Assembly (NCBI GenBank): GCA_017505635.1
Contig: JAFVOU010000039.1
Location: forward strand, 1-64,000
Direction of reading: 5' to 3'
Length of the DNA stretch: 64,000 nt
Source of the DNA: Oscillospiraceae bacterium
GTDB lineage: Bacteria; Bacillota; Clostridia; Oscillospirales; Ruminococcaceae
The number at the start of each line of letters is the position of its first letter. Position 1 is the stretch's first letter. Made by a program: the position numbers and the translations under genes. Shown in pieces: positions 1 to 64,000 of this stretch. The notes under the pieces are model-generated. The model ran no database searches and was not told the DNA's origin. It saw only the letters and a list, made by a program, of their open reading frames with translations.

Positions 1-1842
1 AAAGATATCGAAGATGCACTTGCAAAACTTGACTACATCAATGACCTTGATGCTGTTTCCAAGAGAGACCAGCTCAACGCTATGCACATTGCCTGTGAAG
101 CTGTAATGGTTCTTGGTAAACGTTATGGCGAACTTGCAAGAAAAATGGCTGAAGAAGAAACAGACGAAAAGAGAAAAGCAGAACTTCTCCAGATCGCTGC
201 TAACTGTGATGTTGTTCCAGCACACAAACCACAGACATTCTGGCAGGCAATCCAGACATACTGGTTTATCCACCTTGCAGTTACATCCGAATTGAACCCA
301 TGGGATGCTTACTCACCAGGTCACTTTGACCAGCATCTTGCTCCATTCTATGAAAAAGATACAGAAGACGGTATCCTTACAAGAGACTTTGCTCTTGAAC
401 TTCTTGAATGTCTCTGGGTAAAATTCAACAACCAGCCAGCACCTCCAAAAGTTGGTATCACACTTAAAGAATCTTCAACATACACAGACTTTGCTAACAT
501 CAACACAGGTGGTGTTACACCAGAAGGTCATGACGGTGTTACAGAAGTTTCCTACATCATCCTTGATGCAATGGACAACATGAGATTGGTTCAGCCAAAC
601 TCCAACGTTCAGATTTCCCGCAAAAACCCACAGAAATTCCTTAAACGTGCTTGTGAAATTGCTCGTCAGGGTTGGGGTCAGCCAGCATTCTACAACACAG
701 AAGCTATCATTCAGGAATTGCTCAACGCAGGCAAATCCATCGAAGATGCTCGTAACGGCGGTTGCTCCGGCTGTGTTGAAACAGGTGCTTTCGGTAACGA
801 AGCTTACATCCTTCAGGGTTACTTCAACATTCCAAAAATCTTCGAACTTACACTCTTCAACGGTGTTGATATGAGAACAGGCAAACAGCTTGGTCTCCAG
901 ACAGGTAACGCAGAAGACTTTGAAACATTTGAAGAACTTTGGGATGCATTTGCAAAACAGATCAAACACTTTGCAGACATCAAAGTTAAAGGTTCCAACG
1001 TAATCGAACAGATCTTTGCAACATACATGCCAGCTCCATTCCTCTCCATCATCACAAACGACTGTATCGCAAGAGGTAAAGACTACAATGCTGGTGGTGC
1101 ACGTTACAATACAAACTACCTCCAGGGTGTTGGTATCGGTACAATCACAGACTGTCTTGCAGCTGTTAAATACAATGTATATGACAACAAGAAATTCACA
1201 ATGGCTGAACTTCTCCAGGCATTGAAAGACAACTTTGTTGGTCACGAAGACATCCACAACCTCGTTTGCAACAAAACACCAAAATACGGCAACGATGATG
1301 ACTATGCTGATGACCTTATGAAACGTGTATTCTACCTCTATCAGGAAGAAATCACAGACAGACCAAATATGAAGGGCGGTACATGGAGAGTTGACATGCT
1401 GCCAACAACATGTCACGTTTACTTCGGTGACGTTATGATCGCTTCTGCAAACGGCCGTCTTGCACACAAACCAGTTTCTGAAGGTATCTCCCCAGAAAAA
1501 GGTGCTGACGTTAACGGTCCAACAGCAGTTATCAAATCCTGTGCTAAGATGGACCACCTCAAAACAGGCGGTACATTGCTCAACCAGAAATTCCTCCCAG
1601 AAACAATCGCTGGCGAAGAAGGTCTTGATCAGCTTGCTAACTACATCAGAACATACTTCAACATGGACGGTCACCATGTACAGTTCAACGTTGTTCATAA
1701 AGAACTTCTTATCGACGCTCAGGAACACCCAGAAGAATACAAAGACCTTATCGTTCGTGTTGCTGGTTACTCTGACTACTTCAGAAACCTTGACAGACCA
1801 CTTCAGGATGAAATCATCATGAGAACAGAACAGGAATTTTAA
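1..1842 (+). CDS. Glycyl radical enzyme, HypD-like, 5' end outside window
   Basis: The reading frame is open from base 1, so the N-terminus lies upstream; about 613 of an expected 780-800 residues are visible. The thiyl-radical site reads GCVE (Cys codon 772-774, Glu 778-780) and the C-terminal glycyl radical loop reads RVAGYSDYF (Gly 1765-1767). Together these place it in the dehydratase/lyase branch of glycyl radical enzymes, not true pyruvate formate-lyase. Stretches such as PGHFDQHLAPFYEKD and KDYNAGGARYNT resemble trans-4-hydroxy-L-proline dehydratase (HypD) as I remember it. Isethionate lyase or an arylacetate decarboxylase remain possible. A radical SAM activase is required but is not in view. 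The codon choice looks biased, for example CCA for Pro, as expected of a highly expressed fermentation enzyme. Confidence 0.85.
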   Translation, partial: KDIEDALAKLDYINDLDAVSKRDQLNAMHIACEAVMVLGKRYGELARKMAEEETDEKRKAELLQIAANCDVVPAHKPQTFWQAIQTYWFIHLAVTSELNPWDAYSPGHFDQHLAPFYEKDTEDGILTRDFALELLECLWVKFNNQPAPPKVGITLKESSTYTDFANINTGGVTPEGHDGVTEVSYIILDAMDNMRLVQPNSNVQISRKNPQKFLKRACEIARQGWGQPAFYNTEAIIQELLNAGKSIEDARNGGCSGCVETGAFGNEAYILQGYFNIPKIFELTLFNGVDMRTGKQLGLQTGNAEDFETFEELWDAFAKQIKHFADIKVKGSNVIEQIFATYMPAPFLSIITNDCIARGKDYNAGGARYNTNYLQGVGIGTITDCLAAVKYNVYDNKKFTMAELLQALKDNFVGHEDIHNLVCNKTPKYGNDDDYADDLMKRVFYLYQEEITDRPNMKGGTWRVDMLPTTCHVYFGDVMIASANGRLAHKPVSEGISPEKGADVNGPTAVIKSCAKMDHLKTGGTLLNQKFLPETIAGEEGLDQLANYIRTYFNMDGHHVQFNVVHKELLIDAQEHPEEYKDLIVRVAGYSDYFRNLDRPLQDEIIMRTEQEF

Positions 1843-1880
1843 TTCTTGACTGACGGTTTGTTAAACTGAATAAACAAATT

Positions 1881-1912
1881 AAGGGCACTCCAAACGGAGT
1901 GCCCTTTGTTTT
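1881..1912 (+). terminator. Rho-independent terminator of the glycyl radical enzyme gene
   Basis: An 11-bp stem (AAGGGCACTCC / GGAGTGCCCTT) with loop AAAC is followed by TGTTTTGT, 38 bases after the stop codon. It also separates this gene from the convergent lipoprotein gene. Confidence 0.85.
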
Positions 1913-1932
1913 GTATAAATTATTTTTAATAG

Positions 1933-2922
1933 TTATTGATACCTGTATTCTGTAACTATAAGATTATTATTTTCTGTTTTAAATGTATACAGATTGCAGT
2001 TTGCCAAATCAGCGTGTTTTATGCCATCTATTCTTATATCTTCCGTAAATATCGTCCAGCCATCATTATTCATAAATGTATAATATGTATTATTTGTAAG
2101 ATACTGATAGTCGACAGCATTTGCGCTGTCCAGTTCAGGATGTTCTTTTCGGAAATCGTTATAACTTTCGGTAACATCATACATATTGCCTGTTACACAG
2201 TCAAAATGCAGATATCTCTGTTCAGCTTCGTTATAGAAATTAACAATATAAGCAAAACGGTCAGATGCAATATAATTTTCCATTTCTTCTTCATAAATAA
2301 AGTCGTTCTTATCAATGGAATATATCCTGTAATTGAAAAAACTTTCTTCGGATATTTCTACAAATATCACATAGCCGTTAAGTGTTGTTACAATTTCAAG
2401 GGTATTCCAGTTTTCTGACAAAACCGTTTTGTTTTCTCCGTCAACGAGGATTAAATAAGAATTTCCTGTCCCCTTTTCTTCATCCACTTCACAGGTTAAC
2501 ACATATCGCTTATTGTTATAATCAAACCATCTTACTGCATTCCGTTCAAAAGGTTGTGCACCGTCAGTAACTCGGATTATTTCAAAATTTTCAAAATCCA
2601 GTTCTTTGTAATACATAACCTGACAAACATTTCCCTCGCCAATAGGCTGGTCAACTTCTGTTCCAAGAGAAATTTTGCCGCTGCCTTCCACACTGTGCAC
2701 ATCCATATATCTGCCGTCTTTTAAAGACTGTACATATTTTTCATCATCACAAGTGGACAGGTCAAAAACATATTCTTCTGATGATAAAACATTTTCCTGC
2801 TGCAACTCTTTTAACACAACATCTTTTTCTGTATCTGCCTCTTCTGTCATCCCATTATCTGTACAAGCAGTAAAAAACAAGAATAATATTACAATAAGTA
2901 GTAAAATTTTATACTTTTTCAT
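1933..2922 (-). CDS. Hypothetical lipoprotein, 329 aa
   Basis: I do not recognise this family. The N-terminus MKKYKILLLIVILFLFFTAC is a clear lipoprotein signal with lipobox FTAC and Cys20, so the mature protein should be anchored to the outer face of the cytoplasmic membrane. The rest is acidic and hydrophilic, rich in Tyr, Asn and Asp, with no further membrane segment. The recurring aromatic and beta-prone stretches suggest a beta-sheet or propeller fold, which is inference only. A ribosome binding site AAGGGGA precedes the ATG. The gene starts 14 bases after the stop of another lipoprotein gene on the same strand, so the two are probably cotranscribed. Confidence 0.8.
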   Translation of the reverse strand: MKKYKILLLIVILFLFFTACTDNGMTEEADTEKDVVLKELQQENVLSSEEYVFDLSTCDDEKYVQSLKDGRYMDVHSVEGSGKISLGTEVDQPIGEGNVCQVMYYKELDFENFEIIRVTDGAQPFERNAVRWFDYNNKRYVLTCEVDEEKGTGNSYLILVDGENKTVLSENWNTLEIVTTLNGYVIFVEISEESFFNYRIYSIDKNDFIYEEEMENYIASDRFAYIVNFYNEAEQRYLHFDCVTGNMYDVTESYNDFRKEHPELDSANAVDYQYLTNNTYYTFMNNDGWTIFTEDIRIDGIKHADLANCNLYTFKTENNNLIVTEYRYQ

Positions 2923-2936
2923 ATGCTTATCCCCTT

Positions 2937-3590
2937 TTATTTGCTAAAAGATATTGTAATCATATAATATTCATCATTTTCATCTGCATCTGTTACTGCT
3001 TTTGGGGTTGCAAAATCTGATGTATTTGCTACTCTGCCTTCTGCACCTGATTTAATGCGGCGATATGCGATAATCGGAGTTTCTTCTTCTGAAATTTCAA
3101 AATATTCATTTACAGACCTGTGTGATGTATAACTATAATCCGCCTCATAAACATCGTCATCATAAAATGCTCCACCCAGACTGCCGCTGTCATAAGCAAA
3201 ATTAATATTTGGCAGATGATAATATTCCACAGCAAACAAGGTGAGTTTATCTTTTATTTTGCCGTTACAGAAATTATTTGTATACTGCCACTGTCCGTTT
3301 TCCAATTTATAGGTTTTAAGTTCAAATGCAGTATAATCTTCGGTTGAAATTTCAAACACTACATTGTTTCGGTTGCCTGTTGAAAAAGCATTAATAAAAA
3401 ATTCTTCCCGCTGTGTCAATTCTATCTGTCTGACAAAATTTGTATTTTCTGTTTCTGAATCTGATGTTATAACCTCTGTGGTGCTGTGTTGCGGATTTTG
3501 CTGCATATCTGTCAGATTAACCGAAAAACTGCAAGCTGTTAATGTTGTGACCAAAGCAAAACACAAAAATACAAACAACAAACGTTTCAT
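2937..3590 (-). CDS. Hypothetical lipoprotein, 217 aa
   Basis: The protein begins MKRLLFVFLCFALVTTLTAC, a lipoprotein signal with lipobox LTAC and Cys20, followed by a Ser/Thr/Glu-rich linker and a globular domain of about 160 residues. No known domain is recognised. The ribosome binding site AAAGGCGGTG lies just upstream of the ATG. It is the first of a two-gene lipoprotein unit with the 329-aa gene downstream (14-base gap). Possible promoter elements TTGATT and TAATAT, 17 bases apart, lie upstream near 3.62-3.65 kb. The partners look like paralogous surface proteins in export signal only; their mature sequences are not obviously similar. Confidence 0.78.
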   Translation of the reverse strand: MKRLLFVFLCFALVTTLTACSFSVNLTDMQQNPQHSTTEVITSDSETENTNFVRQIELTQREEFFINAFSTGNRNNVVFEISTEDYTAFELKTYKLENGQWQYTNNFCNGKIKDKLTLFAVEYYHLPNINFAYDSGSLGGAFYDDDVYEADYSYTSHRSVNEYFEISEEETPIIAYRRIKSGAEGRVANTSDFATPKAVTDADENDEYYMITISFSK

Positions 3591-3660
3591 ATAAACACCG
3601 CCTTTCTGTTTAAATATATATTATCATATATACAATATCTAATCAATCACAAAACTTTAC

Positions 3661-3702
3661 AAAAAAAACTTTCTCTTTAGTATTTTTACCAAAAAGAAAG
3701 TT
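3661..3702 (-). terminator. Terminator after the M42 peptidase gene
   Basis: On the minus strand, AAACTTTCT pairs with AGAAAGTTT across a loop of about 20 bases and is followed by an uninterrupted T run. It lies 44 bases beyond the peptidase stop codon and before the two-lipoprotein unit. Confidence 0.6.
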
Positions 3703-3745
3703 TTATTGTTTTATCTGATTAATCCAACTTATATAATAAACACGC

Positions 3746-4768
3746 TTATCTTACATATGCTTCAATCAGCTTATATGTGTTTACAAGGCCGTCGATATGG
3801 CTTCTTTCGTAACCGTGGGATGCATAAACACCCGGACCGATAAGACCGTGACGGATATCGTAACCTGCACGGAGAGTTGCTTCAACGTCAGAACCGTAGT
3901 ATGGATATGTGTCAACTGCATAATCAATGCCGTTTGCTTTTGCAAGTTCGATAAGTTTTGTTGTGATTTCATAGTTGTAAGGGCCGCCTGCATCTTTTGC
4001 ACAGATGGAAACCTGTGTTTCATCACATTCAAGGCCTGCACCAATACAACCCATATCAACACTTATCATATCCTTAACATCTGCAGGGATACCAGCTGAA
4101 CCGCCGTGACCAATTTCTTCGTAAACAGTAAAGTTGATGTACACTTTTCTGCCAAGTGTTACTTCCCCGTCTGCAACGGATTTTGCAAGTGCCATAAGCA
4201 CCGCTGCAGAAGCTTTGTCATCAAGAAAACGGCTTTTGATGTAACCTTTTGATGTTACTGTATATCTTGGATTAAGGGCAATAAAGTCACCGTTTGCAAT
4301 GCCAAGTGCTTTTGTATCTGCTGCAGATTTTACACGTTCGTCCAGCAGAACTTCGATATTTCCGTCAAATGTTCTTGGGTCATTAACCTTGTTGTTAACG
4401 TGGGAAGAAGCGTTTTCTATCTGGAATGTCCCTTCGTATTCGCCGTTAAAGCGTGTGATAACAGTTACAGTTTCGGTTTCCACATTGTTTGGATTAAGGC
4501 CGCCAAGTGTTGTTACATTGAGTGCACCATTGCCTTTTATTGTGTGAACAACCGCACCAAGTGTGTCAACGTGTGCCGCAAGCATAAGTGGTTCGCCTTC
4601 ACCGCCAATACAGCATATTACACCGCCTTTGTGCAGTGTGTATGGTTCAAAACCAAGTGCTGTAAGTTCGTTCATAAGATAATCCTGCACCCTTTTTGTG
4701 TAACCTGTAGGACTTGGGATTTCCATAAGCTGTTTAAGCTGTGTCATCATATATTCTTTGTTTTTCAT
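3746..4768 (-). CDS. M42 family metallo-aminopeptidase (glutamyl aminopeptidase/endoglucanase family)
   Basis: At 340 residues this is the usual length for M42 peptidases, cytosolic dinuclear-metal aminopeptidases that trim peptides. Visible catalytic and metal-binding features are AAHVDTLG (His66, Asp68), SRFLDDKAS (Asp183/184), the YEEIGHGG motif with the acid/base Glu pair (217/218), VDMG (Asp238), and a C-terminal SHGYERSHIDG His region. The start is set by the ribosome binding site GGAGG six bases before the ATG. The gene stands alone between a membrane protein gene and the lipoprotein pair on the same strand, with its own terminator. Substrate choice within M42 cannot be read from sequence. 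Confidence 0.92.
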   Translation of the reverse strand: MKNKEYMMTQLKQLMEIPSPTGYTKRVQDYLMNELTALGFEPYTLHKGGVICCIGGEGEPLMLAAHVDTLGAVVHTIKGNGALNVTTLGGLNPNNVETETVTVITRFNGEYEGTFQIENASSHVNNKVNDPRTFDGNIEVLLDERVKSAADTKALGIANGDFIALNPRYTVTSKGYIKSRFLDDKASAAVLMALAKSVADGEVTLGRKVYINFTVYEEIGHGGSAGIPADVKDMISVDMGCIGAGLECDETQVSICAKDAGGPYNYEITTKLIELAKANGIDYAVDTYPYYGSDVEATLRAGYDIRHGLIGPGVYASHGYERSHIDGLVNTYKLIEAYVR

Positions 4769-4837
4769 ATCTGCCTCCGTTTAAATGCAAAACAGGAACT
4801 GCCATACTGCAAAGCAATATGACAATTCCCGATAATA

Positions 4838-5674
4838 TTACTTGTTTTCTGTCTGTGAATCAACTGCAGGAAGTTCCACCTGCATTGCACTTTCGCGCAC
4901 TGCTACAAGATAGTATTCGCTGCCCTGTTTCTGGAAGATGTAGTCTACATATTTGGAAACATTGCCGCTTGCATCGTCGTTCCAGTTTGTTGCAGGTGAG
5001 ATGTATCCCACTGTAACAATCTTTTCACCGCTGCCGCGTTTGATTTTTTCAACCTTTGGTGTAAAACCTGTAGGGAAACTTGTGATTGGAACAATATAAG
5101 CCTGTTTTCCTTCATCGTATGTGAATTCGATTTCCTGTTCAGAGAAGCTCTGATGTGTAAGTGTATGCTGTGTGCCGAAAACTTTTGTAAAGTAACGGTC
5201 CACTTCTACTGCAGGAAGATATGTCTGACCAAAGTCATCTTTTTCGTACTGTTCCATATCTTCGTTCATAACAGCTGCCCACACACTGCTGGAAAGCAGA
5301 ATTGTCTGGTCTGCCTGGTCAGGTGATTCAAACGGAAGAGGGTCTGCTACAACAAGAGTAGCAAGCAATGCATTGTATTTTTCTTTTTCTGCTGTGTTAT
5401 CCAACAGTTTTGCAGCAACCTTTACACCGCCTGCAACTATGGAAATAACACCTGCAAGCATAAGCAGACACATAACCGCACCCACAATAACGCGGCGTTT
5501 ATGTTTTGACCGTATATCCTTTTTGCCGATATATTTTTCCACTTCTGCTTCCTGTTCCTTTGCAAATTTGTCAGAAGTTTCGGATTTATCTGCTTTATAT
5601 GTTATTTTTACAGTATCCTTAAGATTTTCTGTATCGATTATATTTTCCTGAATATCTATTTTCTTTTTATCCAT
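4838..5674 (-). CDS. Hypothetical single-pass membrane protein, 278 aa
   Basis: I do not recognise the family. About 60 charged N-terminal residues (rich in Lys, Asp and Glu) precede a basic patch KHKRR and one membrane helix at about residues 62-84. Roughly 190 residues follow that should face outside, by the positive-inside rule. The outer part has alternating Tyr/Thr/Val strands resembling a conjugal-transfer (TcpC-like) or NTF2-type extracytoplasmic domain, but that is a guess. The start ATG (5672-5674) is chosen because AAAGGAA lies seven bases upstream; an in-frame TTG two codons earlier is too close. The gene is 69 bases from the M42 start and may share its transcript. Confidence 0.72.
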   Translation of the reverse strand: MDKKKIDIQENIIDTENLKDTVKITYKADKSETSDKFAKEQEAEVEKYIGKKDIRSKHKRRVIVGAVMCLLMLAGVISIVAGGVKVAAKLLDNTAEKEKYNALLATLVVADPLPFESPDQADQTILLSSSVWAAVMNEDMEQYEKDDFGQTYLPAVEVDRYFTKVFGTQHTLTHQSFSEQEIEFTYDEGKQAYIVPITSFPTGFTPKVEKIKRGSGEKIVTVGYISPATNWNDDASGNVSKYVDYIFQKQGSEYYLVAVRESAMQVELPAVDSQTENK

Positions 5675-5782
5675 ACTCAAATTCCTTTTCAGATAAAATT
5701 TTACATACTTTTACATAATAATACTAATATAGTATAACATATAATATCCGATAAATCAAAAAGAAATTGTTAACAAACAAGA

Positions 5783-5808
5783 AAAAGGCAGGAAATTCCT
5801 GCCTTTTT
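5783..5808 (-). terminator. Terminator of pnp (bidirectional in form)
   Basis: AAAAAGGCAGGAA and TTCCTGCCTTTTTT form a compact hairpin with A and T runs on both sides. It sits 12 bases beyond the pnp stop codon. Confidence 0.85.
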
Positions 5809-5819
5809 TCACATTCTGA

Positions 5820-7931
5820 TTAGTTCTGCTGTGCTTTTTTTGCTGCGATTTCAGCAAGAGCGTCTTTTCTGGAGAGGTTGATTCTGTTCTGGTCATCGAT
5901 TTCTGTTACCTTAACGATAACTTCGTCGCCTACATTAACAACATCTTCAACTTTTTCAACTCTCTTTTCAGCAAGTTTGGAGATGTGTACAAGGCCTTCT
6001 TTGCCTGGAGCAATTTCAACAAATGCACCGAAGCTCATAAGTCTTGTTACAACGCCTTTGTAGATTGCACCAACTTCAGGGTCAAACACAATTGTGTTGA
6101 TTACGCTGATAGCCTGGTTGATTTTTTCTGTATCCATACCGCTGACAAATACACTGCCGTCTTCTTCGATATCAATCTGAACTTCGCATTCTGCGCAGAT
6201 TTTCTGGATAACTTTACCGCCTTTACCGATAACGTCCTTGATTTTTTCAGGGTCAATTTTGAGACCTTTCATTTTTGGAGCGTATTTGGAAAGTTCTTTT
6301 CTTGGTTCTGCGATAACAGGCATCATGATGTCATCGAGAATGTGAAGTCTTGCTTTGCGGCATTTTTCGAATGCTTCAGCAATGATTTCGTATGTGAGAC
6401 CGTCAACTTTGATGTCAACCTGGATAGCTGTGATACCGTTGTGTGTACCGCCAACTTTAAAGTCCATATCGCCGAAGAAGTCTTCGAGGCCCTGAATGTC
6501 AAGCATTGTCATCCAGCGGTCGCCTTCTGTGATAAGACCTACAGAGATACCTGCAACAGGTGTTTTGATTGGAACACCTGCATCCATAAGAGCAAGTGTG
6601 GAAGCACAGATGGAACCCTGGCTTGTGGAACCGTTGGAAGAAAGAATTTCAGAAACAAGTCTGATTGTGTATGGGAATTCTTCCTGGCTTGGAAGTACCG
6701 GAACAAGTGCTCTTTCAGCAAGTGCACCGTGACCGATTTCACGTCTGCCTGGAGAACGGAGTGGTCTTGCTTCACCAACAGAGTATGGTGGGAAGTTGTA
6801 CTGGTGCATGTATTTCTTTTCGTATACGTCCTGAAGACCATCGATAAGCTGTGCATCTTTTACGCTGCCAAGTGTTGCAACAGTGAGAACCTGTGTCTGA
6901 CCGCGTGTGAACATACCTGAACCGTGTGTTCTTGGGAGAAGACCAACTTCTGCAGCAAGTGGACGGATTTCGTTGATACCACGGCCGTCAACACGTTTGC
7001 CTTCGTCGAGAAGCCAGCGGCGAACGATGAATTTCTGAAGTTTGTACATACATTCGTCGATTTCGCCTGCTCTTTCAGGGTACATTTCGTCAAATTTTTC
7101 GTGTACTTCTGTGTAGATTGGGTTAAGACGTGCTTCGCGAACATTTTTGTCGTCTGTATCAAGAGCAAATTTAACCTTGTCGATAGCAAATTCCTTGATT
7201 GCTTCGAACATATCGTGGTCAACTTCGATATGCTGGAATTCGTATTTTGGTTTGCCGATTTCAGCTTTGATTTCTTTTACAAATTCGATGAATTTTTTGA
7301 TTTCTTCGTGACCTGTTCTGATAGCTTCCAGCATTTTGTCTTCCGGAACTTCAGCAGCGCCAGCTTCAATCATAACAACCTTTTCTTCGCTGCAAACCAG
7401 TGTAAGATCAAGTTTGTTTGTCTTTTTCTGTTCTGCGCTTGGCATAAGAACAATTTCGTCATCAACAAGACCTACAGAGATACCGCCGATTGGGCCGTTG
7501 AATGGAACATCGGAGATTTCTGTTGCGATGATAGCGCCGAGCATACCTGTAATTTCTGGGTCGCAGTCAGGTTCAACGCTCATAACTGTCATAACGATGG
7601 AAACATCGTTGCGCATATCTTTTGGGAAAAGTGGGCGCATTGGTCTGTCAACAACGCGGGAAGAAAGGATTGCGCTTTCGCCCGGACGGCCTTCGCGTCT
7701 GAGGAAGGAGCCTGGGATACGGCCTACAGCATAGATTTTTTCTTCAAAGTCTACAGACAATGGGAAAAAGTCGATGCCTTCTCTTGGGTTTGCGCTCATA
7801 GTTACGTTTGCAAGAACAACTGTTTCGCCGTATCTTACAAGACAGGAACCATTGGAAAGAGCACACATTTTGCCTGTTTCTACAACAAGCTTTCTACCTG
7901 CAAAGGTAGTTTCAAATACTCTAAAACTCAT
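5820..7931 (-). CDS. pnp: Polyribonucleotide nucleotidyltransferase (PNPase)
   Basis: PNPase degrades RNA 3' to 5' by phosphorolysis and is a core member of RNA-decay complexes. The 703-residue protein has the full family layout: two RNase PH-type domains separated by an alpha-helical linker, a KH domain with the GKGG loop at about residues 569-572, and a C-terminal S1 domain from about residue 621 (GAIYKGVVTRLMSFGAFVEI). The phosphate-binding region GSTSQGSICAST is intact. The start ATG follows GGAGG by eight bases. The gene lies downstream of rpsO on the same strand, as in many bacteria, and its leader can fold into a long hairpin. Confidence 0.97.
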   Translation of the reverse strand: MSFRVFETTFAGRKLVVETGKMCALSNGSCLVRYGETVVLANVTMSANPREGIDFFPLSVDFEEKIYAVGRIPGSFLRREGRPGESAILSSRVVDRPMRPLFPKDMRNDVSIVMTVMSVEPDCDPEITGMLGAIIATEISDVPFNGPIGGISVGLVDDEIVLMPSAEQKKTNKLDLTLVCSEEKVVMIEAGAAEVPEDKMLEAIRTGHEEIKKFIEFVKEIKAEIGKPKYEFQHIEVDHDMFEAIKEFAIDKVKFALDTDDKNVREARLNPIYTEVHEKFDEMYPERAGEIDECMYKLQKFIVRRWLLDEGKRVDGRGINEIRPLAAEVGLLPRTHGSGMFTRGQTQVLTVATLGSVKDAQLIDGLQDVYEKKYMHQYNFPPYSVGEARPLRSPGRREIGHGALAERALVPVLPSQEEFPYTIRLVSEILSSNGSTSQGSICASTLALMDAGVPIKTPVAGISVGLITEGDRWMTMLDIQGLEDFFGDMDFKVGGTHNGITAIQVDIKVDGLTYEIIAEAFEKCRKARLHILDDIMMPVIAEPRKELSKYAPKMKGLKIDPEKIKDVIGKGGKVIQKICAECEVQIDIEEDGSVFVSGMDTEKINQAISVINTIVFDPEVGAIYKGVVTRLMSFGAFVEIAPGKEGLVHISKLAEKRVEKVEDVVNVGDEVIVKVTEIDDQNRINLSRKDALAEIAAKKAQQN

Positions 7932-7956
7932 TTTTTATTCCTCCTGTTTTAGTATC

Positions 7957-8051
7957 CCAACAGGAAAAATTACATTTTTAGCAATGAATTCAGCCCTTAA
8001 AATAACTTTAACGGCTCAAGTTACTGCTAAATATAATAAATTTCCTGCTGG
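7957..8051 (-). promoter_or_regulatory. Long foldable leader hairpin upstream of pnp
   Basis: On the minus strand CCAGCAGGAAA pairs with TTTCCTGTTGG (11 bp, one G-U). Further in, TTTAGCAGT pairs with ATTGCTAAA, and AGCC..TTAAA pairs with TTTAA..GGCT at the tip. The hairpin lies between rpsO and the pnp ribosome binding site. Its position matches the RNase III-processed, PNPase-autoregulated leader known from Escherichia coli; that equivalence is inference. Confidence 0.6.
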
Positions 8052-8087
8052 TTTTTTTGTTTGATTTACTGTGTCTTTTTAGACTTA

Positions 8088-8114
8088 AAGGCAGATGCTG
8101 TTAACATCTGCCTT
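8088..8114 (-). terminator. Hairpin after rpsO (weak terminator or processing site)
   Basis: A 10-bp stem AAGGCAGATG / CATCTGCCTT with a 7-base loop lies 16 bases after the rpsO stop. No clean T run follows on the minus strand, so readthrough into pnp is likely. Confidence 0.5.
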
Positions 8115-8129
8115 ATTAGCTGTTTTAAA

Positions 8130-8384
8130 TTATTTACGGAGACCAAGTTTAGCAACGATTGCACGGTATCTTTCGATATCTGTTTTCTGCAAGTATGCCA
8201 AAAGGTTACGACGGCGACCTACCATTTTGAAGAGGCCACGACGGGAGTGGTGGTCCTGTTTGTTTGTTTTGAGGTGGTCTGTGAGGTGGTTGATTCTTGC
8301 TGTGAGAAGAGCAATCTGTACTTCTGGAGAACCTGTGTCACCTTCGTGCATGCCGTATGCTGCAATAATTTCCTGTTTGTTCAT
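8130..8384 (-). CDS. rpsO: 30S ribosomal protein S15
   Basis: S15 binds 16S rRNA helices 20-22 and helps organise the small-subunit platform. Signature stretches [41 protein letters not shown] and the C-terminal KLGLRK are all present. I place the start at the ATG 8382-8384 (84 aa), because AAAGGTG lies nine bases upstream. An in-frame GTG four codons earlier would overlap that ribosome binding site. A consensus promoter lies about 115 bases upstream, leaving a leader of roughly 100 bases that could carry S15 autoregulation. The gene is followed by pnp, the common bacterial order. Confidence 0.96.
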
Positions 8385-8495
8385 AGTTGTTTTCACCTTT
8401 CATTTAATAAATTTCGCCTTGTAACTCAGCCTGAGGTGGGTGAACATCTGTTACACAGCTTTGTTCCTCAAACCGATTTACAGGTCAGCTCAAAT

Positions 8496-8524
8496 ATTAT
8501 AACATTTGTTGTTCCGTTTGTAAA
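8496..8524 (-). promoter_or_regulatory. Sigma-A type promoter of rpsO-pnp
   Basis: On the minus strand TTTACA is followed after exactly 17 bases by a perfect TATAAT. Transcription should start near 8489, giving a leader of about 105 bases before the rpsO ATG. Confidence 0.75.
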
Positions 8525-8584
8525 TAAGAAAAACAAATATTTAACTGCAAAATTATAAATTTTTTGTTAATTAAATCTGTCCGT

Positions 8585-8898
8585 CTATATGTATAAGGCG
8601 CGGATATGTATAGATATATGCGCTAAGCGGATAATTCCATCTGTCGGCTGTATTTCTTTTAATGTATTTGCATAGCAAAATACAAAATTATAAAACAGCT
8701 GTGTCTGCTCATCATCAAGCAAACCACCTTCATCTTTTATACAGGCAGATGCGGTTTCTTTATTTTTGCTTTTTTCTTCTTCAACTATCGCTGTATCTGC
8801 AGCATAGGATATATCTGCACCGGTTTCCTGCACAGAACATCCTGCAAGGCAGAATAAAACCGCAGCAGTCATTGCCGCCGATATTATTTTTTATACAT
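8585..8898 (-). pseudogene. Small lipoprotein gene with a probable one-base frameshift
   Basis: From the ATG at 8896-8898, preceded by AAAAGGG, the reading is MYKK then stop, because six A residues run into TAA. If the A run were seven long, translation would continue as MYKKIISAAMTAAVLFCLAGC, a textbook lipoprotein signal with lipobox LAGC. It would then carry on through about 80 more residues to the stop at 8585. The open frame is coding-like from the internal ATG at 8872. The options are a decayed gene, a contingency (phase-variable or slippage) site, or a base error in the assembly. The short C-terminus (about 97 aa in total) may also be a truncation. No function is recognised. Confidence 0.55.
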
Positions 8899-8949
8899 AC
8901 TTTTCCCTTTTAAGCCGCACATTATAACCGTACTGCCTTAACAAAATCT

Positions 8950-8983
8950 AAAGCGATACATCATTTAACAGATATATCGCCTT
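8950..8983 (-). terminator. Possible terminator of the rimP-ribF operon
   Basis: Minus-strand AGGCGATA pairs with TATCGCTTT across about 14 bases, followed by TTTAGATTTTG. It lies directly after the ribF stop. The stem is short, so confidence is limited. Confidence 0.45.
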
Positions 8984-8986
8984 ACA

Positions 8987-9925
8987 TTACAGTGTATTGT
9001 TGGAATCTGCAAAATCACAGGATTTTTTCAGTGCACTCTGAATCATATCCTTTAACTGCTGCACATTTTCAAATTTTTGTGTAGCATACAGATATTTATA
9101 AAATTCCACTTTTATATTTTTTTTGTACAAATCACCTGAAAAACCCGCCAGAGTGGTTTCACAGCTCAGGCTGTTGCCGTTAACTGTCGGACGGTTGCCA
9201 AAGCCTGTAGCAGAAGGATATCTTTCGCCGTTGACTTCGGTTACTGTTATATAAACGCCTTCTTTGGGTGTGCACATACTGTTGGGGAAAATCTGGTTAA
9301 TTGTAGGCGTACCAAGTGTTCTGCCCAGTTTTTTCCCGTGAACAACCTCAAAGTCTATGGCATAGGTTCTGCCAAGCATACTGTTTGCCTTTTCTATGTC
9401 GCCGTTTTCAAGAGCAGTACGGATTTCCGTGCTGCTGACTGTAACGCCGTCAAGTTCCACTGTAGGCACTATAAAAACCTCTACATTTCTTGTGCTGCAC
9501 AGTTCCCTTAGCACCTGCACATTGCCTGCGCGGTTTTTGCCAAAGCAGAAACTTTCGCCGCAGAAAACCGCCTTTGCACCCATTGATTTTATAAGTACAT
9601 CGTCTACAAACTGCTGTGGTGTAAGGCTTGCAAACTCCAGAAAATCGGGGGAATAGAACAGGTCTATCCCCATATCCTTCATTATATTTACTTTTTGATA
9701 AACACTTAAAATATCTTTGCCTTTGTGGCCAAGTTTAACCGTTTTTGTAAATGTGAACACAGCTTTGTCCAGATTGTTTTTTGTAGCATATTCTGTCATC
9801 TGTTCTATAAGAAACTGATGCCCGATATGTATACCGTCAAAATAACCCATGGCAACAGCGGTATTTTTTGTATTTACCCAATGTGTTCCATAAACTTCCT
9901 GCAAATTAATTCTCCTTATCAACAA
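8987..9925 (-). CDS. ribF: Bifunctional riboflavin kinase/FMN adenylyltransferase
   Basis: RibF converts riboflavin to FMN and then FAD. The N-terminal nucleotidyltransferase domain shows AMGYFDGIHIGHQFLI (HIGH-type motif), GESFCFGKNRAGN and VSSTEIRTALENGD. The C-terminal kinase domain begins near YAIDFEVVHGKKLGRTLGTPTIN, with the conserved TPTIN and ATGFGNRPTV stretches. At 312 residues it has the standard length. It is the last gene of the operon starting at rimP and overlaps the end of truB by 20 bases, a common Firmicutes arrangement that suggests translational coupling. Confidence 0.95.
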   Translation of the reverse strand: MLIRRINLQEVYGTHWVNTKNTAVAMGYFDGIHIGHQFLIEQMTEYATKNNLDKAVFTFTKTVKLGHKGKDILSVYQKVNIMKDMGIDLFYSPDFLEFASLTPQQFVDDVLIKSMGAKAVFCGESFCFGKNRAGNVQVLRELCSTRNVEVFIVPTVELDGVTVSSTEIRTALENGDIEKANSMLGRTYAIDFEVVHGKKLGRTLGTPTINQIFPNSMCTPKEGVYITVTEVNGERYPSATGFGNRPTVNGNSLSCETTLAGFSGDLYKKNIKVEFYKYLYATQKFENVQQLKDMIQSALKKSCDFADSNNTL

Positions 9926-10796
9926 AAAGCTTTACTACACTTAATTTTTTATCTGTAACATTTGCAACTGCAATAAACAGATTGTTGTGATATACACGAT
10001 AATCACCGTCGGGTTTGGATATACGGCTTCTTGCACCGTTTATCACCCTTTTTGCCAGTTCATCGGACATATCTATGCGGTCCAGATGAGCAAAAACTGT
10101 ATCAACAGGGGTTATAAGACTGTCAATTGTGTCGGTGTCTCTTGCCTTCTGCAAATCTTCAAGTGTGATTGTATCAGCCAGTGTATAACCACAGGCTTTT
10201 GTACGGCAGAGCACTGTAAGCACTGCACCACAGCCCAGATTTTCGCCCATATCCTCAACAAGTGTGCGGATATATGTGCCCTCACTGCAGAGTACACGGA
10301 TTGTATATGTGTTTTCTGCCTCGTTGCAGCCGGTCATAACCAACTCTTTTATTACCGCTTTGCGCAGTTTGCGTTCCACTGTAACGCCCTGTCTTGCCAG
10401 CTTGTACAGCGGCTGACCGTTAACCTTAACTGCAGAATACATAGGCGGATACTGTCCGATTTCGCCCTCGAAATTTTTCATTTCAGCAAGAACATCTTCC
10501 TTTGTGGCTGTTACAACGCGTTCTTTGATAACCTCACCTGTAATATCACCTGTATCAGTGTTGAGACCAAGTTTAAAGGTTGCAATATATTCCTTATCTT
10601 TTATTATCTGCATATCCACAGCCTTGGTTGCTCTGCCGATAAAAATTGGCAGAACACCCGTAGCCATAGGGTCCAGAGTTCCGGCATGACCAAGCTTGCG
10701 GTAACCGATAATACCTCTTGCCTTTGCAATAACGTCAAAGCTTGTCCAGTCGGTTGGTTTGTTAAGCACAATTATGCCGCATTTTTCTATCTGCAT
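9906..10796 (-). CDS. truB: tRNA pseudouridine-55 synthase
   Basis: TruB isomerises U55 in the T-loop of tRNAs. The catalytic-Asp region reads RKLGHAGTLDPMATGVLPI, and the N-terminal KPTDWTSFD and C-terminal CSEGTYIRTLVEDMG motifs are intact. At 296 residues it has normal length. The start overlaps the end of the DHH phosphoesterase gene by 10 bases and its end overlaps ribF by 20, so the gene is embedded in a tightly coupled operon. The C-terminal portion after about residue 235 is a short PUA-like tail typical of Firmicutes enzymes. Confidence 0.96.
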   Translation of the reverse strand: MQIEKCGIIVLNKPTDWTSFDVIAKARGIIGYRKLGHAGTLDPMATGVLPIFIGRATKAVDMQIIKDKEYIATFKLGLNTDTGDITGEVIKERVVTATKEDVLAEMKNFEGEIGQYPPMYSAVKVNGQPLYKLARQGVTVERKLRKAVIKELVMTGCNEAENTYTIRVLCSEGTYIRTLVEDMGENLGCGAVLTVLCRTKACGYTLADTITLEDLQKARDTDTIDSLITPVDTVFAHLDRIDMSDELAKRVINGARSRISKPDGDYRVYHNNLFIAVANVTDKKLSVVKLFVDKEN

Positions 10797-11746
10797 AATG
10801 CTGTTTCTACCTCTCTGAGTATTGCATTTTTAACACTTTCCATACTGCCCATAACTTCGCAGCCTGCGGCTTTTGTGTGGCCGCCGCCGCCAAGACCTGC
10901 TGCAATTTCGTTTGCATTTGCCTTTTCGTTTGTGCGGATGGAAACCTTGTATGCACTTTCACTTAACTGACGGATTGTAATGCCTACATCAACACCTTCG
11001 ATTGTTCTTGGCATTGCAGCAATACCTTCAACATCACTTGGCTGTGCACCAACTGCCCTGAGAACCTCAAGAGGCAGCTCAACAACCGCGCATCTGTCTT
11101 CAAAATAATACTCCAGTGTATTGAGTGCATGTTTTTCAAGGGCAATTGTCTTGCGGTTTTTGGACATAAAGAAGCGGTTTGCAATAAAGTCGTGCCATGC
11201 ACCTGCTTCCAGAAGCTGAGAAGCCGCAATATGTGTTGCCGCTGTTGTTGCGGAGTATTTGAAACAGCCTGTATCTGTCATAAGGCCTGTATAAAGACAG
11301 TTTGCAATATTTTCGTCAAGTTCCACACCCATAGCCTGTACAACCTGCAGAACCAGCTGTGCCGCTGCAGGCAGTGCGCCGTCGCAGCAAACCATTTTTG
11401 CATATTCTGTATTGGACGGATGATGGTCGATGCAAAGGTCAATATTGTCTGCATATTCAGCCAGTTTATCGCCAAGCAGTCTTGTATCTGCAACATCAAC
11501 AGCTACTATATAATCGGGAATAAACTGGCCGTCAAACACTTCCAGCCCGAGAAAATCATATTTCTGCGGAATGGCATCGTTGCAGCAGATTGCACACATT
11601 TTGCCCAGTTTTTTAAGAGCAAACATAAGTCCGCCTGCGCTGCCGAGTGTGTCTCCGTCAGGATTTTTATGGCACAGAAGCAGAATATTGTCTGCATTGA
11701 GCAGATTTTCTGCTGCCTGCTGTGCTGTAATACCATTATTAATCAT
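10787..11746 (-). CDS. nrnA: DHH-family oligoribonuclease/pAp phosphatase (NrnA-like)
   Basis: The protein carries the DHH phosphoesterase motifs HKNPDGDTLGS, VAVDVADT and CIDHHPSN, then the DHHA1 signature GGGHTKAAGC near the C-terminus. This layout at 319 residues matches NrnA, which degrades nanoRNAs and dephosphorylates 3'-phosphoadenosine 5'-phosphate in Firmicutes. Its place between rbfA and truB is the usual one. It overlaps rbfA by eight bases and truB by ten. The function is assigned from the family; activity on c-di-AMP breakdown products (pApA) is also known for relatives, which is of interest because cdaA lies elsewhere in the window. Confidence 0.88.
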   Translation of the reverse strand: MINNGITAQQAAENLLNADNILLLCHKNPDGDTLGSAGGLMFALKKLGKMCAICCNDAIPQKYDFLGLEVFDGQFIPDYIVAVDVADTRLLGDKLAEYADNIDLCIDHHPSNTEYAKMVCCDGALPAAAQLVLQVVQAMGVELDENIANCLYTGLMTDTGCFKYSATTAATHIAASQLLEAGAWHDFIANRFFMSKNRKTIALEKHALNTLEYYFEDRCAVVELPLEVLRAVGAQPSDVEGIAAMPRTIEGVDVGITIRQLSESAYKVSIRTNEKANANEIAAGLGGGGHTKAAGCEVMGSMESVKNAILREVETALCR

Positions 11747-12083
11747 TGTTGATAGTCCTTATAATATCGTTGATGCGCTGTGCATATGCTGCACCGTCAT
11801 CTTTGACAAAGTTGAATTCAGGGCTGCGTTTGATGCGCAGACGTTTGGAAAGTTCACCTCTGATAAAGCCCTGACTTTTGTTGAGCACCCTGATTGCTGC
11901 ATCGCATTTTTCTTCACCGTCAAGAACGCTGATGTAAACCTTTGCATTTGTAAGGTCAGGTGCTGTTTCCACACGCATAACAGTGAGGAAGCACTGCAGG
12001 CGTGGGTCTTTCATCTGGGAGATAATGGAAATTATTTCTCTTTTGATATCTTCATTAAGTCTTTCACTTCTTGTAGAAGCCAT
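11739..12083 (-). CDS. rbfA: Ribosome-binding factor A
   Basis: RbfA is a cold-shock ribosome assembly factor that acts on immature 30S subunits. The 114-residue protein has the KH-like fold signature: RSERLNEDIKREIISIISQMKDPR near the start, then the central VYISVLDGEE strand and RGELSKRLRIKRSPEFNF. Length and operon position after infB are typical. A ribosome binding site AAAGGAG precedes the ATG. The 98-base gap to infB holds a perfect 10-bp hairpin, unusual in this otherwise compact operon. Confidence 0.94.
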   Translation of the reverse strand: MASTRSERLNEDIKREIISIISQMKDPRLQCFLTVMRVETAPDLTNAKVYISVLDGEEKCDAAIRVLNKSQGFIRGELSKRLRIKRSPEFNFVKDDGAAYAQRINDIIRTINND

Positions 12084-12105
12084 AGTTATATTTCTCCTTT
12101 AATCA

Positions 12106-12132
12106 GGATACACCGCACAAAACGGTGTATCC
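12106..12132 (-). other. Intercistronic hairpin between infB and rbfA
   Basis: A perfect 10-bp stem GGATACACCG / CGGTGTATCC with a 7-base loop lies in the infB-rbfA gap. No T run follows on either strand, so it looks more like an RNA processing or stability element than a terminator. Confidence 0.55.
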
Positions 12133-12181
12133 CTCTTTGGTGTTGTTTAATATTAAATGTGGTTTCTTTTTATCCGAAGTA

Positions 12182-14587
12182 TCAGTCTTCGCGGTATTCT
12201 TCCATAATGAAGGATTCGAAGATGTCGCCTTCTTTGATATCGTTGAATTTTTCAAGGCCGATACCGCATTCGTAACCTGCAGCAACTTCTCTCTGGTCGT
12301 CTTTGAAACGTTTGAGGGAGAGGATTTCATCTTCTGCAATTACGATACCGTCGCGAACAACACGGATTTTAGCATGACGTGCAACTTTACCTTCTTTAAC
12401 GTAACAGCCTGCAACTGTGCCTGCGCTGGAGAGTTTGAATACGTTACGAACTTCTGCATGGCCAAGTTCAACTTCTCTGAATTTAGGTGCAAGCATACCT
12501 TTCATAGCAGCTTTAACATCTTCAAGAGCATCGTAGATAACGCGGTACATACGCATTTCTACCTGGTCGTGTTCTGCATCAGCTTTTGCTGTTGCGTCAG
12601 GACGAACGTTGAAGCCGATGATGATAGCGTTGGAAGCGGAAGCAAGCATAACGTCGGATTTGTTTACTGCACCAACTGCTGCGTGGATAACTTTAACGCG
12701 AACTTCTTCGTTGGAGAGTTTTTCAAGAGACTGTTTAACAGCTTCTGCAGAACCCTGAACGTCAGCTTTAACGATTATTGGAAGTTCTTTCATTTCGCCC
12801 TGAGCAATCTGGCTGAAGAGGTTGTCAAGAGTTACCTTCTGTACGCTGTTGAATCTTTCTTCCTTGATGGACTGAAGACGTTTTTCAGCAAGTTCTCTTG
12901 CAAGTTTTTCATCTTCTACTGCATCAAAGAGGTCGCCTGCAGACGGAACATCTGTAAGACCTGTAATTTCAACAGGTGTGGATGGACCTGCAACGTCAAT
13001 TCTTTCGCCCTTGTCGTTCTGCATTACACGGACACGGCCAACTGCTGTGCCTGCGATGAGAACGTCACCTTTGTGGAGTGTACCATTCTGAACAAGGATT
13101 GTTGCAACCGGACCAAGACCTTTGTCAAGTCTTGCTTCGATAACTGCACCTTTTGCACGGCGGTTAGGGTTAGCTTTGTATTCGTTAACTTCACTTGTAA
13201 GGTTAACCATTTCAAGAAGGTCATCGATACCGATACCCATTTTTGCGGAAACAGGTACACAGATTGTGTCGCCGCCCCATTCTTCAGGAACAAGACCGTA
13301 TTCTGTAAGTTCCTGTTTAACTTTGTCAGGGTTAGCTGTTGGTTTGTCGATTTTGTTGATAGCAACAATGATTGGAATTTCTGCTGCTTTTGCGTGGTTG
13401 ATGGATTCAACTGTCTGTGGCATGATACCGTCATCAGCTGCAACAACAAGGATAGCGATGTCTGTTACCATAGCACCGCGCTGACGCATGGATGTAAATG
13501 CTTCGTGACCAGGTGTGTCGAGGAATGTGATTGTTTCGCCGCCTGCTACAACCTGATAAGCACCAATGTGCTGTGTGATACCGCCAGCTTCGCCGGAAGT
13601 AACGTTTGTTTTTCTGATAGCGTCAAGCAGGGATGTTTTACCATGGTCAACGTGACCCATAACAACTACAACAGGAGGACGTTTTTCTGTGTTTTCTGCT
13701 GTGTCTTCAACTTCTTCGAAAAGTCTTTCTTCGATTGTTACAACAACTTCTTTTTCTACCTTTGCACCAAGTTCTTCTGCAACGATGGATGCTGTGTCAA
13801 AGTCGATAACCTGGCTGATTGAAGCCATAACACCAAGCATCATAAGACGTTTGATAACTTCGCTTGCTGTAACTTTAAGTCTTGTTGCAAGTTCGCCAAC
13901 TGTGATTTCGTCAGGAATCTGAACTTTAAGCTGTGCTTTTCTTGCTTTTTCAAGATGCATACGTTCAAGACGTTCTGCTTCTGTTTCCTGTTTTTTCTTT
14001 GCAAACGGGTTCTGTTTCTGGTTTTTGTTGTTCTTGTTGAATTTCTGTTTGCCGCCGCCCATATTTGCATTTTTACGGTTGCCGCCGCCAAAGGATTTTG
14101 TGCCTGCAAGTTCGTCGTATCTTTCGTTGAATTTGTCCATGTTAACATTATTCTGACGTGTGTCAACTGTCACTGTTACAAATTCCTGTTTAACTGCAGG
14201 TTCCTGTTTTTCCTGTTTCTGTTTTGGCTGTTTTGCTTCTACAATTGTGCCGTCTGCACGTTTGAGAGGCTCGTTGTTTTTAGGCTGCTGTTTTGGCTGT
14301 TCTGCCTTTTTGTCCTGCTTTGGAGCAGCAGGTTTTTTATCTGCTTTTGGTGCAGCAGGTTTTGTTTCCTGTTTTGGAGCTTCTGCCTTTTTGTTAAGGT
14401 AGTTTGCAAAGTCTGCTGTTTTTGCCTGTCTTGTATAGTGTTCAAAAGCGATATTGCACTGGTCTTCTGTAAGAACTGTGCCCTTTTTGATTTCTGAGCC
14501 AAACATTTCTGAAAGTTCTGTCAGAGTTGTTTTGGCATTTAAGTTAAAATCTTCAATAAGATTGCTTGCTTTATATTTAATTACCAT
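12182..14587 (-). CDS. infB: Translation initiation factor IF-2
   Basis: IF-2 is the GTPase that recruits initiator tRNA to the 30S subunit. An N-terminal region of about 215 residues is low-complexity (Lys/Gln/Ala/Pro-rich) and normal for the family. It is followed by the IF2_N helix bundle ([20 protein letters not shown]) and the G domain: [18 protein letters not shown] (G1), DTPGHEAF (G3), NKIDKP (G4) and SAKMGIG (G5). The C-terminal beta-barrel domains II and IV complete the protein at 801 residues. It overlaps the upstream L7Ae-type gene by one base (ATGA-type junction), consistent with coupled translation. Confidence 0.97.
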
Positions 14588-14898
14588 TAATTACTCTCCT
14601 TCTCGCTGCTGATTGCCTTTTTGCAGAGAACTGCGATGTTTTCGTCAATTACTGCAAAAACCCCTGTAAGCTTGTTTGTTATCTGAGAAACTTCAAACTG
14701 GGTGAGAGATGTTACATTTACATCTATTATACCCTGACAGAACTGCTGTACACGTTTAAGTGTTTTTTCACTGGTGTCGGAAGTTACAAACACCATTTTT
14801 GCAGTGCCGTCTGCCACCGCCTGTTTTACAGGGTCAAAGCCATATATAAGTTTTCCCGACTTTTTGCCAAGGGACAGTGCAAATAAAAGTTTATTCAT
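14587..14898 (-). CDS. ylxQ: Ribosomal L7Ae-family protein YlxQ
   Basis: This 103-residue protein has the L7Ae/L30e RNA-binding signature: [30 protein letters not shown] at residues about 9-38, then the alternating strands and helices of the fold. YlxQ proteins bind kink-turn-like RNA and occur between the RNase P modulator gene and infB in Firmicutes, exactly as here. The start overlaps the end of rnpM by eight bases and the stop overlaps infB by one. The precise cellular role is not settled in the literature I know. Confidence 0.9.
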
Positions 14899-15160
14899 CC
14901 GCTTCTATCTCCTGCATAAGTCTTGCGTATATTTCTTCGGATATCTGACATTCAAAAGATTTTTCAAGTCTGCCTGCTTTTTTTGCTTTTTTCAGACATT
15001 CTGCATCGTGACATATATATGCCCCTCTGCCGTTCTTTTTACCTGTCAGGTCAACGGAAATTTCACCTTCGGCATTTTTTACAACACGAATAAGTTCCTT
15101 CTTGTCTTTGGATGTACCGCATCCTACACATTTTCTCTGAGGGATTTTTCTTATAGCCAT
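14891..15160 (-). CDS. rnpM: RNase P modulator RnpM (YlxR family, DUF448)
   Basis: The 89-residue protein opens with the family signature IPQRKCVGCGTSKDKKELIRVV and contains GRGAYIC, the YlxR hallmark. YlxR/RnpM was reported to bind the RNase P RNA and modulate its activity in Bacillus subtilis; the older name is YlxR. A good ribosome binding site precedes the ATG, and the gene lies 19 bases after nusA. Four Cys residues (two in the CVGC motif, one in GRGAYIC, one in DAECL) could bind zinc, which is a guess. Confidence 0.92.
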   Translation of the reverse strand: MAIRKIPQRKCVGCGTSKDKKELIRVVKNAEGEISVDLTGKKNGRGAYICHDAECLKKAKKAGRLEKSFECQISEEIYARLMQEIEADE

Positions 15161-15179
15161 ATTGTAATCCTCTTTTCAA

Positions 15180-16235
15180 TTATTCACCAAAGTATCCGCT
15201 CTGTGGGTGGATATCAATGTTGAAGCCTGTAAGACGTGCTGCAAGACGTGCATTCTGGCCTTTGTTGCCGATTGCAAGTGAAAGCTGTTCATCAGGAACA
15301 CAAACTTTGCAGGATTTTGGATTTTCGCCAAGAATTTCCACGCTGGAAACGCTGGATGGTGAAAGTGCAGCGGAGATGAATTCTGCAGGGTCTTCGCTGT
15401 ATTTTACAATGTCAATTTTTTCACCGCCGAGACCTGCGATGATATTGTCAATTCTTGCACGTTTTGCACCGATGCAGGCACCGATTGCGTCAACGTTTTC
15501 GTCTTTGGACCAAACTGCGATTTTTGTTCTTGCGCCTGCTTCGCGGCTGATAGCCTTGATTTCCACTGTGCCGTCGAAGATTTCAGGAACTTCGAGTTCG
15601 AACATTCTTTTTACAAAACCAGGATGTGTGCGGCTGAGCATGATTTTTGGACCGCGTTCACCGCTGAGAACATCAACAACGTAAACTTTGATGTGGTCGC
15701 CTGCATTGTATTCTTCACCAGGAATCTGTTCATCTTTTGGAAGGATAAATTCATTGGAACCAACCTGAAGAACAAGTGCACCGCTTTTTGCATTCTGACG
15801 GAGAACAACACCTGTAACGATTTCCTGGGATTTGCTCTGCATATCTTCAAAGAGCTGTGCTTTTTCAGCTTCTTTGATGCCCTGTTTGATAACGTTTTTA
15901 GCAGCACCGATTGCGATGTAGCCAAAGTCCTTTGTTTTGAGAGGAAGAGCAACTTCAGCACCAAGTTTTGTTCTTGCTTTGCCTTTGAGTGTTCTTACTT
16001 CAGCAAGGGAAATTTCTGTGTCCGGGTCTTCAACTTCTTCCACAACTGTTTTAACAACGTAAACTTCAAATTTCTGTTTTTCGTCGTCAACCATTACCAT
16101 TACGTTGCCTTCAAGACCAAGGTCTTTTTCTACTGCAACTTCCATAGCTTTTGTGATTTTTTCGATAAGAACTGATTTTTTGATACCTTTTTCTTTTTCA
16201 AGAATGTTTAATGCTTCGAAAAATTCTTTATTCAT
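15180..16235 (-). CDS. nusA: Transcription termination/antitermination factor NusA
   Basis: NusA binds RNA polymerase and nascent RNA and promotes pausing and intrinsic termination. The 351 residues contain the N-terminal polymerase-binding domain (MNKEFFEALNILEKEKG), an S1 domain (residues about 135-200, EIVTGVVLRQNAKSGALVLQVG) and two KH domains ending with LAIGNKGQNARLAARLTG. The C-terminal acidic repeats of proteobacterial NusA are absent, which is normal for Firmicutes. The gene follows rimP by 16 bases. The operon leader carries a terminator-like hairpin that may allow NusA autoregulation. Confidence 0.96.
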   Translation of the reverse strand: MNKEFFEALNILEKEKGIKKSVLIEKITKAMEVAVEKDLGLEGNVMVMVDDEKQKFEVYVVKTVVEEVEDPDTEISLAEVRTLKGKARTKLGAEVALPLKTKDFGYIAIGAAKNVIKQGIKEAEKAQLFEDMQSKSQEIVTGVVLRQNAKSGALVLQVGSNEFILPKDEQIPGEEYNAGDHIKVYVVDVLSGERGPKIMLSRTHPGFVKRMFELEVPEIFDGTVEIKAISREAGARTKIAVWSKDENVDAIGACIGAKRARIDNIIAGLGGEKIDIVKYSEDPAEFISAALSPSSVSSVEILGENPKSCKVCVPDEQLSLAIGNKGQNARLAARLTGFNIDIHPQSGYFGE

Positions 16236-16251
16236 TTTTTCTTATATCCTC

Positions 16252-16728
16252 CTAAAACAAGTTTTCGTCATCTGTAAGTTTTATAAATGATGTATCTTTT
16301 AAATTAATCTGGCGCTGACCGTCTTCGCAGTCCAGTGTAACCACACCGTCTTTGCAGCCAACGATGGTGCCACGGATTTCTCTGAGTCCGTCTTCGGTAG
16401 GTCTTATCATTTTAGCCAGTGCTTCTTCGCCTTTTTTAGCTTCGAAATGGAATTCTTTTGTCATTTTTCTGCCAAGACCGGCGGAGGAAACTTCCAGCCA
16501 GTAAGCCTGACTGATTGGGTCTGCTTCGTCAATCATAGGGTCAACTGTACGGGACAAATTTTCGCAGTCCTCGATAAATACACCGCCCTCTTTGTCAATA
16601 TAAATTCTGAGGAACCAGTCCGGACCTTCTTTTTCAAAGCGAACGTCCCACAGGATTAAACCCAGCTGATCGCACACAGGTTTTACAATTTCTTCAACAA
16701 TGTCAGTAGCTTTTCTGCCTTTTGCCAA
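16252..16728 (-). CDS. rimP: Ribosome maturation factor RimP
   Basis: RimP helps assemble 30S subunits and is the first gene of the nusA operon in most bacteria. Conserved stretches include VVEEIVKPVC-like helix 1 (DIVEEIVKPVC), DVRFEKEGPDWFLRIYIDKEGGV and EVSSAGLGRKM. I set the start at a TTG (16726-16728, 158 aa) because AAGGAGG sits eight bases upstream. Reading from the in-frame ATG at 16782 would begin inside the leader terminator hairpin and lacks a ribosome binding site. The rare start codon may limit synthesis. Confidence 0.92.
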   Translation of the reverse strand: MAKGRKATDIVEEIVKPVCDQLGLILWDVRFEKEGPDWFLRIYIDKEGGVFIEDCENLSRTVDPMIDEADPISQAYWLEVSSAGLGRKMTKEFHFEAKKGEEALAKMIRPTEDGLREIRGTIVGCKDGVVTLDCEDGQRQINLKDTSFIKLTDDENLF

Positions 16729-16754
16729 AACGATAGCCTCCTTAAAAAATTTTC

Positions 16755-16786
16755 TAAAAACAAGAGAGTGGGAACTTCCCACTCTC
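16755..16786 (-). terminator. Leader terminator (attenuator candidate) upstream of rimP
   Basis: The minus strand shows a 10-bp stem GAGAGTGGGA / TCCCACTCTC with loop AGT followed by TTGTTTTTAG. It lies about 20 bases after the predicted transcription start and 27 bases before the rimP ribosome binding site. Confidence 0.75.
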
Positions 16787-16810
16787 CTTCTTTCAAAATA
16801 TTACACATAT

Positions 16811-16839
16811 AATATAGCACAAGGTTTTTTAAAATGCAA
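16811..16839 (-). promoter_or_regulatory. Promoter of the rimP-nusA-infB-ribF operon
   Basis: TTGCAT and TATATT are separated by 17 bases on the minus strand. Transcription should begin near 16804, just upstream of the leader hairpin. Confidence 0.65.
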
Positions 16840-16899
16840 CAGTTTTTTTCGCATTTTATTTATATATTTATTATTATATATAAACTTCATTAAAATGCA

Positions 16900-18153
16900 C
16901 TAAAATACCCATTCGCCGTCTTTGAAAATCTGTACTTCCTGACCATCATATGTTATGCCCACAATGTCCATATCCTCTGCACCAACCATAACATCTTCGT
17001 GGATAACAGAGATGTTTGCACCTTTTGCCATAAGCTGTTCCTTGTTCATCTCGCTGCCGCCTTTAACTGTATCAGGATATGCTGCGCCAAAAGCAATATG
17101 GCAGGCTGCATTTTCGTCAAACAAAGTGTTGTAGAACAGCACATTTTCGCGGTTGATAGGGCTGGATGCAGGCACAAAAGCAATTTCACCTATGCTGCGT
17201 GCACCTTCGTCGCTGTCCAGCAGCTGGCCAAGCAGTTCCTTGCCCTGTTTTGCATCATAATCTACCACTCTGCCGTCTTTAAATGTAACAACAAAATCTT
17301 CGATAAGATTGCCATTGTAAACATAAGGCTTTGTGCCGTAAACAATACCGTCAACACGCTCTCTGTGCGGTGCTGTAAAGATTTCTTCGGTAGGCATATT
17401 GGCAATAAATTCTGTACCTGCCACTGTATATGGCTTGCCGCCTGTTGTAAAATCCTTGCCGCCGCCCCATACACAGTCTTCGGCAAGACCAACATAGAGG
17501 TCTGTGCCGTTTTTGCTTGTAAGGTGCACTGTTTTAAGTTTCATTTCGTTAAGTTTGTTGCGGCGCACCATCTGTTTGTCTGTATATTCTTTCCAGTTCT
17601 TTGCAGGGTCACCTTCAAGACGGCTTACCTTAAAGATTGTCTGCCACAGTTTTTCCACTGCTTCTTCTGCAGAAAGTTCAGGGAAAACCTTTTTTGCCCA
17701 AGGCTGGGACGGAATTGCCACAACACACCACTGCACACGGCTGTTCATTGTGTAGTCACGGAATTCTTCCTGTGCTTTGGATGCAGCTTTTGCAGCTTCG
17801 TCGATTTTTTCCATATCAAGACCTTTGTAGATTTCAGGGTCGCTGCTGCTTATGGACAAAAATGCCGCACCGCCGTCGGTGTTTACATAGTTGAGCATCT
17901 GGATTTTCTGGTATTCCTTGATATCGCACAGCACTTCCTTGCTTGTTTTGTCCATTCTGATGCGGTTAAACTGTTCATCGTGATAGAAAACAACAGCTTC
18001 CTTTGCACCTGCTTCGTAAGCAACTGCCGCACATTCCCTTGCAAATTCCGCGCCGTGGATAGGGCAGCGGATAACCAGAGTCTGGTTTGGCTGAATATTG
18101 ATACCTGTTTTTACTGCCATTTCGGCATATTTTCTGAGCATTTTCTGTTCCAT
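16900..18153 (-). CDS. M29 family aminopeptidase (AmpS/PepS-like)
   Basis: This 417-residue cytosolic metallopeptidase is of the M29 (thermophilic aminopeptidase) family. Typical stretches are QTLVIRCPIHGAEFARECAAVAYEAGAKEAVV, MPTEEIFTAPHRERVDGIV (the metal-binding Glu/His region), GEIAFVP and HIAFGAAYPDTVKGG. The Glu and His residues of the dinuclear site appear intact. The gene is monocistronic by layout: the rimP promoter lies about 60 bases beyond its stop and the next gene is divergent. The preferred N-terminal residue of the substrate cannot be inferred. Confidence 0.93.
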   Translation of the reverse strand: MEQKMLRKYAEMAVKTGINIQPNQTLVIRCPIHGAEFARECAAVAYEAGAKEAVVFYHDEQFNRIRMDKTSKEVLCDIKEYQKIQMLNYVNTDGGAAFLSISSSDPEIYKGLDMEKIDEAAKAASKAQEEFRDYTMNSRVQWCVVAIPSQPWAKKVFPELSAEEAVEKLWQTIFKVSRLEGDPAKNWKEYTDKQMVRRNKLNEMKLKTVHLTSKNGTDLYVGLAEDCVWGGGKDFTTGGKPYTVAGTEFIANMPTEEIFTAPHRERVDGIVYGTKPYVYNGNLIEDFVVTFKDGRVVDYDAKQGKELLGQLLDSDEGARSIGEIAFVPASSPINRENVLFYNTLFDENAACHIAFGAAYPDTVKGGSEMNKEQLMAKGANISVIHEDVMVGAEDMDIVGITYDGQEVQIFKDGEWVF

Positions 18154-18229
18154 AACTGTACCTGCCTTAAATTATATTTACTGATAGTATATTACCATAC
18201 CTGCGCTTCAAAATCAAAAAATTTTTATA

Positions 18230-18258
18230 TTGACTTAAAAATAGTTTGCGTTTACAAT
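18230..18258 (+). promoter_or_regulatory. Promoter of the 72-aa protein gene
   Basis: TTGACT and TACAAT are separated by exactly 17 bases, with the start codon about 40 bases further on. An AAGGAG ribosome binding site follows. Confidence 0.75.
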
Positions 18259-18298
18259 ACTTTTAAGGAATTATCAAACAATAAGGAGACTTTTTAAT

Positions 18299-18517
18299 AT
18301 GAAAGCAAGAATCCCTAAACACAGAGAATTTATCATCCAGTTTGCTGAAGATTACGAAAAACAGGAAGAATGCTGGGGCAAACTTCAGGAAATTATGGAC
18401 GAATACAAAAAACAGGGTAAATCTGTTTACACAAAAACTTTTATCGAAGACAACGAAGAAAAAGTTAAAGCTCTTCAGGCTGAATACGAATTCACATACA
18501 CAATCGAAGAAAAATAA
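18299..18517 (+). CDS. Small charged protein of unknown function, 72 aa
   Basis: I do not recognise the family. The protein is hydrophilic and helix-prone (rich in Lys, Glu and Gln), with a single Cys and a Trp in the stretch KQEECWGKLQEIM. It has no signal peptide or membrane segment. It looks real: it has a good promoter, the ribosome binding site AAGGAG nine bases before the ATG, a strong terminator ten bases after the stop, and codon use like the highly expressed genes here (AAA, GAA, CAG). That suggests an abundant small cytosolic protein. It is a stand-alone gene between two leftward units. Confidence 0.82.
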   Translation: MKARIPKHREFIIQFAEDYEKQEECWGKLQEIMDEYKKQGKSVYTKTFIEDNEEKVKALQAEYEFTYTIEEK

Positions 18518-18526
18518 CAAAAACTT

Positions 18527-18560
18527 AAAGGCGGTACTTTTGTACCGCCTTTTAATTTTT
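18527..18560 (+). terminator. Bidirectional terminator between the 72-aa gene and the MBL gene
   Basis: AAAGGCGGTAC / GTACCGCCTTT with loop TTTT is followed by TTAATTTTTG on the plus strand and by TTTAAGTTTTTG on the minus strand. It should serve both convergent units. Confidence 0.9.
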
Positions 18561-18580
18561 GTTCTGCACCAATGCAGATA

Positions 18581-19384
18581 TTATTCAATTTCCAGAACAA
18601 GGCTTACGCCCACTTCTTTTACATTCAGCTTTTCCATCATTCTGCATTTTGCCGCAAGGGAAACACAATGGCATGGGTAAAGTATTTCGATTTTGTTTTC
18701 GACAAAATATTTTACAGTTCCGGCAAGTTTTTCATCATCCCCGAAAAGATGAAACCCGCCGATTATGCCGCAGATTTTCTCCTCGCCGCAGACCTGCTTT
18801 GCCCATTGGCATATATTGCATATACCGCTGTGAGAACAGCCTGTGATGATAAACAGCCCGTTTTTGCTTTTGTAGGCAAGGGCGGTATCATCATAAAGAC
18901 TGTCCGGTGTCCGTGTTCCGTCAGCTTCAACTTCACCTACTGTGCCGTTTTCGTAACCGAAAACCCTTGGAATTTCTCCCAGATACCATAGATTTCTGCA
19001 AAGTTCAAAAGGTTTGCCGGTAAGATTGCATTCAAAGGCTTCTTCCATTTCCGTTCTGCTGTAAGGGGAACCCACATATAAATCACCCACATATTTTTTA
19101 TCAAAACATCCCGGGTGGGCAACAATCTGCGCTGCGGGAATATCGGTTTTCTCAAAACAGCTGAGCCCTTTTGTGTGGTCATCATGCCCGTGTGAAAACA
19201 CGATATAGTCGGTAAGCGACAAATCAATATCAAGCTTTTCGGCATTTCTGATAAACACATCGCTGTATCCTGTGTCAAACAGAATATTTTTGCCGTCCTG
19301 CTCTATGAAAAAACTGAGGGCAGGCTCGCCAAGATAGTATTGGTCAATATATGTATTGTTGTCGGTGAGGACTGTAAGTTTCAT
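18581..19384 (-). CDS. MBL-fold metallohydrolase
   Basis: The 267-residue protein has the metallo-beta-lactamase fold signature ILFDTGYSDVF followed by SHGHDDH (His65, His67, Asp68, His70) for a two-metal site. Further metal ligands appear as GCSHSGICN, GGFHLF and YPCHCVSL. The arrangement resembles the group annotated as dihydropterin-ribofuranosyl-aminobenzene phosphate synthase-like hydrolases, but substrates in this group are mostly unknown. It lies 11 bases downstream of the sortase gene as the last gene of a four-gene leftward unit (clp, thioesterase, sortase, MBL). No signal peptide is present, so it should act in the cytosol. Confidence 0.88.
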   Translation of the reverse strand: MKLTVLTDNNTYIDQYYLGEPALSFFIEQDGKNILFDTGYSDVFIRNAEKLDIDLSLTDYIVFSHGHDDHTKGLSCFEKTDIPAAQIVAHPGCFDKKYVGDLYVGSPYSRTEMEEAFECNLTGKPFELCRNLWYLGEIPRVFGYENGTVGEVEADGTRTPDSLYDDTALAYKSKNGLFIITGCSHSGICNICQWAKQVCGEEKICGIIGGFHLFGDDEKLAGTVKYFVENKIEILYPCHCVSLAAKCRMMEKLNVKEVGVSLVLEIE

Positions 19385-19395
19385 AATATTTCCCT

Positions 19396-20199
19396 TTACT
19401 GCTTAAGTTTTGCAACAACAACAAAACGGTGTGTTTCGTTGTTGTAGGCACAGGTTGTCAGGGTGATAAGCTTATCACCCTCGGTTACGCTGATTTCTGT
19501 ATCGTAATATGAATGTGCTTTGACTCTGCTTACATAGTCGGCAAAATTGTCACCGCTGATGTTGCCGCTGTAGTTGTACCAGCGGAATGCATCAGGATTG
19601 TCTTCTGCAGGTATTTCGATGTAGAACGCTGCAAAAACTTCGTAGGTCTGCAGCTTGTCCACCGTGTCAAAACGGATTTCCCTGTGAGTTTCCCAGAATT
19701 CCTTTTCGGCATAGTCCAGCAGAGTTGTAAACATTGTGTCGTCATTCATACGATGGCCATAGATAAGCACATTTGTGCTGTTTACATCACAGCCTTCACC
19801 CAGAAACGGTGTACCGCTTACTGCATAGCTGCCGTCAAATGCACGGCGCAGATAATATTCGGTATCATCAGGTGTGTGCACAACAGGGTAGCTCAAGGGA
19901 GTGCCTTCGATAGAAATCCAACCAATAAAATCCTTGTTCTGCTCTTTAAGTTTTGCATAGTGTTCCAGAACAAGTTCACCGGCATTAGTATCTTCGTCCT
20001 GTTTCTGTTCTGTTGCCTGTTCAACCGCCTGCTGAAGTTCATTGTTCATCTGTTCATAGGCAGATTTTTCTTTTTCTCTCTGCAGCAGTTCTTTGGCAAG
20101 CATAAATCCCGAACCTATAAAAACTGCGGTAAAAACTGCCAATAAAAAGGTAAGCAAACGTGATGAGCGTTTGCTTTTGCCTGTTTTTTTATCTTTCAT
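19396..20199 (-). CDS. Class B sortase
   Basis: Sortases join surface proteins to the cell wall by transpeptidation at a sorting motif. This 267-residue protein has a basic N-terminus, one membrane anchor (about residues 14-33), a Glu/Gln-rich stalk, and a catalytic domain with His149 in LIYGHRMNDD, Cys250 in TLTTCAY and Arg258 in HRFVVVAK. The long helix-containing region between His and Cys is typical of class B. I place the start at the ATG 20197-20199, one base after the stop of the thioesterase gene, implying translational coupling; an upstream TTG is possible. No protein with an obvious sorting signal is encoded in the window. Confidence 0.9.
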   Translation of the reverse strand: MKDKKTGKSKRSSRLLTFLLAVFTAVFIGSGFMLAKELLQREKEKSAYEQMNNELQQAVEQATEQKQDEDTNAGELVLEHYAKLKEQNKDFIGWISIEGTPLSYPVVHTPDDTEYYLRRAFDGSYAVSGTPFLGEGCDVNSTNVLIYGHRMNDDTMFTTLLDYAEKEFWETHREIRFDTVDKLQTYEVFAAFYIEIPAEDNPDAFRWYNYSGNISGDNFADYVSRVKAHSYYDTEISVTEGDKLITLTTCAYNNETHRFVVVAKLKQ

Positions 20200-20200
20200 A

Positions 20201-20566
20201 TTATTTGTTGAGTTTTGCAAGAAAACGTTCTACATTGATAACTGCGCGTGTATGTTCGCCTTCGCCGATAAGCACACCGTCTTCGTAAGCTTTGATAACA
20301 AAGTCGTACATTCTGCCTTCCTGTTTAACAAGAGTTGCCTCAACTGTTACTGTTGCGCCAACTTTTGTTGCTTTAATATGTGTTGTGCCAACTTTTGTAC
20401 CAACACTGCTTTCGCCTTCTTTAAGATCTTCGTCCATAAGTGTTTTTGCTGTATCTTCCATACAACCGATAAGTGCAGGTGTACCGAATACATCAAGTGT
20501 GCCGCTTGCAAATCTGCTTGCTGTCATATCGTCTGTTACAACATAGGATTTTGTTAAAGTTCTCAT
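20201..20566 (-). CDS. Hotdog-fold thioesterase (fluoroacetyl-CoA thioesterase-like)
   Basis: The 121-residue sequence is a single hotdog domain with the pattern of the FlK-like thioesterase group: MRTLTKSYVVTDDMTASRFASG, then GTPALIGCMEDTAKTLM (the catalytic-helix region) and SSVGTKVGTTHIKATKVGATVTVEATLV. These enzymes hydrolyse acyl-CoA thioesters, but the substrate here is not evident and resistance to fluoroacetate should not be assumed. The gene lies 18 bases downstream of the ClpC-like gene and is coupled to the sortase gene. The pairing with a sortase has no obvious metabolic logic. Confidence 0.83.
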   Translation of the reverse strand: MRTLTKSYVVTDDMTASRFASGTLDVFGTPALIGCMEDTAKTLMDEDLKEGESSVGTKVGTTHIKATKVGATVTVEATLVKQEGRMYDFVIKAYEDGVLIGEGEHTRAVINVERFLAKLNK

Positions 20567-20584
20567 AGTAAAACCTCGCTAATT

Positions 20585-22834
20585 TTATTTCATAACCACC
20601 CTGTCGTCCTCTACGTCAAGATAGATGGTATCATTAGCTTTTATTTTACCATTAAATATACCCTCTGACAAGAAATTTTCTACAGTATCACTTATTTCTT
20701 TTCTAAGCGGACGTGCGCCATAACTCTGACTGTATCCCCTTTTTGATATAAAAGCCGTAAGTGCAGGCGAACAGTCAAGTGTTATGTGCAGGTTTTCAAG
20801 CCTTGCCTTGAGCTGCATAAGCATAATTGCAGCTATCTTTTCCACATTTTTCTGTGTCAGCGGGTCAAAAATTATAACTTCGTCTATGCGTCCGATAAAT
20901 TCCGGAGAAAACTTTTCTTTAAGTGCAGTATTTACTATGTCTTTGTTTAATTCTGCCTTGCTGTCTCCGCCGTTTGAAAAACCAAGCTGACAGCTTTTGC
21001 TCTGCAGCTGTTTTGCTCCAACATTGGATGTCATAATTATAATTGCATTTTTAAAGCTGACGGTTTTTCCCGTACTTGTTGTTACAAATCCGTCATCAAG
21101 TATCTGCAGCAGCAGATTTGTAAAATCAGGATGTGCCTTTTCTATTTCATCAAACAGCACCACACTGTAAGGTCTTGGCAGAAGTTCCTTCTCCAGCTTT
21201 CCGCCGTCATCATATCCTACATATCCGGGAGGAGAACCTATAAGTTTGGTTATATCGTTTTTTTCACCGTATTCGCTGCAGTCAATGCGTATAACTGCCT
21301 TTTCGTCACCGTAAATACATTTTGACAGCACTTTGCAGGTCTGGGTTTTGCCAACCCCCGTCGGACCAAGAAAAAGGAATGAGGCAATGGGTCTGTCCTG
21401 TTCCCGCAAGCCCACACGCCACTTTTTAACCGCATCAGCAACCGCTTTTACAGCTTTGTCTTGTCCTATAATATTTTTCTGCAACTGTTGTTCCAGTGTT
21501 AAAAGCCTTTCTTTTTCCTGCCGTGTAAGCTGCTCGACGGGGATTTTTGTCTGGTCACTTATAACCTTCTGCATAACAGCCTCGTCCACAGTATCCTGTT
21601 TTGCAAGCTTTGCACGGGCACAGGCTTCGTCCAGCAGGTCCACAGTCTTATCCGGCCAGTAACGCCCCTGTATATATCTGCCCGTAAGTTTTACTGCCTC
21701 CTCAAGTGCTTTGTCCGATATGGATATGCCGTGATGCTTTTCGTATCTGTCTTTCAGCCCCAATAAAATTTTCACCGCTGCTTCCTCGGTAGGTTCGTTT
21801 ATCTCCACCCTGCTGAAACGCCGTTCCAGTGCCGAATCCTTTTCGATAATGCGCCGGTATTCATCAAGGGTTGTTGCTCCGATAACCTGCACTTTTCCCC
21901 TTGCAAGGGCCGGTTTAAGAATATTTGCTGCATCTATTGCTCCTTCTGCCGCACCTGCCGTTGCTATGATGTGAATTTCATCGATAAACAGAATAACATC
22001 CCGGTCCCCGCTTACCTCCTCGATTATGTTTTTCAGCCTGTCCTCAAAATCGCCGCGGTATTTTGTACCTGCAATAAGCTGGGTTATATCAAGGGAATAT
22101 ATAACCTTGTTCCACATCTCTGCCGGCACCTTTTTCTGTGCTATAAGGTTTGCAACCCCCTCCACAACAACGGTTTTTCCAACTCCCGCCTCTCCCACAA
22201 GACAGGGATTGTTTTTTTGCCTGCGCAAAAGAATTTCTATTATGCGCTGTATCTCCCTGTCCCTTTCAAGGCAAGGGTCAAACAGGGTTGTCTGTGCCTG
22301 TTTGACAAGATTTTTTGCGTATTTTTCGAGATTTTTAAATTCTTTTTTGTTTTCTTCTTCTCTTTTAGGGGCACTTTGAAACTGCAGTGTACCAAATTTT
22401 TCGCTTATTGTTCCAAGTTTTTTTACAAACCCGGGTTCATCCTTTACATAAATCAGCACAAGCTGACGGGCAATACAGTTTTCGTTTGCCATTACAGCCA
22501 GCATAATTTCGCACACGTCCACCGACCATCTGCCGTTTTTGCGGGCAATTTCTCCCGCCTGTTTTAAAACTGTAACGGCATTAAGGGACAAATCCTCATG
22601 GCACAGACTGCTCTGCCTGCCTGTGCCCATAACCGCTGTTACAGCATTGTATACCGCCGAAAAACCTATCCCGGATTTTTCCAGCAGGTCGTTTGTATCA
22701 TTTTTTCCCTGAGACATTATGCCAAGCAGAATATGCTCGGTGCCTACGGTAAGGTGTCCCATTTTCTGGGCTATGTCAATTCCTGCGCTTACACTGCGGT
22801 TTGCGCATTCTGAAAAATTTTTAAATCTGTACAT
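20585..22834 (-). CDS. clpC: ClpC-type AAA+ unfoldase (Hsp100)
   Basis: This 749-residue double AAA+ protein has a Clp N domain (residues 1 to about 140, [31 protein letters not shown]). AAA1 has Walker A GEAGVGKT and Walker [10 protein letters not shown], and AAA2 has GPTGVGKTQ and [14 protein letters not shown] hydrophobic-Gly-Phe loop (QLGFSNG) sits where ClpP-binding loops occur, so it probably partners ClpP. It lacks a clear UVR/M-type coiled coil of normal ClpC length, and no ctsR or mcsAB lies nearby, so it may be a divergent paralogue. The start ATG 22832-22834 has CAGGGA upstream; an earlier in-frame TTG is less likely. Confidence 0.9.
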
Positions 22835-22901
22835 AATCTGTTTCCCTGCAAAATTAATAGACAATATAAAACTGCCTGTATAGATTATGCTACGGGATAA
22901 A

Positions 22902-22930
22902 AAAAATAAGCCGGAAAATCCGGCTTACTG
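22902..22930 (-). terminator. Terminator of the TSCPD protein gene
   Basis: On the minus strand AAGCCGG / CCGGCTT with loop ATTTT is followed by a run of eight T. It lies 22 bases after the TSCPD stop codon. Confidence 0.85.
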
Positions 22931-22948
22931 CTGTCAATTATTTGAAAA

Positions 22949-23197
22949 TTATTTTGCAAGTGCTTCTTCAATTGCCAAAGCAATCTGGTCAGGGCAGCTT
23001 GTGGATTTAAAACCGCATCTTACACCTTTCATTCTTTTTGCAACATCTTCTGCTTTCATACCTATAACAAGTCTGGAAATGCCTTCGATATTGCCGCTGC
23101 AGCCGCCGATAACCTTGATATCTTTAATGATACCGTCTTCGATAACAATTTTTGTGCTTCTGGAGCACACGCCTTTGTTCATTCTTGTATATTCCAT
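22949..23197 (-). CDS. TSCPD-domain protein (TIGR03905 type), 82 aa
   Basis: This small protein carries the TSCPD signature at residues 64-70 (FKSTSCPDQIALAIEEAL) and the GGCSGN motif near residue 32. The TSCPD domain is also found at the C-terminus of some ribonucleotide reductases. Stand-alone TIGR03905-type proteins are widespread in Clostridia and of unknown function. Conserved Cys residues at GVCS, GGCSG, VRCG and TSCPD hint at metal or redox chemistry. The gene is separated from clpC by a terminator, so it is its own unit. An AGGGG-like ribosome binding site precedes the ATG. Confidence 0.85.
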   Translation of the reverse strand: MEYTRMNKGVCSRSTKIVIEDGIIKDIKVIGGCSGNIEGISRLVIGMKAEDVAKRMKGVRCGFKSTSCPDQIALAIEEALAK

Positions 23198-23283
23198 TAT
23201 ATTTACCCCTTTTTATTACTATTCCAAAACATATTAACAAAAACTTTTGCAAAATGCAACTGTTTTGTGATATTATACTGCAA

Positions 23284-23312
23284 TTGACACTTAAAGCAAA
23301 AACATATAAAAT
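23284..23312 (+). promoter_or_regulatory. Promoter of dnaD-dnaI
   Basis: A perfect TTGACA is followed after 17 bases by TAAAAT. The AAAGGAGG ribosome binding site follows about 18 bases after the -10 element. Confidence 0.8.
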
Positions 23313-23347
23313 AGATATACATATTTTGAAAGGAGGCGTCACGGCCT

Positions 23348-24226
23348 GTGAAATTTGTTTTTATGAAATCCGAGTTCAAGGGCACATATGTGCCTGATGC
23401 TGTTTTTGACGGTCTGTACGACGCCCGCAACAACGACCTTAAAGTTATCCTTTATGTTATTAAAAACGAGGAAACCGACCCTTTGAAAATAAGCAGTGAT
23501 CTGAACATAAGCCACTCTGCAGCAGTATCTTCTCTTATGTACTGGGCTGACCATGGGCTTATCCACTGCGAAGAAGAAACTGCAAAACCTAAAAAGAAAA
23601 AGGCTTTGTCCAGCGAAATTATCGCCACAATGGCATCTGACCCCGGTGTAAAGGCACTGTGTCAGAATCTGCAGATTATCTTTGGATCCTCTTTAAGCGA
23701 AAACTATACAAACCAGTTTATTTCGCTTTATCTGGAAGAAAATATCCCTGTGGATGTTATCCTGCCAATTGCACAGCACTACATTTCTCTTGAAGAGTAC
23801 AGCCCTGCATATATCCTTAAAGTTATCCGTTCGTGGCAGAAGAAACACAAATTTGAAAACGGCAATGACGTAGACAGATATCTTGGATTGCTGCAGAAGC
23901 GGAACGAAGTTTATGAAAAGGTGTGCAGAATTTTCGGGCTGGATATTACAAAGCTTAAAACCAGCGAAAAAACGGTTATCGACCGCTGGCAGGAAAAATA
24001 CAATATGAGCTTTGATATGATTGAAGAAAGCTTTATCCGTGCAGGCAGCCTTGCAGGCATCGCCTACTGCAACGGCATACTGAAAAACTGGTCACAGAAG
24101 GGCTATAAAACACCAAAAGACCTTGAAAGTGAAATTTCCAACATTACACAAAGCAAACGTAATATAGATTCTCAGGACGATTTGATTATCAAAAACATCA
24201 CTAACGTTCCTGTATTCAGAGATTAA
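23348..24226 (+). CDS. dnaD: DnaD-domain replication initiation protein
   Basis: DnaD-family proteins remodel DNA at origins and restart sites and recruit the helicase loader. This 292-residue protein has an N-terminal winged-helix-like region (residues about 25-75), a Lys-rich linker (KPKKKK) and two DnaB_2/DnaD C-terminal helical repeats, the second ending around FIRAGSLAGIAYCNGILKNWSQKGYKTPKDL, close to the family YxxxIL-W hallmark. A GTG start (23348) is used here, 12 bases after AAAGGAGG; the ATG five codons later is an alternative. The gene is followed 14 bases later by the DnaI-like loader, the expected functional partner. Confidence 0.88.
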   Translation: MKFVFMKSEFKGTYVPDAVFDGLYDARNNDLKVILYVIKNEETDPLKISSDLNISHSAAVSSLMYWADHGLIHCEEETAKPKKKKALSSEIIATMASDPGVKALCQNLQIIFGSSLSENYTNQFISLYLEENIPVDVILPIAQHYISLEEYSPAYILKVIRSWQKKHKFENGNDVDRYLGLLQKRNEVYEKVCRIFGLDITKLKTSEKTVIDRWQEKYNMSFDMIEESFIRAGSLAGIAYCNGILKNWSQKGYKTPKDLESEISNITQSKRNIDSQDDLIIKNITNVPVFRD

Positions 24227-24240
24227 ACGGGAGAAAAGTT

Positions 24241-25200
24241 ATGGCAACAAACACCCAGACTGTTTCCAATGCAAACGATACCCTTGCAAGACGCCGTCAG
24301 GCAAACAGCAGTTTGCTTATGCGCCGTCAGCAGGAAGTATTTGCAAAATTGCCTCAGATTGAGGATATCGGTTATGAAATAACCGCTCTTGGTGCAGATT
24401 TTACCATGGCAAAGCTGGCTAAAAACGAAGAACGGGCTGCAAAGCTTAAACAGCAGATGCTGGAACTTGAACAGAATAAAAGAAAAATGCTTGTGGAAAA
24501 CGGCTTTAGTGCAGATTACCTTGACCCCGTCTACACCTGCCCTGTATGCAAGGATAAAGGTTTTGCAGAAGGTAAAATATGCAGCTGCTTAAAACAGGAG
24601 ATTATAAAACAGCGTCAGAATATGCTTACCAGCCTTTCCCCTGCACCAAAAACCAGTTTTGAGCAGTTCAGCCTTGAATACTATCCTGATGTCACCGACG
24701 AAAAAGGCATTAACCCCCGCAGACAGATGCAGCAGATTTTCAGCTACTGCAAAAAATATGCCGAAAGCTTTAACCGAAGCCGCCGCAGCATACTTATGCT
24801 TGGTTCTTCCGGTCTTGGCAAAACACATCTTTCCTGTGCAATTGCCGAAGAATGTGTAGAAAAAGGCTTTGTTGTTATGTACGCAAGCAGTCAGAGCATG
24901 TTTGAACAGTTTGAAAACAACCGCTACGATACACAGAATATCTTAAGCGATATTCTTGACTGTGACCTTTTTATCCTCGATGACCTTGGCACAGAATATT
25001 TGACTGCACACGGGCTGAGCATTCTTTACAATATAATCAACACAAGAATGCTTAACGGTGCACCGTGTATCTTCTCCACAAATCTTACAAGCCAGAAAGC
25101 ACTTACTGCAAAGTACGGCGAAAAAATTGTTTCACGTCTGCTGGGCAGCTGTGATACCTTGTTCTTTGTTGGCGAAGATATAAGATTTAAAAAAAGATAA
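24241..25200 (+). CDS. dnaI: DnaC/DnaI-type helicase loader ATPase
   Basis: This 319-residue AAA+ protein loads the replicative helicase. It has an N-terminal coiled region, a probable zinc-binding Cys cluster (Cys100, Cys103, Cys114, Cys116 in CPVCKDKGFAEGKICSC), Walker A GSSGLGKTH (about 188-196), Walker B LFILDDLGTE and the sensor/box VII region FSTNLT...SRLLG. The Cys cluster before the ATPase core matches Bacillus DnaI more than Escherichia coli DnaC. Its coupling to dnaD in one operon supports the role in initiation and primosome assembly. A GGGAG ribosome binding site overlaps the dnaD end. Confidence 0.92.
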   Translation: MATNTQTVSNANDTLARRRQANSSLLMRRQQEVFAKLPQIEDIGYEITALGADFTMAKLAKNEERAAKLKQQMLELEQNKRKMLVENGFSADYLDPVYTCPVCKDKGFAEGKICSCLKQEIIKQRQNMLTSLSPAPKTSFEQFSLEYYPDVTDEKGINPRRQMQQIFSYCKKYAESFNRSRRSILMLGSSGLGKTHLSCAIAEECVEKGFVVMYASSQSMFEQFENNRYDTQNILSDILDCDLFILDDLGTEYLTAHGLSILYNIINTRMLNGAPCIFSTNLTSQKALTAKYGEKIVSRLLGSCDTLFFVGEDIRFKKR

Positions 25201-25206
25201 TGGGAT

Positions 25207-25242
25207 AAAATATCAGAGGTTTTACAGCTTCTGATATTTTTG
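25207..25242 (+). terminator. Terminator of dnaD-dnaI
   Basis: AAAATATCAGA pairs with TCTGATATTTT over a 12-base loop, followed by TTG. It lies just after the dnaI stop and shortly before the next start codon. Confidence 0.65.
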
Positions 25243-25255
25243 TACAGGTTTATTT

Positions 25256-26167
25256 ATGAAAAAATATAAAAAGGTTTATATCGAAATAACCAATATCTGC
25301 AATCTTAACTGTACCTTCTGCCCGGGGCACAAAAGACAGCTTAAAGAGATGAGTGCAGAAAATTTTGAAACTGTTTTGAGCAGAACACACCATATCGGCG
25401 AAAACTTTTATCTGCATCTTATGGGAGAACCTACCGCTCACAGTGAATTTGCCGAAATTCTTGATATATGCAGCAGCTATGGCATACGCCCAAACATCAC
25501 TACAAACGGCACTCTGCTTGGCAAAAAGGCCGATATTATTCTGCAGAAAGATGTGCGCAATGTAAGCATATCGCTGCACAGCTTTGAAGCAAATGACCTT
25601 AATAAATCCCTTGAAAATTATCTTGGAGATATAACTGATTTCTGCAGAAAAGCTCTTGGCAGCAGAACCGTTGTGGAACTGAGACTGTGGAATATGAGCC
25701 GCGAAAGCCTTGCTGACCCAAACAGCTTCAACTTTAAAATAACAGAATTTCTGCGTGAAAACCTTGACCTTGGCAGTGAAATATATGACAGAATTAACGA
25801 AACATTTTTTGCGATGGAAGGCAACCGCAAAAAGAATTTCCGTTTAAAAGAAAACATTTTTCTTGGTATGTCAGAACAGTTCAGCTGGCCAAGCATAGAA
25901 AATTCTCCAAATGAAATATGCAAAGGCTTCTGCTATGGTCTGCGCAATCAGATTGCAGTACTGGCAGACGGCACAGTTGTTCCCTGCTGCCTTGATGCAG
26001 ACGGCAATATGCCACTTGGAAATATTTTTGAAGATGAAATTGAAAATATTATAAACAGCAAAAGAGCCAAAAACATTTATGACGGTTTTACCAATCACAA
26101 GGCTGTTGAATCCTTGTGCCAGAGCTGCGGTTATATGAAAAAATATCTTCAGTTTAAAAAAATATAA
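25256..26167 (+). CDS. Radical SAM protein with SPASM-type C-terminus
   Basis: The N-terminus YIEITNICNLNCTFC holds the CxxxCxxC cluster for the radical SAM [4Fe-4S] centre (Cys15, Cys19, Cys22). It is followed by LMGEPTAHSEF and NITTNGTLL, typical strands of the TIM barrel. The C-terminal part has a shortened SPASM-like Cys set: CKGFCYG, VVPCCLDADGNMPLGN and LCQSCGY. SPASM proteins often modify peptides or act as enzyme maturases. No small precursor peptide or target enzyme is visible nearby, so the substrate is unknown. At 303 residues it is compact for the family. It stands alone between two terminators. Confidence 0.88.
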   Translation: MKKYKKVYIEITNICNLNCTFCPGHKRQLKEMSAENFETVLSRTHHIGENFYLHLMGEPTAHSEFAEILDICSSYGIRPNITTNGTLLGKKADIILQKDVRNVSISLHSFEANDLNKSLENYLGDITDFCRKALGSRTVVELRLWNMSRESLADPNSFNFKITEFLRENLDLGSEIYDRINETFFAMEGNRKKNFRLKENIFLGMSEQFSWPSIENSPNEICKGFCYGLRNQIAVLADGTVVPCCLDADGNMPLGNIFEDEIENIINSKRAKNIYDGFTNHKAVESLCQSCGYMKKYLQFKKI

Positions 26168-26172
26168 AATAA

Positions 26173-26213
26173 AATCCGTACAGCAACCTGTCTGCTGTGC
26201 GGATATTTTTTTG
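26173..26213 (+). terminator. Terminator of the radical SAM gene
   Basis: AATCCGTACAGCA pairs with TGCTGTGCGGATT-like sequence (one G-U pair) and is followed by a run of seven T. Confidence 0.8.
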
Positions 26214-26220
26214 ACAATTA

Positions 26221-26249
26221 TTGATTATCAAAATCTGCAGGCGTATAAT
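26221..26249 (+). promoter_or_regulatory. Promoter of the MATE transporter gene
   Basis: TTGATT and TATAAT lie 17 bases apart, with AAGGGGTGA about 30 bases downstream of the -10 element. Confidence 0.6.
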
Positions 26250-26280
26250 GAATATATTGAATACAATCTTTTGCTAAGGG

Positions 26281-27687
26281 GTGATTGTTCTGATAAATAA
26301 AATTTTTAATCCTTTAAGCCTGCTTGGCAGCAGCAAACCTCTTGGAGATTTACCCGGCGGTGAAACAATATTCCGCAAAACTGTAGCAATTGCATGGCCT
26401 GCTGTGCTGGAATCTTTTCTGGTAAGTATTGTTGCAATGGTGGACAATATTATGGTTTCCAGCCTTGGTACATATGCCATTGCGGCTATAGGGCTTACTA
26501 CACAGCCTAAATTTATCGGTTTTGCAATTATCATATCGATGAACGTTGCGGTTTCTGCCCTTGTTGCAAGACGCCGTGGCGAAAACGACCGCGAGGGTGC
26601 AAACAAGGTGCTTAAACAGGCACTTGTGGTGTCGGCAATACTTATCGCCATTATTTCGGTTACATTTACCGCAGCTGCTGTTCCGCTGCTTAATTTCTGC
26701 GGTGCACAGCCTGATACCATTGAGCCATCAACACAGTATTTCCGCATTATTATGAGCTGCAGCTGTTTTCAGCTGTTCTCCATGGTGCTTAATGCAGCAC
26801 AGCGTGGCGTTGGCAGAACAAAAATTGCCATGCGCACCAATATAGTTTCCAATGTGGTAAACGTGGTTTTCAACTATCTGCTTATCGGCGGAAGATTTGG
26901 ATTCCCTGCTTTGGGTGTGAGAGGTGCTGCTATTGCAACTGTGCTTGGCAGTATGGCAGCCTGTGCAATCTCCCTTGCAAGTATATGCAGCAAGGACGGC
27001 TATCTGAATATAAGAATGATGAAAGGCCCGATTTTCAATAAGGATATTATCAAATCCATGGCAAAGCTTACAGGTGGTACACTTACCGAACAGCTTTGTT
27101 TCCGTTTTGGGTTTCTTATGTTCTCCATGATAGTTGCAAACCTTGGCACACAGGCCTATGCAACACATCAGATAGCTATGAACTGTATGCATATGTCCTT
27201 TGCAATCGGTGACGGATTTTCAGTTGCGGCAGTTTCGCTTGTTGGTATGAATCTTGGGGCAAAACGCAGTGACCTTGCCAAAATTTACGGCCTTGCCTGC
27301 AAACGTCTTGGACGCATATTTGCAGTTGTTCTGTGTGTATTTTTTGTTTTTGGCGGCAGATATGTATATTATCTGTTTACCGATGATATCAATATGATTA
27401 ACCTTGGCAGTATAATTGTAAAAATTCTTGCTGTTATTCTGTTTTTCCAGATAGACCAGGTTATCACATCAGGTTGTCTTAAAGGTGCAGGTGATACAAA
27501 ATACGTTGCCAAAGTTGCCTTTATAAGTGTTGCAATTATCCGTCCTCTTGCTGCGTGGGGATTCTGTTATCCTTTGGGGCTTGGGCTTATAGGTGCCTGG
27601 ATTGGCACACTGTGCGACCAGTTGACCAGAAACGTGATGAACGCAAGCAGATTTAAAAGCGGGAAATGGACAGAAATTAAGTTGTAA
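26281..27687 (+). CDS. MATE family efflux transporter
   Basis: The 468-residue protein has the twelve-helix pattern of multidrug and toxic compound extrusion transporters, which export cationic drugs or metabolites using Na+ or H+ gradients. The N-terminal lobe shows AWPAVLESFLVSIVAMVDNIMVSSLG and the C-terminal lobe repeats the motif with FSVAAVSLVGMNLGAK. The start is unclear: the GTG at 26281 overlaps the likely ribosome binding site AAGGGGTGA (26276-26284), while the best-spaced codon is a CTG at 26290. A promoter precedes and a terminator follows, so it is monocistronic. Confidence 0.9.
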   Translation: MIVLINKIFNPLSLLGSSKPLGDLPGGETIFRKTVAIAWPAVLESFLVSIVAMVDNIMVSSLGTYAIAAIGLTTQPKFIGFAIIISMNVAVSALVARRRGENDREGANKVLKQALVVSAILIAIISVTFTAAAVPLLNFCGAQPDTIEPSTQYFRIIMSCSCFQLFSMVLNAAQRGVGRTKIAMRTNIVSNVVNVVFNYLLIGGRFGFPALGVRGAAIATVLGSMAACAISLASICSKDGYLNIRMMKGPIFNKDIIKSMAKLTGGTLTEQLCFRFGFLMFSMIVANLGTQAYATHQIAMNCMHMSFAIGDGFSVAAVSLVGMNLGAKRSDLAKIYGLACKRLGRIFAVVLCVFFVFGGRYVYYLFTDDINMINLGSIIVKILAVILFFQIDQVITSGCLKGAGDTKYVAKVAFISVAIIRPLAAWGFCYPLGLGLIGAWIGTLCDQLTRNVMNASRFKSGKWTEIKL

Positions 27688-27693
27688 AAAAAC

Positions 27694-27727
27694 AAAGGTA
27701 GTCTTTTGATAAGACTACCTTTTTATT
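27694..27727 (+). terminator. Terminator of the MATE gene
   Basis: AAAGGTAGTCTT / AAGACTACCTTT with loop TTGAT is followed by TTATTTC. On the minus strand an A/T-rich flank could also serve the tRNA-like fragment beyond. Confidence 0.85.
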
Positions 27728-27729
27728 TC

Positions 27730-27776
27730 TGGCACCCCCAGCGAGAATCGAACTCACAACTAACCCTTAGGAGTCA
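27730..27776 (-). other. Truncated tRNA 3' half (possible attachment site)
   Basis: Read on the minus strand, the sequence gives an anticodon-loop-like CTCCTAA, a T-arm GTGAG-TTCGATT-CTCGC and an acceptor 3' strand TGGGGGT followed by GCCA. The 5' half (acceptor strand, D-arm, 5' anticodon stem) is missing. The sequence that replaces it has no complementarity to TGGGGGT. A bare tRNA 3' half of about 46 bases is the classic footprint of site-specific integration at a tRNA gene. No integrase gene remains in the window. The anticodon CCT is shared with the intact tRNA-Arg at 31.2 kb, but the T-arm and acceptor differ. Confidence 0.6.
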
Positions 27777-28099
27777 CATTTTGTGTAATATTTTTCAGTT
27801 TGTTATAGTGTCTGTCAGTGCCTGATAAAGTCTGTTTTCCTTTATTTTACTGGGTTTTCAATACTTGGCGGAATGCAAATGCTACCTATCAATTACTACA
27901 AAAACCCATCAGTTTCTAATAAAAATATTGAAGTTTATTAGAAGGAAAATCCGATAAATGTGCAAATTGTTTATTAATATGATATAATCATTTTAAATAA
28001 ACTATTTTTCACTTGATTGAAAAGGTAAAACAGAAAAAGTGGAATACTCTTTCAGAGTGTGCCTTTTTTACAACCTGTAACAGAAACGGGGAATGATAT
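27777..28099. other. Non-coding stretch next to the tRNA fragment
   Basis: All frames are closed by frequent stops. The stretch holds a perfect 10-bp inverted repeat TTCTAATAAA / TTTATTAGAA around 27.92-27.95 kb. A TATAAT-like element lies near 27.98 kb and may serve the downstream lipoprotein gene, with a weak -35. A GGGGA ribosome binding site precedes the 28100 start. Confidence 0.5.
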
Positions 28100-30901
28100 A
28101 TGAAAAGAATAATATCTGTTTTGTTGGTATTATCAATACTTTTATCCGCTTGCGGCGGCAAAACCAAAATGCCTGAAGAGCAAAATCCTGAGGAAATTTT
28201 CAGCAAAACCATTCATGATTTCCCAAATCATCAGGTAGTTCAGCTTGCAGAGGACGAGGATACAAACTTTGTGGTATATTCTGACGGTGTGCAGGAGTTT
28301 AAAAATACCAGCGATAAAAACACCCTTGTAGCTGCCGATGTGGAAAATTCCGTCTACACTTTTTCAAATGCGGATGACAGCCTTAAAAATCTTAAAAAAG
28401 GCGATATTTTCTGGATGGAAATTGAAGGAGATATTCCACAGACTATTGCCATTAAGGTTAAAAAGGTGGAAGTCAATGGTGATGACGTAACGGTTTACGA
28501 TGCGATTGCAACAGTTGAAGATTTATTTACATATGTGGAAATCGATATGGTAACCGGCACCGACACAATGTATCTGCAGAATATAGCTGAGGGTGTGGAT
28601 GTAAGCTATGACGGTGCTCCGGATATCTTTGAAGATTCAGAAACTACAGAAAACGGTGAAACCATACAGGATATCGGAAATCTTGAAGAAGATATTTCTC
28701 CTTCCGAGGAAGATATTGAAATTCCCCCTATGAATCTTCCTTCCACACAGGGCCTCGACATTATTCCTCTTGCCAACAAAAATCAGGAAAGCGAAATTGT
28801 TGTAAGCGAAACTTCTCCTGAAAAGGACAAGGATATAAACTCAGGCGATAAAACTGTTATTATAGATAATCAGGATTTGCCAAGACCTGTAACATTTTCC
28901 ACAGCTATTAATATTTCCAGCGATGACTATTCAGCTTCGGCAGGTTTTAACAACTGGTTCAGCGTAAGCGGCAATGTTTCAGCAAAAGGCCGTGTATATT
29001 ACAATCTCAGAACAATAGATATAAAATACCGCTATTCTGCAAAAGATAACTATTATGACAGCAGCATGGTTGTTCACGGCGAAAGTGGCTGGAATTTAAA
29101 CTTTACAGGTAGCGGCTCAATATCCGGCAACTTACCTATGGCAGAGGTTGTTGTGCCTATTCCTTATTGCCCTATTATTATGTGCTGCAGTGAACTTTAT
29201 TTAACTGTATCTACAACAGGCAGTATCTCGGGCGGTTGGGGCTACAGTGGTGATGTTGATATAGGCTTCAGTGCAAGTATGGGTGGAAATCAGCCTTTCG
29301 CTGCCAGAAACGAAAGCGAATTTTACGAAAAAGAAAAGCACTCAAACCTTATGGACCTGTCGGGCACTGTTGATTTTGGACCAAAAATCAAGATGTCTTT
29401 GGGCATCCGCAACCTTGCTTTCTGGCAAAAAAGTTCCCGCAACCTTGCAGAATTTTACGGAACATATGCACTGCCTGTACGTTTTAAAGGTGAATACGAT
29501 CCTTTTGAGGATGCATTTACCCCAAATCCATCCACAAAGCACGATTGCGATGTGTGCATAGCAGGTAAAGTGAGCATTGTGGGTACAGGCTCCTGCGGTG
29601 CCAGATTGGGCATAGGCAAAGAAAAACTTGCGCCAAAAGAACAAGCTTCTATACAGCAAGGCATCTTAAAAGGCAGTATTGATCTGCCGGGTTTCACCCT
29701 TGACCTTGCAGATTTTTACTTGTCTCTGGTAAGGAATGGTGTTGAAAGCCCTGAATTCGACTGGACAAAATGTCCGCATAAGCGATATAAAACCGATATT
29801 CTTGTTTCGGGCGATTTAGGCCCTGTGCCTCAGGCAAAGGGCAAAGCAACCTATCCTGACAAAAGAACCGAAAGCTTTGTTACCGATGCAAATGGCAACG
29901 CATGTGTTTATCTGCCAAACGGCGACAACCTGATTGAAGCCGAAAAAGGCAATATGGTGGATAAAATCACAACCACTATAAGCGATCAGCCATCATCAGC
30001 CAAGCTGACACTTGAGGAAAGACGTGATATTTTTGTGGTATTCGACTACAGGTACCATACTTATGTTGATCTTACAACCGACAATGGTCGTGATCTTGCG
30101 TGGTACACCCCTGATAAATTTCCTTCCATAACAAATGCTGTCCTCACACGATACCCTGAGGCTGTTATTATGGAACGTTCAGATTTTGAGGCTTTGCGCA
30201 TCGGTCCATATGAAGATCAAAAACGTTGTAATGATAAATACGGTATATCCCGTGGGGATATTGTAATTTATATTGACCTGCTTTCACCTTTTGATGTGTA
30301 TGACTTTTACTCAAACGGAGGTTTTTACAAAACCCGTTTTGACGGCAGTGGTATAAGGTATGCTTACATCGAGGCATATGTGGCGGTAGAAACTGCTCAG
30401 GAAGGCTCTGTATGTGGTTGGGATATTTGTTATTATCAGGAAGGTATATTAGGTTTCGACATTGATCAACAATATGATACCAAAACTTCAACTGTAAATC
30501 AGGTACTGTCACGTCACACTCAGAGATATGATACTCAGTACAGTTTTGACAGCACATTTAAAATTGTGCAGGAAAAAATTACAGAAAGCGATGAAACCGA
30601 TTATGTAATGGCTGAAGGCCCTATAGATACCTACTCTTATCTTTCCAATTCTGCCCCTTACGGTGTGCAGATGGTGGAACATGCGCTGGATTTGGCTTTC
30701 CCTTATATTGATAACCTTTTAGGCGAAGACCGCTCTGCCAATATGCCTGTAGAAGACGAGCAGACTGATGAAGAAGAGCAAACTAATGCAGAAGATGAAG
30801 AAGAGAACACCGACCTTCCTGATGGAGCAGAAGATGGGAACACCCATATTCCTGATGAAGCAGGAGAAGAAATTGTGGTTTATGATGATACAAACCCATA
30901 A
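28100..30901 (+). CDS. Large lipoprotein of unknown function, 933 aa
   Basis: The N-terminus MKRIISVLLVLSILLSAC is a lipoprotein signal with lipobox LSAC. Three regions follow. The first 270 residues contain a beta-rich domain and a long acidic Glu/Ser/Pro linker. The middle (about 270-570) is Ser/Gly-rich, with strands such as INISSDDYSASAGFNNWFSVSGNVSAKGRVYYNLRTIDIKY, suggesting a beta-helix or beta-sandwich. It is followed by a Cys-containing segment (KHDCDVCIAGKVS, CPHKRYKTDI) and a carboxypeptidase-regulatory-like repeat (KGKATYPDKRTESFVTDANGNACVYLPNG). A C-terminal domain of about 200 residues ends in an acidic tail. I recognise no enzyme. It is the only long gene between the tRNA fragment and tRNA-Arg, consistent with an accessory insertion. 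Confidence 0.85.
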   Translation: MKRIISVLLVLSILLSACGGKTKMPEEQNPEEIFSKTIHDFPNHQVVQLAEDEDTNFVVYSDGVQEFKNTSDKNTLVAADVENSVYTFSNADDSLKNLKKGDIFWMEIEGDIPQTIAIKVKKVEVNGDDVTVYDAIATVEDLFTYVEIDMVTGTDTMYLQNIAEGVDVSYDGAPDIFEDSETTENGETIQDIGNLEEDISPSEEDIEIPPMNLPSTQGLDIIPLANKNQESEIVVSETSPEKDKDINSGDKTVIIDNQDLPRPVTFSTAINISSDDYSASAGFNNWFSVSGNVSAKGRVYYNLRTIDIKYRYSAKDNYYDSSMVVHGESGWNLNFTGSGSISGNLPMAEVVVPIPYCPIIMCCSELYLTVSTTGSISGGWGYSGDVDIGFSASMGGNQPFAARNESEFYEKEKHSNLMDLSGTVDFGPKIKMSLGIRNLAFWQKSSRNLAEFYGTYALPVRFKGEYDPFEDAFTPNPSTKHDCDVCIAGKVSIVGTGSCGARLGIGKEKLAPKEQASIQQGILKGSIDLPGFTLDLADFYLSLVRNGVESPEFDWTKCPHKRYKTDILVSGDLGPVPQAKGKATYPDKRTESFVTDANGNACVYLPNGDNLIEAEKGNMVDKITTTISDQPSSAKLTLEERRDIFVVFDYRYHTYVDLTTDNGRDLAWYTPDKFPSITNAVLTRYPEAVIMERSDFEALRIGPYEDQKRCNDKYGISRGDIVIYIDLLSPFDVYDFYSNGGFYKTRFDGSGIRYAYIEAYVAVETAQEGSVCGWDICYYQEGILGFDIDQQYDTKTSTVNQVLSRHTQRYDTQYSFDSTFKIVQEKITESDETDYVMAEGPIDTYSYLSNSAPYGVQMVEHALDLAFPYIDNLLGEDRSANMPVEDEQTDEEEQTNAEDEEENTDLPDGAEDGNTHIPDEAGEEIVVYDDTNP

Positions 30902-30913
30902 TCTTCCACCTAA

Positions 30914-31006
30914 GAAAAACAGAACATAGATAAACTGGTAAATTCAAGCAAAGAAGACCCCGAACTTCTCAGCAAAATTATTACTATTTTAAACAGTAAA
31001 AATTAA
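30914..31006 (+). pseudogene. C-terminal gene remnant
   Basis: After the lipoprotein stop, a coding-like stretch reads EKQNIDKLVNSSKEDPEL then LSKIITILNSKN and stop, with no start codon or ribosome binding site. The amphipathic helix pattern resembles the C-terminal tail of small helix-turn-helix regulators (alternating Leu/Ile with Lys/Glu), but 30 residues are too few to assign a family. It is probably the leftover end of a deleted gene and supports past rearrangement of this zone. Confidence 0.4.
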
Positions 31007-31121
31007 CTTTATTATGGTATAATATTCTTATTAGAAGAAATTGATTTTTATTAGAAAAATTCACTTTAGAGCAAAAATAGTTCGTATTCCGCGTTGAAAT
31101 CCGAACTTATCTTAAAAACAT

Positions 31122-31160
31122 AAAAAATGCCCTGATTTATCTAAAATCAAGGCATTTTTT
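31122..31160 (-). terminator. Terminator after tRNA-Arg
   Basis: AAAAAATGCC and GGCATTTTTT form the outer stem, with TGATTT / AAATCA inside after one mismatch. It is symmetric and should act on both strands. Confidence 0.75.
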
Positions 31161-31167
31161 AGTACTA

Positions 31168-31244
31168 TGGCAGGGTTAATGCGGCTCGAACGCACGACCT
31201 GTCGCTTAGGAGGCGACCGCTCTATCCAACTGAGCTATAACCCC
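31168..31244 (-). tRNA. tRNA-Arg (CCT)
   Basis: The minus strand folds as a standard 77-base tRNA with encoded CCA. The acceptor is GGGGTTA / TAACCCT (one terminal G-U), the D-arm is AGCTCAGTTGGATAGAGC, the anticodon stem-loop is GTCGC-CTCCTAA-GCGAC with anticodon CCT, and the T-arm is GTGCG-TTCGAGC-CGCAT. A terminator follows immediately. It reads the rare AGG codon. It borders the accessory zone that starts at the tRNA fragment near 27.73 kb. Confidence 0.93.
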
Positions 31245-31497
31245 GTATTCAATTTTAGGTGTTTTTCTAATATAATGGGAAGATGTAACAAGTTCCTTAG
31301 GAGGGGTTTGTTATATCCATTTAACTATGGAGGCGCATATTAAATTGTTACACTGTGTGTATTATTGCGAAGCGCAGCAGCCCGACAGGTTCTTATATCC
31401 ATTTAACTGTACAATCCGATATTGCTTCAATAATATCGCCATTAAATTTTACACCATTGTACAGTAAAAATCAACTGTATTTATTTTCTGCAGTATA
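31245..31497. other. Non-coding stretch with repeated motifs and partial tRNA-like sequence
   Basis: No open frame is convincing. The 16-base string TTATATCCATTTAACT occurs twice, ending near 31326 and 31407. The first copy follows CTTAGGAGG, so the order resembles the anticodon-loop-to-D-arm part of the neighbouring tRNA-Arg (CTTAGGAGG...CTATCCAACT). This may be a decayed tRNA copy. Confidence 0.4.
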
Positions 31498-31500
31498 AAA

Positions 31501-31526
31501 GAGCACACCGTTTTTTCGGTGTGCTC
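31501..31526 (-). terminator. Terminator of the acyltransferase gene
   Basis: A 10-bp stem GAGCACACCG / CGGTGTGCTC with a six-base loop is followed on the minus strand by TTTTATACTG, eight bases after the stop codon. Confidence 0.8.
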
Positions 31527-31533
31527 CTGTGTT

Positions 31534-32625
31534 TTATGCGTTAATCTTTTTTTCAAGCTTCTTTTCCATTTTTGATGTGATTGCTTTTACCGGCTTTTCA
31601 AATGCATAATGCAGCACAAAACTTAATGCCACAATAATTATCCATGATGCAAAAAGCCACATTACGCCGCCTTTTTCAAAGCGCAGCAATTCGTAGATAA
31701 CAAGCATATGCACAAGGAACAGTCCGTAGGATATGTCAAAATTCAGTCTGAATCTGCCGAATGCATAGCCGAGGCCTATTGTGATAAAAGGAATTACAAT
31801 ACCATAAACGGGGTTGTGCATCTCGCCGAATTTAGGCACTATACCGCATTTGTCATAAAGGAAGGTCCATACTGTAAACAGAATGGTAAGCGATATTACA
31901 ATGCCTTTTCGACTGAATATGCCCACAAGCTTTTCGCGGTGACAGTAGAACATGCTTCCGATAATAAACTCGTACATAAACATTGCAGGGTTATCTATTC
32001 GTGACAGGATGTTTATCACAGGAAATTTCGCAAGAAAACCGAGGAACTGAGTGTCCCAAACATTGAACTGCCATAGTGCAACCACTGTTACAATCCACCA
32101 CACAAGGCGCTTGTTGTTGAGAATTGCGTAGATAAGCGGTACTATAACATAAAAAACAACTTCAACACGCAAAGACCATATAACCCCGTTTGATATGCCG
32201 TCGGGCACATAGATAAGGCCAAAGGTCATTATATTCAAAAATCTGCGGATGATATATGTTGATGTCAGGATATTCAGGCCTCTTGCTGCGTCTATAATAA
32301 CCATAAATGCCGAAACCAGCAGATAAACAGGATATATACGCACTATGCGTTTATACCAGAACAACCAGACATTTCCTTTGTTTTTAACTATTCTGTCATA
32401 CGAAGCATAGGTCAGATATCCGCTGAGTGCATAAAAAATTATAACCCCTACCTGCCCGTCTGTTAAAAACAGCATAAAAATCGGTTTTTCAAAACCGAAC
32501 CACTTGAATGAGTGAGAAAACATTACTATAAAAGCAGCTAAAAGACGGATAATATCAAAACAGTTGTCGTTGAAGGACGGAATATTTCTGTATGACAGCC
32601 TGTCACTGCAGATTGCTGTTTCCAT
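31534..32625 (-). CDS. Membrane acyltransferase (acyltransferase 3 / OafA-like)
   Basis: The 363-residue protein has about ten membrane helices and the family hallmarks: FDIIRLLAAFIVMFSHSF near the N-terminus with the catalytic-type His, GQVGVIIFYALSGYL, and YKRIVRIYPVYLL with the conserved Arg pair. Such enzymes acetylate or succinylate exopolysaccharide, peptidoglycan or glycolipids at the membrane. The start ATG 32623-32625 has AAGGAG 11 bases upstream; a GTG four codons earlier overlaps that site. The gene stands alone next to tRNA genes, and no polysaccharide cluster is nearby, so it could belong to accessory DNA. Confidence 0.9.
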   Translation of the reverse strand: METAICSDRLSYRNIPSFNDNCFDIIRLLAAFIVMFSHSFKWFGFEKPIFMLFLTDGQVGVIIFYALSGYLTYASYDRIVKNKGNVWLFWYKRIVRIYPVYLLVSAFMVIIDAARGLNILTSTYIIRRFLNIMTFGLIYVPDGISNGVIWSLRVEVVFYVIVPLIYAILNNKRLVWWIVTVVALWQFNVWDTQFLGFLAKFPVINILSRIDNPAMFMYEFIIGSMFYCHREKLVGIFSRKGIVISLTILFTVWTFLYDKCGIVPKFGEMHNPVYGIVIPFITIGLGYAFGRFRLNFDISYGLFLVHMLVIYELLRFEKGGVMWLFASWIIIVALSFVLHYAFEKPVKAITSKMEKKLEKKINA

Positions 32626-32653
32626 TATATGTTTCACTCCTTTTCAAAAATTC

Positions 32654-32858
32654 ACTGTATAACAAAAAAGCCGCTCAATAGAGCGGCTTTTTGATGGCGG
32701 AGAGAGAGGGATTCGCCGTCTGCACGGCTATCGCCCTGCATACTGACTGGCTTTCGCTGCCGCTCAAGCTCTTTTGGCTGAAAACAGTGTACCACACTGT
32801 TTTCTTTACGCCAAAACCCTCACGGGTTCGAATCCCGTTTCATCAAAAAACCACTTTT
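32654..32858 (-). repeat. tRNA-Ser-derived structured element (partial tRNA tail, hairpins, T-arm mimic)
   Basis: The left end repeats the end of the neighbouring tRNA-Ser plus its downstream terminator. Bases 32695-32715 are identical to the last 21 bases of the tRNA-Ser gene including CCA. Beyond the T-loop the sequence diverges into hairpin GCCGT-CTGC-ACGGC (32715-32728) and a long nested hairpin: TTTTGGC / GCCAAAA, with GAAAACAGTGT-ACC-ACACTGTTTTC inside (32772-32816). It then reaches a T-arm mimic ACGGG-TTCGAAT-CCCGT (32822-32838). The outer ends TTTTTGATG and CATCAAAAA (32688-32696 and 32841-32849) are complementary. No protein is encoded. It could be a tRNA-derived repeat, a miniature mobile element, or a disrupted second tRNA-Ser copy. 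Confidence 0.6.
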
Positions 32859-32865
32859 ACTGTAT

Positions 32866-32896
32866 AACAAAAAACCACCTCTGTTGAGGTGGTTTT
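32866..32896 (-). terminator. Terminator of tRNA-Ser
   Basis: A stem CCACCTC / GAGGTGG with loop TGTT, flanked by A and T runs, lies directly after the tRNA. A sister hairpin GCCGCTC-AATA-GAGCGGC in the same context lies at 32670-32688, with stem changes that preserve pairing. Confidence 0.85.
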
Positions 32897-32899
32897 TGA

Positions 32900-32989
32900 T
32901 GGCGGAGAGAGAGGGATTCGAACCCTCGGTGCGTGTTACCGCACACCCGCGTTCCAGGCGAGCACCTTCGACCACTCAGACATCTCTCC
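32900..32989 (-). tRNA. tRNA-Ser (GGA)
   Basis: The minus strand folds as a class II tRNA. The acceptor is GGAGAGA / TCTCTCC with discriminator G and encoded CCA, the anticodon stem-loop holds GGA (CTCGC-CTGGAAC-GCGGG), the variable arm TGTGCGGTAACACGCA is long as expected for Ser, and the T-arm is GAGGG-TTCGAAT-CCCTC. A strong terminator follows. Its last 21 bases recur in the structured element just downstream. Confidence 0.93.
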
Positions 32990-33107
32990 GTGTTCGACAG
33001 CTTTATTATTATATACTGTAAAAATCAAATTGTCAATAGCAAATTTCAAAAAAATTCAACAAATTTATGTTTTTGTAAAATTTTTTTAATCATATAGTTT
33101 TTACCAG

Positions 33108-33138
33108 AAAAACCGCCCTGTAAAACAGAGCGGTTTTT
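33108..33138 (-). terminator. Terminator of the cdaA-to-zinc-ribbon operon
   Basis: AAAAACCGC / GCGGTTTTT with an inner CTG-CAG pairing forms a compact hairpin with flanking A and T runs, ten bases after the zinc-ribbon gene stop. Confidence 0.82.
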
Positions 33139-33147
33139 CGTTTTTTG

Positions 33148-33513
33148 TTATTTAAGATTGTTGCCGCAGTTTTTGCAGAATGCATCTTCGATACCTGTCT
33201 GCGCACCGCAGTTGGAGCAGAAATTTACAACTTCCACTTCAGCTTCTTCAGCTTCTTTGCGCACTTCTTCAAGCTGTGCTTCAATTTTTGCAATATCTTC
33301 GATGTACTGTTTTACAAGTTCATCGTTTGATTCGCCTGATTTGTGCAGCGCATACACAAGTGCACCAAGCTGTTTCTGTGCTTTGCCAAGTTCGTTTTCC
33401 AAAGAAAACTCGTTGATTTTTTCCTTGCCTTTGTCAATGTATTCGCCTGTTACCTTTGCAACCTTATCTGCCACTTTTGCAGAAGATTCCATTAATTCTT
33501 CAAAAAATTTCAT
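33148..33513 (-). CDS. Zinc-ribbon protein with helical coiled-coil N-terminus, 121 aa
   Basis: The C-terminus FCSNCGAQTGIEDAFCKNCGNNL has two CxxC pairs, a typical zinc ribbon (residues about 97-117). The first 90 residues are Lys/Glu-rich and helical, likely a coiled coil. Proteins of this build are common in Firmicutes and of unknown role; a protein- or nucleic-acid-binding scaffold function would be a guess. It is the last gene of a long leftward operon, 20 bases after the uridine-kinase-like gene, with an AAGGAGA ribosome binding site. It has no signal peptide. Confidence 0.82.
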   Translation of the reverse strand: MKFFEELMESSAKVADKVAKVTGEYIDKGKEKINEFSLENELGKAQKQLGALVYALHKSGESNDELVKQYIEDIAKIEAQLEEVRKEAEEAEVEVVNFCSNCGAQTGIEDAFCKNCGNNLK

Positions 33514-33533
33514 AATATATATCTCCTTTGATG

Positions 33534-34463
33534 TTATAATCCGTAAAATTCCTTAAGCATCGAACCGGACGGCAAATCACCCTCGCGGATAAAATCACAG
33601 TTGGAAAATGCTTTAAGCAGCTGTTCAAATCTCTGCGATTCCGCTGTATTGTCATCCAGATCGTGTGAAAGATTTTTAAGTGCCGAATTAGCCACAAGTA
33701 TTTCGTAGCTGAAAGATGTGTCCAGCAGCAAATCCGCGTTTGGTTTGAATGGTTTGATGTATTTATCTTCGCCTTCGCATACACTGTTCCACATCGAAAT
33801 TGTCTTTTGCGGCGAATGTCCGCGGTATTTATGGTCACGAATCATCCGTCGTACAAGACGCAGGTCACGGGTAGGAATGATGCGCTGGCCCTGATGGGAA
33901 TATTCTTCCCTTAAACCCGCATAGATTGTGAAGACCTGATTGCGGTCAAGGCCTTCCAGCACAACAGGATTAAGTGCGTGAATACCCTCCACAATAACAA
34001 AGCCGTCACCAATATCAAGGGGAGTTGCGTTTTCTATTCTGCGTTCGGTTTTAAAATCGAATTTAGGCAGAACGGTTTTTCCTGTAAGGATAAGCTCGTT
34101 AAGGCATTTGTCCATAAGCGGAATATCCACCGCATAAACATTTTCGTAGTCTTTTGTGCCGTCGGCAAGGCGTGGGTAGTCTTCAGGATTTTTGTAAAAA
34201 TCATCCATAGACAGCACCTGAGCCTGCTTGCCCATAGTGCGCAGTTTTTCGGCTATTTTATTGCTTGTGGTGGTTTTGCCGCTGCCTGACGGCCCTGTAA
34301 GCATAATTACATGTCTGTCTGCCGCAACAATTTCCTTTGCTGCTGCATAAACACGGGATTCGTATTCGAACTCGCAGTGTCTTATAAAGCTGCTTTTGTC
34401 GGTTGCTGCTGCGTTGATGAGTGAAATTTCTACTAATCGTTTAGGAATCCAAATTGCCGGCAT
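33534..34463 (-). CDS. Uridine kinase-like nucleoside kinase
   Basis: The P-loop VIMLTGPSGSGKTTTSNKIAEKL is followed by the phosphoribulokinase/uridine kinase family stretches LSMDDFYKN, PKFDFKTERR, FVIVEGIHALNPVVL and the lid Arg pair RLVRRMIRDHKYRG. The 309-residue protein is larger than plain Udk because of an N-terminal extension of about 45 residues. Similar proteins in Clostridia are fused to a TGS/threonyl-tRNA synthetase-like N-domain; here that part is mostly missing, and the first 40 residues may be its remnant. The start overlaps hemZ by 31 bases, with GAGGTG eight bases before the ATG. The exact nucleoside substrate is not proven. Confidence 0.82.
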   Translation of the reverse strand: MPAIWIPKRLVEISLINAAATDKSSFIRHCEFEYESRVYAAAKEIVAADRHVIMLTGPSGSGKTTTSNKIAEKLRTMGKQAQVLSMDDFYKNPEDYPRLADGTKDYENVYAVDIPLMDKCLNELILTGKTVLPKFDFKTERRIENATPLDIGDGFVIVEGIHALNPVVLEGLDRNQVFTIYAGLREEYSHQGQRIIPTRDLRLVRRMIRDHKYRGHSPQKTISMWNSVCEGEDKYIKPFKPNADLLLDTSFSYEILVANSALKNLSHDLDDNTAESQRFEQLLKAFSNCDFIREGDLPSGSMLKEFYGL

Positions 34464-35884
34464 ACATCTATCACCTCGTCTTTTCGGGCTAAAATTGTAT
34501 CAAAATCCTTTACATATTCTGTTGGGTACTTGTAGTTGTATATACGTTTAAGTTCACCGTCTGAACCAACCACCTTGGTAACTCCTCCCGCACCGCAGGA
34601 GATTATAGTCTGTATTTCTTCCATTATATATATATTATACAGACTTTCGTGATGAGGTTGTGAAAAACCTACATTTTCAAGGCTCTGCAGTGTGGATTTC
34701 TGACGGTACATATAATAGGGCACATATCCGTTTTCTCCCAGCATTGCATTTTTTGCCAGCATCTGTTCAACGTCTGCATAGCTGTTGTTCTGATTGTTTG
34801 TAACAATATTTGATGCACGTTTAAGAGTGAGTGTGTGCACTGTTATATTTTCTGCACCAAGTTCGATACAGCCTTTAAGGGAATTTTCAAAACCTTCCAC
34901 TGTATCTTGCGGAAGCCCTGCAATAAGGTCGGTATTGATGCTTTTAAAGCCGATTTCCCTTGCTGTTTTATAGCATTCCACAAAATCCTGATGTGTGTGT
35001 TTGCGGCCTATGGCTTTAAGCACCTCGTCAGAAAAAGTCTGAGGATTTATAGATACGCGGTCGGCACCAAGTTTTTTTATAATCTGCAGTTTTTCCCTTG
35101 TTGTACAGTCCGGGCGTCCTGCCTCGACAGTGTATTCTTCCACCTTTGAAAGGTCAAAATTATCTTTGACTGTCTGCATTATGCGCTCCAGCTGTTCTGC
35201 ACTGACCGCAGTAGGTGTGCCGCCGCCGATGTAGATTGTTTTAAGGTTAAGCTTTGCCTTTTGCGCTGTGAGTGCTGTATATTTTATCTCCTCACACAGT
35301 TTTTCCACATACTGTTCCATAAGCTTTGTTGCATTTGTACTGCCTACTGAAACAAAGGAACAGTAACTGCAGCGTGTAGGACAAAACGGAATGGAAATGT
35401 ACAGGCTGTAATCGTTTGGTCTGCAGTTATCAATTATATCCTTTTGCAGAGAGAAAATATCACTGCAAAGCTTTATTTTTTCGTCAGTTACGAAATACTG
35501 ATTTTTAAAGATATCCTTTACCTTTTCGATGTCCCCGTGCTTTTTGTAAAGATTGCGCATAAGTCGCACAGGGCGCACCCCTGTAAGCATACCCCAGGCA
35601 AGTTTTTTGCCGAATGCTTCAGTATACATATTATAAACTGCCGCACAGATGTCCAGCATCATTTTGTCCTCGCTGTCATCTGCCTCAAGTGTATCGGTAT
35701 ATACTTTTCCGTTAAAGGTAAGTTCTGCACAAACAGTTTTATCCCGTCTGCTTACCGTAAGTATATCTGCCTGCTCTGTGTGCTGTTTCTCTGCACCATA
35801 AACAACCGACAAATCCTTTGTGAACATACGGGTTAACTGTTCAATTTCGTAATGACTGTTTAAATTATCTAAAATTATAAGCAC
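34433..35884 (-). CDS. hemZ: Oxygen-independent coproporphyrinogen III oxidase-like radical SAM protein HemZ
   Basis: The 483-residue protein has an N-terminal domain of about 150 residues specific to HemZ, then the radical SAM cluster IPFCPTRCSYCSF (Cys168, Cys172, Cys175), IYIGGGTPT, VEAGRPDC and RVSINPQTF. HemN/HemZ-type enzymes oxidatively decarboxylate coproporphyrinogen III, but many HemZ and HemW relatives lack this activity and no other heme genes are visible here. The gene overlaps the MBL gene by ten bases and the kinase gene by 31, so it is firmly inside the operon. Confidence 0.87.
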   Translation of the reverse strand: MLIILDNLNSHYEIEQLTRMFTKDLSVVYGAEKQHTEQADILTVSRRDKTVCAELTFNGKVYTDTLEADDSEDKMMLDICAAVYNMYTEAFGKKLAWGMLTGVRPVRLMRNLYKKHGDIEKVKDIFKNQYFVTDEKIKLCSDIFSLQKDIIDNCRPNDYSLYISIPFCPTRCSYCSFVSVGSTNATKLMEQYVEKLCEEIKYTALTAQKAKLNLKTIYIGGGTPTAVSAEQLERIMQTVKDNFDLSKVEEYTVEAGRPDCTTREKLQIIKKLGADRVSINPQTFSDEVLKAIGRKHTHQDFVECYKTAREIGFKSINTDLIAGLPQDTVEGFENSLKGCIELGAENITVHTLTLKRASNIVTNNQNNSYADVEQMLAKNAMLGENGYVPYYMYRQKSTLQSLENVGFSQPHHESLYNIYIMEEIQTIISCGAGGVTKVVGSDGELKRIYNYKYPTEYVKDFDTILARKDEVIDVCRQFGFLND

Positions 35885-36468
35885 TTAATTGCCTCTTTTA
35901 AATAAGGATTCTGCACCTTTTCCTGATGGAATGTGGAAAAATGTGCGTGCCCCGGCATAACCTTTGGATTTTGTTTGCCAACAATCTCTGCGATAACAGC
36001 CAGGGACTTCATAATAATTTCGTAGTCACCGCCCGGCAGGTCTGTTCTGCCTATTGTACCTGCAAAAAGAGTGTCTCCGCTGATAAGCATATCTTCGCAT
36101 TTGAAGCAGAAACCTCCCGGTGTATGACCAGGTGTGTGGAATGCAAAGATTTTCATCTCACCGATTTCAAAAGTTTCCTTGTCTTTAAACTCTTTAAGAC
36201 CTTCCATATGAAACTGCAGAATATCCTGACGTCCCATATAAATCGGCGCATCACTGTTTTGACGCAGTTCATCCATGCATTCGCGGTGGTCGTGATGACC
36301 GTGTGTCATAAACACAGCTTTAAGCTGCGCATTGTCGTTTTTGAGGATTGCATCAATTTTTTCCCATCTGATGCTGCAGTCAAAAAGCACTGCATTGCCT
36401 GTGTTATCTGTAAACAGATAACAGTTTGTGTAATAAGGGGCACTGCCCATAAGATGATAAACTTTCAT
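35875..36468 (-). CDS. MBL-fold hydrolase (glyoxalase II-like)
   Basis: The 197-residue protein has MTHGHHDH (His56, His58, Asp60, His61) and then TPGHTPGGFCF, SGDTLFAGTIGRTDLPGGD and MPGHAHFST, giving all ligands for a two-metal site. This is the short glyoxalase-II-like group, often annotated as hydroxyacylglutathione hydrolase, although Clostridia generally lack glutathione. Its real substrate may be another thioester. It follows dtd with no gap and overlaps hemZ by ten bases. A cytosolic location is expected. Confidence 0.9.
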   Translation of the reverse strand: MKVYHLMGSAPYYTNCYLFTDNTGNAVLFDCSIRWEKIDAILKNDNAQLKAVFMTHGHHDHRECMDELRQNSDAPIYMGRQDILQFHMEGLKEFKDKETFEIGEMKIFAFHTPGHTPGGFCFKCEDMLISGDTLFAGTIGRTDLPGGDYEIIMKSLAVIAEIVGKQNPKVMPGHAHFSTFHQEKVQNPYLKEAIKCL

Positions 36469-36927
36469 TTACTGTGCCTTCCATTCGTCTGTGTCTAAAA
36501 TAATTGTAACAGGACCGTCATTTGTAAGGTTAATCTGCATATCGGCACCAAATTCGCCATGAATAACCTTTTTAAAGCCTGCTGTTTCGATTTCGGATAA
36601 GAATTTTTCGTAGATAGGAATTGCCTTTTCAGGACGTGCAGCCTTGATAAATGAAGGGCGTCTGCCTTTTTTGGTGTCGGCAAACAGTGTAAACTGGCTT
36701 ACAACCATACAGCTGTAGTTTTTATCAAGTGCAGAAATGTTCATTTTTCCGTCTTCATCTTCAAAAATTCTCAGTTCACTGATTTTTTTGGCAAGAACAG
36801 CTGTGTCCTTTGCTTCGTCGGTGTCGTTTACACCAAACAGAACCACAAGGCCCTGTTCCATATACTGTTTTTCGCCGCCGTTTACTGTTATCCAGGCGTC
36901 CTTTACTCTTTGTACTACTGCTCTCAT
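36469..36927 (-). CDS. dtd: D-aminoacyl-tRNA deacylase
   Basis: Dtd hydrolyses D-amino acids (and mischarged Gly) from tRNA and so proofreads chirality. The 152-residue protein shows the two signature motifs: VSQFTLFADTKKGRRPSF (residues about 77-94) and the cross-subunit Gly-Pro motif NDGPVTIIL near the C-terminus. Length and the RelA-Dtd gene order are typical of Firmicutes. It lies six bases after relA and abuts the MBL gene, so it is part of the compact operon. Confidence 0.95.
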   Translation of the reverse strand: MRAVVQRVKDAWITVNGGEKQYMEQGLVVLFGVNDTDEAKDTAVLAKKISELRIFEDEDGKMNISALDKNYSCMVVSQFTLFADTKKGRRPSFIKAARPEKAIPIYEKFLSEIETAGFKKVIHGEFGADMQINLTNDGPVTIILDTDEWKAQ

Positions 36928-36933
36928 TTTATA

Positions 36934-39093
36934 TTAACCTCTGATTACAGAAACGATATTTTTGTTTTTGGAAAGTTTGTTGATAACACTTGTAAGGTGT
37001 TCGGTGTTGTTTACACCTATTGTAATGCTCATTTCAATACGGTGGTCAGGCATCTGACGTGCGTTGAGGGCAAAAACAGGAATTCTGTTGTTTGTCATAA
37101 GCATGGATATCTCGCCTACAATCATAGGTGTTTCAAGTGCTACGATATTGAGTGTAGCCTTGAAGTCCTCGCGGATATTGTCTGCCCAGTAAGCATTCAC
37201 CCAGCGGCCTGCGTTTTCTTCATCGCGCAGTTCGGGACGTGCATGAACACAGGACTGTTTGTGGACAGAAACACCAAATCCTCTTGTGATAAAGCCCACA
37301 ATAGGGTCACCCGGCAGAGGATTGCAGCATTTGGAGAATTTGACAAGACAGTTGTCCAGTCCTTCCACGATAACACCGTTGGAGCTTTTTGTGCGCTTGA
37401 TAGGTGCTGTCTTGATTTTTGGTTCGTTTGCCTTGGAATCCTTCTGCATTTTGGCATAGTCTTCCTTGGCTTTGAACATAACCTTGCCAAGCTGCAGACC
37501 GCCATAACCAAGGGCTGCAAACATTTCTTCGGCATTGTTTACCTTGTTTCTCTTTGCAAGGTTTTCCACAAATTTTGTGTATTCCTCACCGTCAAGATTG
37601 ATAAGTGCCCGGCGGAATTCACGGTCCAGGGCTTCCTTGCCTTCCTGAATGTTTTCTTCCTTGCGTTCTTTTTTAAACCATGAACGGATTTTGCTCTTGG
37701 CTTCGCTGGTTGTAACGATATTAAGCCAGTCTCTGCTTGGGCCTTTATCTTTTGCTGTTATAATTTCTATAATTTCGCCTGTATTTACCTTGTAGTCGAT
37801 AGGCACAATACGTCCGTTAACCTTTGCACCTGTCATTCGGTTGCCAACAGCAGAGTGAATTGCATAGGCAAAGTCGATAATAGTTGCACCATAAGGCAGG
37901 TTGATAACGTCACCTTTTGGTGTAAATACAAATACGTCATCAGGGATAAGTTCGTTTTTGATATCGCTGAGGATTTCACTTGCATCATCAGAATCCTGCT
38001 GACTTTCAAGAATCTGACGTACCCAGGTGAGTTTTTCCTCCATATTATCCTGACCATGTACACCTGTTTTGTATTTCCAGTGAGCTGCAACACCATATTC
38101 TGCTGTGTGGTGCATATCCCATGTTCTTATCTGGATTTCAAAAGGCACACCTTTTTTACCGATTACTGATGTGTGCAGGGACTGGTACATATTGGCCTTA
38201 GGTGTGGAGATGTAATCCTTGAAACGTGACGGAATAGGACGATACAAATCGTGCATAAGCATCAGCGCATTGTAGCATTCTGCCACGTTGTTGAGGATAA
38301 TGCGCACAGCATGGATATCATAAATATCGTTGAGCTCTCTGCCCTGCATATAAAGCTTGCGGTATACACCGTAAACACTTTTTACCCTGCCCATAACTGT
38401 TGCATCGCCAAGGCCGTATTCTTCAAGCTTGCCTTTTACCTCTTCAACAATTGTATCAACAATTGTCTGTGCATTGCCATTGCGCTGAATAATGTTTTTC
38501 ACTTCTTCATAACCTACAGGGTCAAGAATGCGCAGAGAGATATCCTGCAGTTCATCCTTGATATTGCTGATACCCAGACGGTGGGCAATAGGCGCATAAA
38601 CTTCCATAACTTCAAGAGCCTTATCGCGCTGTTTCTGAGGTTTCCATCCATGGTATGTGCGCATATTGTGCAGACGGTCGCACAGTTTGATAAGCATAAC
38701 ACGGATATCCTGGCTCATGGCAAGCAGCATTTTGCGCAGGTTTTCGGCCTGTTCTTCTTCCTGTGTCAGCAAAGCAATTTTACCCAATTTGGTAACACCG
38801 TCAACAAGATGTGCTGTTTCCTTGCCAAATTCCTTTTCTATATCTTCAAGGGTAACATCTGTGTCTTCCACAACATCATGCAGCAATGCAGCGGCAATAC
38901 TTGTTGTATCAAGACCAAGTTCCATTACTATTGCAGCCACAGCTACAGGATGCTCAACATATGCTTCTCCTGTTTTTCTGAACTGCCCTTCGTGCATTTT
39001 TTCTGCAAGTCTGTAGGCTTTTTCAATTGTTTCCACATCATAGTGCTTTGCGCCATGTTCGTTTATAAGGTTTTTAAGCTCTTCGTATTTCAT
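36934..39093 (-). CDS. relA: Bifunctional (p)ppGpp synthetase/hydrolase (RelA/SpoT family)
   Basis: This stringent-response enzyme makes and degrades (p)ppGpp. The 719 residues carry the HD hydrolase domain (YVEHPVAVA and LLHDVVEDTDVT), the synthetase domain with RFKDYISTPKANMYQSLHT (the RxKD loop of bifunctional enzymes), a TGS domain (DVFVFTPKGDVINLPYGATIIDFAYAIHS), a helical and Cys-containing region (FSKCCNPLPGD) and a C-terminal ACT domain. All catalytic motifs look intact. It lies 18 bases after recJ in an operon that begins with the c-di-AMP cyclase gene, so both messengers may share transcription. Confidence 0.96.
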   Translation of the reverse strand: MKYEELKNLINEHGAKHYDVETIEKAYRLAEKMHEGQFRKTGEAYVEHPVAVAAIVMELGLDTTSIAAALLHDVVEDTDVTLEDIEKEFGKETAHLVDGVTKLGKIALLTQEEEQAENLRKMLLAMSQDIRVMLIKLCDRLHNMRTYHGWKPQKQRDKALEVMEVYAPIAHRLGISNIKDELQDISLRILDPVGYEEVKNIIQRNGNAQTIVDTIVEEVKGKLEEYGLGDATVMGRVKSVYGVYRKLYMQGRELNDIYDIHAVRIILNNVAECYNALMLMHDLYRPIPSRFKDYISTPKANMYQSLHTSVIGKKGVPFEIQIRTWDMHHTAEYGVAAHWKYKTGVHGQDNMEEKLTWVRQILESQQDSDDASEILSDIKNELIPDDVFVFTPKGDVINLPYGATIIDFAYAIHSAVGNRMTGAKVNGRIVPIDYKVNTGEIIEIITAKDKGPSRDWLNIVTTSEAKSKIRSWFKKERKEENIQEGKEALDREFRRALINLDGEEYTKFVENLAKRNKVNNAEEMFAALGYGGLQLGKVMFKAKEDYAKMQKDSKANEPKIKTAPIKRTKSSNGVIVEGLDNCLVKFSKCCNPLPGDPIVGFITRGFGVSVHKQSCVHARPELRDEENAGRWVNAYWADNIREDFKATLNIVALETPMIVGEISMLMTNNRIPVFALNARQMPDHRIEMSITIGVNNTEHLTSVINKLSKNKNIVSVIRG

Positions 39094-39111
39094 GCTTACA
39101 CCACCCGTTGG

Positions 39112-41145
39112 TTAATTTTGTAAATCTTTTATATAAACACTGGAGAACAAATCCTTCTTCTGTGTTACTTTGATAAGTTTAAAACAGTTTTTACCGCTTT
39201 CCTCTGAAGTTTCAATAAGACCAAGTTCCTGCATAACATCAATTGCAATCTGTATTCTACCGCTTTCAATGCTGCTGAAATGTACAAACAGCGGACGAAT
39301 GTCATCACTTGGAACATTGCCGTGACCAAGATATCTGTAGATATCCGCCACCTCCTGACGTGTAGGACAAAGGCGCTGTTTCTGCTCTTTTGTGATATCA
39401 GGATTGTTTTTATAAAGCTTATACAGGTCATAGCTGTCGATTATATCATCGGACAGACTTGCAGGACGTACCTCTTTTATTTTAACAGAAACCATACTGC
39501 CCATACTGCTTTCATATATGGAAAGGTTTGCTGTAAGATCAATAAAATCGCCTATATTATACGCAAATTCTTTTGGAGATACATTGAACATAACCCCCTG
39601 CAGAAAGTTTGAGCCGTCTTTTACCTTAAGGCGCAGATGTTTGCCGTCACTTACAGGATATATGCCTGTTATCTGCACGTTTTCCACCATAAAAAGCGGA
39701 TTTGGATTGCCGTTGCCGAAAGGTGCAAGAGCACTTATCTGAGAAACACTTTCCACCGATATTTCCTCTGCTGTTGCACAGCAGTCAACATAAAGGCTTT
39801 CGGTTTTTGCCAATGCAGTAACATCGTTTGCAATTTCGTTGATTGCACGGCGGAAATTTTCGAGATTTTCTTCTTCTATTGTAAGGCCTGCCGCAAGTTC
39901 GTGACCGCCATAGCGCACAAGCCATTCTTTTGTCTGTTCAAGCGCACGGTGAAGATTGAATGATGCAACACTTCTGCCGCTGCCCTTATAGCTTTCTCCG
40001 TCACGGGTAAGCACGATGGCAGGCTTTGCGTAGGTTTCTACCAGGCGGGAAGCAACAATGCCCACAACACCCGGGTGATAATGCTGCCCCCACACAACGA
40101 TAACACGGTCTTTGGTAAAGGTGTCATCTGCAAGAATTTCCTGAGTGATATCCTCTGCCATTCTGTTCTGTATATCCTGACGCTTCTGGTTTTCTGTTTC
40201 CAGCTGCTGTGCCAGCATGCGTGCATCGTCTTCGTCTTCGCTTAAAAGCAGTTCCAGTGCAACGGTAGGGTCTGCCATTCTGCCCGCTGCATTGATGCGT
40301 GGTGCAATTGCATAGGCAACGCTTTCGCTGGTAATTTCCCTGCCGCTTAAACCACAGATTTCGATAAGGCTTTCAAAGCCCTGACGGGTGCCTTCGTTAA
40401 GTATTGCAAGACCAGCCTTTACTATGGTGCGGTTTTCGCCCTCGAGAAGCATAAGGTCTGCTATTGTGCCAACTGCCACAAAATCCCCGTAATACTCCAG
40501 CATCTCCATTGGGTCAGCCTGTTCAAGTGCGCATACAAGCTTGAATGCAACACCTGCACCGCAAAGGGTTTTGCAAGGGCTTTCGTCATCTTTTCTCAGC
40601 GGGTCAACCACTGCAAGCGCTGCCGGAATTTCCCCTTTTGGCAGATGGTGGTCGGTAATAATGATATCAAGACCGATGCTGTTGGCAAATTCCACCTCGC
40701 TGATAGCTGCAATGCCGTTGTCCACCGTTACAACAAGGTCCACACCTTTGTTTTTAAGGCTTTGCAGTATAGCTGCATTAAGGCCGTAGCCGTCCTTTTC
40801 TCTGTTTGGCAGTTTGTAGAAAACATTTGCACCCATATTTTCAAGACATGTAAACAAAGTTGCCGTTGCACACACACCGTCCACATCGTAATCTCCATAG
40901 ATAACGATTTTTTCGCCGTTTTCCACAGCTCTGAGTATACGGTTTACCGCTTTGTCCATATCTTTCATCAGATACGGGTCGGACAGCTGTGTTGTCTCAA
41001 AGAACATTGCCCTGGCTTTTTCACGACTGGAAGCACCTTTGCTTACCAGCACCTTTGCCAGCAGACTGCTTATGCCAAGAGACTGCTGCAGGCCGTTTAC
41101 CTGCTCCATATTCAATTGTTCGCTGTGCCATTTTCTATAAAGCAT
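39112..41145 (-). CDS. recJ: Single-stranded-DNA-specific exonuclease RecJ
   Basis: RecJ degrades single-stranded DNA 5' to 3' in recombination and repair. The DHH motifs are GDYDVDGVCATA, VTVDNGI and IITDHHLPKG, with DHHA1 signature RYGGHELAAGLTI in the middle and an OB-fold domain after it. The 677-residue length includes a C-terminal extension of about 100 residues (LYKLYKNNPDITKEQKQRLCPTRQEVADIY), a winged-helix-like tail common in Clostridial RecJ. Position just upstream of relA matches other Firmicutes. The gap from the FAD dehydrogenase gene is 23 bases. Confidence 0.95.
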   Translation of the reverse strand: MLYRKWHSEQLNMEQVNGLQQSLGISSLLAKVLVSKGASSREKARAMFFETTQLSDPYLMKDMDKAVNRILRAVENGEKIVIYGDYDVDGVCATATLFTCLENMGANVFYKLPNREKDGYGLNAAILQSLKNKGVDLVVTVDNGIAAISEVEFANSIGLDIIITDHHLPKGEIPAALAVVDPLRKDDESPCKTLCGAGVAFKLVCALEQADPMEMLEYYGDFVAVGTIADLMLLEGENRTIVKAGLAILNEGTRQGFESLIEICGLSGREITSESVAYAIAPRINAAGRMADPTVALELLLSEDEDDARMLAQQLETENQKRQDIQNRMAEDITQEILADDTFTKDRVIVVWGQHYHPGVVGIVASRLVETYAKPAIVLTRDGESYKGSGRSVASFNLHRALEQTKEWLVRYGGHELAAGLTIEEENLENFRRAINEIANDVTALAKTESLYVDCCATAEEISVESVSQISALAPFGNGNPNPLFMVENVQITGIYPVSDGKHLRLKVKDGSNFLQGVMFNVSPKEFAYNIGDFIDLTANLSIYESSMGSMVSVKIKEVRPASLSDDIIDSYDLYKLYKNNPDITKEQKQRLCPTRQEVADIYRYLGHGNVPSDDIRPLFVHFSSIESGRIQIAIDVMQELGLIETSEESGKNCFKLIKVTQKKDLFSSVYIKDLQN

Positions 41146-41168
41146 TTAGACCTCTTGAATGTATATTA

Positions 41169-42749
41169 TTAGTTTTTTACAGTATATTCGCTGCAGATTT
41201 GCTGTGCTATGCGCACACCGTCCACTGCTGCACTCATTATGCCGCCGGCATAACCTGCGCCTTCCCCGCATGGATAAATTCCTTTGATATTGCTCTGACA
41301 GTTTTCACCGCGGAGTATTCTTACCGGGGAAGATGTACGGGTTTCCACACCTGTAAGCACACTGTCCGCCTCTGCAAAACCATTGAGTTTGCGGTTCATT
41401 GCAGGCAGTGCATTTTTAAGTTCCTTTGTTATGTGGTCAGGGAACAAATCTGCCATATCGCATTCGGTTACACCTATAGGATAACTTGGTGTAACTCTGT
41501 TTATGTTAAGCCCTGCCTTGCCGCTGAGGAAATTATCCACAGTCTGTGCAGGTGCCTTGTAGTTTCTGCCACCCATTTCAAAGGCTCTTTTCTCCAGCTG
41601 ACGCTGGAATGCAATTGCTTTGGTAAAATCTCCGTCAAAATCATGGGGAGTAACCGATACCACAACAGCACTGTTGGCATTTCTGCCGTCACGGGCATGG
41701 AGACTCATACCATTTACAACAACCGTGTTTTCTTCGCTTGCCGCAGCCACCACATTGCCGCCCGGACACATACAGAATGTGTACACACCGCGCCCTTTTG
41801 TGTTGTGCGACAGCTGATATTCGCCTTTAGGCAATGCCGGATGTCCCGCAAGGGAGTGATAAAGCCCTTTGTCTATTTCCGTCTGCAGGCTTTCAATTCG
41901 CACCCCAACCGAAAAAGGCTTTGCTTCCATCAGCAGAGATTTATCCTTTAACATAAAGAATGTATCCCTTGCGCTGTGTCCCGTTGCCATAACCAGCAGT
42001 TCGGTGCCGATGTCTCCGTTTGTTGTGGAAACAGAATATACTGCACCGTTTTTCACCGAAATATCGGTAAGTTTTGTACAGAAACGAACTTCACCGCCAA
42101 GGCGGATAATTTCGTTGCGGATATTTTTTATTACATTTACCAGCAGGTCGGTGCCGATATGGGGTTTTGCGATATGCTTTATCTCCCCGGGTGCACCAAA
42201 TTCAACAAGGGTATCGGTTACAAACCCACAGCGGGAATCGCCTATGCGGGTTGTAAGCTTGCCGTCAGAAAATGTGCCTGCACCGCCCTCACCAAACTGA
42301 ATGTTGCTTTGTGTATCAAGCTTTGCTGTGTTTTCAAAATTCTTTACTGTGCGGGTGCGTGTGTCCACATCTTCACCCTGTTCCAGAACAATCGGTCTGA
42401 AACCCTGACGTGCCAATACCAGCGCACAGAACAGACCTGCAGGACCAAGACCGCAGATAACAGGCCTTGTATTAAGCGTTTTTTCGCCTTTTTCAATCAC
42501 AAGGGGTTGTTTCTGTTTAACAGAAATATCCTTGTCTTTGCCTGCAAAAAGCTGTTCTTTTGATTCGTCTGTAAGATTTATCCCCACACTGTATACAAAT
42601 CTGACACCGTTGCGGGCATCAACCGACATCTTGTGGACAAATGCATCTTTTATATCACTTTTTTGCAGTTTAAGTTTTTTTACAGCCACAGCAACCGCCT
42701 GCTGCTTTGGCTGTTCGATATTAAGTTTTATATTGTTAACTATAATCAT
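41169..42749 (-). CDS. FAD-dependent dehydrogenase (COG2509-type)
   Basis: The 526-residue protein has an N-terminal domain of about 85 residues and a Rossmann-type dinucleotide fold PVICGLGPAGLFCALVLARQG with following VLEQGEDVDTRTRTV. The stretches QFGEGGAGTFSDGKLTTR and CMCPGGNVVAAASEENTVVVNG are hallmarks of this conserved, poorly characterised FAD dehydrogenase family, and the C-terminal YPCGEGAGYAGGIMSAAVDG binds the cofactor. Members are widespread in anaerobes, and the physiological electron partners are not known to me. It starts one base after the YbbR gene stop, so translation is probably coupled. Confidence 0.9.
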   Translation of the reverse strand: MIIVNNIKLNIEQPKQQAVAVAVKKLKLQKSDIKDAFVHKMSVDARNGVRFVYSVGINLTDESKEQLFAGKDKDISVKQKQPLVIEKGEKTLNTRPVICGLGPAGLFCALVLARQGFRPIVLEQGEDVDTRTRTVKNFENTAKLDTQSNIQFGEGGAGTFSDGKLTTRIGDSRCGFVTDTLVEFGAPGEIKHIAKPHIGTDLLVNVIKNIRNEIIRLGGEVRFCTKLTDISVKNGAVYSVSTTNGDIGTELLVMATGHSARDTFFMLKDKSLLMEAKPFSVGVRIESLQTEIDKGLYHSLAGHPALPKGEYQLSHNTKGRGVYTFCMCPGGNVVAAASEENTVVVNGMSLHARDGRNANSAVVVSVTPHDFDGDFTKAIAFQRQLEKRAFEMGGRNYKAPAQTVDNFLSGKAGLNINRVTPSYPIGVTECDMADLFPDHITKELKNALPAMNRKLNGFAEADSVLTGVETRTSSPVRILRGENCQSNIKGIYPCGEGAGYAGGIMSAAVDGVRIAQQICSEYTVKN

Positions 42750-42750
42750 A

Positions 42751-43989
42751 TTAATTTTTGATTGTTACATAGTATGTGCCGCGAACAAATGCAGCATCTG
42801 TTGACGGAATTATCATTTCCACTTCAACGGTCTGCTGTCCCTGTGCAAGTGCAACCTGTGTCATGTCAAGCTGTGCTATTACACTGTCATCGGTAAGTTC
42901 TTCCACAACCTTTTTGTCACCTACAATTTCAACATGGTTGATAATTTCGGTAAGCACTTCGACCTTCTGTTCTCCTGCATTTATAAGCTTGATTTCCTTT
43001 ACTGTTACAGATTTTGATTCAAGGTTTTCAGGCAATACTGTTGCGGAAATTTCTTCAACTTCTTTTACATTTTTGTAGCCGCTTGGCAGTTTTATATCAA
43101 ATACATATGCCTTATCAAGTTCCAGAGTGCTGAGATCAATGTATCCTGCCACAAACTGATTTACACTGTCTGCACTGCGGCTTGGCACTGCAAGGGTGAT
43201 TTCCTGCTGGGAAAGTGCAACTTTAAGTGTTGATACATCAAAGCCGGAAGGAACATTTGTGTAGTCGATAACTACAGGCACTGTAATTTCCTTGAGCACA
43301 GGAACTGTAACGTTGAATTCCTCCACATCGTACGAAATATGTGTTGCGTCAAGTTCCACATCGTTTTCGTCATAAAGAACAAGTGTTGCCGGCAGTACTG
43401 TTGTCTGGCTGAGTTCCTGCTGCTCCACTGCTGCAACAACTTTTGCTATCTTGCTTACTGTGTTTTCAGGACCTTTGACAGTCACTTTATCCGGAGTGAT
43501 TGTAACTTTATCAACCATAAGGTCTTCCGGAATTATAAGGTTGGATATATCAACATCTATTTTGAATGATTTTTCTGCAAGATGGTCAAAACGCACAGCA
43601 ACCTGATAATTGCTGAGAGATTCTATCTGATATTCCTTGATTGCAGATTTTTTAACCGCATTTAATGACAAGTCATATCTGCCTGCCATCTTTACATTGT
43701 TAACACTTGGATAAACAATTATATCGTCTTTTGTAAGAGAACCTACAACATCTCGCGGACCAACAACTGTAACATCAACTGTTTCGATGCTCTGTTCGAT
43801 AATTTCCAGGTCAAGATTGAGGTAAGATGAGTTGTAGGCTATATCTATAGGAACTTCCCTGATTGTTGTTCTTGCATCTGTGCTGAAGAATGTTACCACC
43901 ACAATCCATATTGCAACAGCCATAAGAAAAGACAGAAGCATTGTAAAGTATTTTGAATCAAGAAATATTTTCATTTTACTTTTTTTCAT
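42751..43989 (-). CDS. cdaR: YbbR-domain protein, CdaA regulator (CdaR-like)
   Basis: The protein has one N-terminal membrane helix (about residues 12-33, FTMLLSFLMAVAIWIVVVTFF) and then repeated extracytoplasmic YbbR domains, seen as recurring patterns such as VPIDIAYNSSYLNLDLEII, FDHLAEKSFKIDVDI and VPVLKEITVPVVIDYTNVP. CdaR proteins regulate the membrane cyclase CdaA. The start ATG (43987-43989) is preceded by AAAGGAG and overlaps the end of cdaA by 14 bases. An upstream in-frame start would give a highly basic extension inside cdaA and is unlikely. About 412 residues. Confidence 0.92.
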   Translation of the reverse strand: MKKSKMKIFLDSKYFTMLLSFLMAVAIWIVVVTFFSTDARTTIREVPIDIAYNSSYLNLDLEIIEQSIETVDVTVVGPRDVVGSLTKDDIIVYPSVNNVKMAGRYDLSLNAVKKSAIKEYQIESLSNYQVAVRFDHLAEKSFKIDVDISNLIIPEDLMVDKVTITPDKVTVKGPENTVSKIAKVVAAVEQQELSQTTVLPATLVLYDENDVELDATHISYDVEEFNVTVPVLKEITVPVVIDYTNVPSGFDVSTLKVALSQQEITLAVPSRSADSVNQFVAGYIDLSTLELDKAYVFDIKLPSGYKNVKEVEEISATVLPENLESKSVTVKEIKLINAGEQKVEVLTEIINHVEIVGDKKVVEELTDDSVIAQLDMTQVALAQGQQTVEVEMIIPSTDAAFVRGTYYVTIKN

Positions 43990-44851
43990 TCTTCTTCTCC
44001 TTTGCCTTTTTAAGCTGTGCCTTTTCAGACGCATTTTCTATCGGTTCGATAAACTCTTTACTGAGAAGATTGTACAGGCTTTGTCTGTTGAGATTGCGGC
44101 TGAGAATGCTGTTTTTCGCCACAGAAATAACACCTGTTTCTTCGCTTACCACAACAATAACTGCGTCGCATGTCTCGCTCAGCCCCAATGCCGCACGGTG
44201 ACGTGTTCCCAGTTCCTTGCTTATTTCAAAGTTATCAGAAAGCGGCAGCACACAGCCTGCTGCTGCAATGCGGTTGTTGTCGATAATCATAGCACCGTCA
44301 TGCAGCGGACAGCCTTCGTAAAAAATTGTACCGATAAGTTCCGGCGTGATGTCTGCATTTACAATTGTGCCGCTGCGCTTGATTTCGCCAAGGTTGGAAA
44401 AACGTTCCAGTACCATAAGTGCGCCTGTACGGCTTTCACTCATTGATTTTGCGCTGTCGCATATGGATGATATAGTTTTTTTGAGTTCGTCAATTTCTTC
44501 CTCTTCCGGTGCCTTTTTCTGAAAAATGCCCAGAGAAAAGATGCTGGTACGGCCCATCTGTTCAAGCACGCGGCGTATCTCCGGCTGGAACACAACAATG
44601 ACACCTATAAAACCGAACTGCAGCAGATTGTTAAGCAGAAAAACCACAGTTTTAAGGCCCAGCTGTGCTGCAACAACATAAAAGACAAACAGAAGCAGAA
44701 GACCTTTTAACAGCTGGTTCATACGGGATTTTTTTGCCAGCATAAGCACCTGGTAAATTACAAACGACATGATAAGTACGTCTATAACATCCCAGATTTC
44801 GATAGTGTTTATAACACTGACAACGGATGTAAAAAAGCTGCTGAAATCCAT
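43976..44851 (-). CDS. cdaA: Diadenylate cyclase CdaA
   Basis: CdaA makes cyclic di-AMP, an essential regulator of potassium and osmotic balance in Firmicutes. The 291-residue protein has three N-terminal membrane helices (about residues 10-75) and a cytosolic DAC domain with the DGA motif in CPLHDGAMIIDNNRI and the RHR motif in ELGTRHRAALGLSE. A Lys/Glu-rich tail ends the protein. The start ATG 44849-44851 sits seven bases after AAGGTGG; another ATG two codons earlier is too close. It is the first gene of the ten-gene operon that also contains recJ, relA and hemZ. Confidence 0.96.
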   Translation of the reverse strand: MDFSSFFTSVVSVINTIEIWDVIDVLIMSFVIYQVLMLAKKSRMNQLLKGLLLLFVFYVVAAQLGLKTVVFLLNNLLQFGFIGVIVVFQPEIRRVLEQMGRTSIFSLGIFQKKAPEEEEIDELKKTISSICDSAKSMSESRTGALMVLERFSNLGEIKRSGTIVNADITPELIGTIFYEGCPLHDGAMIIDNNRIAAAGCVLPLSDNFEISKELGTRHRAALGLSETCDAVIVVVSEETGVISVAKNSILSRNLNRQSLYNLLSKEFIEPIENASEKAQLKKAKEKKNEKK

Positions 44852-45006
44852 AATCATACCACCTTATTTACAAAGATTTTTATATATTTAAACTGATTTT
44901 TTGAACAATATTAGTGTCAGGTACTACTTATACTATTATATAATATCATATTATTGATTAATTTAAAAGTTTTTTTACCAAACTGTAAAGAAAACTTAAA
45001 AATATA

Positions 45007-45035
45007 TTGTATGTTTTTTGTTTTTGTGCGATAAT
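45007..45035 (+). promoter_or_regulatory. Promoter of the Cys-rich membrane protein gene
   Basis: TTGTAT and GATAAT are separated by 17 bases. AGGAGG follows about 18 bases after the -10 element. Confidence 0.55.
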
Positions 45036-45064
45036 ATATGTATAAAATTATAGGAGGCATATGT

Positions 45065-45535
45065 ATGAACAGGCTTTCTGTACTGAAAATTGTAAAAAAT
45101 GTGCCCGATGCAGCCGTAAGTATGCTGGAGATTTATAAAATGATTTTGTCGGTAAAATATTTTGCAGCCGACAGCGTGCTTAAAGGTGTAAAATTTTACC
45201 GCGAAAGGCTTGCAGCGGACAAAACATCTACGGTAAACGCCGAAGATGTTTCAACTGATGAAAATAATAATGTTAAGGAGAATACATCTATGAAAAAATC
45301 CACTATTTTTGCTTTAATCGCTTTTTTCGCTGCTGCTGCAGGTGCTATGATTGCTGTTACAGCTTATCTTAAAAAGAAAGAACAGAACCTTAAAGAATAC
45401 GAAGAAATGCTCTTTAACGAAGACTATCTTGCAGACTATATGCCTAAAGACGAAGATTGCTGCTGTGAAGAAGAATTCTGCTGCGAAGAACAGGCTGAAG
45501 GCACATGCTGCTGCGAAGAAGAAAACGAACAGTAA
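45065..45535 (+). CDS. Membrane protein with Cys/Glu-rich tail and internal start, 156 aa
   Basis: I do not recognise the family. The ATG at 45065 has AGGAGG seven bases upstream. The first 75 residues are helical and charged (MNRLSVLKIVKNVPDAAVS). Then comes MKKSTIFALIAFFAAAAGAM, one membrane helix, and a basic/acidic helix. The tail holds Cys clusters separated by Glu (DCCCEEE, FCCEE, TCCCEEE), eight Cys in about 25 residues, a plausible metal- or cluster-binding tail. A second strong ribosome binding site, AAGGAG, lies nine bases before the in-frame ATG at 45290, so a shorter 81-residue protein beginning at the membrane helix is likely made as well. Confidence 0.75.
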   Translation: MNRLSVLKIVKNVPDAAVSMLEIYKMILSVKYFAADSVLKGVKFYRERLAADKTSTVNAEDVSTDENNNVKENTSMKKSTIFALIAFFAAAAGAMIAVTAYLKKKEQNLKEYEEMLFNEDYLADYMPKDEDCCCEEEFCCEEQAEGTCCCEEENEQ

Positions 45536-45620
45536 TATCAATCAAAAATTCAATACGCAAAAAAACCTCTGTTTCAGAGGTTTTTTATTTGTTTGAATAT
45601 AAAAATACCACGAGGTTTAT

Positions 45621-47354
45621 ATGTCAGTTTTTAAAAAATTTATATCCTACTACAAACCTTACAGGGTTTTGTTCTGGGTTGATATGGGCTGTGCACTGCT
45701 TTTAAGTGCCATTGACCTTGCTTTTCCGCAGATACTGGATTATCTGACCGAAAACGTTTTCAACCGTCCTGCCGAACAGGTCATCGCTTCCCTCAAAATT
45801 GTAGCTATAGCACTTCTTGTTATGTATGCCATAAAGTTTGGCTGCCAGTACTTTATCACAGGCTGGGGACATATTATGGGTGCAAGAATGGAAAGCGATA
45901 TGCGTCAGGACCTGTTTGACCACTATCAGAAGCTTTCTTTCAGCTATTACGACAAAAACAACACCGGCGAAATGATGAGCAAGATTGTAAACGACCTTTT
46001 TGACGTTACCGAACTTGCACATCACGGTCCTGAAAATATTGTTATTGCTACCATTAAAATTATAGGCAGCTTTGGTATTCTGCTGTTTATAAACATACCG
46101 ATGACACTTATTCTTATGGCAGTATGTGCCGTTATGATAGCATTCTGCATCCGCCAGAACCGCAAGCTGAAACATCTGTTTATGGAAAACCGCAAAAAAA
46201 TCGCAGGTGTAAACAGTTCTGTACAGGACTCCCTTGCAGGTATCCGCGTTGTAAAAAGTTTTACAGGCGAACACGTTGAGCAGGAAAAATTCCGCACAAG
46301 CAACAACAGATTTCTTGTTACAAAGGAAAACAACTATTTTGCAATGGGTACATACCATGCAACAAACGGCTTCTTTCAGGGGATTCTCTATACAAGCGTA
46401 CTTGTTGCTGGCGGTTACTTTATCGCACAGGGCAGCATCGATGCCACAGACCTTGCACTTTATGCCCTTTATATCGGTATTTTCTTAAAACCTGTTGACA
46501 TGCTTATCGACTTTACCGAACTGCTGCAGAAAGGCTATACAGGTTTCGTACGTTTTAAAGAGGTTATCGACATTGCACCTGAAATTCAGGACAGCCCAGA
46601 TGCTGTTGAACTTGGGGACATAAAAGGCGAAATCACCCTCAGCAATGTAAGTTTCAACTATGATGATGACGAAAAGGTGCTGCAGGATATATCACTGACC
46701 ATCGAAAGCGGCAAAACAATTGCTCTTGTAGGTCCAAGCGGCGGCGGCAAAACCACAATATGCAGTCTTATTCCACGTTTTTATGATGTTACAAAAGGCA
46801 GTATAAAACTGGACGGCAAGGATATAAAAGAAATAAAACAGAAATCCCTGCGTCAGAATATCGGTATTGTTCAGCAGGATGTGTATATGTTCTACGGCAC
46901 AATCCGCGACAATATCGCCTATGGCAAAGCAGGTGCAACAGACGAAGAAATTATCGAAGCAGCTAAAAAAGCCAACATCCACGATTTTATCATAAGTCTG
47001 CCTGACGGCTACAACACATTTGTGGGCGAACGAGGCACTCGTTTAAGCGGCGGTCAGAAACAGAGAATCTCCATTGCAAGGGTTTTCCTAAAAAATCCAC
47101 CGATACTTATTCTTGACGAAGCAACCTCCGCACTGGACAACGAAAGCGAAAGATACATTCAGCGCAGCCTTGAACAGTTAAGCGAAGGCAGAACAACACT
47201 TGTTATCGCCCACCGTCTGAGCACAATCCGCAATGCGGATAAGATTTATGTTATCGAAGAAGGCAGAATAAAGGAACAGGGTTCTCACGCAGAATTGCTG
47301 GCAGAAAACGGACTGTACGCAAAATATTACAATATGCAGTTTGAGGATAAATAA
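45621..47354 (+). CDS. ABC transporter, fused permease and ATP-binding (ABCB-type exporter)
   Basis: The 577-residue half-transporter has an N-terminal six-helix permease domain (FKKFISYYKPYRVLFWVDMGCALLL onward) and a nucleotide-binding domain with Walker A VGPSGGGKTT, Q-loop IGIVQQDVYMF, signature LSGGQKQR, Walker B PILILDEATSALD and the switch HRLSTIRNADKI. It would act as a homodimer unless a partner lies elsewhere, since no second half-transporter is adjacent. The substrate is unknown; lipid or drug export is typical. A CACGAGG ribosome binding site precedes the ATG and a terminator follows. Confidence 0.95.
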   Translation: MSVFKKFISYYKPYRVLFWVDMGCALLLSAIDLAFPQILDYLTENVFNRPAEQVIASLKIVAIALLVMYAIKFGCQYFITGWGHIMGARMESDMRQDLFDHYQKLSFSYYDKNNTGEMMSKIVNDLFDVTELAHHGPENIVIATIKIIGSFGILLFINIPMTLILMAVCAVMIAFCIRQNRKLKHLFMENRKKIAGVNSSVQDSLAGIRVVKSFTGEHVEQEKFRTSNNRFLVTKENNYFAMGTYHATNGFFQGILYTSVLVAGGYFIAQGSIDATDLALYALYIGIFLKPVDMLIDFTELLQKGYTGFVRFKEVIDIAPEIQDSPDAVELGDIKGEITLSNVSFNYDDDEKVLQDISLTIESGKTIALVGPSGGGKTTICSLIPRFYDVTKGSIKLDGKDIKEIKQKSLRQNIGIVQQDVYMFYGTIRDNIAYGKAGATDEEIIEAAKKANIHDFIISLPDGYNTFVGERGTRLSGGQKQRISIARVFLKNPPILILDEATSALDNESERYIQRSLEQLSEGRTTLVIAHRLSTIRNADKIYVIEEGRIKEQGSHAELLAENGLYAKYYNMQFEDK

Positions 47355-47410
47355 ATTATCATAACAGACACAATATTTAATATACGCGTAATTCACGCAA
47401 CAACATAAAA

Positions 47411-47442
47411 CAGGCACAGCCAGATACGGCTGTGCCTGTTCT
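47411..47442 (+). terminator. Terminator of the ABC transporter gene
   Basis: CAGGCACAGCC / GGCTGTGCCTG with a six-base loop is followed by TTCTTG, 57 bases after the stop codon. Confidence 0.75.
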
Positions 47443-47703
47443 TGTATGAGGTGTTTTTTTGTATGATAATATATAAGTGATTAGATAAATTTGAATTTGA
47501 CGAATAGATGGGTATGTGAAAATTTACACATTTGTTTGATACAATACAGTTAAGACAATTTGAATAAAAGCATCCCCCTGCAGAGTATTTGTTCTGCAGG
47601 GGATGTTGGTATTTAGGGGTTGGTAAAAGGCATTTTAGAGACATAAGTGTTGAGGTGAAGATACGCTGATGATATATTAAGATCACGGAAGGTGGTGAAA
47701 GGC
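47443..47703. other. Non-coding leader region of the LytTR gene with a strong hairpin
   Basis: No open frame is seen. The main feature is a stem at 47571-47605 (CATCCCCCTGCAG / CTGCAGGGGATG, one bulged C, ten-base loop) lying about 100 bases before the LytTR start. No T run follows, so it may be a leader structure. The start is preceded by AAGGTGG. Confidence 0.5.
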
Positions 47704-48147
47704 GTGCGTACAATTATAGAGGAAAACAGTAACACAGAACATACTACAGTAATTATAAAATGCAGAGAAACTACAGACGGTATCAGAAAATTAGCGGAAT
47801 ATATAGAGAAATATACACAACGGGTTGTCGTATACAAAAACAATGAAAGGTTTAGTATTTTAAAAACAACCGTTTATTATCTGGAGACCGTAGATGGAAA
47901 AACTTTTTGTTACACGGAAAATAGTGTTTTTGAAATTAGACAGTCACTTGATAATGCTCAAAAAATGTTCGTTGAAAACGGTTTTGTCAGAATACGCCGA
48001 AATTGTGCAGTAAATATACATAAAATAAAATGTGTGAAAGCTTACGATAATCACAGAGTTATGCTTGAACTTGATAATGATGAAAAGATTATAGCGAGTA
48101 GAAGATACATACCTGAGCTTAAGGAAAAACTGGCAGAAATGGGGTAA
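47704..48147 (+). CDS. LytTR-domain DNA-binding regulator
   Basis: The 147-residue protein lacks a receiver domain. The C-terminal 100 residues form a LytTR domain (RFSILKTTVYYLETVDGKTFCYTENSVFEIRQSL, then FVRIRRNCAVNIHKIKCVKAYDNHRVMLELDNDEKIIASRRYI). Such stand-alone LytTR proteins usually regulate the adjacent membrane gene and themselves. I place the start at the GTG 47704, eight bases after AAGGTGG; another GTG four codons upstream overlaps that site. It is followed four bases later by a DUF3021-type membrane protein, the standard pair in Firmicutes. The base composition is more A-rich than in neighbouring core genes. Confidence 0.88.
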   Translation: MRTIIEENSNTEHTTVIIKCRETTDGIRKLAEYIEKYTQRVVVYKNNERFSILKTTVYYLETVDGKTFCYTENSVFEIRQSLDNAQKMFVENGFVRIRRNCAVNIHKIKCVKAYDNHRVMLELDNDEKIIASRRYIPELKEKLAEMG

Positions 48148-48151
48148 TAAA

Positions 48152-48580
48152 ATGAAAAATATAATAGTTAAAATTGTTTCAAACGCATCATTGGTAATAA
48201 CTATATTTATGTTAGTTACAGCAATTTGTAATATATTTGGAGATTCTTCGGAAAAAATTTTTTATGTGGAATTCCTTACGATTGTTGTATGTGTATTTAT
48301 CGTATCAGCGATAGAATTTGGCATACTGGCAAATGCACATTTTAAAACCGCAAAAAGTTATTACATATCTTCTTTTATGATATGGTATATATGTATTGCA
48401 GTGACAGTGTTTTCTACAAATTGGATGGGAATAAGTATAAAAAATCTTATTGCATTTACCATCTTGTTCACAGGAATTTATGCTTTGGTGACAAAATATA
48501 ATATTTGTACTATACGAAAAGATGCAGCAGAAATAAATAATATATTGAAAAAATACCACGATAAAAAACAGCCTGACTGA
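48152..48580 (+). CDS. DUF3021-type membrane protein partner of the LytTR regulator
   Basis: The 142-residue protein has four predicted membrane helices (residues about 9-27, 38-58, 70-88 and 92-112) and a short Lys-rich cytosolic tail. The four-helix build and its place directly after a LytTR gene match the DUF3021 group, whose members are thought to sense membrane or ion signals and restrain the regulator. That role is known only by association. The start ATG is four bases after the LytTR stop, so expression is coupled. A weak hairpin without a T run follows the stop. Confidence 0.78.
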   Translation: MKNIIVKIVSNASLVITIFMLVTAICNIFGDSSEKIFYVEFLTIVVCVFIVSAIEFGILANAHFKTAKSYYISSFMIWYICIAVTVFSTNWMGISIKNLIAFTILFTGIYALVTKYNICTIRKDAAEINNILKKYHDKKQPD

Positions 48581-48688
48581 TAAAGCGATCAGGCTGCAGT
48601 TGTTACTGGCTTTTGTTTTGTATTGTATAAGTAGATATTTTATATGTTAGAAAAATCCCAATTTGACGAACAATTTATAAATTTAAAC

Positions 48689-48781
48689 TGTCATACTGAG
48701 CAAAGCGAAGTATCTCTCTGTCTGCTCAAAATAATGTCTGTTCAAACCGGGAGATTCTTCGGCTAAAGCCTCAGAATGACA
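48689..48781. repeat. Palindromic intergenic repeat, 93 bp
   Basis: The left arm TGTCATACTGAGCAAAGCG... and the right arm ...CCTCAGAATGACA are imperfect inverted copies of about 30 bases. The right arm read in reverse gives TGTCATTCTGAG and GCCGAAGAATCTC. The arms are joined by about 35 bases. AATTTAAA-type sequence flanks both sides, suggesting a target duplication. No protein is encoded. Confidence 0.6.
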
Positions 48782-48810
48782 TAAATTACAATTTAAAGGA
48801 GTGCGATTGT

Positions 48811-49131
48811 ATGAAAAAGAAATATATCATCATCGGTCTGATAGTTGTTATTTTGCCCGGCATCGTGCTGTCCTGTAAACGACCTGCTGAAAATGAATTG
48901 CCTTTACTTGCAAGGGTTGACGGCGTTTTATATCAATACTGCGACGATGTTACAGAAAAGCCGTCAGAAGATGCTGACGGGTATATTGTTGAAATAGTTT
49001 CCGGGATTATCCCGGCAGATGACCAGACAGCAAATTTTGGAAACGCAGGAATGCCGTATTGGAAAGATGATAACAGAATTTGTATTTGGCTAAATGACAT
49101 TCTATGGTTGCTTGAACCAATACAGGAATAA
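48811..49131 (+). CDS. Small lipoprotein, 106 aa
   Basis: The N-terminus MKKKYIIIGLIVVILPGIVLSC gives a lipoprotein signal with lipobox VLSC and Cys22. The mature part of about 85 residues is acidic and contains YQYCDDVTEKP and a Trp-rich end (CIWLNDILWLLEPI). I do not recognise the family. AAAGGAG lies ten bases before the ATG. The gene lies directly after the palindromic repeat and before a strong terminator, in a short accessory-looking interval between the LytTR pair and the por operon. Confidence 0.75.
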   Translation: MKKKYIIIGLIVVILPGIVLSCKRPAENELPLLARVDGVLYQYCDDVTEKPSEDADGYIVEIVSGIIPADDQTANFGNAGMPYWKDDNRICIWLNDILWLLEPIQE

Positions 49132-49172
49132 CCATATTGAACAGTTAAATATCACAATGACAACAAAAAACA

Positions 49173-49204
49173 AAAGCGCTACTGCAAGCAGTAGCGCTTT
49201 ATTG
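49173..49204. terminator. Bidirectional terminator between the lipoprotein gene and por
   Basis: AAAGCGCTACTGC / GCAGTAGCGCTTT forms a strong hairpin with A-rich and T-rich flanks. It lies between the convergent lipoprotein gene and porB and can serve both. Confidence 0.85.
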
Positions 49205-49232
49205 TTATAAAAGGGTCTTAAAATCTTGCGAA

Positions 49233-50171
49233 TTAAACTTCTTCGCCGCAGAGTTTCAAGAGTTCTTCCCAACGTTTGTCAACGTCAGCCTGGATTTCAG
49301 CGATGAGGTCTTCATTGCCTTTTTTGAAGAGGTGTTTGAAACGGCCCTGTGGTTTGAGGAAGTTTTCGATTGGCTGTTTTACTTTTGGTCTGTAGCTGAG
49401 TTTGTATTCGCCGTCGATTACTTCGTAAAGTGGCCAGTAGCATGTTTCTACAGCAAGTTTTGTGATTGTCATCATATCTTCAGCATTGTATCTCCAACCA
49501 CGTGGACATGGAGCAAGAATGTTGAGGAATGCTGCACCTGGTGTGTAAAGAGCTTTTTCAGCTTTTTCATGCAGGTCTTTGAAGTTGCCGATGAATGTTG
49601 TCTGTGCAACGTATGGGATGTGGTGAGAAGCGATAACTTCTGTGAGGTCTTTACGGATCTGTTTTTTACCTGGGCTGCATTTACCAACAGCAGATGTAGT
49701 TGTTTCAGCATATTTAGGTGTACCGGAAGATCTCTGGATACCTGTGTTCATGTAAGCGCCGTTGTCGTAGCAAACATAAACCATATCGTGGCCACGTTCC
49801 ATAGCACCGGAGAGGGACTGGAAACCGATATCGTATGTACCGCCGTCGCCGCCGAATGCGATGAATTTGTATGTGCCGTTAACTTTGCCTTTTTTCTTAA
49901 GAGCGATGTAAGCAGCTTCGGAACCACTTACTGTTGCAGCAGAGTTTTCAAATGCAGAGTGGATGAAAGAATCGTTCCATGCTGTGTATGGGTAAAGACA
50001 TGTGGAAACTTCCAAACAACCAGTAGCAGAGCAAACAACTGCTTTATCTTCTGGTTTAAGAGCTCTCATAACGCCTCTTACTGCGATACCTGCGCCACAG
50101 CCAGCACAAAGTCTATGACCGCCAGCAAGACGTTCAGGTTTATTCATTTCCTGTTTAAAATTATATGCCAT
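49233..50171 (-). CDS. porB: 2-oxoacid (pyruvate):ferredoxin oxidoreductase, beta subunit
   Basis: The beta subunit binds thiamine diphosphate and one [4Fe-4S] cluster. Visible features are the N-terminal LCAGCGAG (Cys22, Cys25), CSATGCLEVST, the TPP/Mg motif GGDGGTYDIGFQS with the following DNGAYMNTGIQRS, and a C-terminal Cys region. At 312 residues it has the usual length for a four-subunit enzyme. It is the last gene of porC-porD-porA-porB. The codon use is strongly biased (CCA, GTT, ATC), as in the glycyl radical enzyme gene, suggesting high expression. Pyruvate is the default substrate; other 2-oxoacids are possible. Confidence 0.95.
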   Translation of the reverse strand: MAYNFKQEMNKPERLAGGHRLCAGCGAGIAVRGVMRALKPEDKAVVCSATGCLEVSTCLYPYTAWNDSFIHSAFENSAATVSGSEAAYIALKKKGKVNGTYKFIAFGGDGGTYDIGFQSLSGAMERGHDMVYVCYDNGAYMNTGIQRSSGTPKYAETTTSAVGKCSPGKKQIRKDLTEVIASHHIPYVAQTTFIGNFKDLHEKAEKALYTPGAAFLNILAPCPRGWRYNAEDMMTITKLAVETCYWPLYEVIDGEYKLSYRPKVKQPIENFLKPQGRFKHLFKKGNEDLIAEIQADVDKRWEELLKLCGEEV

Positions 50172-50183
50172 TGTCTATTCCTC

Positions 50184-51362
50184 CTACTTTCTCAAACCAA
50201 GGTAGTCATAACCAAATGGTACGCCACCTGCTTCAACAGCTGCGAAGAGTCTGCCGTAAGCTTCTTCAATGGATTCAACTCTAACGTCACGACCGCCAAG
50301 ACCGTAAACGATGTTGAGAACTACAGCGTTTGTTCTGCCGAAGAGAGCTGCTTTAACGTCAGCGCCGAGAGGGCCGCCAAGTGCGGAGTAACCTTCAGCT
50401 TTGTCCATTACAACAACGCCTTTCATGCCGGAGAGTGCTTTAACCATTTCTTCTTCTGGGAATGGACGGTATACACGAACTTTAACGAGACCAACTTTTT
50501 TGCCTTCTGCTCTCATTTTGTCTACAGCGTCTTTAGCTGTACCAGCGGAAGAACCGATGATAACCATTGCATATTCTGCATCTTCCATCATGTATTCTTC
50601 GATCATGCCGTATTTTCTGCCGGACATTTTTTCGAATTCAGCTGCTACATCGTAGATAACCTGTTTTGCGTTATCAAGAGCAACTTTCTGCTGGTATTTG
50701 TGTTCCATGTAGTAGTTAGCGATGTCGTAAGGACCCATGGAAACAGCTTCTTTTTCGTTGAGAAGGTATTTTTCTGGTTCGTATTCGCCTACGAATGCTT
50801 TAACTTCTGCATCTTCAAGGAGAAGGATGTTTTCTACAGCGTGGGATGTGATAAAGCCGTCCTGGCAAGCCATAACTGGGAGCTGAACGTCTTTGTGTTC
50901 ACCGATTCTTACACACTGAATGTAGTTGTCGTATGCTTCCTGTGCGTTTTCAGCATAAATCTGAATCCAGCCAGCATCACGAGCACCCATAGAGTCGGAG
51001 TGGTCGTTGTTGATGTTGATAGGACCTGTAAGAGCACGGTTGATACAGCAAAGTGTAAGTGGGAGACGTGCGGAAGCTACTACGTAGAGCATTTCCCACA
51101 TAAGTGCAAGACCACAGGAAGATGTTGCTGTAACTGTACGAGCACCAGCAGCCTGGGAACCCATACATGCGGACATTGCAGAATGTTCGGATTCTACTGC
51201 TACGAATTCTGTGTCGATTGTGCCGTTAGCAACATACTGAGAGATAAACTGTGGAATTTCTGTTGATGGTGTGATTGGGAAAGCAGCCATAACATCTGGG
51301 TTAACCTGTCTGATAGCTATGGAAACTGCTTCGTTACCGGATAATCTTTCTCTGATAGCCAT
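50184..51362 (-). CDS. porA: 2-oxoacid (pyruvate):ferredoxin oxidoreductase, alpha subunit
   Basis: The 392-residue alpha subunit carries the pyrimidine-binding half of the TPP site (FPITPSTEIPQFISQYVANG, VESEHSAMSACMGSQAAGARTVTATSSCGLALM) and domain II with the RVYRPFPEEEMVKAL stretch. TPITPSTE-type motifs are standard for pyruvate enzymes. The gene follows porD by 12 bases and precedes porB by 12, with AGGAGG ribosome binding sites. Operon order C-D-A-B is the common four-subunit arrangement in Clostridia and archaea. Confidence 0.95.
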   Translation of the reverse strand: MAIRERLSGNEAVSIAIRQVNPDVMAAFPITPSTEIPQFISQYVANGTIDTEFVAVESEHSAMSACMGSQAAGARTVTATSSCGLALMWEMLYVVASARLPLTLCCINRALTGPININNDHSDSMGARDAGWIQIYAENAQEAYDNYIQCVRIGEHKDVQLPVMACQDGFITSHAVENILLLEDAEVKAFVGEYEPEKYLLNEKEAVSMGPYDIANYYMEHKYQQKVALDNAKQVIYDVAAEFEKMSGRKYGMIEEYMMEDAEYAMVIIGSSAGTAKDAVDKMRAEGKKVGLVKVRVYRPFPEEEMVKALSGMKGVVVMDKAEGYSALGGPLGADVKAALFGRTNAVVLNIVYGLGGRDVRVESIEEAYGRLFAAVEAGGVPFGYDYLGLRK

Positions 51363-51374
51363 TTAAATTTCCTC

Positions 51375-51683
51375 CTATTCGCCGATTTTCTTGAATGTGA
51401 TTGCATCAAATGGACATACTTTGTAGCAGATACCACAGCCTTTGCAGTGTTCAAAGTCAAAGTCAAGTCGTTTGGAATCTACAACTGGAATAGAGCTGTC
51501 TGGACATACAGGAACGCAAAGCAGACACTGTTTGCATTTGTCTTCGATAAATGTTGGGATAGCAACTCTCCATTCACCTGTGTTGAAGTGTTCGGAGTTG
51601 CCGGAGCCGTAAATCATACCGCCTGGTGTAAGTTCGTGCCAAGCGTTCTGTTCGTTAATGTGCTTCATCAAATTATCTTTCAT
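51375..51683 (-). CDS. porD: 2-oxoacid (pyruvate):ferredoxin oxidoreductase, delta (ferredoxin-like) subunit
   Basis: The 102-residue protein contains two [4Fe-4S] motifs, CKQCLLCVPVCP and CKGCGICYKVCP, typical of the delta subunit that relays electrons to free ferredoxin. The first 45 residues (ending in TFIEDK) match the family N-terminal extension. The start overlaps the end of porC by 11 bases, so the two are coupled. Eight Cys ligands are intact, suggesting a fully functional electron wire. Confidence 0.95.
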   Translation of the reverse strand: MKDNLMKHINEQNAWHELTPGGMIYGSGNSEHFNTGEWRVAIPTFIEDKCKQCLLCVPVCPDSSIPVVDSKRLDFDFEHCKGCGICYKVCPFDAITFKKIGE

Positions 51684-52257
51684 AAAGCTTTACCTCCTTA
51701 AGGGAAACTCTCAATGCTTCCATGTTGCTTTCGATAACTTCTGGTTTGGATGCAAATTTGTGTCTGAGGGAAGCTTCCATGTTGCCAAGGAATTCTTCTT
51801 CGCTCATAACGCCGCTTGCTTTAACTACTGCAGCGAGCATTGGTGTGTTAGGAATGTTTTTGCCGATTGTTGCAATGGAAATTTTTGCAGCATCGATTGT
51901 GTAAACCTTGCCTTCGTAGCCTTTGAGCAATGGAAGAACTTCTTCTGGGTTTTTAGCTGTGTTGATAACGATAGCGCCTTCTTTTTTAAGACCTGCTGTT
52001 ACGTCAACAGATGCAAGCAATGTTTCGTCAACAACTGCTACATAGTCTGGGTAGTAGATGTTGGAGTGAACGCGGAGTGGTTCGTTGCACAATCTGTTGT
52101 AAGCTGTGATTGGAGCACCCATTCTTTCAGGACCGTATTCTGGGAAACCCTGAATGTAGAGACCTGTGCTGAATGCTACGTCTGCAAGGAGGAGGGAAGC
52201 TGTTTTAGCACCCTGGCCACCTCTACCGTGCCAACGGATTTCTGTGAGTTTTTTCAT
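51673..52257 (-). CDS. porC: 2-oxoacid (pyruvate):ferredoxin oxidoreductase, gamma subunit
   Basis: The 194-residue gamma subunit begins MKKLTEIRWHGRGGQGAKTASLLLADVAF, the family hallmark, and continues with GFPEYGPERMGAPITAYNR. It contributes to CoA binding in this enzyme class. I use the ATG 52255-52257 because AAAGGGGA lies immediately upstream; a longer in-frame reading from 52320 has no ribosome binding site. It is the first gene of the operon. A promoter lies about 230 bases upstream, so there is a long untranslated leader. Confidence 0.95.
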   Translation of the reverse strand: MKKLTEIRWHGRGGQGAKTASLLLADVAFSTGLYIQGFPEYGPERMGAPITAYNRLCNEPLRVHSNIYYPDYVAVVDETLLASVDVTAGLKKEGAIVINTAKNPEEVLPLLKGYEGKVYTIDAAKISIATIGKNIPNTPMLAAVVKASGVMSEEEFLGNMEASLRHKFASKPEVIESNMEALRVSLKEVKLYER

Positions 52258-52491
52258 TTTTAATCCCCTTTCAATTTTTGGCAATTTTATAAAAATTGTT
52301 ATTCCAACAAGGTTTCTCACATATGTTCATATGTTACATATGTAAGAAATTCTTATTATTATAAAGCAATTTAATAAACTGCATTATTGATTTTGTCACC
52401 TAGATTTTTACATACAGAATGCTATAACCCTCTTTCATTTTCATAAAAAAAAGTTATATCAAACCATATAATAAATATTTAGGTTACCTTT
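52258..52491 (-). promoter_or_regulatory. Long untranslated leader of the por operon with CATATG motifs
   Basis: This stretch has no open frame. Near its 3' end (52315-52345) CATATG occurs three times, including the perfect palindrome TTACATATGTAA. I could not match the rest to a known riboswitch. It may hold an operator or a leader-RNA element. Confidence 0.45.
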
Positions 52492-52520
52492 AGTATAATA
52501 CAAACAGCGCATTTTGGCAA
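52492..52520 (-). promoter_or_regulatory. Promoter of porCDAB
   Basis: TTGCCA and TATACT are exactly 17 bases apart on the minus strand, placing the transcript start near 52485. Confidence 0.6.
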
Positions 52521-52705
52521 TAGGTATTTTAACAGTGATTTAACTGTAAATTAGTGCAAATTTACAGATTGTTAAATTTTTAATTAAAATATTTTTTTGC
52601 CGTTTACAACTGTGTGTCAATGGCGCACTTTTGCTTTTGTTTTTGTGCTATTTGTATAAAATTATCTGCAAATTTTCTACAGAGAAATCTGCAATATTTT
52701 TTAAA
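52521..52705. other. A+T-rich intergenic stretch upstream of the por promoter
   Basis: The sequence is A+T-rich with T tracts and has no open frame or clear motif. It separates the por promoter from the nhaC terminator. Confidence 0.4.
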
Positions 52706-52742
52706 AAACGACAGAGCAAAAGCTGCTCTGTCGTTTAAATTT
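52706..52742 (-). terminator. Terminator of the nhaC-type gene
   Basis: AAACGACAGAGCA / TGCTCTGTCGTTT with a five-base loop lies 30 bases after the stop. On the minus strand it is followed by a T-rich tract. Confidence 0.8.
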
Positions 52743-52770
52743 AAGTATTTACTTAATTATTGTTTAACAA

Positions 52771-54147
52771 TTATTTAGCAGCTACTTTGGAAGATGCACA
52801 GTCATGTTCCCAATCCCATGGATCTTTTCTCATGCAACCATCTGCGTATGGTACGAAGAAGGAAACGATCATTGTAACAACGAGGAGACCCTGGTACCAG
52901 AGAAGTGGGATGATATCCATTGGACCTACGGAGTAGCCAGCTGCTGCTGCGAGGGAACCTGCAACGAGGATCTGAGCACCGTAAGGGATAGCACCCTGGA
53001 AGATACAGGATGTGATGTCGAGGATAGAAGCTGTTTTTCTTGGGTCAACTTTGTATTCGTTTGCGATACCTTTTGCAATTGGGCCAACGATGATTATGGA
53101 AACTGTGTTGTTAGCTGTTGCAAGGTCAGCTGCTGCTGTGAGAGCTGCGATACCGAACTGAGCAGATGTTTTGCCTTTGATGAATGTCTGGATTTTGCCA
53201 AGGAGCCATTCAAGACCACCCTGTTTAGTAACCATGTAAGACAAACCGCCCATGAAGAGGGAGAGGAAGAATACTTCTGCCATGCCTGTGAAACCGGAGT
53301 AGATGTTGGAAGCGAATGTAAGGATTGTGAGTTCGCCGCCTACCATACCGATGATACCTGCGGAGAAGATACCTACTGCAAGTGTTACGAATACGTTGAG
53401 GCCTACGATTGCGAGAACAAGAACGAGAACGTATGGAAGAACTTTGATGATGGAGAATTCAAGAACTTCTGGAGCAACAGCTGTTTCTGGTCTGCCGAAG
53501 ATAGCAAGAAGAATAACTGTGATAAGAGCTGCTGGAGCTGCGATAAGACCGTTAACACGGAATTTATCTTTCATTTCAACACCCTGTGTTCTTGTAGCAG
53601 CGATTGTTGTGTCGGAAATCATGGAGAGGTTGTCACCGAACATAGCGCCGCCGATAACAGCTGCTACAGCGAGAGGAATGTTAAGACCTGCAACGTCTGC
53701 AACGCCGAGAGCGATTGGGATAAGTGCGGAAACTGTACCCATGGATGTACCTGTTGCTACACCAAGGAATGCTGCGATAACAAACAGACCTGGAATGAGC
53801 ATTGGTGCTGGAATAAATTTAACACCAAGGTTAACTGTGGAGCTAACGCCGCCCATTGCGGAAGCAACTGCGGAGAAACCGCCTGCGAAGAGGTAAACCA
53901 TCAGCATGATGATGATGTCTTCCTGACCGCAGCCTTTAGCAAAGTCAGAGAAGTTTTCTTCAACTGTACCTTTGAACATAAGGAATGCTACGATAACAGC
54001 AAAGAAGAGAGCTACTGGGGATGGGAACTGGTAGAATGCCATTTCAACACCCTTAGCCTGCAGGATAAGACCTGCGCCGAGATAGATAACGATAAAGATA
54101 AGAAGTGGAATCAAAGCCAAACCGTTACCTTTTTTCTGATTACTCAT
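52771..54147 (-). CDS. NhaC-family Na+/H+ antiporter-type transporter
   Basis: The 458-residue protein has about 11-12 membrane helices. Family stretches include FAGGFSAVASAMGG, GVATGTSMGTVSALIPIALG, IGGAMFGDNLSMISDTTIAATRTQGVEMKDKFR and LATANNTVSIIIVGPIAKGIANEYK. These belong to the NhaC ion transporter superfamily, which includes Na+/H+ antiporters and amino-acid or organic-acid exchangers. I use the start MSNQKKGNG (54145-54147) with AAGGAGG upstream. Its divergence from the methionine gamma-lyase gene and shared codon bias suggest a role in amino-acid uptake, for example methionine, but that is inference. Confidence 0.88.
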   Translation of the reverse strand: MSNQKKGNGLALIPLLIFIVIYLGAGLILQAKGVEMAFYQFPSPVALFFAVIVAFLMFKGTVEENFSDFAKGCGQEDIIIMLMVYLFAGGFSAVASAMGGVSSTVNLGVKFIPAPMLIPGLFVIAAFLGVATGTSMGTVSALIPIALGVADVAGLNIPLAVAAVIGGAMFGDNLSMISDTTIAATRTQGVEMKDKFRVNGLIAAPAALITVILLAIFGRPETAVAPEVLEFSIIKVLPYVLVLVLAIVGLNVFVTLAVGIFSAGIIGMVGGELTILTFASNIYSGFTGMAEVFFLSLFMGGLSYMVTKQGGLEWLLGKIQTFIKGKTSAQFGIAALTAAADLATANNTVSIIIVGPIAKGIANEYKVDPRKTASILDITSCIFQGAIPYGAQILVAGSLAAAAGYSVGPMDIIPLLWYQGLLVVTMIVSFFVPYADGCMRKDPWDWEHDCASSKVAAK

Positions 54148-54582
54148 AATAAGATAATCCTCCTTTTTAATAATACGTTTTTTCAATTTCAATAAAACTT
54201 TTACCCAACTATTTCAGAATTGTGCAGTTTATACAGTTTCGTAAAGTTTTATAGCTAAATTGTTTATTTTATATTACCAAATTATTAACAACATTTCAAC
54301 CATAAGTTTTACATAACCAGTTATCGCTTTTAGATATATCCAATTGTGAAGACTATCTGAAAAAGCGATAACTGGGTATAGAAATAAAATGATAGCGTTA
54401 TTAAATTGACTGTGCTATTATAATATTAAGATACAAAATGAACATTAAAAGATATGTGATTAATATATTTTTTATCAAATGTGCTATATTTTTTAAATAT
54501 ATCTTTTATCATTTTATCTGTACGCCAGTGCTTAAAGCACTTATATAACATTGTATTTATATTTTTAGAAGGAGTTTTAACT
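54148..54582. other. Divergent control region between nhaC-type gene and methionine gamma-lyase
   Basis: No gene is present. The region holds a long hairpin at 54317-54375, an inverted repeat AAAAGATAT / ATATCTTTT spanning about 54447-54508, a TATAAT-like element near 54420, and a palindrome AGTGCTTAAAGCACT at 54527-54541 just upstream of the lyase ribosome binding site. These could serve the two divergent promoters. Confidence 0.55.
54317..54375. repeat. Long perfect-stem hairpin in the nhaC-lyase control region
   Basis: CCAGTTATCGCTTTT pairs perfectly with AAAAGCGATAACTGG, and an inner AGATA / TATCT extends the stem to about 20 pairs around a loop of about 18 bases. No T run follows on either strand, so it is not a simple terminator. 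Confidence 0.65.
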
Positions 54583-55776
54583 ATGGACTACACAAACAAA
54601 GGTTTTGGCACAAAAGCTGTTCATGCTGGTAACGTTCATGACAAACAGTACGGCGCTTTGACAATGCCAATCTACCAGACATCTACATTCGTATTTGAAT
54701 CCTGCGAACAGGGTGCTGCAAGATTCTCCGGCCAGGAAGCTGGTTACATCTACTCCCGTCTTGGCAACCCAACATCTTCCGTTCTTGAAGCAAAAATTGC
54801 TGCTCTTGACGGTGCAGAAGCAACACTTGCAACAGCTTCCGGTATGGGTGCTATCTCCTCCACACTCTGGACAGTAGCAAAAGCTGGCGCACACATCGTT
54901 GCTGACGGTACACTCTACGGCTGTACATATGCTCTTCTTGCTCACGGTCTTACAAGATACGGTGTTGAAGTAACATTCATCGACACAGCTGACATCGAAG
55001 CAGTTAAAGCAGCTCTCAAAGAAAACACAGTTGCTGTATACCTCGAAACACCAGCAAACCCTAACCTTAAAATTGCTGACATCGCAGCAGTAGCAGAAGC
55101 AGCACACGCATACAACCCAGAAATCAAAGTTATCTGCGACAACACATTTGCTTCTCCATACCTCCAGAGCCCACTTGCTCTTGGTGCTGACGTTGTTGTT
55201 TACTCCGCAACAAAATACCTCAACGGCCATGGCGACGTTATCGCTGGTTTCGTTTCCGGTAAAGCTGACTTCGTAAGCCAGGTTAGAATGTTCGGTGTAA
55301 AAGATATGACAGGTTCTGTTCTTGGCCCACAGGAAGCATTCCTTATCCTCCGCGGTCTCAAAACATTCGAAATCAGAATGCAGAGACACTGCGAATCCGG
55401 CAGAAAAATTGCTGAATACCTTGACAACCACCCAATGGTTGAAAAAGTTTACTACCCAGGTCTTGCAAGCCACAAAAACCACGAAGTTGCTGCAAAACAG
55501 ATGCGCGACTTTGGTGCAATGATCTCCTTCGAAGTTAAAGGCGGTCGTGCTGCTGGTTCCAAATTTGTTAACAGCCTTGAACTCTGCACACTTGCAGTTT
55601 CCCTTGGCGATGCTGAAACACTTATCGAACATCCAGCTTCCATGACACACTCTACATACGGTCCAGAAGAACTTGCAGCAGCAGGTATCCCAGAAGGTCT
55701 CGTAAGACTTTCCGTTGGTCTTGAAAACGTAGAAGACATCATCGCTGACCTCGAACAGGGTTTTGCAAAACTTTAA
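54583..55776 (+). CDS. megL: Methionine gamma-lyase (PLP-dependent)
   Basis: The enzyme splits L-methionine into methanethiol, 2-oxobutyrate and ammonia. The 397-residue protein belongs to the Cys/Met metabolism PLP family: Tyr57-Ser58-Arg59 in YSRLGNP, GMGA, catalytic Tyr112 and the lyase-diagnostic Cys114 in TLYGCTYA, Asp186 in CDNTFASPYL, PLP Lys211 in YSATKYLNGHGD, and HPASMTHSTY. Cys at position 114 together with the overall match to Pseudomonas methionine gamma-lyase argues against cystathionine lyase or synthase, though activity on homocysteine or cystathionine is possible. AGAAGGAG lies nine bases before the ATG. Codons are strongly biased, so high expression is likely. Confidence 0.9.
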   Translation: MDYTNKGFGTKAVHAGNVHDKQYGALTMPIYQTSTFVFESCEQGAARFSGQEAGYIYSRLGNPTSSVLEAKIAALDGAEATLATASGMGAISSTLWTVAKAGAHIVADGTLYGCTYALLAHGLTRYGVEVTFIDTADIEAVKAALKENTVAVYLETPANPNLKIADIAAVAEAAHAYNPEIKVICDNTFASPYLQSPLALGADVVVYSATKYLNGHGDVIAGFVSGKADFVSQVRMFGVKDMTGSVLGPQEAFLILRGLKTFEIRMQRHCESGRKIAEYLDNHPMVEKVYYPGLASHKNHEVAAKQMRDFGAMISFEVKGGRAAGSKFVNSLELCTLAVSLGDAETLIEHPASMTHSTYGPEELAAAGIPEGLVRLSVGLENVEDIIADLEQGFAKL

Positions 55777-55823
55777 TTTGTAACTTTTCCTCTTAGAAAT
55801 ATCCATACAAATTTTCTACGCAG

Positions 55824-55858
55824 AAACAGAGCTTGAAAAAGCTCTGTTTTTGTTTTTG
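55824..55858 (+). terminator. Terminator of the methionine gamma-lyase gene
   Basis: AAACAGAGCTT / AAGCTCTGTTT with a four-base loop is followed by TTTGTTTTTG, 47 bases after the stop. Confidence 0.88.
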
Positions 55859-55929
55859 CATATTTTTATAATAATCTGCCGCTTATATACATATAATTAA
55901 TGTACTGAATATATATAAGGCGGTGTAGT

Positions 55930-56664
55930 ATGACTCTGACCAACGAAACAACAGCAAAAAGAATTGTAATGCGCAGACTGTTCAAGCAGGATTCTGATAA
56001 TATAATCAACTGTTATAAAAAATATGACCGGCTGTATTACAATCCGGTCAATGAAAAATTTATATATGATGTATTGCTGTACGGTGAAATATGGGGTGCT
56101 TTTAAAGATGGAAAAATGATTGCCTGCTGCTATTTTTTTCCTGCGGAAAGTGATTTTTTTAAAGACAGCAACACCTTTTCTTCCCTTTCGGATTTTATTG
56201 CAGACCCCTCCGGATATATGTATATGGGATATATCGGTACAGATTTCAGACATCTTTCCGATGATGAAAAACAGTTTTTCAGAGATGAAATGTCTGCCCC
56301 CAATGGTCTTTATACCGCTTTTCTTAACGTGGTTTATATGCAGACCTTCCGTCAGGGGCTGAAATATATACTGCACAGCATTCCACTTAAAATGTGTTAC
56401 GGCCTTGAACCTTTATTCTCGGCAGGATATACAATGATAAAGCTGCGCGGACTTGACAATCTGGTAGTACATTATATTTTTGCCAAAGCAGTATTTCCCT
56501 GCGAAAATATTTACTGTACCGATGCCGGCTGTGAATCACGGAATGTAAAAGCAAAGGATACAAAAGCAATATCCGCCCTGCTTGAAGGCGGATACTGCTG
56601 TGTTGATATTATAAAGGAAAAATGCGGTGATACTTTTATGTTAAGAAAATTAATAACCGATTAA
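55930..56664 (+). CDS. Acetyltransferase-like protein of unknown function, 244 aa
   Basis: I do not recognise a named family. The pattern of strands and helices (KMIACCYFFPAE, a possible acyl-CoA-binding stretch MYMGYIGTDFRHL, and a C-terminal FSAGYTMIKLRGLDNLVVHYIFAK) resembles the GNAT acyltransferase fold, where the FSAGYTxxxxRG ending is common. The glycine-rich acetyl-CoA loop is poorly conserved, so the call is weak. It has no signal peptide. The start has AAGGCGGTG just upstream. Its 3' end overlaps the convergent degV gene by 15 bases, leaving no room for a terminator between them. Confidence 0.65.
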   Translation: MTLTNETTAKRIVMRRLFKQDSDNIINCYKKYDRLYYNPVNEKFIYDVLLYGEIWGAFKDGKMIACCYFFPAESDFFKDSNTFSSLSDFIADPSGYMYMGYIGTDFRHLSDDEKQFFRDEMSAPNGLYTAFLNVVYMQTFRQGLKYILHSIPLKMCYGLEPLFSAGYTMIKLRGLDNLVVHYIFAKAVFPCENIYCTDAGCESRNVKAKDTKAISALLEGGYCCVDIIKEKCGDTFMLRKLITD

Positions 56665-57486
56665 CAGACCTTTTTCCATTGCATAGAAAGATGTAAGCCC
56701 CTTGCAGTGGGTTACTGTAATATCGTCTGTTTTACATTTTTCTCTGATAAGCGCTTTTATTCTTTCTACAGCTTTAAGATTGTTGCAGTGACTGATAAAA
56801 ACAGGTTTTCCTGTCATATCCTTCTGTTCGTTCATATAGTCAACCATCTTTTCAAGGGTTTTATCGTCACCGCGCACCTTGAACATAAGTTCTACTGTTC
56901 CCTCTGTGCTTGCCTGTGCAACAAGATGAATGCCGAGGGCAGCAACAACTTTGCCAACCAAAGGTTTCATACGGCCGGCCTTTATAAGGTTGTCAAATTT
57001 TTCCAGAGTGAATATAAGGCGTACTTCTTTTGCATATGCTTCAACTTTTTCAACAATTTCAGCAAAGTCAAGACCTTCTCCGATAAGCTGGTCTGCATAA
57101 CGTGCAATAAGCACCATCTCGCCTGCTGTTGACCAGCTGTTTACAACGTAAACGTTCTTTTCAGGATATTCTTCCTTAACCATTTCTGCTGCATTGAGCG
57201 CCGCATTGTATGTACCGCTTAAATTGCTTGTGATACAGATGCATATGGTGTTGTCTGCTGTTATAAAATGTTCATAAAATGCATTTGGAGGAGGGCATGC
57301 TGTAGAGGATGCGGTTTTTTCCTTATCCATTGCATCCAGCAATGCAGGAACATCTATGGTTTCATCGTCCACAAACTCTTTGTTGCCTACACGTATTGTA
57401 AGCGGTGCAATTTTCAGATCTGCATTTTTAAATGCATGCTGCGGCATAAGGTCACAGCTGGAATCAAGAACGATGTTCCATGTCAT
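56650..57486 (-). CDS. DegV family fatty-acid-binding protein
   Basis: DegV (FakB-like) proteins bind a single fatty acid and, in the best-studied cases, hand it to the kinase FakA for phosphorylation. The 278-residue protein shows the family landmarks VLDSSCDL (with Ser/Cys), the TSNLSGTYNAALNAAEMV loop, the motif NLIKAGRMKPLVGKVVAALGI and the HCN/H-loop near the C-terminus. No FakA (DAK-domain) gene is in view. An AGGGG ribosome binding site precedes the ATG. It overlaps the convergent acetyltransferase-like gene by 15 bases at its 3' end. Confidence 0.92.
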   Translation of the reverse strand: MTWNIVLDSSCDLMPQHAFKNADLKIAPLTIRVGNKEFVDDETIDVPALLDAMDKEKTASSTACPPPNAFYEHFITADNTICICITSNLSGTYNAALNAAEMVKEEYPEKNVYVVNSWSTAGEMVLIARYADQLIGEGLDFAEIVEKVEAYAKEVRLIFTLEKFDNLIKAGRMKPLVGKVVAALGIHLVAQASTEGTVELMFKVRGDDKTLEKMVDYMNEQKDMTGKPVFISHCNNLKAVERIKALIREKCKTDDITVTHCKGLTSFYAMEKGLLIGY

Positions 57487-57689
57487 AATTTTTTACCCCT
57501 TTTTCACATAAATCAATGTGGTTTTCAAAACTATATTACACTAGAAAAATTATTATGTCAACAAATAAATATAACATTGACAAAAGTTTGTTTTTATTTT
57601 AATATATGTTTAAGATTTAACAGCCATATTCATACAAATTATATTATTTATGATATTTTATCATATTAAACGCGGTGAGGTAAATAGTT

Positions 57690-58208
57690 ATGACAAATAA
57701 ATTTCAGGATTTTCATATGCCAAGATATGATGAAATTCCGGATATTGATTTATATATGGATCAGTTGCTGGCTTATATTGAAAAAATACTGACACCACTC
57801 TTTGTACAGTCAAGTGAAAAAATACTTACCACTTCCATGGTTAACAACTATGTAAAGCAAGGAGTTCTGCCTGCTACTGTAAAAAAGAGATATTCCCGCG
57901 AGCATGTTATTCTGCTTATGGAAATCTGTCTTGCAAAACAGATGTACTCCATACAGGAAATAGGCAAACTGCTTGCTGTACAGAATGCAATTTTTGATAT
58001 GAAAACCAGCTACAACTATATATGCACCGAGCTGGAAAACGCACTTAAAAGCACATTTGCCAACGAGCCACTGTCCAAAGACAGCGGCAGCAGCAACAAA
58101 ATGGCAAGACTGCTTGTGCGCAACACCGTTATTGCTTTTGCTCACAAACTGCATACACAGATGCTTTGTGAAGAACTGTACAAGGAAAACGTAAACAAAG
58201 ACAAATAA
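57690..58208 (+). CDS. DUF1836 domain protein, 172 aa
   Basis: The protein shows the DUF1836 pattern: MPRYDEIPDIDLYMDQLLAYIEKIL, then the helix-turn-helix-like stretch ILTTSMVNNYVKQGVLPATVKKRYSREHVILLMEICLAKQMYSIQEIGKLL. The MVNNYVKxGxLP segment resembles a MerR-type winged helix, so a DNA-binding role is plausible. These proteins are common in Firmicutes and uncharacterised. GCGGTGAGG acts as ribosome binding site upstream of the ATG. A strong terminator follows 11 bases after the stop. Confidence 0.87.
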   Translation: MTNKFQDFHMPRYDEIPDIDLYMDQLLAYIEKILTPLFVQSSEKILTTSMVNNYVKQGVLPATVKKRYSREHVILLMEICLAKQMYSIQEIGKLLAVQNAIFDMKTSYNYICTELENALKSTFANEPLSKDSGSSNKMARLLVRNTVIAFAHKLHTQMLCEELYKENVNKDK

Positions 58209-58219
58209 TCAGCAAACAA

Positions 58220-58258
58220 AATCCGTCAGTACGCTGTGTACTGACGGATTATTTTTTT
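58220..58258. terminator. Bidirectional terminator between DUF1836 and DUF3006 genes
   Basis: AATCCGTCAGTAC / GTACTGACGGATT is followed by ATTTTTTT on the plus strand. It overlaps the last bases of the convergent DUF3006 gene and should end both transcripts. Confidence 0.88.
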
Positions 58259-58472
58259 ACTTATCAAACAGTTCCTGCATTTTGTCCCAGTTTTCCTGCT
58301 GCTGCTTTTCAGTTTCTTCCTTTGCAAGGTGGAACATACCGTTTTCCAGATAAACAAGGTCGTTTTCCTTTACCTCATAATCAAAAAAATCATCTGTGAA
58401 CACCTGCAGGTCACCGTATGGGTCCTGTGTAAGTATCATTTTTCCTTTTATCTGTATTACACTGTAAAACAT
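58257..58472 (-). CDS. DUF3006-like protein, 71 aa
   Basis: The short beta-rich start (FYSVIQIKGKMILTQDPYGDLQVFTDDFFDYEVKENDLVYLENGMF) followed by a Glu/Gln-rich helix resembles DUF3006 proteins, which are typically encoded beside ComEC-like MBL proteins, as here. The match is by pattern and context, not by a diagnostic motif. Function is unknown. It lies nine bases after the MBL gene and is the last gene of the ftsK-ygiQ-MBL operon. GGAGG precedes the ATG. Confidence 0.72.
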   Translation of the reverse strand: MFYSVIQIKGKMILTQDPYGDLQVFTDDFFDYEVKENDLVYLENGMFHLAKEETEKQQQENWDKMQELFDK

Positions 58473-58481
58473 TGCTGCCTC

Positions 58482-59390
58482 CTATAAAATACCGTTTTCC
58501 AAAAGCTTATTTTCAGTTATCGAGTAAACAATTGTACCCTTTTGTGCCGTTACAGCATACGGTATGCCCATTTTATCAAAAAGTTCTGTCACCCTTTTGT
58601 GCGGGTGACCGTAATCATTGTTTTTGCCTGCTGAAATTGCCACAAAATCAGGCATTACCGCTTTTATAAATTCTTCGGTACTTGCATCGCCTGAACCGTG
58701 ATGACCTGCAGCAAGCACAGTTACTTTGCCTCTGAAATCATCAAGCAGACGTTTTTCGTATTCTGCTTCTCCGTCACCTGTGGAAAGATATGTAAACTCT
58801 CCCTGAGTGAAAAGTGCAGCCACCGATGTATCATTTATTGTAAGGTCGTTATAGGTATCGGCAAGAATTGTCAATTTACCATTGCCCACAGTATATTCAT
58901 TTCCCTTTACTGCAGGTTTAAGATTTATACCCTTTTGTTCTACTTTGCTGAGAAAAACTTTAAAGTAATCATCGGTAGGCACGTTTTCCTTTGAAAGATT
59001 TGGTATAACGATGTTTTTAATCTTAAAACTGTCCATTATATCAAGCAGTTCGCTGGTATGGTCATAGTGAAAATGAGTTATGACCAGAAGTTCAATCTCT
59101 TTTACTCCTGCATATCTTAAATATTCTTCCACTCCGATATGTCCGCTGTAGGTTTCTCCTGCATCAATAAGGCAGAATTTGCCGCCGCTTGAGATAAGAG
59201 CACTGTCCGACTGCCCTGTGCTGATAACCGAAACCGTATCCCCTGCCGTCTGAATTGTAACCGGATATCCGTCAGACCACCTGATTGTTTTTGCATCAAC
59301 TATGCCCAGATGAACAAGAACATATCCTATAAAGCTTACAACTGCTATATATACTGCTTTTTTAAGTCTGCCTTTCAGTTTTTGCTTCAT
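58482..59390 (-). CDS. ComEC/Rec2-type MBL-fold hydrolase with N-terminal anchor
   Basis: The 302-residue protein has a basic N-terminus, one membrane helix (about residues 12-31) and an MBL domain with ISTGQSDSALI, IDAGE, THFHYDH (His106, His108, Asp110, His111), STGDGEAEYEKRLL and AAGHHGSGDAST. This matches the stand-alone MBL domain found at the C-terminus of the DNA-uptake channel ComEC and in secreted nucleases. The channel domain is absent, so it may be an anchored extracellular nuclease or phosphodiesterase, which is inference. It overlaps ygiQ by four bases. Confidence 0.88.
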   Translation of the reverse strand: MKQKLKGRLKKAVYIAVVSFIGYVLVHLGIVDAKTIRWSDGYPVTIQTAGDTVSVISTGQSDSALISSGGKFCLIDAGETYSGHIGVEEYLRYAGVKEIELLVITHFHYDHTSELLDIMDSFKIKNIVIPNLSKENVPTDDYFKVFLSKVEQKGINLKPAVKGNEYTVGNGKLTILADTYNDLTINDTSVAALFTQGEFTYLSTGDGEAEYEKRLLDDFRGKVTVLAAGHHGSGDASTEEFIKAVMPDFVAISAGKNNDYGHPHKRVTELFDKMGIPYAVTAQKGTIVYSITENKLLENGIL

Positions 59391-61285
59391 CTTTTACCTT
59401 TTGCGTTTTTCTGGTTTTGTCTCTGCACTTCCTGCCAGTTTTTAACAGGAACATTTTTGCGCTTTGGATTTGATGCTGCATAGGCAATTTCGGATTTTGT
59501 TTTTTTACTGCCCACAAGAACAGGTATAAGGTCTTCTCTGTGCACCTGTTTCAGTGCCTCGCGCACAACCTGTGAATTTTTGGGATTATAATATTGCAGC
59601 AATGCACGCTGTGTTGCTTTTTCCTGGGAAGTTTTCGCCACATAAACAGGCTTGAGTGTAAACGGGTCAAGACCTGTGTAGTACATTGATGTGGAAACTG
59701 TACCCGGTGTAGGATAAAAATCCTGCACCTGTTCAGGTCTGATTTTGTGTTTTGCAAGATATTCTGCCAGCAGAACAGCATCTTTAAGTGTGCTGCCCGG
59801 GTGACTGGACATAAGATAAGGCACAAGATACTGTTCCTTGCCGATTTTCTTTGTTATCTGATAGAACTTGTTCTGGAATTTATCGTACAGTCCCAAAGCA
59901 GGTTTGCCCATGCATTCAAGTGTTTTTGGTGCAAAATGTTCCGGTGCAACTTTAAGCTGACCGCTTACATGGTGCTGTACAAGTTCTTTGAAAAAACTGT
60001 CGTCTTTATCGTGCATAATATAGTCATATCGCAGACCGCTGCGGACAAAAACGCGTTTTACACCTTTTACTGCACGGATTTTGCGAAGCAGTTCAAGGTA
60101 ATCACTGTGGTCCACCTGCAGGTGAGGACAAGGGGTTGGTGCAAGGCATTTTCTGTCAGGACATAATCCTTCCTTAACCTGCTTTTTACAGCTTGGTATG
60201 CGGAAATCGGCAGTAGGGCCGCCCACATCGTGTATATAACCTTTAAAGTCGGGGGAAGCTGCAATTTTTTCTGCTTCCGCCAGTACACTTTCATGGCTGC
60301 GGCTGGTTACAAAACGTCCCTGGTGCATTGTGATTGCACAGAAATTGCAGCCACCGAAACAGCCACGGTTATGTATAATGGAGAAACTTACCTCCTGGAT
60401 AGAGTTAAGCCCGCCTTCTTCATCGTAGATTTTTGGATATGTACGGGTAAAAGGCAGTGCAAAAAGTGCATCTAGTTCCTTGCGGTACAATGGCTTTGCT
60501 GGTTTGTTCTGTACAAGGTACAGGTCGTTTGTCTGTTTCTGCACAACAACCTTGCCATTGATATGGTCCTGATTTTCCATCTGAACCTTTGTAGCTTTGG
60601 AATAGCTGATTTTATCTTCGCTTACCTTTTTAAAACTTGCACATTCGGCATAGCCTGTCGGCAGTTCCCACTGATGTCCCAGCCAGCAGGTGCCCGGAAT
60701 GTCGTGCATTGTTTTTATGTCTTCGCCCTTTGCAAGGCGCTGAACAATCTCGGCTGTCTGACGTTCGCTCATACCAAAGCTGAGCAGATCTGCACCGCTG
60801 TCCAGCAGAACAGACGGCATAACACTGTCTGACCAGTAATCATAATGGGCAAAACGTCTGAGTGATGCTTCAATGCCGCCGATAATTACCGGCAGGTCGG
60901 GATAAGCCTGTTTTGCCAGCTGTGTATAAACCGTAACCGCACGGTCAGGGCGTTTGCCCTGCTTGCCGCCTGCGGAATAGTCATCGGTATCACGGCGTTT
61001 TTTTGCAACTGTATAGTGTGTAACCATACTGTCAACGTTGCCGCTGCCAATCAAAAAGCCGTATTTAGGCTTGCCAAAACGTTTAAAATCTTCGCAGTTA
61101 TTGAATTTTGGCTGCGGCAGAACACATACGTTAAAACCCAGTGCATCGATAATGCGGGCGATAACCGCTGTGCCAAAACTTGGGTGGTCAACATAGGCAT
61201 CGCCGCCCACAACCACGAAATCAGGCTGGTCAAAGCCAGCCTCAAGCATTTCGTTATAAGTAATAGGTAATAATTTTTCTGTCAT
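59387..61285 (-). CDS. ygiQ: YgiQ family radical SAM protein
   Basis: The 632-residue protein starts with the family N-terminal domain (FDQPDFVVVGGDAYVDHPSFGTAVIARIIDALGFNVCVLPQP) and has the radical SAM cluster NRGCFGGCNFCAI (about residues 307-319), YIHDVGGPTADF, and the Cys-containing CPDRKCLAPTPCPHLQVDH. The C-terminal YPTPGTVSTSMYYTGLDP is also typical. YgiQ proteins are widespread, with no settled function known to me. The last 30 residues are Lys/Gln-rich. It follows ftsK by nine bases. Confidence 0.93.
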   Translation of the reverse strand: MTEKLLPITYNEMLEAGFDQPDFVVVGGDAYVDHPSFGTAVIARIIDALGFNVCVLPQPKFNNCEDFKRFGKPKYGFLIGSGNVDSMVTHYTVAKKRRDTDDYSAGGKQGKRPDRAVTVYTQLAKQAYPDLPVIIGGIEASLRRFAHYDYWSDSVMPSVLLDSGADLLSFGMSERQTAEIVQRLAKGEDIKTMHDIPGTCWLGHQWELPTGYAECASFKKVSEDKISYSKATKVQMENQDHINGKVVVQKQTNDLYLVQNKPAKPLYRKELDALFALPFTRTYPKIYDEEGGLNSIQEVSFSIIHNRGCFGGCNFCAITMHQGRFVTSRSHESVLAEAEKIAASPDFKGYIHDVGGPTADFRIPSCKKQVKEGLCPDRKCLAPTPCPHLQVDHSDYLELLRKIRAVKGVKRVFVRSGLRYDYIMHDKDDSFFKELVQHHVSGQLKVAPEHFAPKTLECMGKPALGLYDKFQNKFYQITKKIGKEQYLVPYLMSSHPGSTLKDAVLLAEYLAKHKIRPEQVQDFYPTPGTVSTSMYYTGLDPFTLKPVYVAKTSQEKATQRALLQYYNPKNSQVVREALKQVHREDLIPVLVGSKKTKSEIAYAASNPKRKNVPVKNWQEVQRQNQKNAKGKR

Positions 61286-61294
61286 AGTTATATT

Positions 61295-63769
61295 TTACTG
61301 TTCGTTATTATTGTTTACCATCATTTCCAGCCACTGTGCCTTTGTGATAAGCACCTGACGTGGTTTTGAACCTTCGTACGGGCCAATGATACCCATTTCT
61401 TCCATTTCGTCCATAATGCGTGCTGCGCGTGCATAGCCAAGTTTAAGTTTTCTCTGCAACAAGCTTGTGGAAGCCTGTCCCGCATCAACAACGGTTTCTA
61501 TTGCCTTGTGTATCATTTCATCACGCTGTTCGCCGCCGTCGGAAGCTGCAGCCCCACCCTTTGTGGAAGCAGCCGCAATATTTTCCATAGAAGAAATCAT
61601 CTCTTCGTTGTAGCTTGCTACATAGTCGGTTTTGATAAAATCGATAACCTTGCCGATTTCATCATCCTTAACATAAGTACCCTGAACGCGTATAGGTTTT
61701 GATGCACCCAGCGGCAGATAGAGCATATCGCCCATACCAAGCAGTTTTTCTGCACCGCCGCCGTCAAGAATTGTGCGGCTGTCTACCTGAGAAGAAACCG
61801 CAAAGGCAATTCTTGCAGGGATGTTTGCCTTGATAAGACCTGTGATTACATCAACAGACGGACGCTGTGTTGCAACGATAAGATGCATACCTGCTGCACG
61901 GGCTTTCTGTGCGATACGGCAGATATAGTCTTCCACCTCTTTGCCTGCAACCATCATAAGGTCTGCAAGTTCGTCAATAACGATTGCCACATAAGGCAGT
62001 TTTTCAAGGTCTTCCCTTGTTTCGGCAAGTTTGTTGTAGCTTTTTATTTCTCTTACACCTGTTTCGGCAAAGAGTTTATAACGTTTTTCCATTTCGGCAA
62101 CAGCACTGCCAAGCGCGCCTGCCGCTTTTTTAGGCTCGGTTACAACCGGCATAAGCAGATGCGGAATGCCATTGTATTCGGCAAGTTCAACGACCTTAGG
62201 GTCGATAAGGATAAGTTTTACATCTTCAGGAGAAGATTTGTAAAGGAAGCTTGTGATAACCGCATTTATACATACGGATTTACCACTGCCTGTGGAACCT
62301 GCAATAAGCAGATGAGGCATTCTTGTAAGGTCAGCCACCACCACATTGCCTGCAATATCCACACCAAGCGCAATTGAAAGCGGTGATTTGCTTTCCTTGA
62401 ACTCCTTGCTTTCGAAAATAGAACGGATATTTACAGAACTGGAAGCTTTGTTAGGCACCTCGATGCCCACTGCAGCCTTGTTTGGAATAGGTGCTTCAAT
62501 ACGCACACCGCTTGCCGCAAGATTTAAAGCAATATCATCTGCCAGGTTTGTGATTTTGCTTATCTTAACACCGGCAAGTGGCTGAAGTTCGTATCTTGTT
62601 ACCGAAGGACCACGGGAGATGTCGATAATTTTTGTCTGTACACCAAAACTTGCAAGGGTATCAACCAGCAGCTGTGCGTTGGTTTTAAGTTCGTTCTCCA
62701 CATCGCCTGCAGATTTTCTTGACGGACGGTCAAAAAGAGTAATCGGAGGTTTGCGGTACACATAAGGTTTTGTTTCGGCATTTTCTCCGTTTGTGTTTTC
62801 GCCTTCTGCTTTTGCTTCTTCAGCTGGGTGCTGTGGCTGTTCCTCTTCTTTTGGTTCTTCCTTATCGTTTGTGAGATTAAGCTTTTTCATAATCTCTTCA
62901 ATCTTCTGCTGTTCAAGCTGCTTCTGCATATGAACATCACTGAAGGTTTCGTCAAAGCCATTTACTGCTGCAACACCAACAATATCGTCTTTTTCTGCAA
63001 CAGGGTCATCAATTTCAAAGTCAATTTTTCTGGTTCTTGATTTTGGTTTTTCCTGCTGTACAGCTGCTTTTTCTGCCTGTGCCTTTTCAGCAGCAAGTTT
63101 TTCCCTTTCGGCCTGTTTTGCAGCACGGTGTTCCTTTGCATCTGCCATGGATTTTTCAAGGTCAGCTTTCTGTTTTTCAGCTTCTGCCTTTGTGCGTTTG
63201 TACACATCATAAGGTGTTGTGTCGGTAAGCATCATAACAAAAACAAGGGTAAGCACTGCCACAACAATTGCCGCAGGGGCTATGCCCATATTGGTAATAA
63301 GCGGTATTGTGATAAAGCCTGCAACTGCACCGCCTGTAAATGTAAGTGGTGCACCCTGTTCATACAATCCCTTTATTGTAAGCACACGGGCTTCTTCGGC
63401 TGTAAAGGCTGTGCCGAGAATATGTATAAGGCTGGAAATAAGCATAATACATACAGCAGTCTCCACCATTTTCCACTTTACAGGTCTGCCCATAGCGGTG
63501 AGAACTGCAAGGTAGATAAGCATTATACCTATAAAATAGTTTACTGTGCCGAATGCGCCGAAAGTGGCAATTTTAATCTGTTCCCATACAGCTTCACCCG
63601 GCACAAAGCAGATGCCCAGCCATAGGATACCCAAAGCAAAAATAACAATGCTCCAGGCGCGGTTGATTTCGGCTTTTTTCATTTCTGCCTTGGACGGTCT
63701 GCCCCGTTTTTTGCTGCCTGTCCCGGCTGTTGTCCTGCCGGTACTTTTTTTACCTGTGTTTTTTGGCAT
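61295..63769 (-). CDS. ftsK: DNA translocase FtsK/SpoIIIE
   Basis: The protein pumps double-stranded DNA during chromosome segregation or spore formation. The 824 residues comprise a basic N-terminus, four membrane helices (about residues 35-185), a Lys/Glu/Ala-rich linker and the motor: the alpha domain, Walker [17 protein letters not shown] (about 490), Walker [16 protein letters not shown] and [17 protein letters not shown]. It ends with a C-terminal gamma winged helix ([28 protein letters not shown]) that reads KOPS/SRS sequences. It is the first gene of the operon with ygiQ, the MBL gene and the DUF3006 gene. ACGGAG precedes the ATG. Confidence 0.95.
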
Positions 63770-64000
63770 AATTTAACTCCGTAAAATTTTATAATTAATC
63801 TGTGCTGAAAGTATAAATCTATGTAATGGGCATATCTGCCCAATTTAACTTTACATTATATGATAGCATATTTTTGTTTAAAATAAAATAGATAAATTGT
63901 GGGATTTTGGCTCACCTTACAAAGCCTTCCCCGCAAATCCGCCTGTAAAGCCATTTTTTTGCATCAGATAAATTTTGTGAAATTTTTATGATTTATCCTT
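63770..64000. other. Upstream region of ftsK
   Basis: No convincing gene is seen. On the minus strand a TATAAT-like element near 63.86 kb with a weak -35 may drive ftsK. A small palindrome GGGCA-GATA-TGCCC lies between that element and the ribosome binding site. Confidence 0.4.

Follow-up and report, generated by a model that had tools for sequence, protein, structure and literature searches.

The closest described systems are the RtT repeats of the E. coli K-12 tyrT/tyrV genes (also named rttR and tpr; Rfam RF00391), tandem repeats in which each unit consists of a tRNA-Tyr end, a spacer, GGGGAAGGATGAGAA (an inverted T-arm), a small loop, AAGGTTCGA (the 5' half of the T-arm), GC-rich hairpins and AATCCTTCCCCCACCACCA, with the tRNA 3' end copied through CCA. 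The repeat family described here follows the same plan, having an inverted T-arm, a core and a copy of the tRNA 3' end downstream of a tRNA. The P3 hairpins of the two are alike (CTCGAGCGCCAGCGAGAG resembles CTTGAGCGGCAGCGAAAG), while the cores are otherwise unrelated; the units of the new family, unlike those of RtT, are each bounded by terminator-like hairpins, and RtT lies behind tRNA-Tyr genes only (in the K-12 stretch read), whereas the new family lies behind at least 14 tRNA specificities. The RF00391 model gave no match at E<=10 on five clostridial loci, while the E. coli units score 133-138 bits. The new family is built like RtT and, by analogy, may work like it, and it stands outside RF00391.

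Tyrosine recombinases that target tRNA genes leave traces such as a break in the T-loop, duplication of the entire gene end, a replaced terminator and the use of rpsI as a second target. Islands and prophages integrated at tRNA genes share with the new element the T-loop break, the duplicated 3' end which spares the tRNA, the new terminator and the use of the rpsI 3' end; the element differs from them in measuring about 190 bp per unit, in having no integrase and in carrying an extra, inverted copy of the site. Integron attC sites and the attP hairpin of phage CTX are folded single strands, variable in the middle and closed by inverted and direct half-sites, and the new element likewise has a predicted single-strand hairpin closed by inverted half-sites (stem P0) and occurs in arrays of units. 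Unlike attC sites, its arms copy the host gene end and, on inspection, there is no GTTRRRY R-box, the right arm being GACGGC/GANTCCC; we know of no integron integrase nearby. As with MITEs and REP/BIME sequences, the element is small, non-coding, palindromic and multi-copy, but it is gene-end-specific, with a long duplication and locus-specific arms. A literature search found no description of such repeats, and the family is apparently undescribed.

Layout of the locus behind tRNA-Ser(GGA)

The locus was identified in an Oscillospiraceae bacterium (assembly GCA_017505635.1), in the stretch of DNA analysed here and referred to as the window (contig JAFVOU010000039.1, positions 1-64,000); the functional direction of the element is the minus strand. 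On that strand, the tRNA-Ser(GGA) gene (32989-32900) is followed by terminator 1, a spacer containing a 14-nt inverted remnant of the tail, the inverted T-arm, the core, a second tRNA 3' end, terminator 2 and the start of an acyltransferase gene (PF01757). The GGGTT at the start of the core is a copy of the 5' half of the T-arm. Coordinates are given in Table 1.

Table 1. Features of the element and its target gene in the window
Feature	Position	Strand	Basis or remark
tRNA-Ser (GGA), target gene	32900..32989	-	ARAGORN and Rfam; T-loop TTC/GAATCCC is the duplication break point
Terminator 1, CAAAAACCACCTCAACAGAGGTGGTTTTTTG, between tRNA and element	32868..32898	-	Sequence
Remnant, inverted copy of tRNA tail/terminator start, GTGGTTTTTTGATG, 14 nt	32841..32854	-	Sequence
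Inverted T-arm GGGATTCGAACCC, reverse complement of local tRNA T-arm	32824..32836	-	Forms the left side of closing stem P0 and the 5' strand of hairpin P1
Structured core, about 108 nt, branched hairpins	32716..32823	-	Starts with GTGA loop and GGGTT, ends GACGG
P2b hairpin GAAAACAGTGTGGTACACTGTTTTC, most conserved module of the family	32780..32804	-	
P3 hairpin GAGCTTGAGCGGCAGCGAAAGCC, similar to a hairpin of E. coli RtT	32749..32771	-	
P4 hairpin GTATGCAGGGCGATAGCCGTGCAGAC	32718..32743	-	
Direct copy of tRNA-Ser 3' end, CGAATCCCTCTCTCTCCGCCATCA, T-loop through CCA	32692..32715	-	Start pairs with inverted T-arm (P0)
Terminator 2, CAAAAAGCCGCTCTATTGAGCGGCTTTTTTG, compensatory variant of terminator 1	32663..32693	-	

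The two 62-base units on which the original prediction was built are present where it placed them; they are identical at 53/62 positions, with a common stretch of 16 nt on the left side (ACTGTATAACAAAAAA) and one of 28 nt on the right (TTTTTGATGGCGGAGAGAGAGGGATTCG), a shared tail slightly longer than had been described. The hairpins noted inside these units also exist, their actual nature being that of intrinsic terminators behind each tRNA end. A supposed T-arm mimic (ACGGGTTCGAATCCCGT) was likewise found, beginning at 32822, and was identified as the T-arm of the local tRNA copied in inverted orientation; as this reverse complement pairs with the duplicated half of the T-arm, the proposal of a tRNA-mimicking RNA is unsupported as such.

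The real tRNA-Ser(GGA) was the sole ARAGORN and Rfam call at the locus, with neither the core nor the tail scored as tRNA, and no family in Rfam 15 matched the element at the gathering score. An open reading frame at 32889-33089 of the window (plus strand; VFDGGERGIRTLG...) crosses the tRNA-Ser gene antisense and is probably spurious.

Copies of the element and their match to the local gene

When a 154-nt stretch of the locus was searched with BLAST, the source genome proved to contain many relatives, with E values as low as 6.5e-48. This genome has 11 full-length copies, as identified with a covariance model (R1), plus fragments, adjoining 9 of the 44 tRNA genes over the detection cut-off (Ser-GGA, Ser-CGA, Gln, Gly, Arg, Glu, Lys, Pro and Tyr, the Tyr copy being degenerate), with tandem pairs behind the Glu and Pro tRNAs. 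An inverted T-arm with 0-2 mismatches no more than 160 nt downstream was observed in this genome solely at the element-bearing tRNAs and at a solo remnant behind tRNA-Ser-GCT. Both the likeness of the locus to the other copies and the inverted T-arm are far beyond chance. The locus is therefore neither a single copy nor a decayed tRNA-Ser, but one of a multi-copy family next to different tRNAs, and the suggestion of a miniature mobile element targeting tRNA T-loops is well supported in outline by this family and its T-loop break.

With the same model, the element was detected in 73 of 295 genomes (44 of 149 genera) in the order, and in 56 of 291 genomes (42 of 181 genera) in the class. Most fetched copies lie 43-75 nt behind a tRNA of one of at least 14 amino-acid specificities, and both ends match that local tRNA. 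Of the 84 copies fetched order-wide, 53 had a tRNA at a distance of up to 75 nt, and for a further 13, which are tandem units, the distance was up to 800 nt; many of the other copies come from short stretches or adjoin the end of a contig.

Nearly all tRNA-linked copies have a left arm that is reverse-complementary to the T-arm of the adjoining tRNA, and this local match extends to odd T-arms (GACCCC in Leu-TAG, GATCCCC in Ala and TTCAAAT in Ser). Across 41 distinct pairs, the match to the copy's own tRNA (12.7/15) exceeded all 2000 reassignments among tRNAs (mean 11.3). The right end passes into a duplicate of the tRNA 3' end, which extends from the T-loop to CCA, or approximately to the discriminator base where CCA is unencoded. 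The T-loop break point is constant over the class, and the direct duplication, of about 60 nt in a unit of about 190 bp, starts inside the gene, as in elements inserted by tyrosine recombinases. Over the 8 nt before CCA the tail copy is 96% identical to the tRNA, compared with 68% for the terminator stretch. The two terminators are near-identical in many loci; in the 27 loci where they are unrelated, the tail copy is still 93% identical over the same 8 nt, as if the downstream DNA had another source. At one locus (L126) the left arm has changed in step with the tail copy (GGACTC/GAGTCC) while the tRNA still reads GAATCC, so that the arm tracks its partner inside the element.

All 89 copies with a tRNA within 150 nt are in sense, while at the 3' end of rpsI the hairpin is antisense to the gene in five loci (L225, L228, L229, L253 and L284). 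Core orientation is thus fixed per target and opposite at rpsI, and the core need not be read in the sense of the gene. In three of the five rpsI loci the rpsI-end copy was matched in full, with a terminator beyond it and an inverted piece of the gene end across the core. The copy at L253 still codes QFSKR and a stop.

Congeneric genomes differed in what follows tRNA-Ser-GGA: seven carry the element, three a different core (type B) and two the tRNA and terminator alone. Type B (CCCTGAAAAGTTATCGGCGCGTAC...) is a second dispersed repeat (L151, L152, L153, L154 and L159-L183), found at tRNA ends and elsewhere in these genomes; at the tRNAs it occupies the same tail position, and its left end also has inverted local sequence. 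A tree of cores (47 rows) did not group them by their tRNA (20 minimal changes) or by their genome (25), which indicates that cores have been moved or exchanged between tRNAs with their ends kept local. Behind tRNA-Arg(CCG) in two congeneric genomes (L136 and L137), the segment after the tRNA is no plain terminator, and the layout of the element is unchanged.

Cores were also observed away from tRNAs at seven loci (L011, L056, L066, L069, L075, L080 and L081), closed by other inverted repeats within larger dispersed repeats. The most conserved module (CGTTAAGAAAACAGTYCRGTGRACTGTTTTYAG) has further matches in Bifidobacterium, Treponema, an alphaproteobacterial MAG and Lachnospiraceae. The copies in Bifidobacterium biavatii and B. 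goeldii (L226, L232, L267 and L290) lie inside other palindromic repeats away from tRNAs and suggest spread between phyla. There was no exact match to one form of the module in 2.9 million viral contigs, and carriage as phage cargo was rejected on this result.

Predicted fold and covariation

In an alignment of 29 copies (A2), 96.9% of cells in stems P0, P1, P2, P2b, P3 and P4 were paired. P0 joins the inverted T-arm to the tail copy, and P1 has the form ACCY-GNRA-RGGT, with a loop that is mostly GNRA-type. The core covaries strongly, with 18 pairs changed on both sides and 127 double-change cells against a shuffled mean of 42 (0/500 shuffles reached the observed value); slid controls collapsed.

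On the tRNA-sense strand of the 84 order-wide copies, G.U outnumbered A.C mispairs by 125:26, and by 55:16 once the first eight pairs (P0) and a single closing pair rich in G.U are set aside. Given the strand symmetry of mutation, this excess suggests that the molecule which folds, be it RNA or single-stranded DNA, is the tRNA-sense strand. The signal is supportive but short of conclusive, as the alignment had been fitted to the model.

Candidate mechanisms

Each locus has the order gene, 3' end, terminator 1, inverted site copy, core, direct gene-end copy, terminator 2; both site copies agree with the local gene, pairing between the inverted and the direct copy closes a branched hairpin that covaries, and units form tandem arrays. 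The explanation we favour, with a probability of roughly 45%, is that the repeats make up one family, spread over the class, of small insertion elements that form hairpins, are non-autonomous, attach at tRNA or rpsI 3' ends and are recombined in trans. The attachment site would be the 3' end of a tRNA gene (the T-loop), or that of rpsI with the core reversed. A trans-acting site-specific recombinase, probably a tyrosine recombinase, would insert the element, duplicating the gene end and leaving the tRNA intact. Its substrate would probably be the folded single strand, with the inverted and direct sites paired and the core bulged out, which by analogy would work like an integron attC site or the CTX-phage attP hairpin. 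This explanation is favoured because the footprint resembles that of tyrosine recombinases and the inverted site copy recalls attC and attP. The main puzzle is the acquisition of local ends, as the tail of one tRNA carried in a cassette would damage a different tRNA on a move between targets.

Several observations weigh against insertion in trans. Neither a recombinase partner nor a longer autonomous version was found: the units, at about 190 bp, are too small for an integrase gene and contain none, and an autonomous version at two loci (L270 and L276) was rejected when their ORF lists contained no obvious integrase near the module. An RNA would account for the G.U excess and for the P1 loop, mostly of GNRA type, no less well than single-stranded DNA. 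Finally, plain tandem duplication would account for the many loci with two near-identical terminators.

The main rival, possible but less probable, is a putative RNA which by analogy with RtT would arise by read-through from the tRNA promoter and be freed by tRNA-processing enzymes as a branched molecule (P0-P4) with a tRNA-type 3' end. It would serve as a decoy or as a stable RNA in its own right, and selection at the RNA level would maintain the pairing of its ends. Besides the E. coli precedent, the strand-specific excess of G.U over A.C, the mostly GNRA-type loop with the strong covariation, the conservation of the tail copy to the discriminator or CCA and the sense orientation of every tRNA-linked copy all argue for such a product, as does the joint change of left arm and tail copy at L126 beside an unchanged GAATCC in the tRNA. 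It is harder to reconcile with the terminator-like hairpin between tRNA and element and behind each unit of an array, with rpsI copies antisense to the gene, with the ability of a different core to occupy the same tRNA, and with the copies away from tRNAs.

A broader form of the insertion-element explanation, which we regard as doubtful, would unite these repeats and E. coli RtT as a general set of cross-phylum, integron-like cassettes attached at the 3' end of a tRNA (or rpsI) gene, in which a trans-acting recombinase acts on a folded single strand with arms copied from the host gene end; all that each cassette brings would be a new gene end with its terminator. The tyrT repeats of E. coli have long seemed a local oddity; the same architecture, with another core, is now found at many tRNAs of gut bacteria, class-wide, and at rpsI, and the curiosity becomes a class of elements with testable rules (a local inverted arm, a T-loop break and a conserved hairpin). 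It raises the question of which enzyme or RNA process copies the end of a host gene both ways while sparing an essential gene.

That the element is an ordinary MITE- or REP-like palindromic repeat accumulating behind tRNAs, its tail duplicated by unequal recombination or replication slippage, is unlikely. The module does occur in other repeats away from tRNAs, and near-identical units form tandem arrays; against this, the inverted arm varies by locus in place of fixed terminal inverted repeats, the break falls at the T-loop throughout the class, and the duplication is about 60 nt rather than the short target-site duplication of a MITE.

A SINE-like retroelement is more improbable still. Here a reverse transcriptase would start on the 3' end of a tRNA or its precursor, stall or switch template in the modified T-loop and continue over the core RNA, and the chimeric cDNA would be inserted behind the tRNA. 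This would account for the right junction in the T-loop, the always-local tail and the sense-strand RNA signature, but there is no target-primed or poly-A-like signature, and the rpsI copies and the terminator duplication are left unexplained.

Finally, a second tRNA-Ser that has decayed or been scrambled, flanked by random DNA, and with it the description of the element as tRNA-Ser-derived, is refuted in spite of the 24 nt of tRNA-Ser end present, as no tRNA was called over the core or tail and many copies with the same conserved core, which is unrelated to tRNA, lie behind tRNAs of at least 14 specificities.

A Rep/integrase element beside the tRNA-Lys copies of the source genome (L100; C14:8800-13400) was considered as a helper and rejected, since the presence of its rolling-circle Rep family was not associated with that of the hairpin element (16 shared genomes, counted by hand from the two genome lists, against approximately 15 expected among 295). 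At this locus, tRNA-Lys and a copy of the element are followed by an insertion of about 3 kb carrying the rolling-circle Rep (PF23343) and a truncated tyrosine recombinase (PF00589), and on its far side lies the displaced 3' half of tRNA-Lys, from the anticodon loop on, with a second copy of the element.
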